42,421 bases of DNA from Comamonadaceae bacterium (GTDB lineage: Bacteria; Pseudomonadota; Gammaproteobacteria; Burkholderiales; Burkholderiaceae_C): NCBI GenBank assembly GCA_947372865.1, contig CANBVJ010000025.1, forward strand, positions 1 to 42,421. The letters are read 5' to 3'. The position numbers and the translations under genes are program-made. This document shows positions 1 through 42,421 of the stretch, one piece after another. The notes under the pieces were generated by a model. It was not told the origin of the DNA and did not search any database. It saw only the letters and a program-made list of their open reading frames with translations. Every line of letters starts with the position of its first letter. Position 1 is the first letter of the stretch.

Positions 1-1919
1 TTGGGGAAGTACCAGGGACGCTTCCACTGGCCCACATCTTCAAACGGCGAACCTGCAGCCACATGCGCGGCGTGGGCGCTGGTCTTGCGTTCCGGATCAA
101 ACAGCTCGCCACGCTCCAGACCTGCGAACAGGCCAAAGCTGATGGGCACGTAGTTGGGGCGGAAGGTGGTGGTGCCGACCTGCGGAATGGTCTTGCCCAT
201 GGCGCGCGCGGCCAGGGCCATGCAGTTGATATTGCCCAGCTTGCCCTGGTCGGTACCGAAGCCCATGGCGGTGTAGCGCTTGATGTGCTCGATCGACTCA
301 AAGCCTTCGCGCACGGCCAGCTCAATGTCGCTGGCGCCCACGTCGTTTTGGTAGTCGATAAAGGCCTTGGCGCGGCGTGACACGGGCTCGCCGGTTTCGG
401 CAATCCAGAAGGCGGCAATCGGCTCTTGCGTGGGTTCAGTTACGGCGAAGCTTTGTGCAGTGGCGGTAAAGCCGGTCGCCGTGGCCGCAGCGGCTCCGGC
501 AGCGCTGGCCTCAGCCAGCGACTTCGCCAAACCGGTGGTAGCAGTGCACGCGCCTACGCTGGCCTGGTTGGCCATGGGCGTGCCGGGTTGGAAGGAGCAC
601 GCAGCGTCGTTCCACACCGCTTTGCCGCCCGAGTGCGAATACAAATGAATGGCAGGGTTCCAGCCGCCAGCCATGCCCAAGGCGTCGCAGGCCAGCACGT
701 GGCGGTTGCCACTGGCACGGTCGCCCACCATCTGGCAAACGGTGATGGACGTCACAGCCACGCTGCCGCTGGCTTGCAGGGGCACATGGCCGCGCAAGAC
801 GGTAACGCCTGCGGCTTTGGCCTGATGCACCAGTTCGCCCACATTTTTGCCATCGGGCCGCGTGTCAACCACCGTGACCGCAGCACCTGCGGCCTTGAGG
901 GCCAGCGAGTCGGCATAAGCCGTGTCGTTGTTGGTCAGCAGCACCAGGTTTTTGCCCACCAGCACGCCGTACAGCTGCAGGTAGTCGGCCATGGCCGAGG
1001 ACAGCATCACGCCGGGCAGGTCGTTGTTGCCAAACACCATGGGGCGCTCATGCGAACCGGTGGCCAGCACCACTTGGCTAGCGCGCACGCGCCACAGCCG
1101 CTCGCGGAAACCGCTGCGCTGCGCCAGCGGCAGGTGGTCGTTCAAAGACTCGCGGATGGTGAGAAAGTTGTGGTCGTGGTAGCCAAACACCACGCCGCGC
1201 TTAATGATGCGCACCTCAGGACAGACAGCCAGTTCGGCCTCAGCCGCCTTGACCCAGTCGGATGCGGACATGCCGTCAATGCTGCCGCTCAGGCGGTGGG
1301 CCGAGCCGCCCAGGGTGGGGCCAAGCTCGGCCAAAATCACCCGCGCGCCGCTGCGTGCCGCCGCCAGTGCGGCGGCCAATCCGGCCACGCCGCCGCCTGC
1401 CACCAACACGTCGCAATGCACGTTTTGGTGCACGTAGGTGGCGTTGTCTTCGAGCTCAGGCGCCGAACCCAGGCCACCGGCCTTGCGGATGAAGCGCTCG
1501 TAAAACATCCAGGCCTTGGCTGGCCACATAAAGGTCTTGTAATAAAAACCGGCCGGAAACAGCGGCGTGCCCCAGCGGTTGGGGCTCAACAGGCGGCTCA
1601 GCACATTGGGCCAGCCGTTGACGCTTTCGGCATTGAGTTGCGCATACAACTCCACCTCGGGCATCTTGGCGTTGGGAATGGTGTTGCTGCCCGACTCGAG
1701 CTGCACCAGCGCTGAAGGCTCTTCAATGCCCGAGGTCACCAAGCCGCGGGGCCGGTGGTATTTCCAGGAACGCGAAAACAGGCTCTCGCCTGCGGCCAGC
1801 AAGGCCGAGGCCAGCGTGTCACCGGCAAAGCCCGAAAAGCTGCGGCCATTGAATTGGAATTGCAAAGGTTTGGAGCGGTCAATGCGCTCGCCCCGTGCGG
1901 GAATACGGCTAGCGCTCAC
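1..1919 (-). CDS. soxA: sarcosine oxidase, alpha subunit (C-terminus beyond window)
   Basis: Large subunit of heterotetrameric sarcosine oxidase, which oxidatively demethylates sarcosine to glycine and passes the one-carbon unit to tetrahydrofolate. The start is a GTG whose first bases overlap the TGA of soxD (GTGA overlap), implying translational coupling. The N-terminus (ARGERIDRSKPLQFQFNGRS) is the 2Fe-2S-ferredoxin-like fold of the family. A Rossmann glycine motif (VAGGGVAGLAAALAAARSG) lies around residue 170, and a second nucleotide-binding region follows. About 639 codons are visible of a protein normally near 1,000 residues; the missing end should hold the GcvT-like folate domain. soxG would be expected beyond the left edge. 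Identification is firm from motifs and from the B-D-A gene order. Confidence 0.95.
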   Translation of the reverse strand, partial: MSASRIPARGERIDRSKPLQFQFNGRSFSGFAGDTLASALLAAGESLFSRSWKYHRPRGLVTSGIEEPSALVQLESGSNTIPNAKMPEVELYAQLNAESVNGWPNVLSRLLSPNRWGTPLFPAGFYYKTFMWPAKAWMFYERFIRKAGGLGSAPELEDNATYVHQNVHCDVLVAGGGVAGLAAALAAARSGARVILAELGPTLGGSAHRLSGSIDGMSASDWVKAAEAELAVCPEVRIIKRGVVFGYHDHNFLTIRESLNDHLPLAQRSGFRERLWRVRASQVVLATGSHERPMVFGNNDLPGVMLSSAMADYLQLYGVLVGKNLVLLTNNDTAYADSLALKAAGAAVTVVDTRPDGKNVGELVHQAKAAGVTVLRGHVPLQASGSVAVTSITVCQMVGDRASGNRHVLACDALGMAGGWNPAIHLYSHSGGKAVWNDAACSFQPGTPMANQASVGACTATTGLAKSLAEASAAGAAAATATGFTATAQSFAVTEPTQEPIAAFWIAETGEPVSRRAKAFIDYQNDVGASDIELAVREGFESIEHIKRYTAMGFGTDQGKLGNINCMALAARAMGKTIPQVGTTTFRPNYVPISFGLFAGLERGELFDPERKTSAHAAHVAAGSPFEDVGQWKRPWYFP

Positions 1920-2215
1920 TTGGCACCTCCTGCGGATGAAACGGACTCAAGCGGCGCTTCGCCGGGCTTGTAAAACTGGGTGAACACATAGCTCACGGTA
2001 TTGCGCTCGGCGTTGAACCAGCGGCGGCAGCCTGCCGCGTGCAGCCACTGCTCGCGGTGCAGGCCTTTGGGGTTTTTGCGCATGAACAGGTAGTCGCCCC
2101 ACTGTTCATCGCTCAGGGCGTCGGTGTCCAGCGGTCGGGCAATATGGGCCTCGCCGCCGCAACTGAATTCACTTTCGGCGCGGGGACCGCACCAGGGGCA
2201 GGTAATTTTTAGCAT
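1916..2215 (-). CDS. soxD: sarcosine oxidase, delta subunit
   Basis: Small zinc-binding subunit of heterotetrameric sarcosine oxidase, 99 residues, the usual size. The N-terminal CPWCG motif plus Cys19 (FSCGG), and the typical DEQWGDYLFMRKNPKG and GCRRWFNAERNTVSY blocks, identify it clearly. It follows soxB after 24 bases and overlaps the soxA start, so the three subunits are one transcription unit. The start is ATG, preceded only by a weak AAGAG ribosome-binding site. Confidence 0.96.
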   Translation of the reverse strand: MLKITCPWCGPRAESEFSCGGEAHIARPLDTDALSDEQWGDYLFMRKNPKGLHREQWLHAAGCRRWFNAERNTVSYVFTQFYKPGEAPLESVSSAGGAK

Positions 2216-2239
2216 CTTGGAATTTCTCTTGGAGCGGGT

Positions 2240-3490
2240 TCAGTGCGCGACGCCTGCGGCACCGTGTTCGTCGATCAGGTGGCCGGTGTTGAAGCGGTTC
2301 AGGTCAAACGCCGCGTTCAGCGCATGCGGCCGGTCTTGCGCAATGGTGTGCGCCATGACCCAGCCCGAACCGGGCGTGGCCTTGAAGCCGCCGGTGCCCC
2401 AGCCGCAGTTGAAGTACAGGCCCTTGATGTGCGTCTTGGAAATGATGGGGCACGCGTCGGGCGCCACGTCCACAATGCCGCCCCACTGGCGGTTCATGCG
2501 CACCCGGCGGAAGATGGGGAACAGCTCGCAAATCGCTTGCAACGTGTGCTCGATCACCGGGAACGAACCGCGCTGGCCGTAGCCCACATAGCTGTCAATA
2601 CCCGCGCCAATCACCAGGTCGCCCTTGTCCGACTGGCTGGCGTAGGCGTGGATGGCGTTGGACATCACCACGGTGTGCAAAATCGGTTTCATGGGCTCGG
2701 ACACCAGCGCTTGCAGCGGGTGGCTCTCCAGTGGCAGGCGAATGCCAGCCATGTCGGCAATCACGCTGCTGTGGCCAGCCGCCACCACGCCAATCTTCTT
2801 GCTCTTGATCACGCCGCGCGTGGTCTCAATTCCCACCACCTGGTCGCCGTCGCGCTGCACGCCAATGACTTCGCAGTTCTGGATGATGTCCACGCCCAGG
2901 CGGTCGGCGGCGCGGGCAAAGCCCCAGGCAATCGCGTCGTGGCGCGCCACGCCACCGCGCGGCTGGAAGGACGCGCCCATCACGGGGTAGCGCAAGCTGT
3001 TGCTGGTGTTCATGATCGGCACCATGGCCTTGATCTCTTCGGGGCTGAGCACCACGCCGTCCACGCCATTGAGGCGGTTGGCGTTGACGCGGCGGTTGAT
3101 GTCGCGCATGTCTTGCAGCGAGTGGCCCACGTTCATAACGCCGCGCTGGCTGAACATGGTGTTGTAGTTCAGCTCTTGCGACAGGCCTTCCCACAGTTGC
3201 AGCGCTTTCTCGTACAGGTGCGTGGCGTCGTCCCACAGGTAGTTGGAGCGCACTATTGTTGTGTTGCGCGCCGTGTTACCGCCGCCCAACCAGCCGCGCT
3301 CTACCACCGCGATATTGCGCATGCCGTGTTCTTTGGCCAGGTAATAAGCAGTCGCCAAGCCGTGGCCACCACCGCCCACGATGATGGCGTCATAACTGGC
3401 CTTGGGCGCCGGACTGCGCCATTGTTTTTGCCAGTTCTCGTGGTAAGACATGGCATTGCGCGCGAGCGCGAAGATAGAAAAGTGACTCAC
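2240..3490 (-). CDS. soxB: sarcosine oxidase, beta subunit
   Basis: FAD/FMN subunit of heterotetrameric sarcosine oxidase, 416 residues. The start is GTG, chosen because the N-terminal block ([18 protein letters not shown]) is conserved in the family. A dinucleotide-binding motif ([21 protein letters not shown]) follows near residue 37, then the family hallmark [20 protein letters not shown]. His in the [10 protein letters not shown] segment is a candidate for covalent flavin attachment; this comes from family knowledge and is not provable here. The gene sits 76 bases downstream of sdaA on the same strand. Confidence 0.96.
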
Positions 3491-3566
3491 AGGATTTCTT
3501 TCATCACAGGGCTGCTAAGGGGAATGGGGCAAAGGGCGGTCTGAATCAGGGGATGCGACAAGGCGT

Positions 3567-4970
3567 TCAGCACTCAATCACATTCACAGCCAAACCGCCA
3601 CGGCTGGTCTCTTTGTATTTTGTCATCATGTCGCGCCCGGTATCGCGCATGGTTTTGATCACCTGGTCGAGCGACACAAAATGCGTGCCGTCGCCGCGCA
3701 AGGCCATGCGCGCGGCGTTCAGCGCCTTCACCGAGCCCATCGCATTGCGCTCAATACACGGAATCTGCACCCGCCCGCCCACCGGGTCGCAGGTCAGGCC
3801 CAGGTTGTGTTCCATGCCGATCTCAGCCGCGTTTTCTACCTGCATGGGCGTGCCGCCGGTTACCGCCGCCAAACCGGCCGCCGCCATGGAGCAGGCCACG
3901 CCCACTTCGCCCTGACAGCCGACCTCGGCGCCGCTGATCGAGGCGTTTTCTTTGTACAAGAGGCCAATGGCGCCCGCCGTGAGTAAAAAGTCGCGGATGC
4001 CGTCCTGGTTGGCGCCTGAGCAAAAGCGGTCGTAATAATGCATCACCGAAGGCACGATGCCCGCCGCGCCGTTGGTGGGCGCAGTAACTACGCGGCCCCC
4101 GGCGGCGTTTTCTTCGTTCACGGCCATGGCGTAAACGTTCACAAAATCAAGGATCGTGAGCTGGTCTTTGAGCGCCTGCTCGGGGCGGCTGCTCAAACTG
4201 CGGTGCAGCTCGGCGGCGCGGCGCTTGACCAGCAGGTTGCCGGGCAAATGGCCTTCGGTGCGAATGCCGCGCTCCACACAGGCCTTCATGGCGTCCCAAA
4301 TGCGGTCCAGGCCGGCGTTGAGTTCGGCGTCGGTGCGCCAAGACAGCTCGTTGGCGCGCATGACCTGGGCAATCGACAGGCCGCTGCCGGCGCAAATCGC
4401 CAACAACGCGTCACCGCTGGCAAACGGAAAACGCACCTTGGTCGGGTCAGGCACGATGCGCGGCACCTCGCCGGTGCTGGCATTTTGCGCATCTGCCGCT
4501 TCTTGCGAAACCACAAAGCCGCCGCCCACCGAAAAGTAGCGCCGCTCTTGCAGCAGCGCACCGTCAGCGTCAAAGGCCATGAACTTCACGCCGTTGGGGT
4601 GGTAGGACAAGGTCTCGCGGCGCAGGAACAGCAGGTCCGTCTTTTCAGCAAAGGCAATATCTTTGCGACCGTTGACGCACAGGGATTTGGACGCGCGCAT
4701 GGCCTTGATGCGGCTGGTAATGGCGTCGGGGTCAATAGTGTCGGGCTGCGCGCCTTCCAGGCCGAGCATGACGGCGGTGTCGGTGCCGTGGCCCTTGCCG
4801 GTGGCGCCGAGCGAGCCGTACAGGCGCACCTCGATGCGCGCGGTCGAATCCATCTGGCCGTCGGTTTGCAGCGCCTGGGCGAACAGGGCTGCGGCCTTCA
4901 TCGGACCCACGGTGTGGGACGAAGACGGTCCGATGCCAATCTTGAACAGGTCAAAAACGCTCAGGGCCAT
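3567..4970 (-). CDS. sdaA: L-serine ammonia-lyase, iron-sulfur type
   Basis: Single-chain L-serine dehydratase that converts serine to pyruvate and ammonia, 467 residues from the chosen ATG. The reading frame extends 22 codons upstream, but [20 protein letters not shown] is the normal family N-terminus and a GGAG lies about 11 bases before it. The substrate-binding [11 protein letters not shown] motif and the cysteines of the 4Fe-4S cluster ([14 protein letters not shown] and LTCDPVGG) are present. It heads the sox genes, a common arrangement: glycine from sarcosine plus a one-carbon unit gives serine through GlyA (not in the window), and SdaA then takes serine into central metabolism. Confidence 0.95.
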
Positions 4971-5280
4971 TGCGGGTGCTCTCCAGTTGCAGCGCGGGGA
5001 TGCCATGTGCAGGCGCAACCGGAGGTCGCGTGCCATGGCTTGACCGGCATTGTGCGCAGCAGCGCCCCGGCGCAGGTGTTCGCTTTACGACGCGCGAGTG
5101 CGCTCATGCGACACCGGTCCCTCTGAAGAAGGCCCTCGGGGCGGCACGTGTGCGGGCCACCGAAGGCCTGACGTTCGCGCACAAGTGCGGGTCGCATAGG
5201 GGCTATAGTGGCAGCGCAGGCGTGCCGATACTTTGCGGCACGCAGATTGCGCGCAGCCGTGCGCACACTTGGAGACGAAC
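4971..5280. promoter_or_regulatory. divergent intergenic region between sdaA-sox and mttB-like gene
   Basis: This 310-base spacer must contain the promoters of both units. On plus, a TATAGT hexamer at 5204-5209 is a candidate -10 box, with only a weak -35. A symmetric element CGCAC-AA-GTGCG at 5178-5189 lies just upstream and could be an operator. I looked for a glycine riboswitch on the sdaA side and found no convincing one. The promoter assignment is weak. Confidence 0.3.
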
Positions 5281-6873
5281 ATGGACGAAGTCATCAACCC
5301 CACCACCACGCCCGAGGCCGCCGCCCCCCGCAACCGCCGCACCGCCGGTGGCCGCGAAGCCAAACGCGCCGCCCGCAGCGCCCGCACCGGCTACACCGTG
5401 CCCTACATCACGCGCAAGGTGCCGTATTACGAAGTGCTGGACGAAGAAGGCCTGGCCATCATCGAATACAACGCCGACACCATTTTGGAAGAAGTCGGCA
5501 TTGATTTTCGCGACGACGCCGAGGCGCTGGACATCTGGCGCAAGGCCGGGGCTGACGTCAAAGGCGAACGCGTGCGTATGCCGCGTGGCATGTGCCGCGC
5601 CCTGGTGCAAGCCAGCGCCCCCCGCGAATTCACCCAGCACGCCCGCAACCCGGCCAACAACGTCGTCATTGGCGGCAAAAACACCGTGTTTGCGCCCGCC
5701 TACGGCTCGCCCTTTGTGCGAGACCTCGACAAGGGCCGCCGCTACGCCACGATTGAAGACTTCCAGAACTTCGTGAAGCTGGCCTACACCGCCAATTCCC
5801 TGCACCACTCGGGCGGCACGATTTGCGAACCGGTTGATCTGCCGGTGAACAAGCGCCACTTTGACATGGTGTACTCGCACATGAAGTACAGCGACAAGCC
5901 CTACATGGGCTCGGTTACCCACCCCGACCGCGCCCATGACACGGTCGAAATGTCCAAAGCGCTATTTGGCGACAACTACCTCGATCCGCTGACCGGCAAG
6001 CCCAAGACGGTGTGCATTAGCCTGATCAACGCCAACTCGCCCATGACTTTTGACGACACCATGCTCGGTGCGGCCAAGGTCTATGCGCGCGCCAACCAGG
6101 CCACCATCATCACGCCCTTCATCTTGGCTGGCGCCATGTCGCCGGTCACGGTGGCGGGCACCTGCGCCCAGACCCTGGCCGAAGCGCTGGCGGGCATGGC
6201 TTTTGTACAACTGGTCAACCCCGGCGCGCCGGTGGTGCTGGGTAGTTTTGCGTCGAGCATTTCCATGCAGTCGGGCGCGCCCACTTTTGGCACGCCTGAG
6301 CCGGCCCTGGTGCTGTACGTGATGGCTGCGCTGGCGCGCCGCGTCGGCGTGCCGTTTCGCTCGGGTGGCGGGCTGTGCGGCTCCAAGATTGCTGACGCAC
6401 AAGCCGCCTCTGAGGCGGCCAATACCATGCTGCCCACCTGCCTGGGTGGCGTCAACTTCGTGTTGCACACCGCAGGCTGGTTGGAGGGTGGCCTGTCGAT
6501 GGGCTACGAAAAATTCATCATGGACTGTGACCAGGCCGGCATGATGCACACCTTGCTCGCGGGCGTGGACGTGTCCGAAAACGGCCAGGCCATGGACGCC
6601 ATCCGCGAAGTGGGCCCAGGCAAGCACTTTTTGGGCTGCGCCCACACCCAGGCCAATTTTGAGAGCGCGTTTTACCGCTCGCCCATTACCGACAACAACA
6701 GTTTCGAGCAATGGGAAGCCGAAGGCGGCGTCGATCTGTCGGTGCGCGCCAACGCGCTGTGGAAAAAGCAGCTGGCCGAATACGAAGCCCCAGCGCTGGA
6801 CCCCGCTGCCGACGAAGCGGTGCTGGACTACATGAACCGCCGCAAGGCCTCGTTCGCTGACTCCAACGTCTGA
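5281..6873 (+). CDS. MttB-superfamily trimethylamine/glycine betaine-type methyltransferase (non-pyrrolysine)
   Basis: TIM-barrel methyltransferase of the MttB superfamily, 530 residues. The ATG at 5281 is chosen because GGAG lies 6 bases before it; an upstream in-frame ATG at 5233 lacks one. There is no in-frame amber codon, so it belongs to the non-pyrrolysine branch, whose best known member demethylates glycine betaine to dimethylglycine with a corrinoid protein. Family-like blocks include GSVTHPDRAHD, FVQLVNPGAPVVLGSFAS and FRSGGGLCGSKIADAQAA. The N-terminus is basic and low-complexity up to about residue 35. The substrate is inferred from the neighbouring sarcosine and carnitine genes. 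No corrinoid protein, methylcorrinoid:folate methyltransferase or reactivase gene lies in the window. Confidence 0.85.
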   Translation: MDEVINPTTTPEAAAPRNRRTAGGREAKRAARSARTGYTVPYITRKVPYYEVLDEEGLAIIEYNADTILEEVGIDFRDDAEALDIWRKAGADVKGERVRMPRGMCRALVQASAPREFTQHARNPANNVVIGGKNTVFAPAYGSPFVRDLDKGRRYATIEDFQNFVKLAYTANSLHHSGGTICEPVDLPVNKRHFDMVYSHMKYSDKPYMGSVTHPDRAHDTVEMSKALFGDNYLDPLTGKPKTVCISLINANSPMTFDDTMLGAAKVYARANQATIITPFILAGAMSPVTVAGTCAQTLAEALAGMAFVQLVNPGAPVVLGSFASSISMQSGAPTFGTPEPALVLYVMAALARRVGVPFRSGGGLCGSKIADAQAASEAANTMLPTCLGGVNFVLHTAGWLEGGLSMGYEKFIMDCDQAGMMHTLLAGVDVSENGQAMDAIREVGPGKHFLGCAHTQANFESAFYRSPITDNNSFEQWEAEGGVDLSVRANALWKKQLAEYEAPALDPAADEAVLDYMNRRKASFADSNV

Positions 6874-6906
6874 CGCGAAATCGGACCGGGCGCAGAACGC
6901 GCCTGC

Positions 6907-6940
6907 CAACAAAAACGGCGCCTAGGCGCCGTTTTTGTTG
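6907..6940. terminator. perfect bidirectional terminator
   Basis: Two perfectly complementary 16-base arms separated by TA form a hairpin whose outer part is A-rich on one side and T-rich on the other. It is therefore a Rho-independent terminator in both directions. It lies between the convergent mttB-like gene and the ridA-like gene and should stop both transcripts. Confidence 0.93.
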
Positions 6941-6945
6941 GGGGG

Positions 6946-7389
6946 TTAACGGATCTCAGGCCGCAGCCGGGCCACACAGTCGATTTCGATCACATGGCCG
7001 TCGAGCAACGCGGCCACGCCCACGCAGGTGCGCGCAGGCAGATGCGGGCCGGTAAAAAACGTGCGGTACACCGCGTTCATCGTTGCAAAATCGCCCAGAT
7101 TGGTCATCAATACGCCCACGCGCAGCACATCCTCAAACCCCAGGCCAGCCGCAGCCAGGATGCGCCCGACGCGCTGCAAGGCCATGTGGGTTTCTGCGGC
7201 AATGTCGCCCCCCGGCCCGGACCAGCCGGGTTCGTCTCCGGCCAACTGCCCGGCCACGAACAAGAGGCCTTCGCTGGCCACCGCCTGGCTGTAGGGGAAA
7301 CGCCCGGGCGTGTCGCCCGGCAGGTCAATGCAGGTGATGAAAGGCATGGTGTGTGCTGGCTGGGGCGGGGTCGCGCGATCGGTCGTCAC
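6946..7389 (-). CDS. RidA family (YjgF/YER057c/UK114) protein
   Basis: Small Rid-family protein, 147 residues from a GTG that overlaps the stop of the GntR gene (GTGA). An alternative ATG at 7347 would give MPFITCIDLPGDTPGRFPYS, closer to the usual N-terminus, so the true start is uncertain. Conserved features are FPYSQAVASEG, the ligand-binding arginine in LPARTCVGV and the acidic EIDCVA near the end. RidA enzymes hydrolyse reactive imines or enamines; many paralogs belong to catabolic operons for nitrogen compounds. Its place downstream of an amidohydrolase and regulator suggests a pathway-specific role. Confidence 0.88.
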   Translation of the reverse strand: MTTDRATPPQPAHTMPFITCIDLPGDTPGRFPYSQAVASEGLLFVAGQLAGDEPGWSGPGGDIAAETHMALQRVGRILAAAGLGFEDVLRVGVLMTNLGDFATMNAVYRTFFTGPHLPARTCVGVAALLDGHVIEIDCVARLRPEIR

Positions 7390-8132
7390 ATGGAGGACGC
7401 GGCCCCGGGGCTTGCGTCGGCGCCAGCGTGCGCCAGGCTTGACAAGACCGACTGCCCGATTTCTTCAATGTGCTCGCGCAGCAGGCGCCGCGCCAGCGGA
7501 CCCTGGCGCGCCAGCACGGCTGCCACTAGCGCGTTTTCGCTGCCGGCCAGTTGGTGCAGGGTCGGCGCGGGCGGGCGGGCCAGGCGCCGATAGCGGTCGC
7601 AGTGGTCGTACAAGGACGCGCAAAATTTGAGCAGCCAGGGCGAACCACAGGCCGCCAGCAGCGCCATGTGCAGCGCCCGGTGCGGGTCTTCCCAGGCTTC
7701 GTCCAGATCGGTGGGGTTGGCCAGCAGGCGCTGCGAGGCCAGCGCGTATTCATGGGCGCGTCGCACGACTTGGCCTTCCCAGCGGTCGTCGCCGTGGCGG
7801 ATGGACAGGGTCAGGGCCTTGACCTCGGTCTCCAGGCGGCGCGCCACGATGTCTTTCCACTCGTGGGGCGAGAGGGTGGCCACGCGAAAGCCACGCTGGC
7901 TCTCCACGGTGGCCAGCCCGTCGGCGGCAAGCCAGCTCAGTGCTTCGCGCAAGGGGGCCAGGCTGCAGCCGTATTCGTCACACAGGGTCTGCGTGCGCAG
8001 CGGCGCGCCCGGCGCCAGGCGGCCGCGCACGATGTCCAGCCGAATGGCCTGGCGCAAATGGTCGGCCAGGGTTTGGCCCGGCGCGGAGCGCAGGTTGGGG
8101 CTGGGGGCGGCGCGCGGCGTGCTGCTGGCCAT
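7386..8132 (-). CDS. GntR family transcriptional regulator, FCD type
   Basis: 248-residue regulator with an N-terminal winged helix-turn-helix (LADHLRQAIRLDIVRGRLAPG through LREALSWLAADGLATVESQRGFRVA, about residues 22-105) and a C-terminal all-helical FCD ligand-binding domain. It lies 21 bases downstream of the amidohydrolase and overlaps the RidA gene. It probably senses a substrate or intermediate of this module and controls the divergent promoters at 9591-9943. The effector cannot be read from sequence. Confidence 0.92.
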   Translation of the reverse strand: MASSTPRAAPSPNLRSAPGQTLADHLRQAIRLDIVRGRLAPGAPLRTQTLCDEYGCSLAPLREALSWLAADGLATVESQRGFRVATLSPHEWKDIVARRLETEVKALTLSIRHGDDRWEGQVVRRAHEYALASQRLLANPTDLDEAWEDPHRALHMALLAACGSPWLLKFCASLYDHCDRYRRLARPPAPTLHQLAGSENALVAAVLARQGPLARRLLREHIEEIGQSVLSSLAHAGADASPGAASSM

Positions 8133-8153
8133 ATCAAACCACGGGCGATCCGG

Positions 8154-9590
8154 TCATGGCGCGGGCCCGAAGGCGTCGGCGATCAGGCGGATGCCCGCAT
8201 TGCGCTCGCGCGTGTCTTGCAGCAGGTGGCGGGCGTTTTGCAGCACGGCGGCCTCGTCAAAGGTCAGGATGACGCCTTCGTCCATCACCAGACGGCCGTC
8301 GATGATGACGCTGCGCACGTTGGCGCCACGCTCGCCAAATACAAACTGCTGCAAGGGGTCGTTGCAGGGCGTCCAGATGGCGGAGTTGAGGTCGTACAGC
8401 ACCAGATCGGCCTTTTGCCCGACTGCAATCTGGCCCAGGTCGGGTTCACGCAGGGCTGCGGCGCCGCCGGTGGTGCCCATGCGCAGCACGTCGGCCGCGC
8501 TGACCCATTGGCTGTGGTCGGGCTCAGACGTGCGGTGCAACAAGGCGGCGAGCTGCATGGCTTCTTGTAAGACCAGGTTGTCGTTGGTGCTGGCGCCGTC
8601 GGTGCCCAGGGCGCAAGTCAGGCCTGCTCGCAAAAAGGCGGTAATCGGTGGCACGCCAGAGCCGATTTTCAGATTGCTCTCGGGGTTGAGCACCGCCACG
8701 GCGCCGCGCTGCGCCATGAGCGCAATATCGTCTTCGGTGAGCCAGTTGCAGTGGGCGCACGACCAGCGGCTGTCGAGCGTGCCCAGCGCAGCCATGTGCG
8801 CCACCATGCTGCGGCCGTATTGCGCCTGGGCCAGCGTGGCCTGGCGGCGGGTTTCCAGCAAATGGCAGTGGATGCCGGTATCAAAGCGCTCGGCCATTTC
8901 CTGGCAGGCAAGCAAAAAAGCGTCAGAGCAGCGCACCGGGTTGGATGGCGCCGGAAACACCCGAATGCGCCCGGCCCGGCCATCAAAACTGGTAATGCAG
9001 GCCTCAAGCAGCTCCATGCTCTGCGCCAAGGAGCGGGGCACCAGCGGGTTGTGGTCGCGGATGGCGGCGGTCAGCGCCGGTGTGGCCTGGGCTGCCTCGG
9101 GCATGATGTCCGAATATTCGCCGTCAAACACCCGTAGCGCCACCACGGCGCGCATGCCGGAGCGCTCCAGCGCATCCACCACCGCCGCCACGTCGGACAC
9201 TTCAAAGCCCTGTTCGGGGAAATGGTCGATCACTGCGGTGGTGCCGGAGCGGATCATCTGGATGCAACCCAAGAGCGCAGAGGTGGCAATCTCTTCTTGG
9301 CTGCGGTTGGCGGTGTCGGCCTGGTTGAGCCACATAAAGCGTTTGTGGTCCAGACGATCGGCCGTGCCATGGGCGGCTTGCATCGGCGAATGCCAATGGG
9401 CGTTGACCAGGCCCGGCGCGAGCAGGCGCTCACTGCAGTCAAGCACCCGCGCGTGTTCTGGCGCCACCAGCTTGGGCCCAATTTGCGCAATACGGCCCTG
9501 GCGGATAAGGACATCGCAGCCCCCTGCATTGCCGCTTGCAAGGTGCAAGAAGGTGCGGACATTGCGCAGCAAAAGATCGGGGTAGTGCAT
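8154..9590 (-). CDS. amidohydrolase / TRZ-ATZ family deaminase-like hydrolase
   Basis: Metal-dependent hydrolase of the cytosine deaminase/atrazine chlorohydrolase group, 478 residues from ATG at 9590; the frame stays open upstream but the extra part is not family-like. Metal ligands are visible: HxH in LVNAHWHSP, His in HCHLLE, His in CAHCNWLTEDD, and Asp in LGTDGASTND. The N-terminal DVLIRQGRIAQIG and C-terminal GQKADLVLYDL strands are typical of the composite beta domain. It would deaminate or dechlorinate a heterocyclic or amidine compound. Closest known roles are guanine/8-oxoguanine deamination or s-triazine hydrolysis, but substrate is undecided. It is first in the amidohydrolase-GntR-RidA operon. 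Confidence 0.88.
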   Translation of the reverse strand: MHYPDLLLRNVRTFLHLASGNAGGCDVLIRQGRIAQIGPKLVAPEHARVLDCSERLLAPGLVNAHWHSPMQAAHGTADRLDHKRFMWLNQADTANRSQEEIATSALLGCIQMIRSGTTAVIDHFPEQGFEVSDVAAVVDALERSGMRAVVALRVFDGEYSDIMPEAAQATPALTAAIRDHNPLVPRSLAQSMELLEACITSFDGRAGRIRVFPAPSNPVRCSDAFLLACQEMAERFDTGIHCHLLETRRQATLAQAQYGRSMVAHMAALGTLDSRWSCAHCNWLTEDDIALMAQRGAVAVLNPESNLKIGSGVPPITAFLRAGLTCALGTDGASTNDNLVLQEAMQLAALLHRTSEPDHSQWVSAADVLRMGTTGGAAALREPDLGQIAVGQKADLVLYDLNSAIWTPCNDPLQQFVFGERGANVRSVIIDGRLVMDEGVILTFDEAAVLQNARHLLQDTRERNAGIRLIADAFGPAP

Positions 9591-9943
9591 AAATCCATTT
9601 CGGGTTGATTGGCTCACAAGAGAGCGGCGACCTGGTCGGACCGCAAGCTGCAAGGCCTTGGCAAAGCGCCTTCTGGGAACCCTAAAAGCAATCCGTATGC
9701 CATGCGCACCCGCCGCACGCAGGCATCCCCGTCGGCCAGAACGGACACGCAATTGCGGTGCGCGCACGCGTCCGCCAGCGCCCCGTTGCAGTGCAGCAAT
9801 AACGACAAAAGTCAAATTATCGATATTTTTTGCCTGATCCCGGTGCACGAGGAGCCCCAGGCCCGTGGCACGGTCTTTGCAATTAGCCCTGGGTCCCCGG
9901 ACTGGAATTTTTACCTTATCAACGCGCATCCAAGGAGTAACTT
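9591..9943. promoter_or_regulatory. divergent control region, amidohydrolase operon vs ABC transporter operon
   Basis: 353 bases with no credible gene. An AT-rich island at about 9795-9835 stands out from the GC-rich surroundings. It contains an imperfect palindrome centred on ATCGAT (9813-9832), a plausible GntR-family operator. A strong ribosome-binding site (AAGGAG, 9932-9937) precedes the ABC substrate-binding gene. Operator assignment is inference. Confidence 0.4.
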
Positions 9944-10816
9944 ATGAAGAAATTGGTACAGGGTTTAGGCCTGCTCAAAGCAGCCACCGTTATTGCCATC
10001 ATTGCCGGTTTTGGCGCGGCTTCGGCCCAGTGTTTACCCGCAATCAAGGCCAAGGGCGTGTTGCAGTCTGCCGTCGGCCTGATGGGCACCAAGCCCTACG
10101 TCTGGAAAAACGACAAGACCGGCAAGTACGAAGGCTTTGAGCCCGAAATGCTCGACCAGATTACCAAGCGTCTGGGTATTGCCAAATGGGACTACGTGGT
10201 CACCGAATGGACCACCATGATCCCCGGCCTCAAGGCCAACCGCTGGGACATCATCCTGTCGGGCATGAGCGTGACGCAAGAGCGCATCCAGGGCGCAGGC
10301 ATTGATTACTCCAACCCCTACTTCTTGCTGTATGACTATGTGATGGTCAAGAACGACAGCCCGATCAAATCGCTGGCTGACCTCAAAGGCAAAACCCTGG
10401 GCGCCCCTCTGGGCACCTTGGACGCGCTCAATGGCCAAATCATGGTCGATGCGGGCAAAGCCGGCAAGCTGATGGCCTTTAACACTTTCAACGAGCCCTT
10501 CCTGGCGCTGGCCAACAAGCAAGTGGACGCGGTGATCCTGGACCAGGCGACCTTCTTGGGCATGAAAGACGAAATGCCTGACCTGCGCACCGTGGGCGAG
10601 CCGATCTTCTACAACGCCAAGCCCGATTGGGTAGCCGCCGAAAAAGCCGCCGCCTACCGCCTGGGCGGCACGGCCGTGGGCATGCGCAAGGAATGCGGCG
10701 ACCTGAAACTGGCCATCAACAAGGCGCTGGCCGACATGGACGCCGATGGCACGCGCAAAGCCATTTTGACCAAGTACGGCGTCTGGTCCGTCGAGCAAGC
10801 CAAGCTGATGAAGTAA
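9944..10816 (+). CDS. ABC transporter, periplasmic polar-amino-acid-type substrate-binding protein
   Basis: Family-3 solute-binding protein, 290 residues. The ATG sits 6 bases after AAGGAG. A signal peptide ends near residue 28 (GFGAASA then QCLP), so it is exported; the cysteine shortly after could suggest a lipoprotein, but the lipobox is not convincing. The SBP fold blocks GFEPEMLDQITKRLG, WDIILSGMSVTQERIQ and LADLKGKTLGAPLGT are clear. It is first in an operon with one permease, one ATPase and a DUF1989 protein. Ligand unknown; a cationic or amidine-containing compound would fit the neighbours. Confidence 0.93.
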   Translation: MKKLVQGLGLLKAATVIAIIAGFGAASAQCLPAIKAKGVLQSAVGLMGTKPYVWKNDKTGKYEGFEPEMLDQITKRLGIAKWDYVVTEWTTMIPGLKANRWDIILSGMSVTQERIQGAGIDYSNPYFLLYDYVMVKNDSPIKSLADLKGKTLGAPLGTLDALNGQIMVDAGKAGKLMAFNTFNEPFLALANKQVDAVILDQATFLGMKDEMPDLRTVGEPIFYNAKPDWVAAEKAAAYRLGGTAVGMRKECGDLKLAINKALADMDADGTRKAILTKYGVWSVEQAKLMK

Positions 10817-10818
10817 CA

Positions 10819-10840
10819 CGCTGCGCACGGTGGCGCAGCG
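10819..10840 (+). terminator. hairpin between SBP and permease genes
   Basis: A perfect 8-base stem (CGCTGCGC / GCGCAGCG) with a 6-base loop starts 3 bases after the substrate-binding gene. No T-run follows, so it is more likely an RNA-stabilising or attenuating hairpin than a full terminator. Such elements raise the amount of binding protein relative to the membrane parts. Confidence 0.55.
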
Positions 10841-10894
10841 CCTGGAGCGCCGCGCCGCCGTCCGTTCTTTGAGGTCGCCTGAACAGGTAGCGTT

Positions 10895-11614
10895 ATGTAC
10901 GAGTATTTTTTTGTTTTGATTCCCCGCCATTTGCCCTTTTTGATGGAAGGTGCGGTGGTGACGCTGGAGCTGTCGGTCCTGAGCATGGTGTTTGCCGTGC
11001 TGATCGGCTTGCTGTGCGCGCTGGGGCGCACCTCGGGCCAGCCGCTGCTGGCGTGGGCGGTGGCCGCTTATGTCGAAGTCATGCGCGATGTGCCGCTGCT
11101 CATCGTGCTGCTGGTGATCTTTTTTACCCTGCCGCAAATTGGCATTTCCTTGCCCGGATTTTGGGCCGGCGTGCTGGGCTTGAGCCTGAACGTGGGCGCT
11201 TACTTGTCTGAAGTCTTTCGCGCCGCGCTGGGTGCGGTCGACAAGGGCGAAAAAGAGGCCGGGTTTTCATTGGGCATGTCGCGGCTTGAAGTGTTTCGCC
11301 GCATCACCCTGCCCCAGGCCATGCGCCTGGCGATTCCCACCGTGGGCGGGTTTTTCATTGCCCTGCTCAAAGATTCGTCGCTGGTGTCCTTTATTGCCGT
11401 GTCGGACCTGATGCGCCAGGGCACGATTTTGATCGCTGACACTTTCCGCAGCATGGAGATTTACTTCATGGTCGCCATGATCTATTTCTGCATGAGCTTT
11501 GTGGCTTCGCGCCTGGTGCGCCGCATTGAACATGCCCTGACGCCGCGCTATTTGCGCACGGCGCCTCAATCGCTGCGGGCCACCGCGCTTCGCCCCGACG
11601 TGATTGCCAGCTAA
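10895..11614 (+). CDS. ABC transporter, amino-acid-type inner-membrane permease
   Basis: 239-residue HisM/GlnP-type permease with several hydrophobic segments (from about residues 18-45, 55-80, 88-110, 150-170 and 195-215). The cytoplasmic EAA loop (EAGFSLGMSRLEVFRRITLPQA) contacts the ATPase. Only one permease gene is present, so the channel is probably a homodimer. It ends two bases before the ATPase start. The substrate is unknown. Confidence 0.93.
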   Translation: MYEYFFVLIPRHLPFLMEGAVVTLELSVLSMVFAVLIGLLCALGRTSGQPLLAWAVAAYVEVMRDVPLLIVLLVIFFTLPQIGISLPGFWAGVLGLSLNVGAYLSEVFRAALGAVDKGEKEAGFSLGMSRLEVFRRITLPQAMRLAIPTVGGFFIALLKDSSLVSFIAVSDLMRQGTILIADTFRSMEIYFMVAMIYFCMSFVASRLVRRIEHALTPRYLRTAPQSLRATALRPDVIAS

Positions 11615-11616
11615 CC

Positions 11617-12411
11617 GTGGACGCCCCCATGCACAACACACCGTCCACCCCCGTGCCCTTGCTGCACATCCGGGCCCTGCACAAAAGCTTCGGCAGCAAC
11701 CAGGTGCTGCGCGGCATCGACCTGAGCATTGCGCCGGGCGAGGTCAATTTTCTAATTGGCCCGAGCGGCGGCGGCAAGTCCACCCTGCTGCGCTGCATCA
11801 ACTTTCTGGAAACGCCCACGGGCGGCGAGATCCAGTTTGACGGCACGCGCCTGTGCCATGAAGACGGCAGCCGCTTTCAGCTCGCACCCGAGCGCACCAT
11901 CCGCGCTGCGCGCGAGCACATGCCCATGGTGTTTCAGCAGTTCAACCTGTTTAGCCACCGCACGGTGATTCAAAACATCGTTGAAGGCCCGGTGGTGGTG
12001 CAGCGCCGCGCCCTGGAGCCAGTGATGGCCGAAGCGCGCGTGCTGCTGGACCGTGTGGGCCTGCTCGACAAGGCTGACGCGTACCCGGCCGAACTCTCGG
12101 GCGGGCAAAAGCAGCGCATTGCCATTGCGCGCGCGCTGGCCATGAAACCGCGCCTGCTGCTGTTTGACGAGCCCACCTCGGCACTGGACCCAGAACTGGT
12201 GGCTGGCGTGCTCGACACCATTCGCATGCTGGCCGAAGAAGGACGTACCATGCTGATCGTGACCCACGAAATGAAGTTTGCCGCCCGCCTGGCCAGCACC
12301 ATTCACTTTGTGGCTGGCGGCGTGCTCGAGGAATCAGGCCCGCCAGCGCAAATTTTCGAGGCGCCCAAAAGCCCCCGGCTGCAGGGTTTCATCCGATCCA
12401 TCATGGAGTAA
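11617..12411 (+). CDS. ABC transporter, polar amino acid ATP-binding protein
   Basis: GlnQ-type ATPase, 264 residues from a GTG; an ATG at 11629 is an equally good start (MHNTPSTPVPLLHIRALHKS). Walker A (GPSGGGKST), Q-loop (VFQQFNLF), signature (LSGGQKQR), Walker B (LLLFDEP) and the H-loop (VTHEM) are all intact. It completes the transporter encoded by the two upstream genes. Confidence 0.95.
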   Translation: MDAPMHNTPSTPVPLLHIRALHKSFGSNQVLRGIDLSIAPGEVNFLIGPSGGGKSTLLRCINFLETPTGGEIQFDGTRLCHEDGSRFQLAPERTIRAAREHMPMVFQQFNLFSHRTVIQNIVEGPVVVQRRALEPVMAEARVLLDRVGLLDKADAYPAELSGGQKQRIAIARALAMKPRLLLFDEPTSALDPELVAGVLDTIRMLAEEGRTMLIVTHEMKFAARLASTIHFVAGGVLEESGPPAQIFEAPKSPRLQGFIRSIME

Positions 12412-12424
12412 AAAGGTTTGTCCC

Positions 12425-13132
12425 ATGCCTGAAAACCACGCCTCTTGCGCGCACCACGCCACTGACAACGGCACCCCCGACGGCGTGAACGCCACGCTGC
12501 ACGCGCCAATCTCTGCCGACGGTGTGGCCGAGATCGGCCGCAGCTACCAGGTGCCAGCGCGCAATGGCCGGGCCGTGCGCCTGCGCCAGGGCCAGGGCCA
12601 GCATATTCGGGTCACCAACACCCACGGCAGCCAGGTGTGCGACACCTGGGCCTTTAACACCGAGAACATGGCCGAATACCTGTCCATGGAACACGCGCGG
12701 GCCGCAATCAACCGCACCACGCCGCGCGTGGGCGACGCGCTGGTCAGCAACCGGCGCCGCCCCATACTCACGCTGGTGGCCGACAGCTCGCAGGGCGTGC
12801 ACGACACCTTGATTGCCGCCTGCGACCTGGCCCGCTACCGCGGCCTGGGCGTAACCGAGTACCACGACAACTGCGCCGACAACCTTCGCTTGGCGCTGCA
12901 GGCCATTGGCCTGCGCACCGCCGAAGTGCCCTGCCCCTTGAACCTGTGGATGAATATTCCGGTGCACGCCGACCACCACATTGAGTGGCTGGCGCCGGTG
13001 TCAAAACCAGGGGATTACGTGGAATTTGTGGCAGAGTTGGACTGCATTTTTGTGATGTCGGCCTGCCCGCAAGACATCATTGCAGTCAACGCCAACCATC
13101 CGGTGGATCTGCATTTTTGCGTGCTGACCTGA
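12425..13132 (+). CDS. DUF1989 / urea carboxylase-associated family protein
   Basis: 235 residues. ATG at 12425 is chosen because it gives the family-like start region; the frame is open further upstream inside the ATPase gene. DUF1989 blocks are visible: ARNGRAVRLRQGQ, VTNTHGSQVCDTWAFN, a cysteine-containing LIAACDLARYR, and PCPLNLWMNIPV. Paired DUF1989 proteins form carboxyguanidine deiminase in guanidine degradation, but here only one is present and no urea carboxylase or allophanate hydrolase is near. With the amidohydrolase, RidA and transporter it probably acts on a nitrogen-rich small molecule. Reaction not known. Confidence 0.85.
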   Translation: MPENHASCAHHATDNGTPDGVNATLHAPISADGVAEIGRSYQVPARNGRAVRLRQGQGQHIRVTNTHGSQVCDTWAFNTENMAEYLSMEHARAAINRTTPRVGDALVSNRRRPILTLVADSSQGVHDTLIAACDLARYRGLGVTEYHDNCADNLRLALQAIGLRTAEVPCPLNLWMNIPVHADHHIEWLAPVSKPGDYVEFVAELDCIFVMSACPQDIIAVNANHPVDLHFCVLT

Positions 13133-13206
13133 GCCGCAACAAGCTCTCCCCAGCCACACCCCAGCACCAGCCAGCGGCACCTGGCCGCGGATGGTGCTTG
13201 GAAGCG

Positions 13207-14823
13207 TCAGGCCGCAGCCGCGTGCCGCTTGGCCATCACCTCGTCAAGCCAATCCACGCGCATTTCGGGCACGGCGGTGATCAGCTTTTGGGTGTAGGCG
13301 TGCTCGGGGTGGTCAAAGATTTTGTCGGTCTCGTCAAAGGCGACAAACTGGCCTTGGAGCATCACGGCCGTGCGGTGCGCAATGCGGTGCACCACGTCCA
13401 GGTCGTGCGTGATCAGCACATAAGACAAGCCCAACTCCCGCTGCAGCTTGCGCAACAGCGTCAAAATTTCCTCGGCCACCAGCGGGTCAAGCGCCGAAGT
13501 GGGTTCGTCCAAAATGATGAGGTCGGGCTTGGCCGCCAGTGCGCGGGCGATGCAGACGCGCTGCTTTTGCCCGCCCGAGAGCTGGCCGGGGCGGCGCTGC
13601 AAAAAGTCTTCAGGCAACTCCACCAGCGCCATCAGCTCTTTGGCGCGCGCCAGCACGGCAGCGCGGCCGGCGCCAAAGTAAAACTCCACCGGGCGACCGA
13701 TGATGTCGAGCAGGCTTTGGCGCGGATTGATGGCCACGTCCGGAATCTGGTAGACGAGCTGAATAGTGCGCTTGAGTTCTTTGCTGCGGGCGTTCAGGGC
13801 CGGGGGCAGCGCCTTGTTCTGGAACACAATCTCGCCACTGCGCGGCATCAAGAGGCCGGTAATGATGCGCGCCAGGGTCGATTTGCCCGAGCCCGACTCA
13901 CCGACCACTGCCACGGTTTCGCCGCGTTTGACATCCAGTGATACGCCGCGCACCACATGAAAATCACCGTAGTAGGCGTGGCAGTCTTTGATCGACAGCA
14001 CGGTCTCGCTCTGCACGGTGGCGGCCACGGCGCGCTCGCTGGCTGCGGCGCCCCGCACTGCCACCAGGCGGGCGGTGTAGTCTTGGTTGGCGTGGTGCAG
14101 TATTTGGGGTGTGAGGCCCTCTTCCACCTCTTTGCCATGGCGCAGCACCTTGATGCGGTCGGCCACTTGGGCCACCACCGCCAGATCGTGCGTGATGTAA
14201 AGCGCCGCCGTGTGGTACTGGCGAATCAGCGATTTGAGCAGAATCAGCACCTCTATCTGCGTGGTCACGTCCAGCGCCGTGGTGGGCTCGTCGAGCACCA
14301 GCACGTCGGGGCGGCACGACATGGCCATGGCGGCCATGGCGCGCTGCAACTGCCCGCCAGAGACTTGGTGCGGGTAGCGCTTGCCAAAGTTTTGCGGGTC
14401 AGGCAGATCCAGCGCGGCAAACAGCTCACAGGCCCAGACTTCGGCTTCGGGCCGGGTCATAAGTTTGTGCAGCACCGGGGCTTCGCAGACCTGGTCCATC
14501 AGGCTGTGCGCCGGGTTGAATGCAGCAGCGGCCGACTGGGCAATATAGGCAATGCGCTTGCCGCGCATCTGGCGCCGGCCTTCGGCGTCCAGGGCGCGGA
14601 TATTGACGCCGCCCAAGACCACTTCGCCGCCGGCAATGTGCAAACCCGCGCGGGCATACACCATGCTTGAGAGGCCAATGGTGGATTTGCCCGCACCGCT
14701 CTCGCCAATCAGGCCCAGCACTTCGCCTTTGCGCAGTTTCAGGTCGACGTTGTCGACAATCACGTTGCCCGCCACGCTTTCAAGGCGCAGGCCCTTGATG
14801 TTCAGAATGAATTGTTCGTCCAT
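13207..14823 (-). CDS. dipeptide/oligopeptide-type ABC transporter ATPase, fused double domain
   Basis: 538 residues holding two complete ATPase domains, equivalent to a DppD-DppF fusion. The first has Walker A GESGAGKS at residues 40-47, signature VSGGQLQR and Walker B VLVLDEP. The second begins near residue 270 and has GESGSGKST, LSGGQKQR and LIILDEP. It energises the family-5 uptake system encoded just upstream (two permeases and binding protein). It is last in the long minus-strand block. Because the block also carries carnitine genes, the cargo is probably a quaternary ammonium compound rather than a peptide; this is inference. Confidence 0.94.
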   Translation of the reverse strand: MDEQFILNIKGLRLESVAGNVIVDNVDLKLRKGEVLGLIGESGAGKSTIGLSSMVYARAGLHIAGGEVVLGGVNIRALDAEGRRQMRGKRIAYIAQSAAAAFNPAHSLMDQVCEAPVLHKLMTRPEAEVWACELFAALDLPDPQNFGKRYPHQVSGGQLQRAMAAMAMSCRPDVLVLDEPTTALDVTTQIEVLILLKSLIRQYHTAALYITHDLAVVAQVADRIKVLRHGKEVEEGLTPQILHHANQDYTARLVAVRGAAASERAVAATVQSETVLSIKDCHAYYGDFHVVRGVSLDVKRGETVAVVGESGSGKSTLARIITGLLMPRSGEIVFQNKALPPALNARSKELKRTIQLVYQIPDVAINPRQSLLDIIGRPVEFYFGAGRAAVLARAKELMALVELPEDFLQRRPGQLSGGQKQRVCIARALAAKPDLIILDEPTSALDPLVAEEILTLLRKLQRELGLSYVLITHDLDVVHRIAHRTAVMLQGQFVAFDETDKIFDHPEHAYTQKLITAVPEMRVDWLDEVMAKRHAAAA

Positions 14824-14837
14824 GGCCGCTGTCTTTC

Positions 14838-15671
14838 TTAGAGTTCGGCTTGCGCGCCGGAGGGACGCGCGTCGATGGACAGCATCCAGTCCACCACCAG
14901 ATTGACCGACACGGTGAGCAGCGCAATAGCGGTCGCAGGATAAATCGGCGCCATCATGCCGAAGTTAATGGCGGCAGCGTTCTCGCGCACCATGCCGCCC
15001 AGGTCGGCGTAAGGCGGCTGAATGCCCAGGCCCAAGAAGGACAGGCCGGCAATAAACAAGAAGTTAAAGCAAAAGCGCAGGCCAAACTCCGACACCAGCG
15101 GCGCCCAGGCGTTGGGCAAAATCTCGCGGGTAATCACCCACCACAGGCCTTCGCCCCGCAGGCGAGCGGCTTCCACATATTCCATCACCGTCAGGTTCAT
15201 GCCCAGGGCGCGCGACAGGCGAAACACGCGGGTCGAATCGAGCACCGCAATCGTCATGATCAGCACGGGAATACTCGAACCAAACACGCCCAAAATAATG
15301 AGCGCAAAAATCAGGCTGGGAATGGACAGCATCACGTCCACCAGGCGGGTGAAAAACACGTCCACCCAACCGCCCACCACGGCGCTGACCAGCCCGGTCA
15401 GAATACCGATGAGAAACGACAAAGAGGTAATGGCCAGCGCCACGCCAATCGTCATGCGGCTGCCGTACATCATGCGGGTCAGCATGTCGCGGCCGATTTG
15501 GTCGGCGCCGAACAGCATCTTGACGGAGGGCTCGTCCCAGGTGCCGCCCACATTGGCCGACTCGGAATACGGCGCAATCCAGGGCGTGAACAGGGATACC
15601 AGAATAAAAATGCCAACAACGGCCAGGCCAAAGGCGGCAGAGGCGGTCAGCTTGTGTCCAAAAAGTTTCAT
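14838..15671 (-). CDS. dipeptide-type ABC transporter permease (DppC family)
   Basis: 277-residue inner-membrane permease with an N-terminal hydrophobic segment (residues 10-30), the periplasmic GADQIGRDMLTRMMYGSR motif of DppC proteins, and the EAA loop (EAARLRGEGLWWVITREILPNA). It lies 24 bases downstream of the DppB-type permease and 14 bases upstream of the ATPase, so all three are co-transcribed. Confidence 0.94.
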   Translation of the reverse strand: MKLFGHKLTASAAFGLAVVGIFILVSLFTPWIAPYSESANVGGTWDEPSVKMLFGADQIGRDMLTRMMYGSRMTIGVALAITSLSFLIGILTGLVSAVVGGWVDVFFTRLVDVMLSIPSLIFALIILGVFGSSIPVLIMTIAVLDSTRVFRLSRALGMNLTVMEYVEAARLRGEGLWWVITREILPNAWAPLVSEFGLRFCFNFLFIAGLSFLGLGIQPPYADLGGMVRENAAAINFGMMAPIYPATAIALLTVSVNLVVDWMLSIDARPSGAQAEL

Positions 15672-15695
15672 GGTGTGTCTGTAACGAATGGGGTC

Positions 15696-16643
15696 TTAGC
15701 GCTGGTGGCGCAGACGCGGGTTGACCAGAATCACCAGGATATCGGCCAGCGTATTGAGCATCACAAAAACGGTCGCAAAGGTCAGGCCGCAGGCCTGGAT
15801 GACGGGCACGTCGCGCTTGGACACCGCGTCCACCATGTACTGGCCCAGACCGGGGTAGACGAACACCGCCTCAATCACCACCACACCGACCACCAAATAG
15901 GCCATGTTCAGGGCAATGACGGTGATGATGGGCGCTGCCGCATTGGGCAGCGCATGGCGCACGATGACGCGGCGGCGTGGCGCGCCCTTGAGGAAGGCCA
16001 TCTCAATATAGGGCGTGGACATGACCGAGAGCACCGAGCTGCGCGTCATGCGCAGCATGTGGGCGGCCACCAGCAGCGTGAGCGTAAGCGCGGGCAGCGT
16101 GGTCTGGAAGACGCGCTCGCCAAAGCCCATGCCGTTGGACACCATGGCCAGCGAGGGGAACCACTGCACGTTCACCGCAAAAAAGATGATCAGGAGGTAG
16201 GCGATAAAAAACTCGGGCAAGGAAATGGCGATCAGCGTCACCACATTGGCCAGCCGGTCAGACCATTTGCCTTCATTGATGGCCGACAGCACACCCAGCC
16301 CGACCGACAGCGGAATGGCGATCACCGCCGCGTAACCGGCCAAAAACAAGGTGTTGCGCAAGCGGGGAAGCAAGTCGCCAATGATGACGCGTTTGTTGGT
16401 CAGGGCCACGCCCAGGTCGCCATGCAAGGCGCCGACCAACCAGTTCCAATAACGAATATACGCGGGGATGTCCAGACCGAGTTCGCGGCGAAACACCACC
16501 AGCGCCTCGGGCGTGGCACCTTGGCCCAACACGGCCGAGGCCACGTCGCCGGGAAGAATTTGGGTGCAGACAAAAATCAGCACCGATACCGCAAACAGGG
16601 TCAGGATGCCCAGGAGCAGTCGGTTAACAATCAGCTTTGCCAT
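15696..16643 (-). CDS. dipeptide-type ABC transporter permease (DppB family)
   Basis: 315-residue permease with the typical DppB N-terminus (first membrane segment about residues 8-30, then QILPGD), the RRELGLDIPAYIRYWNW region, and an EAA-like loop (MAFLKGAPRRRVIVRHALPNA). It is separated from the binding-protein gene by 172 bases containing a terminator-like hairpin, which should make the permease and ATPase less abundant than the binding protein. Confidence 0.94.
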   Translation of the reverse strand: MAKLIVNRLLLGILTLFAVSVLIFVCTQILPGDVASAVLGQGATPEALVVFRRELGLDIPAYIRYWNWLVGALHGDLGVALTNKRVIIGDLLPRLRNTLFLAGYAAVIAIPLSVGLGVLSAINEGKWSDRLANVVTLIAISLPEFFIAYLLIIFFAVNVQWFPSLAMVSNGMGFGERVFQTTLPALTLTLLVAAHMLRMTRSSVLSVMSTPYIEMAFLKGAPRRRVIVRHALPNAAAPIITVIALNMAYLVVGVVVIEAVFVYPGLGQYMVDAVSKRDVPVIQACGLTFATVFVMLNTLADILVILVNPRLRHQR

Positions 16644-16730
16644 GAGGTGCTATAGGTAAGAAAAAACAGCTGCGAGATGCTCCGCTTGCTCGAAAAGGAA
16701 TGTCCAAGCAACAGTACCAAAATGTAGAGC

Positions 16731-16761
16731 AAAAAAGGGGTCGGGCGCAAACCCAACCCCT
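16731..16761 (-). terminator. terminator/attenuator after the family-5 binding-protein gene
   Basis: Read on the minus strand, a 10-base stem with one G-T wobble and a 6-base loop is followed directly by six T residues. It lies 55 bases after the binding-protein stop and before the permease genes. It fits a partly leaky terminator that limits read-through into the permeases. Confidence 0.8.
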
Positions 16762-16815
16762 CTTTACTTATTGCAATGCGACGCCGGCTGTTTCCAGACC
16801 GGCGCCGGTACTACT

Positions 16816-18390
16816 TTAGGCGAACCAGCCTTTTTCAGGGATGCGGTCATCACCCATGTCGTAGCGGCCCGAAGCAGTCAAGCCATGCAGCTTGGTGCTG
16901 TGCGCGTCAAGGTAATCCTGCACTGCGTAGTTGATCATGCCGGCGTTTTGCGACACGAGTTCCTGGCAATGGGAATACATTTCCTGGCGTTTCTTCTGGT
17001 CGATTTCGACACGGGCGGCTTCCAGCGTCTTGCTGAAATCGGCATTTTCGAAATGGCTGTCGTTCCAGGGATTGCCCTTGCCACCGTAGAAAGTCGAGGT
17101 GAGCTGGTTGTCGATCGTGGGACGGTTGCCCCAGTACACCGCGCAGAAAGGCTGCTTGAGCCAGACGTTGTCCCAGTAGCCGTCGCCCGAGACGCGCTTC
17201 AGGTCCAGGTTGATACCGGCCTTGGACAGCGACTCTTGGAAGATCTGGCCCGCGTCAGTGGCGCCAGAGAACGCGCCTTCGGACACTTGCAACTCGATCG
17301 CGCCGGTGTGGCCCGATTTTTTCATGTGGAACTTGGCTTTTTCTGGGTCAAAGCGGTTCATGGGTTGCTTGGGGTCATAGAACTTCATCTTCGGTCCGAC
17401 GCAGTTGTCGTTACCGATCGATGCGTAGCCGCTGTAGACGTTGTCCACGATTTTTTGGCGGTCGATACCAAACTTCATGGCCAGCATGACGTCGCGGTTG
17501 TTGAACGGCGACTTGTCGGTATGGGCCACAAAGCAGAAGCGGTTGCCCATGCCGGGTGTGCGCGACACTTTGACTGCGGGGTTTTTGGCCAGCAAAGCTG
17601 CAGTCTTGGGGCTCACGCGGTTGATGATGTCCACGGTGCCGGTTTGCAGCGCCGTGGTGCGTTGGTTGGCGTCGCCGATGTAGATCAGTTCCACGCGGTC
17701 AAAGTTGCCGCGGTTGGGCTTCCAGTAGTTGCCGGGCTTGCGCTTGAAGGTCGCACGCACGCCGGGTTGGAATTCGTCGAGCGTAAAGGCACCGGTGCCA
17801 TCGGGCTTGCTGAAGTCTTTGAAACCATTGGGCACCACGATGATGTGGTAGTCGCTCAGGTTGAAAGGCAAGTCAACGTTGCCCTTGTTCATGGTGATTT
17901 GAACCTGGGTGGCCGACAGCTTCTTGATGTCTTTGATGTCCGCCAGCAGCGCTTTGGCAGGAGACTTGGTCTCGCCGCGGTGCATGTTGATGGAGTAGAT
18001 GACGTCATCGGCGTCCAGCGTCTTGCCGGACGTGAAGGTGATGCCCTTGCGCACATTGAAAATCCACTCGGCAGCGCCGGGTTTGACTTCCCAGCTCTCA
18101 AACAGCTCAGGAGTAGCGTCGCCGTTGTCGGCCACTTCCACCAGGTTGTTCCAGAGCATCAGGCTCATGGTGATTGGGATGGAGTCCGCGTAGGTCAGGG
18201 GATCGAGGCTGTCCGAGGGCGAGCCGCCTTCCATGCCCATGCGCAGCGTGCCGCCTTTTTTGGGTGCGCTTTGCGCCATGGCGGGTGTAACGCCGAAGGT
18301 GGACGCCAGGCCAACCGCAGACGCTCCGAGAATCAGTTGACGACGGTCGAGGATGATGCCCGCGTCGCTGGTGGTTTCGACATTTGCCAT
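16816..18390 (-). CDS. family-5 ABC transporter substrate-binding protein
   Basis: Periplasmic binding protein of the SBP_bac_5 (DppA/OppA) type, 524 residues. ATG at 18390 is chosen: it follows a GGAGAAC site and begins a signal sequence; the frame is open 65 codons further upstream but without family similarity. The signal has an RR pair (ILDRRQLILGASAVG) and ends near PAMAQ, so Tat export is possible. Family blocks include LDPLTYADSIP, LFESWEVKPGAAEWIFNVRK and DGTGAFTLDEFQPG. It has its own promoter (18500-18528), next to a CdhR-like regulator gene. A quaternary amine ligand is inferred from context only. Confidence 0.92.
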   Translation of the reverse strand: MANVETTSDAGIILDRRQLILGASAVGLASTFGVTPAMAQSAPKKGGTLRMGMEGGSPSDSLDPLTYADSIPITMSLMLWNNLVEVADNGDATPELFESWEVKPGAAEWIFNVRKGITFTSGKTLDADDVIYSINMHRGETKSPAKALLADIKDIKKLSATQVQITMNKGNVDLPFNLSDYHIIVVPNGFKDFSKPDGTGAFTLDEFQPGVRATFKRKPGNYWKPNRGNFDRVELIYIGDANQRTTALQTGTVDIINRVSPKTAALLAKNPAVKVSRTPGMGNRFCFVAHTDKSPFNNRDVMLAMKFGIDRQKIVDNVYSGYASIGNDNCVGPKMKFYDPKQPMNRFDPEKAKFHMKKSGHTGAIELQVSEGAFSGATDAGQIFQESLSKAGINLDLKRVSGDGYWDNVWLKQPFCAVYWGNRPTIDNQLTSTFYGGKGNPWNDSHFENADFSKTLEAARVEIDQKKRQEMYSHCQELVSQNAGMINYAVQDYLDAHSTKLHGLTASGRYDMGDDRIPEKGWFA

Positions 18391-18474
18391 TTTTGAAGTT
18401 CTCCAATCCAAGCAGATTAATAAACAGGTTCCAGGCTGCTTTGCCAGTTCAGACAAAAGCACCGGGAGTGGAAT

Positions 18475-18519
18475 GCAAACCGATTTGCGTCCTGCGGGCA
18501 TAGTAATGCAAACTTTTGC
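18475..18519. promoter_or_regulatory. two GCAAA/TTTGC inverted repeats, candidate operators
   Basis: GCAAA-N4-TTTGC at 18475-18488 and GCAAA-N2-TTTGC at 18508-18519 lie 33 bases apart, both beginning with the same AATGCAAAC. The second sits inside the promoter spacer and the first just downstream of the -10 box. A further palindromic TTTGCAAA occurs at 18620-18627. The neighbouring GlxA/AraC-type regulator is the obvious candidate to bind them, but this is inference. Confidence 0.5.
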
Positions 18520-18528
18520 CTGTCTCAA
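18500..18528 (-). promoter_or_regulatory. sigma70-type promoter for the family-5 ABC transporter
   Basis: On the minus strand TTGAGA (18528-18523) and TACTAT (18505-18500) are separated by exactly 17 bases. The 5' leader to the binding-protein ATG would be about 100 bases. The spacer contains one of the GCAAA/TTTGC repeats, which suggests regulation. Confidence 0.6.
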
Positions 18529-18656
18529 GGCGAACGTATTGGCATATTCCCTTAGAGAAACGCAGTTTTTACCCCTGCGTGGCAATTTTTGAAATTGATT
18601 GCACCGCCATATGGCGCAGTTTGCAAATTCGCTTGCTTGCCGCTGCGCGGCACAAA

Positions 18657-19604
18657 TCAGCGCAAGCGGGAGCGTTCGTCCTTGGGCCGCACGCCAAAAC
18701 GGCGGCGGTAGGCCCGAGAAAAGTGCGACGGTGTCGCAAAACCACAGGCCAACGCAATCGCCATCAAGCCCATATCGCTTTGTTCGAGCAACTGGCGTGC
18801 ACGGTCCAGGCGCAGTGACAGGTAGAAGGCCGCTGGCGAGACCTGTAAATGCGCGGCAAACAGGCGCTCCATCTGGCGCCGGGTCACACCCATCGCCGCA
18901 GCCAAGGCGTCCATCACTATTACTTCTTCCAGATGCGCTTGCATGGTCTGAATGGCCTGCACGAGTTTTTTGTCGTGCACGCCAAAGCGCGCCACCACTT
19001 CGGTGCGCTGGTGTTCGGACGGGCTGCGCACCGGGCCGTGCAAAAACTGCTCGGACACGGTGGCCGCCAGCGCCTGGCCGTGGCGTTGGCTGATCAGGGC
19101 CAGCACCATGTCCATGGCGGCCGTGCCCCCGGCGCAGGTGATGCGCCGTTCGCCCCGCTCAAACAGCTCTTGCGTCACGGTCAGGTTCGGGAAACGTTCC
19201 TTGAAGGCCGACTGCGCCTCCCAATGCAGTGTGACCGGGTGGCCGCCCAAGAGGCGCGCCTGCGCCAGCACAAAAGCGCCCGTGTCGATGGCACCCAGCG
19301 TGGCGCCCTGGCGGTCCAACTGGCGCAGCGCCTCGCCCAAGGCGCTTTGGTAATGCTGTAAGGGGTTAAAGCCGGCCACCACAAACAGGGTTTGCACCGC
19401 CTGCGCACTGGCCAGCGCCCCATCCACATTGAGCGACATGCCGTTGCTGGCGCGCACCGGGCCGCCGTCCTGGCTCAGGATTTTCCAGCGGTAGGCGTCG
19501 GGCACAAAGCGGTTGGCTACGCGCAGCGGTTCCACGGCCGAGGCAAAGCCCATGACCGAGAACTCGGGCAGCAGCAGGAAATGGAACTCCTGCGTTTCCA
19601 GCAC
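18657..19604 (-). CDS. GlxA/CdhR-family transcriptional regulator (DJ-1/PfpI plus AraC HTH)
   Basis: 315 residues from a GTG at 19604, placed 6 bases from the enoyl-CoA hydratase stop; the frame runs on upstream inside that gene but without family similarity. The N-terminal class-I glutamine-amidotransferase-like domain starts HFLLLPEFSVMGFASAVEPL, the pattern of the carnitine regulator CdhR and the betaine regulator GbdR. The C-terminal about 95 residues form an AraC double HTH (MDALAAAMGVTRRQMERLF and IALACGFATPSHFSRAYRRR). It is the last gene of the carnitine operon and directly upstream of the ABC uptake genes. It probably activates both in response to carnitine or a derivative. Confidence 0.9.
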   Translation of the reverse strand: MLETQEFHFLLLPEFSVMGFASAVEPLRVANRFVPDAYRWKILSQDGGPVRASNGMSLNVDGALASAQAVQTLFVVAGFNPLQHYQSALGEALRQLDRQGATLGAIDTGAFVLAQARLLGGHPVTLHWEAQSAFKERFPNLTVTQELFERGERRITCAGGTAAMDMVLALISQRHGQALAATVSEQFLHGPVRSPSEHQRTEVVARFGVHDKKLVQAIQTMQAHLEEVIVMDALAAAMGVTRRQMERLFAAHLQVSPAAFYLSLRLDRARQLLEQSDMGLMAIALACGFATPSHFSRAYRRRFGVRPKDERSRLR

Positions 19605-19609
19605 GGTGC

Positions 19610-20404
19610 TCAGCGCCCGGTCCAGCGCGGCGGCCTTTTTTCTGAAAAAGCCAGCGGGCCTTCGGCGGCGTCTTGGGATTGCAGCATGGCGCGGTAGATG
19701 GGCAGATCGCCCTGGCGCAGCGTGCGATAGCCGGTCTGCAAATCTTGGCCCTCGGTGGCGCTGACGATTTCCTTGACCGCAGCCACCGCCAGCGGCGCGG
19801 CCTGCACAATCTGCTGCGCCATTGCGCGCGCGCAATCCATTAATTCGGCAGCGGGCGTGACCTGATTCAATAAACCCCAGCGCAGCGCCTCAGGTGCGCC
19901 CATGCGCCGCCCGGTCAGCAGCAGCTCCATGGCCAGCGCGCGCGGCAGGCGCCGGGGCAGGCGCAGCAAGCCGCCCGAATCCGCCACCATGCCCAGCTTG
20001 ACTTCGGGCAGGGCAAATTCGGCCGTGTCGCTGGCCAGCATCAGGTCTGCTGCCAGCGCCAGCTCAAACCCGCCGCCCATGGCCAAGCCGTTGACGGCGG
20101 CGATTACCGGTTTGCCCAGACTGAAAAACTCAGTCAGGCCACCAAAACCGCCAGGGCCGTGGTCGGCGTCAATGGCCTCGCCTTCGGTGGCACCGGCCAG
20201 GTCCCAGCCGGCCGAGAAAAAGCGCCCGGTGCCGGTCAGGATGGCTACGCGCAGCGTCGGGTCGTTTTGCAGCTGTGCAAAAGCCGCGTACAGCGCCAGA
20301 CTCGTGGGCACGTTAATGGCGTTGGCCTTGGGCCGGTTCAGGGTGATGGTGAGCACGCCGCCTTCGGCGTGGGTGTGCACGGCGGCGGTATCAAGCATGG
20401 GCAT
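19610..20404 (-). CDS. enoyl-CoA hydratase/isomerase family (CaiD-like role proposed)
   Basis: Crotonase-fold protein, 264 residues, the usual full length with the typical end [12 protein letters not shown]. The oxyanion-hole block is [23 protein letters not shown] and the second conserved region is [20 protein letters not shown]. It would hydrate a trans-2-enoyl-CoA. In this operon hydration of crotonobetainyl-CoA to carnitinyl-CoA is the natural proposal, since the next steps act on carnitine. It overlaps the ligase gene by 14 bases. The fold is certain, the substrate is inferred. Confidence 0.9.
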
Positions 20405-22511
20405 CTCCTTGCAAGCGAATCAGGGCGTCCACGGCCAGCACGCCTTGGGGCATCACCAGCACGGGGTTGACATCGAGTTCCAGTAAACGGTCAGCATTCG
20501 CTTGGGCGTAGTCGGCCACCGCCATCACAGCGTCCACCAGCGCGACCACATCGCCCGCCGGGCGGCCGCGAAAGCCGCGCAGCAGCGGTGCCATTTTGAG
20601 CGCCTCTAGCGCCGCCTGCACCTCATGGCGCTGCACCGGCAGCAGCAAGGTGCGCGCGTCTTGCAACAACTCCACCAGCACGCCGCCCGCGCCCACGGTG
20701 AGCGACAGGCCAAACTGCGCGTCGCGCTGCACGCCCACAATCACTTCGGCCACCACATTGGAGGCCATTTGCTCGACCAAAAAATGGTCCGACAAGCCCG
20801 CCATCTGGATCAGCGCTGCTTGCACTTGGGCGGCGTTGGTCAGGTTCAGGTGCACCGCACCGGCCTCGGTTTTGTGCGCCAAGTGTTCGGACACGGCCTT
20901 GAGCACCACGGGGTAGCCCAGCGCGTCAGCGGCTTGCAGCACCTGCGCTGCGGGCACCACCTGGCCCTGGGGTACCGGCAGGCCAAACGCGGCCAGAGCG
21001 CGTTTGCTGGCGGCCTCGTCCAAGGTTCGAGGTGCGCCCATCTGCAACGCTTGCATCGGCAGCAAGGGCGTCAAGCCCGCTTGCGCACGGGCTGCAGCGC
21101 CGATCTGCGCGGCATGGGCAATGGCGTCCAGGCAATCGGGCAGGCCGTGCATGGGCGCAATGCCCCGGGCCATGAGCGCCTGGGCGTAGTCTTCGGGCAG
21201 GTCTTCGGGCAGGCTGGCGACCACGGTGGCGGCTTTGTTGCCCGACGCGTGTCCGGCGTGGGCGGCGGCCACAAAAGCGTCTACCGTGGTGCCCCAGCTC
21301 TCGGCGCTGCAGCGGTCCAGGCGCGGGTAGTCCAGCACCAGCAGGTGGGCGTCAAACTGGCAGTCCATCAGGCCGGAAAAGCATTCGGTCTGCGCCGCCA
21401 GGTCGCCCCAGATATAGGTGTGGTAGTCCAGCGGATTGGCGACTGTGACCTTGTCGCCCAGCACCGCGTGCAGGCGCGTTTGGGCGGCGGGGGGAATGGC
21501 CGGCATGTCCAGGCCGCGCGGCTGCGCCAGGTCCGCCACCAGCGAGGCTTCGCCGCCCGAGCAACTCGCCGAAATAATGCGCCTGCCCCCCAGCGGTCCG
21601 TGCACGTGCAAAAACTTGCAGGTCTCTATCAGCCCTGCGGGGTCACGCACGCGGGCCACGCCGCAGCGGGCAAACAGCGCGTCGTACAAGGCGTCGGGCC
21701 CGGCCAGCGAACTGGTGTGGCTCATGGCGGTTTGCGCGCCCAGCGCCGACGAACCCGCCTTGAGTGCCACCAGCGGCACGCCCTGGCGCAGCGCCTTAAG
21801 CGCCACGCGCGAGAACGCGGCCACGTCGTCCAGCCCCTCGATGTGCATGCCGATCACGCTCACGCGCGGGTCGGCCAAGAGCGCGTCCACCAGACTTTCC
21901 ATGCTGCTACCGGCCTTGTTGCCCACGGTAATCAGGTAGGCCAGGGGCAACGCGCGCCGTTGCATGGTCAGGTTCAGGCCGATGTTGCCGCTTTGCGTAA
22001 TCAGCGCCACGCCGCGCTCCACCCGCTGGCCGCCGTGCTGGTCAGGCCACAGCGCTACGCCGTCCAAATAGTTGAGCATGCCGTAGCAGTTGGGCCCTAG
22101 CAGCGCCATTTCATCCGCGTTGTGGACAAGCTGCTGCTGCAAGGTGACGCCTTCGCCGCCCACCTCGGCAAAGCCCGAGGCATAGCAAATCACACCACCG
22201 GCACCGCGCCCGGCCAACTGGCCCACGATGTCTACCGTGGCGTGGCGCGGCGCGGCTACAAAGCTGGCGTCAGGCGCCTGCGGCAGCGAGGCCACGTCGG
22301 GGTAGCAGGCAATACCTTCAACCGAGGCGCGTGTGGGATGCACCGGCCAGAGCTGGCCACCGTAACCGAGCTTGCGGCATTGGCGAATCGCCTCAGCCGC
22401 CGCAGCGCCACCGAACACCGCAATATGGCGTGGCGAAAACAGGCGTTGCAACTGCGCGCGGCCGGCGCCGTCTTGCTCCGCACGCTCTGCAGGCGCGGCA
22501 GGCCTGCTCAC
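20391..22511 (-). CDS. acyl-CoA ligase, ADP-forming (acetyl-CoA synthetase alpha-beta fusion type)
   Basis: 706-residue NDP-forming acyl-CoA synthetase. The N-terminal CoA-binding domain starts [20 protein letters not shown]; succinyl-CoA-synthetase-like domains carry [12 protein letters not shown] and [17 protein letters not shown]. The C-terminal ATP-grasp domain (about residues 480-706) has [20 protein letters not shown], including the conserved His. It would join a carboxylate to CoA with release of ADP and phosphate. In this operon the substrate is probably gamma-butyrobetaine, crotonobetaine or a related trimethylammonio acid, replacing the AMP-forming CaiC. It overlaps both neighbours, so it is translationally coupled. 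Confidence 0.9.
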
Positions 22512-23680
22512 GCGCCGTGCACGCGCAGCATGGCGCGCGAGATGATGTGGCGCTGGATTTCGCTGGTGCCGTCCCAGATGCGTTCCACCCGCGCATCGCG
22601 CCAGTAGCGCTCAATGGGCAACTGGTTCATCAGGCCCATGCCACCGAAGATTTGCAGCGCGTTGTCGGTCACCCGCGCCAGCGCCTCCGAGGCGAACAAC
22701 TTGGCCATGGCCGCGTCCGAATCGGTCATGGTGCCCTGGTCGCATTTCCAGGCGGCTTGCAGTGTCAAGAGTTCAGCCGCAGCCAGCTCGGTGGCCATGT
22801 CGGCGAGCTTGAAGCCCGTGCCCTGGAACTTTCCAATGGGCTGGCCAAACTGCTTGCGCGTGGCGGCCCATTCCGTAGCCATTTCCATCACCCGCTGGCC
22901 GCGCCCCACGCTGGTGGCGGCCACCGTCAGGCGGGTGGCGCCCAGCCACTGGCCCATCAAATCAAACCCAGCGCCCTCGTCGCCCAGGCGTTTGTAAGCC
23001 GGCACGCGGCAGTCGGTAAAAAACAGCTCGCACTGGTGGTAGCCCCGGTGCGAGACGCAGGCGGGGCCCCGGCGCACGGTCAGGCCGGGCGAATTCAGGT
23101 CCACCAAAAAGCCGGTGATCTTTTTCTTGGGGCCGTGCTTGGTGTCTTCGACGCCGGTGGCGGCAAACAGCACCACAAAGTCGCTCATGTCGGCGTGGCT
23201 GATGAAGTGCTTGGTGCCGTTGATCAGGTAGTCGGCGTCCTCCCCGCTGCCGTCGCGCGTGGCCCGGGTTTGCATCCCGCGCACGTCCGAGCCAGCGTTG
23301 GGTTCGGTCATGGCCAGGCAGTCGTGGCGCTCGCCACGGATGGTGGGCAGCAAATATTCTTCAATCTGCGCGCCTTCGCAGGCCCGCAAGATGTTGCTGG
23401 GGCGGGCGATCAGCATTTGCAAGCCATAAGACGCGCGCCCGAGTTCGCGCTCCATCAGCGTGATGCTGAAGTTGTCCAGCCCGCCGCCGCCGAGTTCGGC
23501 CGGCATATTGGCGGCGTACAAGCCCACCTCAATCGCCTTGGCCTGGATGGACTGCGCCAGCTCGGGCGCAATGGCGTCGGTGCGCTCGACTTCGTCCTCA
23601 TAGGGGTAAAGCTCTTTTTCGACAAAGGCACGCACCGTGTCCACGATCATGGTGTGTTCGCTGCTGAGTTGGAAATGCAT
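22508..23680 (-). CDS. acyl-CoA dehydrogenase
   Basis: FAD-dependent acyl-CoA dehydrogenase, 390 residues, full length. Flavin and substrate blocks are CLAMTEPNAGSDVRGM, and the C-terminal ALQIFGGMGLMNQLPIERYWRDARV. At the position of the usual catalytic Glu (YEGT in MCAD) it has Asp370 in IWDGTSEIQRH, a notable substitution. It would make a 2,3-enoyl-CoA, most simply gamma-butyrobetainyl-CoA to crotonobetainyl-CoA. An electron-transfer flavoprotein would be the electron acceptor, but none is encoded nearby. The start overlaps nothing upstream (20 bases after the thioesterase) and its stop overlaps the ligase start. Confidence 0.9.
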   Translation of the reverse strand: MHFQLSSEHTMIVDTVRAFVEKELYPYEDEVERTDAIAPELAQSIQAKAIEVGLYAANMPAELGGGGLDNFSITLMERELGRASYGLQMLIARPSNILRACEGAQIEEYLLPTIRGERHDCLAMTEPNAGSDVRGMQTRATRDGSGEDADYLINGTKHFISHADMSDFVVLFAATGVEDTKHGPKKKITGFLVDLNSPGLTVRRGPACVSHRGYHQCELFFTDCRVPAYKRLGDEGAGFDLMGQWLGATRLTVAATSVGRGQRVMEMATEWAATRKQFGQPIGKFQGTGFKLADMATELAAAELLTLQAAWKCDQGTMTDSDAAMAKLFASEALARVTDNALQIFGGMGLMNQLPIERYWRDARVERIWDGTSEIQRHIISRAMLRVHGA

Positions 23681-23700
23681 GGCGGGGATCTTTCGGAAAT

Positions 23701-24276
23701 TCAGGCCGTTTTGCGGCGAATGCCCATGGGCTTGCCCACCTGGGGCGGCGTGGACAGGCTGGCGTGGGCTTGGGCAATGGCTTGCAGGCGCGCCTGCAAA
23801 TCGGCAGGCATGGGCGTGGAGCGGCCCTGGGCCATGTCCACATGCACCAGCATTTGCTCGGCCGTGGCCAGCAGGTCGCCGGTGGTGGCGTGGTGCATCG
23901 CATGAAAGATGTGCACGCGCTTGTCATCTTGGTCGAGCAACTGCAAGGTCAGGCGCAGGGGCTCGCCCTCGGCCACTTCCTGGATGTTGTGGATATGGGT
24001 TTCTACGGTGTAGAGCGACTGGCCGCCCTGGTCGCGGTAGGCCTCGTCAATGCCCACAAAGCGAAAAAACGCGTCCGAGTTGTCGCCAAACACCAGCAAG
24101 TAACAAGACTCGCTCATGTGGCCGTTGTAGTCCACCCATGCGGGCAGCACGGTGGGGCGGTACTGGCACAGGGGCGCGGCAATCGCCGCGGCCGGGTTCC
24201 ACGGTGGCGCGGGCGTGCCTTCGAGCGGGGTGCTCAGGCCGTGGGATTTTTTGGTGGGGGCGTCAGGGGCGGTCAT
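23701..24276 (-). CDS. hotdog-fold acyl-CoA thioesterase (first copy)
   Basis: 191 residues of the 4HBT/FabZ-like hotdog family. The active-site segment WVDYNGHMSESCYLLVF has the conserved Asp, and the core strand region HIHNIQEVAEGEPLRLTLQL follows. A proline-rich extension of about 40 residues precedes the domain. In carnitine catabolism a thioesterase of this family frees glycine betaine from betainyl-CoA. A second, shorter homolog lies at 25404-25901, so the two probably act on different CoA esters, for example betainyl-CoA and carnitinyl-CoA. Confidence 0.88.
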   Translation of the reverse strand: MTAPDAPTKKSHGLSTPLEGTPAPPWNPAAAIAAPLCQYRPTVLPAWVDYNGHMSESCYLLVFGDNSDAFFRFVGIDEAYRDQGGQSLYTVETHIHNIQEVAEGEPLRLTLQLLDQDDKRVHIFHAMHHATTGDLLATAEQMLVHVDMAQGRSTPMPADLQARLQAIAQAHASLSTPPQVGKPMGIRRKTA

Positions 24277-24299
24277 GGATAAAAAAATAGTTCTGGGTT

Positions 24300-25400
24300 T
24301 CAGGGTGGGGCCAGCAACACGATTTTTCCGACAAAGTCTTTTGCAGCAAAGGCGGCCTGGGCCAAGGCAATGTCGCGCAACGCAAAGGTCTGGGCCACCA
24401 CTGGCGCGATCTCGCCGCGTTCGATGTAGCCCACCAAGTTGTCAAAAATGCGGTCGTCCTGAAAAGTGCAACCCACCAGCGTGAGGTCTTTGAGGTACAG
24501 GGTGCGTAAATCCAGGGCCACCACCGGCCCGGCAATCGCGCCCGAGGTGGCGTAGCGGCCGCCGCGCCGCAATACATCAAGCAACACAGGCCACTGCGCG
24601 CCACCCACCAGGTCGATAACCACGTCCACGCTCTCGGCGCCCAAGGCTTGCGCCAGATCGGCGTCACGCGCCAGGCATTCGGCCGCGCCCAGGGCACGCA
24701 CGGCGGCGTGTTTGTCGGCGCCCGCCACGGCCACCACGTGTACGCCCCGGCGCTGCGCAAGCTGCACTGCCGCGCTGCCCACGCCGCCCGATGCCCCGGT
24801 GACCAGCACGCGTTCACCGGCCTTGACGCCTGCGCGGTCCACCAGGTTTTCTGCAGTGGAATAGGCGCATGGGAAAGACGCCAGTTCAGCGTCGCTCAAG
24901 GCGCTGCGCACCGCCACGGCGGCGTCTGCGGGCACGCGGGTGTATTGGGCAAAGCCGCCGTCGCATTCCGAGCCAAAGTACCAGCAGGCATAGGGGCGGT
25001 AATCCGCATAAGCGCGCAATATGGGCCGCACCAGCACGCGCTGGCCCAGGCGCGCGGCGTCCACGCCAGGGCCCACTGCGGCGATGTGGCCGCAACAATC
25101 GGCGCCCTGAATGCGCGGAAAAGCCATGGGCGTGCCGCCCCAGCTCGGGTCCGCGTCTTGCGCGCTGTCAAACGCGGCGGCGCCGTCCTCAGTAGCGCTG
25201 GCTGCAGTCTTGGAATACCAGCCCACGCGGGTGTTGATGTCGGTGTTGTTAACCGCGCTGGCGGCCACGCGGACCAGCACCTCGCCCGCGCGCGGCAGGG
25301 GCAAGGGCAAGTCGTCGCGGTAATGCAGGACCTCGGGCCCGCCAAAGGCGGTCAGCACCACGCCGTGCATGGTGGCGGGCAACGGGGCGTGGGCGGTCAT
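24300..25400 (-). CDS. MDR-superfamily zinc-type alcohol dehydrogenase / quinone oxidoreductase-like
   Basis: 366 residues with an N-terminal GroES-like domain (RAGEVLVRVAASAVNNTDI, RIQGADCCGHIAAVGPGVDA) and a Rossmann domain with VLVTGASGGVGSAAVQLA near residue 200. The GASGGVG pattern is typical of NADPH-dependent quinone oxidoreductase or enoyl reductase members. The classical structural zinc Cys cluster is not evident. It lies between the two thioesterase genes with 3- and 23-base gaps, so it belongs to the operon. Its step in carnitine catabolism is not known; reduction of an enoyl-CoA or of an aldehyde is possible. Confidence 0.85.
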   Translation of the reverse strand: MTAHAPLPATMHGVVLTAFGGPEVLHYRDDLPLPLPRAGEVLVRVAASAVNNTDINTRVGWYSKTAASATEDGAAAFDSAQDADPSWGGTPMAFPRIQGADCCGHIAAVGPGVDAARLGQRVLVRPILRAYADYRPYACWYFGSECDGGFAQYTRVPADAAVAVRSALSDAELASFPCAYSTAENLVDRAGVKAGERVLVTGASGGVGSAAVQLAQRRGVHVVAVAGADKHAAVRALGAAECLARDADLAQALGAESVDVVIDLVGGAQWPVLLDVLRRGGRYATSGAIAGPVVALDLRTLYLKDLTLVGCTFQDDRIFDNLVGYIERGEIAPVVAQTFALRDIALAQAAFAAKDFVGKIVLLAPP

Positions 25401-25403
25401 GGT

Positions 25404-25901
25404 TTATTTGGGCTGCGGCAGCGCCATCACCCGCCCGACCTGGGCCGGGCGCGGCAGCAGCGCGTGCTGCGCGGCGAGTGGCTGCAAATACGCGGCCACC
25501 TGGGGCGCAAAAGCCGTGGCGCGCGGGCCAGCCATGTCCACGTTGAGCAGCATCTGCTCGGTCAGCGCCAGCACTTGCGTTCCGCCTGCGGGGTGCAGAC
25601 TCAGGGCCACGTGCAGGCGCTTGGCGTCTAGGCCCAGCATCTGCAGGCGCACTTCCACGGCGGCACCTTGCTTGACCTCGTGCAGGTAATTGATATGCGC
25701 CTCCAGCGTAAACCACGAGTGGCCCGTGGCTTTGCGCCCGGCCTCATCCAGGCCGGCCAGGTCCATCAGCGCGTCCACCGCACTGCTAAACAGCACCATG
25801 TAATAACCATCGCGCAGGTGGCCGTTGAAGTCCACCCACGCGGGGCCAATGCTGCAGCGGTACACCACCGGCAGCGCCGGGGCGCTATTCAGCTCAGGCA
25901 T
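25404..25901 (-). CDS. hotdog-fold thioesterase, probable betainyl-CoA thioesterase
   Basis: 165-residue 4HBT-type thioesterase. It has [21 protein letters not shown] with the conserved Asp, and [21 protein letters not shown]. Its start overlaps the end of the carnitine dehydrogenase gene by 8 bases. In other proteobacteria this thioesterase is sometimes fused to carnitine dehydrogenase, which makes this copy the better candidate for hydrolysing betainyl-CoA to glycine betaine. The assignment combines family knowledge with context. Confidence 0.88.
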
Positions 25902-26859
25902 CGGGGGCGATTCCGTGTTTGATTTTGGTGGCCCGCACCGCTTCTTGCACCGCCATCAGGCAGTCGTCGCGGTAGCGTTCCCAGTCGGCAATGCTGCGGG
26001 TGCCGAGTTGCTCTACGCTGCCTTCGGCCACGGCGTCAAGCAGGCTGTCGGTGAGTTCGGGCGCTTCCAGCTTGGTCCAGGGCAATTTCAGCGCCGGGCC
26101 AAACTGGGCCATGAAGTGGCGCATGCCCGCGTCGCCGCCGGCCAGCGTATAGATCAAAAAGCTGCCCATGAACGACCAACGCATGCCTGCGCCAAAGCGA
26201 ATCGCATCGTCAATCTCGCCGGTAGTGGCCACGCCGTCGTTGACCAAATGCAAGGACTCGCGCCACATGGCCTCTAACAATCGGTCGGCGATAAAGCCGG
26301 GCACCTCTTTGCGCACGTGCAGTGGGCGCATGCCCAAGCTGCGGTAGACCTGCATGGCGGCTTGCACCGCCTCGGGCGCGGTGTTGACGCCGCCCACCAC
26401 CTCGACCAGCGGCAGCAAATACACCGGGTTGAACGGGTGGCCCACCACGCAGCGCTCGGGGTGCTGGGCATTGGCATAAAAGTCGGTGGGCAAAAGGCCC
26501 GAAGTGCTTGAGCCGATGAGCACGTTGGGGCGCGCGGCCGCCGTGATTTGCGCATGCAGCGACAGTTTGAGGTCTTGGCGCTCGGGCGCGCTTTCTTGAA
26601 TGAAGTCGGCATGCGCCACGCATTCTTCGACGGTGGCGACAAACTTCAGGCGGTCTTGCGAGGCGCCAGGCGCGAGGCCTTGGGCGGTGAGCGCGCCCCA
26701 GGCTTTGGCAGTGCGCTCGCGCAAGGCGGCCTCCGCACCGGGGGCTGGGTCCCAGGCAATCACGTCCAGGCCATGGGCCAGGGCGCGCGCCACCCAGCCG
26801 CTGCCGATGACGCCGGTGCCCAGGGCTGCGAAGGTTTTGATGTCGGTAATGAAGTTCAT
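25894..26859 (-). CDS. lcdH: L-carnitine 3-dehydrogenase
   Basis: NAD-dependent oxidation of L-carnitine to 3-dehydrocarnitine, 321 residues. The Rossmann motif GTGVIGSG (residues 14-21) is followed by Asp37 at the end of strand 2, favouring NAD over NADP. The catalytic block of 3-hydroxyacyl-CoA dehydrogenases is present as [19 protein letters not shown], with His142 and Glu154. The sequence lacks a fused thioesterase domain; that function is on the overlapping downstream gene. Directly downstream of a BKACE gene, this is the canonical carnitine degradation pair. A general 3-hydroxyacyl-CoA dehydrogenase is the alternative but fits the context less well. Confidence 0.9.
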
Positions 26860-26890
26860 GGTGTCTTGCGTAGTTCGGTTAACAAGCGGA

Positions 26891-27778
26891 TCAACCGCGT
26901 TTCTTGAGGCCCATTTTTTCGCGGCCCTGGGCTGGCGTCATGGGCCTGCCGCCCAGGCGGGTGATGATTTCCACCACGCGCTCGGTCAGCGAGCCATTGG
27001 TGGCCAGCACGCCTTTGTCCAGCCACAGGTTGTCTTCCAGCCCCACGCGCACATTGCCGCCCAGCAGCATGGCCTGCGCGGCCATAGGCATTTGGGCGCG
27101 GCCAATGCCAAAGCCCGACCACACCACGCCCGGCGGCAGGTTGTCCACCATGGCTTTCATGGTGGTGGTGTCGGCGGGTGCGCCCCAGGGGATGCCCAGG
27201 CAAAGCTGGAACAGCGGGTTGTCGAGCAAACCCTCTTTCATCATTTGCTTGGCAAACCACAGGTGGCCGGTGTCAAAAATTTCCAGCTCGGCTTTTACGC
27301 CCAGCTCGGTAATGCGCTTGGCGCCCGCGCGCAGCGCCACTGGGGTGGACACGTAAATCGTGTCGCCATCGCCAAAGTTCAGCGTGCCGCAGTCCAGGGT
27401 GCAGATTTCGGGCAGCAGTTGCTCCACGTGAATCAAGCGCGCCATGGGGCCAATCAGGTCGGTGTTGGGGCCGAATCGGGTGGGCGTCTCGCCGGGTCCG
27501 ATTTCCAAGTCGCCGCCCATGCCGGCGGTCAGGTTGACGATGATGTCCACGCCCGAGTCGCGGATGCGGTCCATCACTTCGGCGTACAAGGCCGGGTCGC
27601 GGCTGAACTGGCCGGTCTCGGGGTTGCGCACGTGGCAGTGCACCACGGTGGCGCCGGCCTTGGCCGCTTCCACCGCAGCGGCGGCGATTTGCGTGGGCGT
27701 GACGGGCACGTGCGGGCTTTTGCCAGCGGTGTCGCCCGCGCCGGTCAGGGCGCAGGTAATGATGACGTTGTTGTTCAT
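26891..27778 (-). CDS. BKACE (DUF849) beta-keto acid cleavage enzyme, dehydrocarnitine type
   Basis: Zinc-dependent condensing and cleaving enzyme, 295 residues. Metal ligands are His47 and His49 in VVHCHVR and Glu248 in RVGLEDNLW. The family reacts a beta-keto acid with acetyl-CoA to give acetoacetate and a new CoA ester; with 3-dehydrocarnitine the product is betainyl-CoA. The neighbouring carnitine dehydrogenase and thioesterases support this substrate over 3-keto-5-aminohexanoate. The start ATG overlaps the stop of the aldolase gene (ATGA). The 31-base gap to the dehydrogenase implies co-transcription. Confidence 0.93.
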
Positions 27779-28518
27779 GCTTTGTACTCCGGTTCTTCGT
27801 GGTCAAGGATGTCTTTGAGCGCCGCAAAGTGCAGCGCGCTAAAGGCGGTGGGGTAATCGTTCCACTGCGCGCAGGCCAGCGCGGCCATTGGCTCGGGAAT
27901 CAGCGCCAGTGGTCGGCCCGTGGACAGGGCCAGCACTTGCAGCTTGGCGGCTTTTTCCAGGTAATAAAGTTCGTCCAGCGCCTGCGCCACCGTGGGGCCG
28001 ACCACGATCACGCCGTGGTTGCCCATGAACAGCACGCTTTTGCCCTCGCCCAGCAAGCCCGCCACGCGCTGGCCTTCGCTGGCATCCAGCGCCATGCCGG
28101 CGTAGTCGCGGTCATAGGCAATGCGGTCATGGAAGCGGCAGGCGTTTTGGTCCAGCGCCAGCCATTCAAAGTCTTGCAGGCAACACAGCGTGGTGGCGTA
28201 AGGCATGTGCGTGTGCAAGATGCAGCGCGCCTGCGGCAGGCGCTGGTGCAGCTCGGCGTGCAGGTTCCAAGCCGTGGGGTCGGGCGCGTTGGCGGCTTGT
28301 GCGTCAGCACCCTGGCGGGCGTCAACCCGCAGCAAGTCGCTAGCCCGGACGCGTGAGAAGTGGCTGCCCGCCGGGTTGAGCAAAAACTGCGCGCCGTCGT
28401 CGCTAAGCGCCAGACTGAAATGGTTGGCAATCGACTCATGCATGTCCCAGCGCGCCGCCCAGCGGAAGGCCGCAGCCAGGTCGATGCGCGCGGAAGTCTC
28501 GTCGGGGAGTTCGGTCAT
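27775..28518 (-). CDS. class II aldolase/adducin family protein
   Basis: 247 residues, AraD/FucA fold. Candidate zinc ligands are HTH in [10 protein letters not shown] and His in [11 protein letters not shown]; a Glu in [11 protein letters not shown] matches the catalytic acid region. It is the first gene of the ten-gene carnitine operon and is translationally coupled to BKACE. No aldol or decarboxylation step is known in carnitine degradation, so it may handle a side compound or an additional substrate. Members of this family are often misassigned as sugar aldolases; no sugar context exists here. Confidence 0.88.
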
Positions 28519-28793
28519 GCGTCCAGTCGTGAAAAGATGCCAGTGTGGCCAGCGTGTTGGCGCACTGTAGCCCGCAAGCGGGCAGATTTATGGCACTTAG
28601 ACGACGTTTTTTCGGCTTTTTGCGACGATTTTCTGGATTGCTTGGCCATTTGCTGAGGTACGCGGCGGTCCATTTCGCGCCGCGAGGCTGCGTGGCGCCT
28701 CCTGCCAAGGTCGCTTTTGGGCCACCGCCCGAGCGCGCGCTGTGTCACCATCGGTGCTTTCGCATTTGCGCACTTTTGAGTCCACGCCGCACC
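28519..28793. promoter_or_regulatory. divergent control region, carnitine operon vs MFS gene
   Basis: 275 bases without a convincing gene. It must hold the promoter of the ten-gene minus-strand operon and of the MFS permease. A perfect short hairpin GCCCGC-AA-GCGGGC lies at 28570-28583, followed by an AT-richer T-tract stretch (28590-28660). No GCAAA-N-TTTGC pair like that at 18475-18519 was found. Confidence 0.3.
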
Positions 28794-30056
28794 ATGAACA
28801 ACCCGAGCAAAAAATCCCTCACCTGGCCCCTGGCCTCGCTGCTCAGCGGCGTGAGCATGCTGGTGGTGGGGATTGCGCTGCTGACGGTGGCTATTGGCGC
28901 GCAAGCCGGTTTGGCCAAGTATTCAGGCCTGGTGACGGGCATGATCATGTCGGCTTACTTTGCCGGCTTTGTGTATGGCACTTACGCCTGTCCGGCGCTC
29001 ATCCGCCGCGTGGGCTATATCCGCGCGTTTGCGGTGATGGCCTCGGTGGCGTCTGCCGTGCCGGTGTTGCACGCCATTTGGACCAACCCCTGGTTTTGGG
29101 GCCTGCTGCGCTTTGTGACCGGCGTGTGTATTGTGGGCTTGTATGTGGTGATCGAGAGCTGGCTCAACGTGGTGGCCGACCGCGAAAGCCGGGGCAAGGT
29201 GTTTGCGGCTTATATGGCGGTGAGTGGCGTGTCTACCGCCGTGGGCCAGTGGCTGATTTTGGTGGGCGACCGCTTTGGTTTTGTGCCGTTTGCGCTGGTG
29301 TCGATTTTGTTTTCGTTTGCGCTCATTCCCACCACGCTGACCACCATCCGCGAGCCGCGCCAGACCGAGGCGCCGTCCATGAACCTGATCTCGCTGTTTG
29401 TGATTTCGCCCATAGGCGCGATTGCGTCCATGGGCTCGGGCCTGATCAACGGCACCTTTTACAGCCTGGGCAATGTGTTTGGCAAAGGCGTGGGCTTTAG
29501 CGACAACCGCACTGCGGCCTTCATGGCCATCACGATTTTGAGCGGTGCGGCCTTTCAGTGGCCGGTGGGGCATTTGTCGGACCGCTACGACCGGCGCTGG
29601 ATTTTGTTCTGGATTTGCGTGGTGTCGGCGGTGCTGGCGGCCGTGGGCTTTTATTTGGCGCGCGAGTATGAAAACTTTTTGATTTTTCTGGGCGTCTTGT
29701 ACGGCGCCATGTCGTTTGCCATTTACGGCTTGAGCGTGGCGCACACCAACGATTTGATCGAGCCATCCAAGGTGCTGGAAACCACTGGCGGCTTGCTGCT
29801 GCTCTACGGCATTGGCGCAACCATGGGCCCCACGCTGGCCGGTGGCCTGATGGACGTTCTGGGCCCCGAAAGCCTGATGCTCTACTTTGCCATCGTGCTC
29901 ACGCTCTTGGCGGGTGTGGTTTGGTACTACACGGCCCAGCAGCAACGCTCTGCGCGCATGCCGGCGCACCGCTCCGACTACGTGATGATGGACGCCAGCT
30001 CGCAAGCGGTGCTGCAGATGGACCCGCGCGGCCAAACCCAGGCCGAACAAGACTAA
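28794..30056 (+). CDS. MFS transporter
   Basis: 420-residue major facilitator with about 12 hydrophobic segments, starting with SLLSGVSMLVVGIALLTVAI. ATG at 28794 gives a normal N-terminus (MNNPSKKSLTWPLASLL); the open frame upstream is not protein-like. The loop motif GHLSDRYDRRW between segments 8 and 9 is the A-like signature, and the sequence resembles the YcaD/MFS_1 group. It lies upstream of the tmpAB-like pair with 142 bases between. Uptake or export of a trimethylammonio compound is plausible but unproven. Confidence 0.92.
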   Translation: MNNPSKKSLTWPLASLLSGVSMLVVGIALLTVAIGAQAGLAKYSGLVTGMIMSAYFAGFVYGTYACPALIRRVGYIRAFAVMASVASAVPVLHAIWTNPWFWGLLRFVTGVCIVGLYVVIESWLNVVADRESRGKVFAAYMAVSGVSTAVGQWLILVGDRFGFVPFALVSILFSFALIPTTLTTIREPRQTEAPSMNLISLFVISPIGAIASMGSGLINGTFYSLGNVFGKGVGFSDNRTAAFMAITILSGAAFQWPVGHLSDRYDRRWILFWICVVSAVLAAVGFYLAREYENFLIFLGVLYGAMSFAIYGLSVAHTNDLIEPSKVLETTGGLLLLYGIGATMGPTLAGGLMDVLGPESLMLYFAIVLTLLAGVVWYYTAQQQRSARMPAHRSDYVMMDASSQAVLQMDPRGQTQAEQD

Positions 30057-30174
30057 GCGGCACAAGAAGCGCACTCGGCGCCGCGCGCCTGTCAATTACA
30101 CAAATTGCGTGCGGGCATGTACCGGCGCACTGGCAGGTCGCGCTGGATTAGTATCGTGGCGGGAACATCTTTCA

Positions 30175-30183
30175 CCCCCCCCC
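30175..30183 (+). repeat. nine-cytosine homopolymer before the dioxygenase gene
   Basis: A run of nine C residues lies 15 bases upstream of the chosen GTG start. Such a tract can vary in length by slippage, and could change spacing in the leader or, if an upstream start is used, the reading frame. It is also a common sequencing-error spot. Confidence 0.9.
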
Positions 30184-30198
30184 ACAGGACTGCACGCC

Positions 30199-31314
30199 GT
30201 GATTGCTATTGACATCAACCTCTCTGCCACCCCGCCCCAAGTCGTGCTGCGCCAAGGCGCTGACACCCAAGTGCTGCCCGCACTGTGGCTGCGCGCCCGC
30301 AGCTATGACCCCAGCCAGCGCGACCTCGTTACCGGCCAGCGCCTGATGAACCCGCACCAGTTGCCCACCGACCTGCAACTCACCGCCACCGCCTGGAACG
30401 CGGACCGCACGCAACTGCGCCTGGCGTTTAGCGACGGCTTTGCCGGCGACTTTGACCCGCAAGAACTGATCGTAGGCACCGTGTTGTCCGAAGAATGCCC
30501 GCCGCCCCAGCCCTGGACGTCTGACCTGTCGCCCCAGCCGGTCTACGGCTGGGACGATCTGGCCCAAGAAGCGGTGCTGCACCGCGCGTTGCGCGACTTC
30601 ATCACCCGCGGCTTTTTGCTGGTGCACGGCAGCCCCACCAAGGCCGACTCGATTTTGGAAGTGGCGCGGCGCTTTGGCTATGTGCGCGACACCAACTTTG
30701 GTGCGTTTTTTGAGGTCTATTCGCGCCCCGGCTCCAACGATCTGGCTTACCGCCCGGTGTCTCTGGGCCCGCACACCGACAACCCTTACCGTGACCCGGT
30801 GCCCGGCATCCAGGTGCTGCAATGCCTGCAAAACGAAACCTCGGGCGGCCTGTCCACCCTGGTGGACAGCCTGGCCGTGGCCGCCCAGGTGCGCGCCGAA
30901 GACCCTGAAGGCTTTGCGCTGCTCAGCAAGGTGCCGGTGCGCTTTGAATACCGCGACGGCGACAAGGCGCACTTGGTGGCGGTCACGCCCCTGATTGAGC
31001 TTGACGGCCAAGGCCATATGACCGGCGTGCACTACAGCCCGCGCCTGGACGATATTCCGCTCATGTCCGAGGCCGACACCCAGCGCTACCACGCCACGCG
31101 CAAGCGCCTGGGCGAACTGTTTGAAGACCCGCGCTACGAGCTGCGCTTTCGGCTGGACCCGGGCTGGTTCATGATGTTTGACAACAACCGCGTCTTGCAC
31201 GGTCGCACCGCGTTTGACCCGTCTGAAGGCCACCGCCAACTGCAGGGCTGCTACATTGACCGCGACGGCCCACGCAGCACCTACCGCGTGCTGAGCCGCC
31301 GCTTTGGGGCCTGA
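30199..31314 (+). CDS. tmpA: 2OG/Fe(II) dioxygenase, probable 2-(trimethylammonio)ethylphosphonate dioxygenase
   Basis: TauD/GBBH-family oxygenase, 371 residues from GTG at 30199, with a weak AGGA site about 10 bases before it. An upstream in-frame ATG at 30109 gives a non-conserved extension. Iron ligands are His192 and Asp194 (GPHTDNP) and His334 (RVLHGR), and Arg346 (GHRQLQ) should bind 2-oxoglutarate. The N-terminal DUF971-like domain (LPALWLRARSYD) lacks the zinc cysteines of gamma-butyrobetaine hydroxylase. The HD-domain oxygenase gene 43 bases downstream matches the TmpA-TmpB pair, in which TmpA hydroxylates the phosphonate next to phosphorus. Gamma-butyrobetaine or trimethyllysine hydroxylase remains an alternative because carnitine genes are nearby. 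Confidence 0.75.
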   Translation: MIAIDINLSATPPQVVLRQGADTQVLPALWLRARSYDPSQRDLVTGQRLMNPHQLPTDLQLTATAWNADRTQLRLAFSDGFAGDFDPQELIVGTVLSEECPPPQPWTSDLSPQPVYGWDDLAQEAVLHRALRDFITRGFLLVHGSPTKADSILEVARRFGYVRDTNFGAFFEVYSRPGSNDLAYRPVSLGPHTDNPYRDPVPGIQVLQCLQNETSGGLSTLVDSLAVAAQVRAEDPEGFALLSKVPVRFEYRDGDKAHLVAVTPLIELDGQGHMTGVHYSPRLDDIPLMSEADTQRYHATRKRLGELFEDPRYELRFRLDPGWFMMFDNNRVLHGRTAFDPSEGHRQLQGCYIDRDGPRSTYRVLSRRFGA

Positions 31315-31357
31315 GCGCCCTGCATTTTTGAACCCCACTTTTGATTGAGGCTACGCC

Positions 31358-31933
31358 ATGAACCAGGTTGCATTTACCCAGATGAAAGACGGCACGGCCG
31401 AGGAATACCAGTTCTTGCAAGGGCTGGAGCACGACTACGTCCGCGCCCTGCCCGACCGCCTGTTGACGGCGCTCGAAGGCTTGGGTGACTCTTTGCAGGG
31501 CTACCAGATCAGCCGCCTGGAGCATTCGCTGCAAAGCGCCACCCGCGCCGAGGCCGATGGCGCCGACATCGACATGGTGGTGGCCGCCCTGGTGCACGAC
31601 ATTGGCGACGCGCTGGCCCCCGAGAACCACTCGCAAATGGCCGCCGCCATCCTGCGCCCCTATGTGCGCGCCGAAGTGACCTGGGTGATTGAAATGCACG
31701 GCCTGTTTCAAATGAAATACTACGCGCACCACTACGGCAACAACCCCGACGGCTACTTGGCTTACGCCGACCACAAGTGGTTTGACAGCTGCGCCCGCTT
31801 TTGCGAACTCTACGACCAAGCCGCCTTTGACCCGGCTTACCCGACCAAGCCGCTGTCGTACTTTGCGCCCATGCTGCGGGAGGTGTTTGGGCGCAAGGCG
31901 TTTGATCCGGAAGTGGTTCAAGAGGGAGTTTGA
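31358..31933 (+). CDS. tmpB: HD-domain mixed-valent diiron oxygenase, probable TmpB (betaine-forming C-P cleavage)
   Basis: 191-residue HD-superfamily protein of the PhnZ/MIOX-like oxygenase branch, often annotated as a phosphohydrolase. Candidate metal ligands are His56, His80-Asp81 (LVHDIGD), His91 (ENHSQ), His114 (EMHGLFQ) and an acidic residue near 138-153 (ADHKWFD). The His56-to-His80 spacing equals that of PhnZ. The N-terminal MKDGTAEEYQFL supplies a Tyr and Glu that could form the substrate lid. Paired with the upstream dioxygenase it would cleave 1-hydroxy-2-(trimethylammonio)ethylphosphonate to glycine betaine and phosphate. The gene is followed at once by degenerate DNA. Confidence 0.75.
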   Translation: MNQVAFTQMKDGTAEEYQFLQGLEHDYVRALPDRLLTALEGLGDSLQGYQISRLEHSLQSATRAEADGADIDMVVAALVHDIGDALAPENHSQMAAAILRPYVRAEVTWVIEMHGLFQMKYYAHHYGNNPDGYLAYADHKWFDSCARFCELYDQAAFDPAYPTKPLSYFAPMLREVFGRKAFDPEVVQEGV

Positions 31934-31950
31934 GGGCGTTTGCGTTCAGG

Positions 31951-32120
31951 GAAGCGCGGAGAATTTTGGCACGCGCAGCGACGCCGTCTTGGTGTCAGCC
32001 GAGGACTGGAGCGCCATCCAGGAAACGCTGTATCTGCTGGCTGTGCCGGGTATGCGCGAATCCATCAATGCCGGTATAGCTGAGCCACTGGCGCAGAGCG
32101 CGACCGGGCTCAACTGGTGA
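31951..32120 (+). pseudogene. truncated YefM/Phd-type antitoxin remnant
   Basis: The plus frame ending at the TGA 32118-32120 encodes NFGTRSDAVLVSAEDWSAIQ, then ETLYLLAVPGMRESI and AEPLAQ. This is the C-terminal half of a YefM/Phd antitoxin. The N-terminal half and a start codon are missing, and the upstream boundary runs into the end of the tmpB-like gene. No intact YoeB/Txe toxin follows. It is a decayed fragment left by a deletion or insertion. Confidence 0.65.
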
Positions 32121-32256
32121 CTGGGTACTTGTCTTTGCCGAGTAGTAAGCGGTGCGTGTGCTCGGTATGTGGACGCACTAAAAATGAGCCATTGCGGCGC
32201 TTGGTTTTTCCCAGCAAAGCGTCCAGCACCAGTTCTGTCGTCATAAGGGGTTTCAT
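32110..32256 (-). pseudogene. possible IS3-type transposase fragment
   Basis: A 48-codon minus-strand frame begins MKPLMTTELVLDALLGKTKR. The first part resembles the segment of IS3-family OrfB that reads near M-T-x-x-L-V-x-D-A-L, after which the similarity stops. No inverted repeats or further transposase sequence are visible. It may be an insertion-sequence scar that explains the truncated antitoxin beside it. Weak call. Confidence 0.3.
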
Positions 32257-32279
32257 TGACCAACCCACGACCGCGTGCG

Positions 32280-32305
32280 TAGATTTATCTAAGTTTTTAT
32301 ATAAT
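32280..32305 (+). promoter_or_regulatory. HigBA promoter with palindromic operator
   Basis: An exact TATAAT at 32300-32305 places the expected transcription start on or next to the A of the toxin ATG (32312). The palindrome TAGAT-TT-ATCTA at 32280-32291 overlaps the -35 region and is a good candidate for autorepression by the antitoxin. The surroundings are strikingly AT-rich for this window. Confidence 0.65.
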
Positions 32306-32311
32306 TAAGGC

Positions 32312-32626
32312 ATGAAATCCCTTCAATTCATCGGAAGCAGCCAACAAGATTTGGCTAAGTTCCCTGAATTGGCAAAGCGACATGCAGGGTTTGAGCTGTG
32401 GCAAGTTCAACTGGGCTTGATGCCCAGCGACTTCAAGCCCATGCCCACGGTGGGTGCTGGGGCGTATGAGGTGCGTATCAAGGTGGGGACACAGTGGCGT
32501 GTGATTTATGTGGCTAACCGAGGGGACGCGGTGTACGTGCTGCACGCTTTTCAAAAGACCACGCAGAAAACCGCCAAGTCCGACATTGACCTGGCCGCCG
32601 CCCGATACAAGCAAATAGGAGCCTGA
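32312..32626 (+). CDS. HigB/RelE-type toxin (phage Gp49-like family)
   Basis: 104-residue type II toxin. Typical blocks are LAKFPELAKRHAGFELWQVQ, GAGAYEVRIKVGTQWRVIY and AVYVLHAFQKTTQKT, the RelE-like core of the Gp49/HigB family that cleaves mRNA on the ribosome. The gene lies 3 bases before an XRE antitoxin, toxin-first as in higBA modules. With a -10 box 6 bases upstream its mRNA may be leaderless. Confidence 0.92.
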   Translation: MKSLQFIGSSQQDLAKFPELAKRHAGFELWQVQLGLMPSDFKPMPTVGAGAYEVRIKVGTQWRVIYVANRGDAVYVLHAFQKTTQKTAKSDIDLAAARYKQIGA

Positions 32627-32629
32627 ACC

Positions 32630-32917
32630 ATGACCGAATCCAATATTCATCCGTCCAGTGGCAATGTGTTTGTGGACCTGGGGTTTTCTGAGGGCGAGGC
32701 AGCTGTGCTGGCCCTGCGTGCCGATTTGATGGGGCGCTTGCGCTTGCTGGTGCAGCAAGAGGGCTGGACGCAAGAGCAAGCCGCCAAGCGCTTTGGGGTG
32801 ACGCAGTCTCGGGTGTCTGACTTGGTGCGGGGAAAGTGGGAAAAGTTCAGCCTGGACATGCTCATTACCCTGGCCGCGCGTGCGGGGCAAAAAGTGGCGA
32901 TTGAAATGCACGCTTGA
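32630..32917 (+). CDS. HigA-type XRE-family antitoxin
   Basis: 95-residue helix-turn-helix protein. The HTH covers about residues 45-75 (EQAAKRFGVTQSRVSDLVRG) and is followed by KFSLDMLITLAARAGQKV, as in antitoxins paired with Gp49-like toxins. It should neutralise the toxin encoded 3 bases upstream and repress the shared promoter through the palindrome at 32280-32291. Confidence 0.92.
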   Translation: MTESNIHPSSGNVFVDLGFSEGEAAVLALRADLMGRLRLLVQQEGWTQEQAAKRFGVTQSRVSDLVRGKWEKFSLDMLITLAARAGQKVAIEMHA

Positions 32918-32935
32918 ACTGTCCTGCCACCCACA

Positions 32936-32963
32936 AATAGGGCCGCATTTCAGCGGCCTCCCT
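32936..32963. terminator. hairpin between higA-like gene and imuB
   Basis: Inverted repeat with core GGCCGC / GCGGCC (32941-32958), a 6-base loop and flanking ATAGG / CCTAT pairing with a small bulge. It sits between convergent genes and lacks a clear T-run, so it may terminate inefficiently or act with Rho. Confidence 0.5.
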
Positions 32964-33058
32964 ATCTAAAGCCCCGCGCACTGGGCGAACTCAAGGCCCT
33001 ACTCGATTCCTTGGACCGCGAAGCCAGCAAAGTTGGGGTAGCAAAGCCGCCAGCTCCC

Positions 33059-34624
33059 TCACGCAAACACCCCATGCAAGTACCACTGCGCCGCGTCCTT
33101 GGCGCCCTGGCCGTCTTTGCCCCCCAGCCGGTCGCAGTAAATCCACAGCAGCCCGTGGCGCTGGCTGCGGGCGACAAAGTAGTCGCGCAGAGCCGGGGTT
33201 TCGCCTTCTAGCCAACCGGCTTCGAGCCGCTGCGGGCCGGCCAGCAAGGCCAGTGGGCCGTGAAATTGGGGTTGCGCGTGTTGCACTTGCAGGCTTTGCG
33301 GTGTGGCCAGCAGCCAACTGGGGTAGAGCGCGCCGGGTTCGGTCGATAGCTGCAAATTGGTGGTGGAGCGAGCGACGGAAGTCACCGCGCGCACACCCTT
33401 TTTTTCTGCGCGCGGCGTGGCAGGTTTAGCGGCAACTTTGGCCGCAGTTTTGGGCGCAACATCGGGGGTAGCGCAGGGCTGCCAGTGCTGCATGCGTTCG
33501 GGCCGGTGTTCGTCTTGGGCGCTGGCGCACAGCACTTGCGCAGGCCCCAGGCGGGCGGCCACGCGCTCGAGCATGTGGTGCAGGCTGTCGCCGCTGCGCA
33601 CTTCGCCCAAAAGCAGGCTGTGGCTTTCGCCCGAGAGCGGCTGGGTGGCCAGCGTGCGCAGGCGCAAATACAGCACCGGCGCGGGCAGCACCACGCGCGC
33701 CAGTTGCTCGGCCAGCAGGCGCTCCAGATGGCGCAGGTCTTGGGTGGCCTGGGCGGTGCGCAGCTCCAGGCGGCCATAGCCACTGGCGTCGTGGTGGGCG
33801 TCTACGTGCAGCGCGTTGGAGCGGCGCGCGTCGAGTTCCCAACGCAGCTCTAGCACCAGCACGCCGCGCTGGCGCGCGCGCAGCCATTCCAGCAACTGCG
33901 CCAGCAGGCGGCGCGCGCCAAACAGCAGCGCAGACGCCGACTCCACCTGCGCGACCAGCTCTAGCGGCGCGTCAAACACCTCGGGCAGGCGCAGCCAGGG
34001 GTAGACCTCGCTCTGCAGGCCATAGGCTTGGTCTAACGCGGCCAGCAGCTCGGCCCCAAAGCGGCGCGCCAGGCCCGCGCGCGGCAAGGCGCGCAACTGG
34101 CCCCAGGTGCGGCAACCCAAGCGCTCTAAGGTGGGCAGATGGGCGCGGGCTGCGGGCAAGGCGGTCAGCGACAAGGCGTCGGTAGGGAGCGCGTCGCCCT
34201 GCATGCGCAGTTCGGGGCCGTCCCATACCGCAGTTTCACTGGTGGCGCCAGGCGCGTCGTACTGCGCGCCAGCCTTCTCAGTCTCTGGAGCCACCGTCCA
34301 CAAACGCCCCAGCGCCACCAGCGCCGTCGGGCCCTGGGCGCAGAGCAGCGGCGCGAGCGCAGGCGTAAGCAGCTGCTGCAACAAGGCGCTGCGCCCGCCA
34401 AACAGGCGTTCGCTGCCCGAGATTTCGAGCACCAGCGCGCCGTCCAGCTCTGCCACCCAGGGCGTGAGCTGCAGGGCGCGCCAGGCCAGCGCGGTGAGCG
34501 GGTCGCTTAAATGAATGGAAGCGCTGCCCGCCACCGGCAGCACCGGATGCAGGCGCAGCGCCAGCCAATGCGGCGGCAACTGCGGCCTTGGCGCCGGGCT
34601 TGGGGGAAGCGCGTGCGAGTCCAC
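33059..34624 (-). CDS. imuB: ImuB, inactive Y-family polymerase-like mutasome protein
   Basis: About 521 residues from a GTG about 10 bases after the imuA stop; an ATG at 34693 inside imuA is an alternative start. The N-terminus PPHWLALRLHPVLP matches ImuB. It is followed by the fingers/palm-like region (LVLEISGSERLFGG) and the LRLPEVFDAPLELV and ELRWELDARRSN little-finger blocks. The C-terminus (LLWIYCDRLGG, QWYLHGVFA) is typical. Catalytic acidic residues of active Y-polymerases are not evident, as expected for ImuB, which links the DnaE2 polymerase to the sliding clamp during damage-induced mutagenesis. It is co-transcribed with imuA under a LexA box. Confidence 0.93.
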   Translation of the reverse strand: MDSHALPPSPAPRPQLPPHWLALRLHPVLPVAGSASIHLSDPLTALAWRALQLTPWVAELDGALVLEISGSERLFGGRSALLQQLLTPALAPLLCAQGPTALVALGRLWTVAPETEKAGAQYDAPGATSETAVWDGPELRMQGDALPTDALSLTALPAARAHLPTLERLGCRTWGQLRALPRAGLARRFGAELLAALDQAYGLQSEVYPWLRLPEVFDAPLELVAQVESASALLFGARRLLAQLLEWLRARQRGVLVLELRWELDARRSNALHVDAHHDASGYGRLELRTAQATQDLRHLERLLAEQLARVVLPAPVLYLRLRTLATQPLSGESHSLLLGEVRSGDSLHHMLERVAARLGPAQVLCASAQDEHRPERMQHWQPCATPDVAPKTAAKVAAKPATPRAEKKGVRAVTSVARSTTNLQLSTEPGALYPSWLLATPQSLQVQHAQPQFHGPLALLAGPQRLEAGWLEGETPALRDYFVARSQRHGLLWIYCDRLGGKDGQGAKDAAQWYLHGVFA

Positions 34625-34634
34625 CACACAGCCC

Positions 34635-35471
34635 TCACGGGGCGCGGCCGGCGACACGGCTGCGCGTGCGGCTTGGGGCTGGCTGCGGCACAAGCACCCG
34701 CACGCGCGCTGCGGCTTGGGGCGCGGTCTGTGGCGGCGCTGCGGCTTGCGCCATGTCCGCCACCGCCAGCAACTGGCGCAGCGCAGGCGTGCGGGCTGCC
34801 AGATGCAGGCTGTGCTCTAGCGGCGGGCCTCGGCGCTTGAGCAGCTCTAGGCACAAACCGCCATCGGCGTCGCTTGAAAGCTGCAGCCGCAGCACGGCGG
34901 GCGAGGCGTCTTGGCGGACCTGGTCGCTGCGCATGACAAACAGCAGCTTGTGGTGTTCGGCCGCCGCCAGGTGCAGGCGGCGCAGTTGGTCGGTGCGCGC
35001 CTGCGGCAGCCAGGCCAGCACCGCGTCCACCGGCGCGCAGCGCAGCGCCTGCTCGGTGGCCCACAGGGGGGTGGCGCTGGCGCTCTTAGCGACTGGCGCA
35101 GACCCCGGCGGCAGCTTGAACCACAGCAGGCGGCGCGTCGCCAGCCCCTGGGCGGCCAGAGCGGGCACAAAAGGCAGGTGCGGCGGCGCCACCAACACCA
35201 CCGGCCCGGTGCCGCAGCGCGCCAGCGCCGGGGCCAGCAAGCGCCATTCGTTGTGCACGCCGGGCGATTGCAGCAGCTCGGTCAGCGCCCCCACCGGCCA
35301 GCCGCCGCCGGGCAAATGCAGGTCCAACAGCGCCTCGCCCGTGGCCACCGTGCGCAGGGGCGCCAGCGCCAAGGCGTGGGCGCGCCAGACGTCGGCGTGG
35401 AGCGCGTCCAGCGCGTCAGCAGCAGGTGCGCTGTCGTCTGAAAACGCGGCAAAGGCTTGTTGGGTGACCAT
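34635..35471 (-). CDS. imuA: ImuA, SOS mutasome protein (SulA/RecA-like)
   Basis: 278 residues; start ATG at 35471, 14 bases from a LexA box. The RecA-like core begins LDLHLPGGGWPVGALTELLQ and continues with GPVVLVAPPHLPFVPALA and VDAVLAWLPQARTDQLRRL. The classical Walker A lysine is absent, as is usual for ImuA. Together with ImuB and DnaE2 it forms the mycobacterial-type mutasome of many proteobacteria. dnaE2 is not in the window on either side. Confidence 0.92.
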   Translation of the reverse strand: MVTQQAFAAFSDDSAPAADALDALHADVWRAHALALAPLRTVATGEALLDLHLPGGGWPVGALTELLQSPGVHNEWRLLAPALARCGTGPVVLVAPPHLPFVPALAAQGLATRRLLWFKLPPGSAPVAKSASATPLWATEQALRCAPVDAVLAWLPQARTDQLRRLHLAAAEHHKLLFVMRSDQVRQDASPAVLRLQLSSDADGGLCLELLKRRGPPLEHSLHLAARTPALRQLLAVADMAQAAAPPQTAPQAAARVRVLVPQPAPSRTRSRVAGRAP

Positions 35472-35482
35472 TTTTTCTAAAA

Positions 35483-35502
35483 TACTGTTGTTATGAACAG
35501 TA
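35483..35502 (-). promoter_or_regulatory. LexA (SOS) box upstream of imuA
   Basis: CTGT-N8-ACAG at 35485-35500, with flanking TA on both sides, matches the canonical LexA consensus. It lies 14 bases upstream of the imuA ATG, where it would block the promoter. It predicts induction of imuAB by DNA damage. Confidence 0.93.
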
Positions 35503-35553
35503 TATGGTGGATGGCTTTACGGCGCCCTTTTGCCGCAGTTTGGGGTGCGGTGT

Positions 35554-35781
35554 TTAGTCGGAATTAGCCGTTTTGGCATGCCTGCGGTGGTTGCAGGCGT
35601 CGTGGCTGATGGCCAGGTTGTCCTGGTGGCTGCTGCCACCCTCGCTCAAAGGCCGGATGTGCTCCAGCGTGGCGTCGCCCGGCAACACGTGCTGGCCGCA
35701 CATCCAGCAAGGCACCACGCCATGCAACTGGCGCGCCACGGTTTTGTAAATCTTGTCGCGGGTGAGGGACAGGCGGCTCAT
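35554..35781 (-). CDS. small HNH endonuclease-like protein
   Basis: 75 residues from ATG at 35781; the frame is open further upstream but the extra part overlaps the next gene without similarity. The HNH core is complete: CWMCG zinc knuckle, then LEHIRPLSEGGSSHQDNLAISHDACNHRR. It is among the smallest HNH proteins and consists almost only of the nuclease module. It lies 47 bases downstream of the RHH antitoxin gene and probably shares its transcript. Target and role are unknown. Confidence 0.88.
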   Translation of the reverse strand: MSRLSLTRDKIYKTVARQLHGVVPCWMCGQHVLPGDATLEHIRPLSEGGSSHQDNLAISHDACNHRRHAKTANSD

Positions 35782-35828
35782 GCGGGCACAAATAGAGATG
35801 GAGAGATGTACATCGGCGACGGCGCTGC

Positions 35829-36071
35829 TTAAGACGTCCAGCGGTCTTTTGCCACAGGCGCTGCCACACCCACCTTGTCCCACGCTGCTTGGGCAGCGGC
35901 TCCCGAGCCCAGCGCGGCGCGTTGCTCAAAGAATTGGGCGGTTTCCATGGCGCTGATTTTTTCAGCAATGGCCACGACAAAAAGCTGGTTCATGGTGGTG
36001 TCATCGGCGGCTGCAATCCGTTTGGCGGCTTGCTTTAGCGATTCCGGCAGACGCAGTGCGTAGTTGCTCAT
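35829..36071 (-). CDS. ribbon-helix-helix type antitoxin-like protein
   Basis: 80 residues. The N-terminal NYALRLPESLKQAAKRIA, then TTMNQLFVVAIAEKI, is a ribbon-helix-helix DNA-binding pattern (strand, helix, turn, helix). The rest is a likely toxin-binding tail. Its start overlaps the stop of the PIN-domain gene (ATGA), the usual coupling of toxin and antitoxin genes. It should bind the palindrome at 36521-36538. Confidence 0.85.
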   Translation of the reverse strand: MSNYALRLPESLKQAAKRIAAADDTTMNQLFVVAIAEKISAMETAQFFEQRAALGSGAAAQAAWDKVGVAAPVAKDRWTS

Positions 36072-36523
36072 GGTTGAGTGCTCCTTGGTACCGAGAGGTT
36101 CAATTGTTTGAAGGTTTGTTCAGGGTTCAGCACGGGGATGCCAAATAGCTTTGCAGGCCCAAAATCACGCAGGTTGTAGGTCACGATCGCCTGCGCCTGG
36201 GCGTTAACAGCGGCTTCGAGCACCATCTCATCGGCGGGGTCGCGCAATTGCGGTTTCCACTGGTAATGGGTTTTTACAGGGGCAATCTTGCCCGCCAGTT
36301 CGCTCAATATTGCATCAATATCGCTGGCCAAGAGCCCAGAAGCGGCCAACTGATCGGGCCGTTTGAGTACCTCTTCGTACTCTAGGAACAGCGCAGGGCT
36401 GCAGCACATGGTGACCTTTTCCGACCGCACGAGTTGCATCAAAGCGAACGAAGGCCCCTGTCGGTTACGGGTCGCAGCCACCAGGATATTGGTATCAATC
36501 AGCAGCTTTGGCAAATTTTTCAT
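36068..36523 (-). CDS. PIN-domain toxin (putative type II toxin-antitoxin ribonuclease)
   Basis: 151 residues from ATG at 36523. Acidic PIN residues are visible: Asp in LLIDTNILVAA, Glu in LFLEYEEVL, Asp in DPADEMVLEAA and the Asp of TYNLRDFG. The sequence matches the PIN-family toxin component of the COG1569 kind. The toxin gene precedes the antitoxin gene, the reverse of VapBC. The likely activity is RNA cleavage. An upstream extension of the frame to 36637 is not conserved. Confidence 0.88.
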   Translation of the reverse strand: MKNLPKLLIDTNILVAATRNRQGPSFALMQLVRSEKVTMCCSPALFLEYEEVLKRPDQLAASGLLASDIDAILSELAGKIAPVKTHYQWKPQLRDPADEMVLEAAVNAQAQAIVTYNLRDFGPAKLFGIPVLNPEQTFKQLNLSVPRSTQP

Positions 36524-36538
36524 ATCGTCGGCGATATG
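36521..36538. promoter_or_regulatory. palindromic operator overlapping the PIN toxin start
   Basis: CATATCG-TCGG-CGATATG is a perfect inverted repeat with 7-base arms and a 4-base spacer. One end contains the PIN toxin start codon itself. Binding of the RHH antitoxin here would block transcription and hide the start. It is also within about 130 bases of the divergent recC start. Confidence 0.6.
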
Positions 36539-36649
36539 ATTTTCTTTCAGACTACTCGGCTTGTCAAATGGCAAAAACAGACGCAAAAGGCCGCAATTTG
36601 TTTCCACCCACCCCGTAATCCCGCCCCCAGCCCTCACAATTCACCCACC

Positions 36650-39600
36650 TTGACCCACCCCGCCCCCTTGTCCACCAAGTCCTCCCCGCCCACCCACCCG
36701 CCGCGTCTGCAGCCGGGCTTTGTCGCGTTTCACAGCAACCGCGCCGAAAACCTGGCCGAGGTGGTGGCTTCTTGGTTGCAGCGTTCGCCCTTGCCGCCGC
36801 TGACCGAAGAGGTGATCTTGGTGCAAAGCAACGGCATGGCCGAGTGGATGAAGATGGAGCTGGCGCGCCGGGGCGGCGTGTGCGCGGCTACGCGGGTGGA
36901 GCTGCCTTCGCGCTTTTTGTGGCGCACCTACCGCCAGGTGCTGGGCGCGCACGCGGTGCCCAGCGATTCGCCGCTGGACAAGCTGCCCATGGGCTGGCGA
37001 TTGATGCAGTTGCTGCCGGGTTTGCTGGCCGAGCCCGCCATGGCCAGCGTGTTTGCGCCAGTGGCCGGTTTTTTGCAGGGTGACGAGCCCGAGCGCATGC
37101 TGCAACTCGCCACCCAACTGGCCGATTTGTACGACCAGTACCAAAACTACCGCAGCGACTGGCTGGAGGCCTGGGCCGCCGGCCACGACCACGTGCTGCT
37201 GGCCAATGGAGTGGCCCAAGCCCTGGCGCCCGACCAGCTTTGGCAAAGCGCACTGTGGCGCGCGCTCTTGGCCACGCTGAGCGCGGCCGAGCAGCAATGC
37301 ATCCGCCCACGCCTGCACCAGCAGGTCTTGCAGCGCTTGGCCAGTGGCGCGCCGCTGGAGCAGCCGGTGGCCCAGCGCGTCACCGCCTTTGGCATGAGCC
37401 AAATGCCTGCGGCCACCCTGCAGGCGCTGGCCGCGCTGGCGCCGCACAGCCAGGTGATCTTGGCCATTCCCAACCCCTGCCGCTACTACTGGGGTGACAT
37501 CATGGACGGGCGCGAACTGCTGCGCTCGCTGCGCCGGCGCCAGCCCCTGCGCAAAGCCCAAGCGCTGGACGATGTGCCGCTGCAAGACATGCACGCCCAC
37601 GCCCACCCGCTCTTGGCCGCCTGGGGCCGCCAAAGCCGCGATTTTGTGCGCCAGCTCGATGTTTTTGACGACGCCGAACACAGCAAAAAGCAATTCGCCC
37701 TGGCCAAGATCGACTACTTTGACGACAGCGACGAAGGCCCCCACACGCCGCTATTGCAGCAGGTGCAAAACCGCATTCGCGACCTGGTGCCCCTGCACGA
37801 ACATCCCGAGTGCGCCATTGGCGCGCAAGACCGCTCCATCGTCTTTCACAGCGCGCACAGCACGGTGCGCGAGCTTGAAGTGCTGCACGACCAACTCTTG
37901 CAAGCGCTGGCCCAGCCCCCGGCGCACGCGGGCCAAGCGGGCCTGAACCCGCGCGACATCATCGTCATGGTGCCCGACATCGAGGCGCTGGCCCCGGCCA
38001 TCCGCGCGGTGTTTGGCCAGTACAAACGCGGTGACGCGCGCCATATTCCCTTTGACATTGCCGACATGGGTGCTCAGGCCAGCAGCCCGCTGATTGCCGC
38101 CGTGGCCTGGCTCTTGCGCCTGCCCGCGCAGCGCTGCCGCATGAGCGAGCTGGTCGATCTGCTGGAAGTGCCCGCCGTGGCCGCGCGCTTTGGCATTGCG
38201 CCCGAGTCGCTGCCCCAGCTCACGCAGTGGATGGCGGGCGCGGGCATCCGCTGGGGCCTGAACGCCGCGCACCGCGCAGACTTAGGGCTAGACGCCTGCG
38301 GCGACCAAAACAGCGCCTGGTTTGGCCTGCGCCGCATGCTGCTGGGTTATGCCAGCGGCGCCCAACCGGTGGATTCGCCCCTGCCCAGCTTGCAAACCAT
38401 TGCGCCCTATGCCGAAGTAGGCGGCCTGGACGCCGAACTGGCCGGCGCGCTGGCGCAACTGCTGCACGCGCTGCAGCACTGGTGGACCGTGGCCAGCACC
38501 AGCGCCACGCCGCAAGAATGGGTGGCGCACTGCCAAACCCTGCTCGCCGACCTGGTGCAAGCCGACACCGAAGTCGACCGCCTGGCCCTGGCCGCGCTGC
38601 AAGACGGCCTGCAGGCCTGGCAGCGCGCCTGCGAGCAAGCAGGGTTTGACCAAAGCGTGCCACTGGCCGTGGTGCGCACGGCGTGGCTGCAGGCGCTGGA
38701 GCTGCCCCAGGCCAAGCAGCGCTTTCGGGCCGGGGGCATTACCTTTTGCACGCTCATGCCCATGCGCGCCATTCCGTTTGAAGTGGTGTGCCTGCTGGGC
38801 ATGAACGACGGCGACTACCCCCGGCGCAGCACGCACAGCGACTTTGACCTGATGGCCCTGCCCGGCGCGCTCCGCCCCGGCGACCGCTCGCGGCGCGACG
38901 ACGACCGCCAGCTCATGCTCGAGTCGCTCCTGTCGGCGCGCCGCCTGCTGTATATCAGTTGGAGCGGGCGCAATGTGCGCGACAACGCCGAACAACCCGC
39001 CTCGGTGCTGGTGGCCCAGTTGCGCGACTACCTGCGCGCAGGCTGGGGCGACGCGGTGGTCAGCAGCCGCACCACCCAACACCCGCTGCAACCCTTTAGC
39101 CGCCGCTACTTTGAAGCGGGCAGCCCCTTGTTCACCTATGCGCGCGAGTGGCGCGCCATGCACCAGGCCAGCGCCGCCGCCGCATCGGATGTGGGCCAGG
39201 GCCTGCCCGCGTTTGTGCCCAACCCCCATGTGCCGCTCACGCTGCAGCAGCTCACCCAGTTCTTGCGCAAACCGGCCAAGGCTTTTTTTCGCCAGCGCCT
39301 GCTGGTGTCCTTTGGCGAAGAAGAGGCCGACGCGTTGGACGACGAGCGCTTTGCCATAGGCGGCTTAGACCTTTACCAGCTTGTGCAAGACCTGCTGCAA
39401 AGCGCCACCACCGCGCCCAGCGCCGATGCTGCGGCCGACCAGGTGCAACGCGCGCTGGGCCAGTTGCGACTGGCCGGCGCCCTGCCCTTGCGCGGCTTGG
39501 GCGACCTGGAGCAACAAAAATTGCAAAGCAGCGTTTCTGCCACGCTGCAAGCCTGGCACGAGGCGCAGGCGCGCTTTGCGCACAGTGCACAGCGCCAGCC

Positions 39601-40234
39601 GCTGCGCCTGCAGACAGGCGACGTGGTGCTGGAAGACTGGGTGGACGGACTGCGACAAGGCCTGCCCGATGCGCAGGGCGCCGCACCCCTGGCCTGGCTG
39701 GCCCTGGACCCGGGCCAGCTCTGCGAAAAAAACGCCAAGCCCAAGCCTCGCCCAGCGCAGTTGTTGGGCGCCTGGCTGCGCAGCCTGGCGGGCGCTGCCA
39801 GCGGCGTGCAGGCCACCGGCGTGCTGGTGGGACGCGACAGCGTGCTGGAGATCACGCCCATGCCGCAGCTTGAGGCGCGCCAGACGCTGGAGCGGCTTTT
39901 GCAACTCTGGCAAGCCGGCATGCAAGCGCCCCTGCCGCTGCCGCCCAAAACCGCGCTGGCCTGGCTGCCCCTGGCCAAGCAAACCGCCAAAGCGCAGCAA
40001 GCCGCGCGCAAGCAATACGAAGGCGCCGAACAAGTGCGCGGCGACGTGGAAGAAAGCTGCATGGCCCGCCTGTTCCCCGACTTTGAAGCACTCGCCGCCG
40101 ACGGCCAGTTTGCGGCGCTGGCGCACGAGATTTACCAGCCGCTGCTGGACTGGCAAAAAACGCATGTGCGCGCCACCCTGCACCCCAAAGACGGCGCTGA
40201 TGACGCGGATGCGAGCGACGAGGACGCGACATGA
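36650..40234 (+). CDS. recC: exodeoxyribonuclease V, gamma subunit (RecC)
   Basis: RecC subunit of RecBCD, about 1,194 residues from a TTG at 36650. The reading frame is open from 36434, but RecC similarity begins at PGFVAFHSNRAENLAEVV, so the start lies at 36650 or the TTG at 36668; neither has a strong ribosome-binding site. Family blocks include VQSNGMAEWMKMELA, AFGMSQMPAATLQALAAL, FCTLMPMRAIPFEVVCLLGM and GDRSRRDDDRQLMLESLL. RecC recognises Chi and splits the strands in double-strand break repair. It overlaps recB by 4 bases (ATGA). Confidence 0.95.
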   Translation: MTHPAPLSTKSSPPTHPPRLQPGFVAFHSNRAENLAEVVASWLQRSPLPPLTEEVILVQSNGMAEWMKMELARRGGVCAATRVELPSRFLWRTYRQVLGAHAVPSDSPLDKLPMGWRLMQLLPGLLAEPAMASVFAPVAGFLQGDEPERMLQLATQLADLYDQYQNYRSDWLEAWAAGHDHVLLANGVAQALAPDQLWQSALWRALLATLSAAEQQCIRPRLHQQVLQRLASGAPLEQPVAQRVTAFGMSQMPAATLQALAALAPHSQVILAIPNPCRYYWGDIMDGRELLRSLRRRQPLRKAQALDDVPLQDMHAHAHPLLAAWGRQSRDFVRQLDVFDDAEHSKKQFALAKIDYFDDSDEGPHTPLLQQVQNRIRDLVPLHEHPECAIGAQDRSIVFHSAHSTVRELEVLHDQLLQALAQPPAHAGQAGLNPRDIIVMVPDIEALAPAIRAVFGQYKRGDARHIPFDIADMGAQASSPLIAAVAWLLRLPAQRCRMSELVDLLEVPAVAARFGIAPESLPQLTQWMAGAGIRWGLNAAHRADLGLDACGDQNSAWFGLRRMLLGYASGAQPVDSPLPSLQTIAPYAEVGGLDAELAGALAQLLHALQHWWTVASTSATPQEWVAHCQTLLADLVQADTEVDRLALAALQDGLQAWQRACEQAGFDQSVPLAVVRTAWLQALELPQAKQRFRAGGITFCTLMPMRAIPFEVVCLLGMNDGDYPRRSTHSDFDLMALPGALRPGDRSRRDDDRQLMLESLLSARRLLYISWSGRNVRDNAEQPASVLVAQLRDYLRAGWGDAVVSSRTTQHPLQPFSRRYFEAGSPLFTYAREWRAMHQASAAAASDVGQGLPAFVPNPHVPLTLQQLTQFLRKPAKAFFRQRLLVSFGEEEADALDDERFAIGGLDLYQLVQDLLQSATTAPSADAAADQVQRALGQLRLAGALPLRGLGDLEQQKLQSSVSATLQAWHEAQARFAHSAQRQPLRLQTGDVVLEDWVDGLRQGLPDAQGAAPLAWLALDPGQLCEKNAKPKPRPAQLLGAWLRSLAGAASGVQATGVLVGRDSVLEITPMPQLEARQTLERLLQLWQAGMQAPLPLPPKTALAWLPLAKQTAKAQQAARKQYEGAEQVRGDVEESCMARLFPDFEALAADGQFAALAHEIYQPLLDWQKTHVRATLHPKDGADDADASDEDAT

Positions 40235-42421
40235 CCACACACGACGCCAGTAACAGCCTGCCCCTGCAGCCCGACACCCTGGACCTGTGGGGCAGCCGCC
40301 TGATCGAGGCCAGCGCAGGCACCGGCAAGACTTGGACGATTGCCACGCTCTACCTGCGCCTGGTGCTGGGCCACGGCAATGCCAACGGGGAGGCGCACGG
40401 CTTTGACCGCCCCCTGCGCCCTTCTGAGATTTTGGTGATGACCTTTACCCGCGCCGCCACGCGCGAACTGTCTGACCGCATCCGCGCCCGGCTGCTGCAG
40501 GCGGCGCAGTGCTTTCGTGGCGAGTTGGCCGCTGCGCCTGATCCGTTTTTGGCGACGCTGTTGGCCGACTACCCCGCAGGCCCGGCGCGCAGCCAGGCCG
40601 CCTGGGCGCTGGACAACGCGGCCCAAAGCATGGACGAGGCCGCCGTCTACACGATTGACGCCTGGTGCCAGCGCATGCTGCGCGAACACGCCTTTGACAG
40701 CGGCAGCCTGTTTGACGAAACACTGGTAGCCGACGAAGAAGCCCTGCGCACCGAAGCCGCGCAAGACTATTGGCGCCAAGGCTGCTACCCGCTGGACGCC
40801 CCGGCGCTGCAGCAGGTGCTGGCCGTCTGGCGCAATGTGGAAGCGCTGGTGGCCGACATGCGCGCCCTGGCGCCGCAAGCCACGCCCGCGATGGACGCCA
40901 GCCAAACCCTGGCAGAGGTGCTAGCCCAGGCCAGCGCCGAGCGCGCCCACGCCGTGCAGCAATTGCGCCAGGGCTGGGCCGAGCGCGCGCAAGCGATGCA
41001 AGACTGGCTGGACGGACAAACCGCAAACCACAAAAAAGACTGGAATGGCCAGCGCCTGAGCCCTAAAAAGTACACCGAGTGGCTCACCACCCTCAAAGAC
41101 TGGGCCCGTGGCGACCTGGCCTACGATGTGCCAAAACTCAACAAAGGCTGGGAACGCTTTACCCCCGCAGGCCTGCAAGAAGCGCGCAAAGCCGAGGCCC
41201 CGCACCTGACGCCGCCCAGCGTGTTTGCCGAATTTGCCACCCTGCAAGCCGCCTGTGCGCAATTGCCCGAAGTGGGCGTGGCGCTGCGCCTGCACGCCGC
41301 AAGCTGGGTGCGCGCGCGCCTGCAAGCGCGCAAGCGCCAGAGCGGCAGCTTTGGCTTTGCCGACCTGCTGGAACGCCTGCACGCGGCCCTGCATGGCGAA
41401 CACGGCCAGCGCCTGCGCGAGCGCATGGTGCAGCAGTACCCGGTGGCGCTGATTGACGAGTTTCAAGACACCTCGCCCCTGCAATACCAAATCTTTGACC
41501 AGATTTACCAGGTGGCGCAGAACGCACGCAGCAGCGCGCTGCTGCTCATTGGCGACCCCAAGCAGTCGATTTATGGCTTTCGCGGTGCCGATATTTACAG
41601 CTACCTGCAAGCGCGCCGCGCCACCGCCGGGCGCCACTACGCGCTGCAAACCAACTTCCGTTCCACGCCAGCACTGGTGGGCGTGGTGAACCACTGTTTC
41701 GCCCAGGCCGAGTGCCTGCAAAACAGCGGCGCTTTTGGCTACCGTCAGGCGGACGACAACCCGCTGCCCTTTACTGAAGTGCAAGCCAAAGGCCTGCCCA
41801 CGCAGCTCGTCAACGCCCAAGGGCCGCTGCCCGCCATGGCGCTGGTGCACGCGCTTGATGTCCATAGCAGCCTGGAAATGCGCCAGCGCTTTTCTGAGAT
41901 ATGCGCCGCCCAAATCGTGGCCTGGCTGGGGGACGCGCGCACCGGCTTTGCCAGCACGGACAGCGCAGCAGATGCCGCCTTTACCCGCCTGCGCCCGGCC
42001 GACATCGCCATCTTGGTGCGCACCGGCAAAGAGGCCAGCGCCGTGCGCCATGCGCTGGAGCGCCGGGGCGTGGCCTCGGTCTATTTGTCCGACCGCGACT
42101 CGGTGTTTGACAGCCCCGAGGCGCACGACCTCATTCATTGGCTGCACGCTGTGGCCAACCCGCAAGATGTGCGTCTGGTGCGCGCTGGCTTGGCCACCGC
42201 CACGCTGGGCCTGAGCCTGGACACGCTGGGCTGGCTGGCCCACAACGACGAAGCCTTTGACCAGCGCAGCGAACAACTGCGCGCGCTGCGCACCGTCTGG
42301 CAAACCCAGGGCGTGCTGGCCATGCTGCGCCAAACCCTGCACCAGCTCGCCCTGGCCGCGCAGTGGCGCAACGCGCCCAATGGCGAGCGCCGCCTGACCA
42401 ACTTTTTGCACCTGGCCGAAC
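40231..42421 (+). CDS. recB: exodeoxyribonuclease V, beta subunit (RecB), 3' end beyond window
   Basis: Helicase-nuclease subunit of RecBCD; 730 codons are visible of a protein normally near 1,200. Walker A is ASAGTGKT (Lys33), with the Q-motif region DLWGSRLIEAS before it. Motif Ia is MTFTRAATRELSDRI, motif II is LIDEFQDTSPLQ, motif III is LIGDPKQSIYGFRGAD and motif IV contains LQTNFRSTP. The C-terminal nuclease domain lies outside. The start overlaps the recC stop. recD is expected downstream. Confidence 0.96.
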   Translation, partial: MTTHDASNSLPLQPDTLDLWGSRLIEASAGTGKTWTIATLYLRLVLGHGNANGEAHGFDRPLRPSEILVMTFTRAATRELSDRIRARLLQAAQCFRGELAAAPDPFLATLLADYPAGPARSQAAWALDNAAQSMDEAAVYTIDAWCQRMLREHAFDSGSLFDETLVADEEALRTEAAQDYWRQGCYPLDAPALQQVLAVWRNVEALVADMRALAPQATPAMDASQTLAEVLAQASAERAHAVQQLRQGWAERAQAMQDWLDGQTANHKKDWNGQRLSPKKYTEWLTTLKDWARGDLAYDVPKLNKGWERFTPAGLQEARKAEAPHLTPPSVFAEFATLQAACAQLPEVGVALRLHAASWVRARLQARKRQSGSFGFADLLERLHAALHGEHGQRLRERMVQQYPVALIDEFQDTSPLQYQIFDQIYQVAQNARSSALLLIGDPKQSIYGFRGADIYSYLQARRATAGRHYALQTNFRSTPALVGVVNHCFAQAECLQNSGAFGYRQADDNPLPFTEVQAKGLPTQLVNAQGPLPAMALVHALDVHSSLEMRQRFSEICAAQIVAWLGDARTGFASTDSAADAAFTRLRPADIAILVRTGKEASAVRHALERRGVASVYLSDRDSVFDSPEAHDLIHWLHAVANPQDVRLVRAGLATATLGLSLDTLGWLAHNDEAFDQRSEQLRALRTVWQTQGVLAMLRQTLHQLALAAQWRNAPNGERRLTNFLHLAE

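Follow-up and report, generated by a model that had tools for sequence, protein, structure and literature searches.

The gene pair and its neighbourhood

In the window, by which we mean the whole analysed stretch of 42,421 nucleotides from a Comamonadaceae bacterium, a 2OG dioxygenase gene (DOX) is followed on the same strand by an HD-domain gene (HD). The pair and its neighbours are as follows:

30199..31314, + strand: DOX, Fe(II)/2OG dioxygenase of a clade sister to TmpA (profile matches, tree and alignment)
31315..31357, + strand: gap of 43 bases between DOX and HD
31358..31933, + strand: HD, putative type II HD-domain diiron-type oxygenase (191 aa, ATG start)
28545..30056, + strand: MFS transporter, upstream of DOX on the same strand
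27775..28518, - strand: class II aldolase-family protein (PRK07490)
26891..27778, - strand: BKACE-family enzyme (beta-keto acid cleavage); scores under the cut-off for all models it matched
25894..26859, - strand: L-carnitine dehydrogenase (620 bits, cut-off 414)
25404..25901, - strand: thioesterase-like, aligned to the C-terminal region of the carnitine 3-dehydrogenase model
23701..24276, - strand: thioesterase-like, carnitine 3-dehydrogenase model
22508..23680, - strand: acyl-CoA dehydrogenase
20391..22511, - strand: NDP-forming-type acyl-CoA ligase
19610..20404, - strand: enoyl-CoA hydratase family
18657..19835, - strand: GbdR-like regulator (329.5 bits against a cut-off of 480)

The longest open reading frame of DOX spans 30109-31314 (+), and the in-frame GTG at 30199 is the start used in the original prediction. 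Counted from that GTG, the His192, Asp194, His334 and Arg346 it had named are present (H222, D224, H364 and R376 in the 401-aa numbering used here), as are H56 and H80-D81 of HD, together with the further ligands H91, H114 and D153. The 43-base spacing was recounted with the same result, and the carnitine genes said to lie near the pair are found as L-carnitine dehydrogenase and BKACE-family genes, divergent and beyond the MFS gene. Pfam assigns TauD to DOX (148 bits) and HD to its partner (28 bits), and the observation of the DOX-HD pair is confirmed. Judging by its families, the divergent gene set could convert gamma-butyrobetaine and carnitine to glycine betaine.

Other genes of the window were recorded on their own account. 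Downstream, at 32312-32917, a Gp49-like gene (PF05973) and then a helix-turn-helix gene (PF13744) resemble a type II toxin-antitoxin pair. At 31974-32084 there is a match to the C-terminal portion of a Phd/YefM antitoxin (PF02604; 31.6 bits against a cut-off of 29.8); the ORF that holds it (31782-32120) overlaps HD at its end, in a different reading frame, and is probably a remnant. An MttB-superfamily methyltransferase-like gene lies at 5233-6873 (258 of 525 bits), with relatives near type II HD genes in loci L063, L106, L133 and L139.

Relatives and active-site residues of DOX and HD

TmpA is both the nearest solved relative of DOX (E 1e-69; human GBBH, E 3e-28) and its best NCBIfam model (NF049936), at 382.4 bits under the curated cut-off of 400. 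Four other members of the DOX clade score 331-357 bits with this model and a TmpB-linked sequence (L037) 590.8, while L045, from the sister part of a wider 27-row group that includes the DOX clade, reaches 400.3 bits, 0.3 above the cut-off. In the tree DOX falls in a clade of 24 rows (100/96), outside a TmpA clade of 13 rows (98/96) in which 12 of the 13 adjoin a TmpB. The original prediction had named placement among gamma-butyrobetaine or trimethyllysine hydroxylases as the outcome that would speak against it; the tree puts DOX as sister to TmpA instead. The residues compared below use 24 DOX rows and 12 TmpA rows that exclude L193 and L174, which the tree places apart, L174 in spite of its own TmpB homologue. 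DOX rows from L071 (only 15 aa long), L040 (in the wrong frame) and L049 were left out. Set A3 holds 21 DOX loci plus the window, and set A4 57 of the 80 loci described further on plus the window.

30772..30780, + strand: DOX H222-T-D224, Fe ligands (each in 24/24 DOX rows)
31198-31200, + strand: DOX H364, third Fe ligand (24/24)
31234-31236, + strand: DOX 2OG Arg376 (24/24)
30739..30741, + strand: DOX Asp211 codon, at BBOX Asn191, TMLH Asp231 and Asn of TmpA (alignment)
31036..31041, + strand: DOX Ser310-Pro311 codons; TmpA has Asn at the first position and mostly Asn at the second, BBOX Asn-Asn (alignment)
31523..31525, + strand: HD H56, first metal ligand
31595-31600, + strand: HD H80-D81, metal ligands
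31628-31630, + strand: HD H91, metal ligand
31697-31699, + strand: HD H114, metal ligand
31814-31816, + strand: HD D153, metal ligand
31502..31504, + strand: HD Tyr49 codon, at PhnZ E27 and TmpB E33 (Y in 87/87 type IIa, E in 16/16 TmpB rows)
31607..31609, + strand: HD Asp84 codon, at the His of HDxGH in TmpB and PhnZ (D in 87/87 type IIa, H in 16/16 TmpB)
31709..31711, + strand: HD Gln118 codon, at Lys108 of PhnZ (Q in 95/95 type II, K in 16/16 TmpB)

DOX carries the His-Asp-His triad and 2OG arginine that mark TmpA. Compared with TmpA of Leisingera caerulea, it differs by N211D and N310S-P311. Position 211 is Asp in 24/24 DOX rows and Asn in 12/12 TmpA rows; Asp is not unique to DOX, since it also occurs in 10/29 other rows, and the role of this position, matching TMLH Asp231, follows passages of PMC7764450. 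According to parts of PMC4497603, Asn191 and Asn292 of BBOX are the asparagines for the substrate carboxylate, and both are replaced in DOX. The Asn191 position is not strict, because the GBBH-like enzyme L111b lacks this Asn too. Arg312, common to 12/12 TmpA rows and kept in 23/24 DOX rows, might still bind an anion.

These features bear on a conventional reading, in which DOX would feed carnitine as a standard hydroxylase of gamma-butyrobetaine or trimethyllysine, and HD would be a separate enzyme, perhaps a hydrolase, that merely lies beside it. The adjoining carnitine genes, the Asp shared with TMLH at the Asp231 position and the lack of any further DOX-family member in its own genome at E 0.001 would agree with it. 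However, DOX reaches 249.8 bits with the gamma-butyrobetaine dioxygenase model TIGR02409 (cut-off 414.75) and 164.8 bits with the trimethyllysine dioxygenase model TIGR02410 (cut-off 268.3), and the presumed equivalent of TMLH Asn334 is Ser-Pro; DOX is also bacterial and has an HD partner. HD, for its part, has PhnZ and TmpB as its nearest folds and is closer to these oxygenases than to other HD proteins. We regard this reading as improbable.

HD scores 30 bits with the TmpB model NF049941 (cut-off 300), two other type II rows 42 and 48, and a third gave no match at 1e-6; with TIGR03276, a clade of phosphonate HD proteins, it scores 41 bits (cut-off 214.6). Passages of PMC11203657 mark this clade by a fifth conserved His, presumably the His of HDxGH, and HD has Asp84 there. 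The YxxE loop, a TmpB feature in the parts of PMC8177086 consulted, reads LxxY in HD, its Glu, reported there near the substrate amino group in PhnZ and TmpB, being Tyr49. Further differences from TmpB are HDxGD for HDxGH, FQ..Y for AKRYL and, in the subset of type II rows inspected, a missing QGGPM loop. HD and TmpB form separate clades in the tree. The Tyr49 position is Phe in 7/8 type IIb rows.

We take H62, K108, R158 and S126 to be the phosphonate contacts of PhnZ; the first three map to D84, Q118 and E150 of HD, position 150 being Glu in 65/87 type IIa rows and Arg in 10/87. HD also gains an invariant Arg53 and a near-invariant Arg63. MIOX is remote (Pfam match of 14.6 bits, below the cut-off of 25) and is not known to have a 2OG partner. 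Searches of NCBIfam and Pfam returned no model proper to the HD family, and the viral contigs searched held no relative. Among the matches listed, the open-access literature on HD oxygenases, on carnitine or betaine with HD domains and on C-C cleavage did not mention the family.

The original prediction had taken the pair for TmpA and TmpB, with DOX hydroxylating 2-(trimethylammonio)ethylphosphonate and HD splitting its C-P bond to glycine betaine and phosphate, a pathway described in passages of PMC8177086 and PMC10574752. In its favour are the TmpA model and the solved TmpA as best relatives of DOX, L045 just passing that model, the diiron ligands and PhnZ/TmpB fold of HD, and a PstS-type phosphate-binding gene after the pair in Dongia. 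Against it stand the separate clades, the HD score of 30 bits against 300 and the replacement in 87/87 rows of residues invariant in 16 TmpB rows. Phosphonate models matched none of the window genes scanned, and no Pho box was found near DOX-HD, the single match in the window being at 2731 (chance mean 1.64).

The genome of the window also has a C-P lyase-type phosphonate operon elsewhere, on contig C28 (L214:5585-14415), with PhnJ (495 bits), a PhnD-type protein (249.5 bits) and more Phn-type neighbours recognised by eye. This operon holds its own PhnZ-type HD protein (TIGR03276, 198 bits, just under the cut-off of 214.6) with HDLGH, DAKRYL, LRRYDD and LQGG features that the HD of the window lacks. 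TmpB also occurs side by side with type II HD. Of the 80 loci, 56 lacked a DOX-family hit within the locus, and the genomes of 48 of these were searched for the family at E 1e-20: a hit was found in 22/48 and none in 26/48, and in 12/48 the hit adjoins a TmpB homologue, so that type II HD and TmpB coexist. Nine of these 12 dioxygenases belong to the TmpA clade and one (L174) falls outside it; the other two (L175 and L176) are outside the tree, for which only translations >300 aa were kept, and match TmpA at 66 and 63%. TmpAB identity was rejected on this evidence, and action of the pair on this phosphonate is very improbable. What stands of the prediction is the architecture, a 2OG hydroxylase type followed by an HD diiron-type oxygenase with TmpA, PhnZ and TmpB as nearest relatives or folds; TmpA/TmpB identity and phosphonate handling are not supported.

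Recurrence of the pair and genomic contexts

The 80 loci are the best 80 of at least 592 HD relatives, picked by HD similarity alone, and are thus biased to window-like rows. A DOX homologue lies directly upstream of HD on the same strand in 23/80 (21 at 44-91% identity, two at 28%), a pairing that exceeds chance. The 21 closer pairs span Comamonadaceae, Thiothrix, Halomonadaceae, Marinomonas, Alteromonas, Dongia and Pararhizobium, and this adjacency speaks against DOX as an ordinary hydroxylase with HD merely adjacent; the many loci with HD but no DOX beside it would agree with that reading. Among the matches listed, the nearest named relatives come from MAGs of Comamonadaceae and Burkholderiales (97% for the HD of L071), and in the genus of the window DOX was found in 6/36 other species searched.

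HD has other partners as well. A PhyH-type 2OG enzyme is directly upstream in 8/80 loci and a Rieske oxygenase in L098, and L139, L149 and a Phaeobacter plasmid have a fatty-acid-hydroxylase-family gene directly downstream; among the neighbours scanned, no such hydroxylase gene was identified directly beside HD in the remaining loci. In L139, L149 and the Phaeobacter inhibens plasmid (L195) the gene after HD is of the sterol-desaturase/fatty-acid-hydroxylase type, and on the plasmid a PanB-type gene comes next. HD often works without DOX, as the 26/48 genomes without a DOX-family hit indicate. The genome of the window carries another type II HD gene besides (G000:C15:36583-37104; L003:7572-8159; 41% identity), with no hydroxylase recognised beside it, and in L074 and L075 (Comamonadaceae/Burkholderiales) HD sits in a carnitine locus without DOX, their genomes giving no DOX-family hit.

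Several contexts involve quaternary amines. On a Pseudomonas aeruginosa plasmid, DOX-HD is followed by choline-binding protein, choline dehydrogenase and aldehyde dehydrogenase genes, relatives of which occur on a Rhizobium megaplasmid close to an HD gene that lacks DOX. Marinomonas communis has DOX-HD-BCCT. In M. colpomeniae an aldolase (33%), a GhrA-like gene, DOX, HD and a GBBH-like dioxygenase stand together, with ProX/ProV-type genes, carnitine dehydrogenase (41%) and BKACE (61%) nearby; this GBBH-like enzyme (376 of 415 bits) exists besides DOX-HD, which is a further argument against DOX as the ordinary hydroxylase. DOX, aldolase and HD occur together in two further genomes. HD is found with MttB, BCCT and homocysteine methyltransferase in L106 and L133, and in L063 its neighbours are Sox and MttB genes and a DOX homologue at 28%. 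L063, which belongs to the class of the window, is a large cluster with GbdR-like, SoxA-/SoxB-like, DMGDH-like, HD and 2OG, corrinoid-activator-like and MttB-like genes.

As a count, this context is weak. A quaternary-amine marker (>=35% identity, at least half the query, E 1e-15) was present in the fetched stretch of 15/80 HD loci, or 10/75 without five near relatives of the window, against 0/11 TmpAB loci and 0/12 type IIb loci, from which L051 was left out as the tree put it in type IIa; the pooled Fisher p of 0.11 is not significant, and the test is partly circular since some markers came from the tested loci. The context was accordingly dropped as proof of substrate, while the individual cases point to quaternary amines.

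Another possibility is that HD is a diiron oxygenase acting on a substrate unrelated to quaternary amines, cleaving a diol or amino alcohol in the manner of MIOX, with the carnitine and choline neighbours incidental. The 65/80 HD loci without a marker in the fetched stretch agree with it, as do the PhyH and fatty-acid-hydroxylase partners, the frequent loci with no hydroxylase beside HD, and the Tyr replacing the Glu near the substrate amino group. The presence of HD in choline, carnitine, betaine and MttB clusters of several lineages argues in the other direction, and the conserved aromatics Y49, W109, F117, F148 and F157 would suit a quaternary ammonium group. We consider this alternative doubtful, though well above the phosphonate one.

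A putative two-step oxidative cleavage

In the reading we prefer, at a probability of about 45%, DOX-HD would be a two-step oxygenase module built like TmpA-TmpB with other bond chemistry, C-C cleavage being more likely than C-P cleavage and a betaine-type substrate probable. Passages of PMC8177086 and PMC10574752 describe hydroxylation and then oxidative cleavage next to the hydroxyl for TmpA/TmpB and PhnY*/PhnZ. The gene pair, clades, metal ligands, fold, residue changes and contexts are computed results; oxygenase activity and the order of steps we infer by analogy: DOX would hydroxylate a carbon of a small compound, and HD, as a PhnZ/MIOX-type diiron oxygenase, would use O2 to cut the bond beside the new hydroxyl, with a carboxylic acid and a small fragment as products. 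We favour a C-C bond here, as in MIOX, over C-P because the phosphonate-end residues of TmpB and PhnZ are gone in HD and the acid-site Asn residues are changed in DOX.

The substrate would probably be a quaternary-ammonium (betaine-type) compound, whose product would join the neighbouring route from gamma-butyrobetaine and carnitine to glycine betaine. Candidate substrates are trimethyllysine, which would give gamma-butyrobetaine; homocholine or beta-alanine betaine, either of which would give glycine betaine; and carnitine, which would give glycine betaine and a C2 acid. The first of these routes would be new, since the abstract of PMC8085414 states that prokaryotes have not been observed to make L-carnitine. 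The GhrA-like gene of M. colpomeniae and a beta-hydroxyacid-dehydrogenase-type gene in Thiothrix would be in keeping with a C2 co-product, which is a hint only. A cationic group on the substrate, suggested by Asp211, Asp84 and Glu150, was considered and lowered in view of the Arg312 retained by DOX and the Arg53 and Arg63 gained by HD.

A broader proposal is more tentative than our preferred reading: type II HD may form a widespread, so far unrecognised family of diiron oxygenases that cleave C-C bonds and are fed by varied hydroxylases (TmpA-like DOX, PhyH-type, fatty-acid-hydroxylase type, possibly Rieske), and which in the window would shorten a quaternary-ammonium compound, for example by turning trimethyllysine into gamma-butyrobetaine, or a three-carbon analogue of choline into glycine betaine.

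The part of the review PMC8177086 that names HD-domain oxygenases gives MIOX, PhnZ and TmpB. If our reading holds, type II HD would be a fourth, with at least 592 relatives and recurrent hydroxylase partners, and hydroxylation followed by diiron cleavage would not be limited to phosphonates. Such pairs would no longer be counted as TmpAB or phosphonate genes in surveys. Furthermore, they would indicate unknown routes for betaine-type osmolytes, and the oxidative C-C shortening of a quaternary-ammonium compound would constitute a new entry into betaine catabolism.
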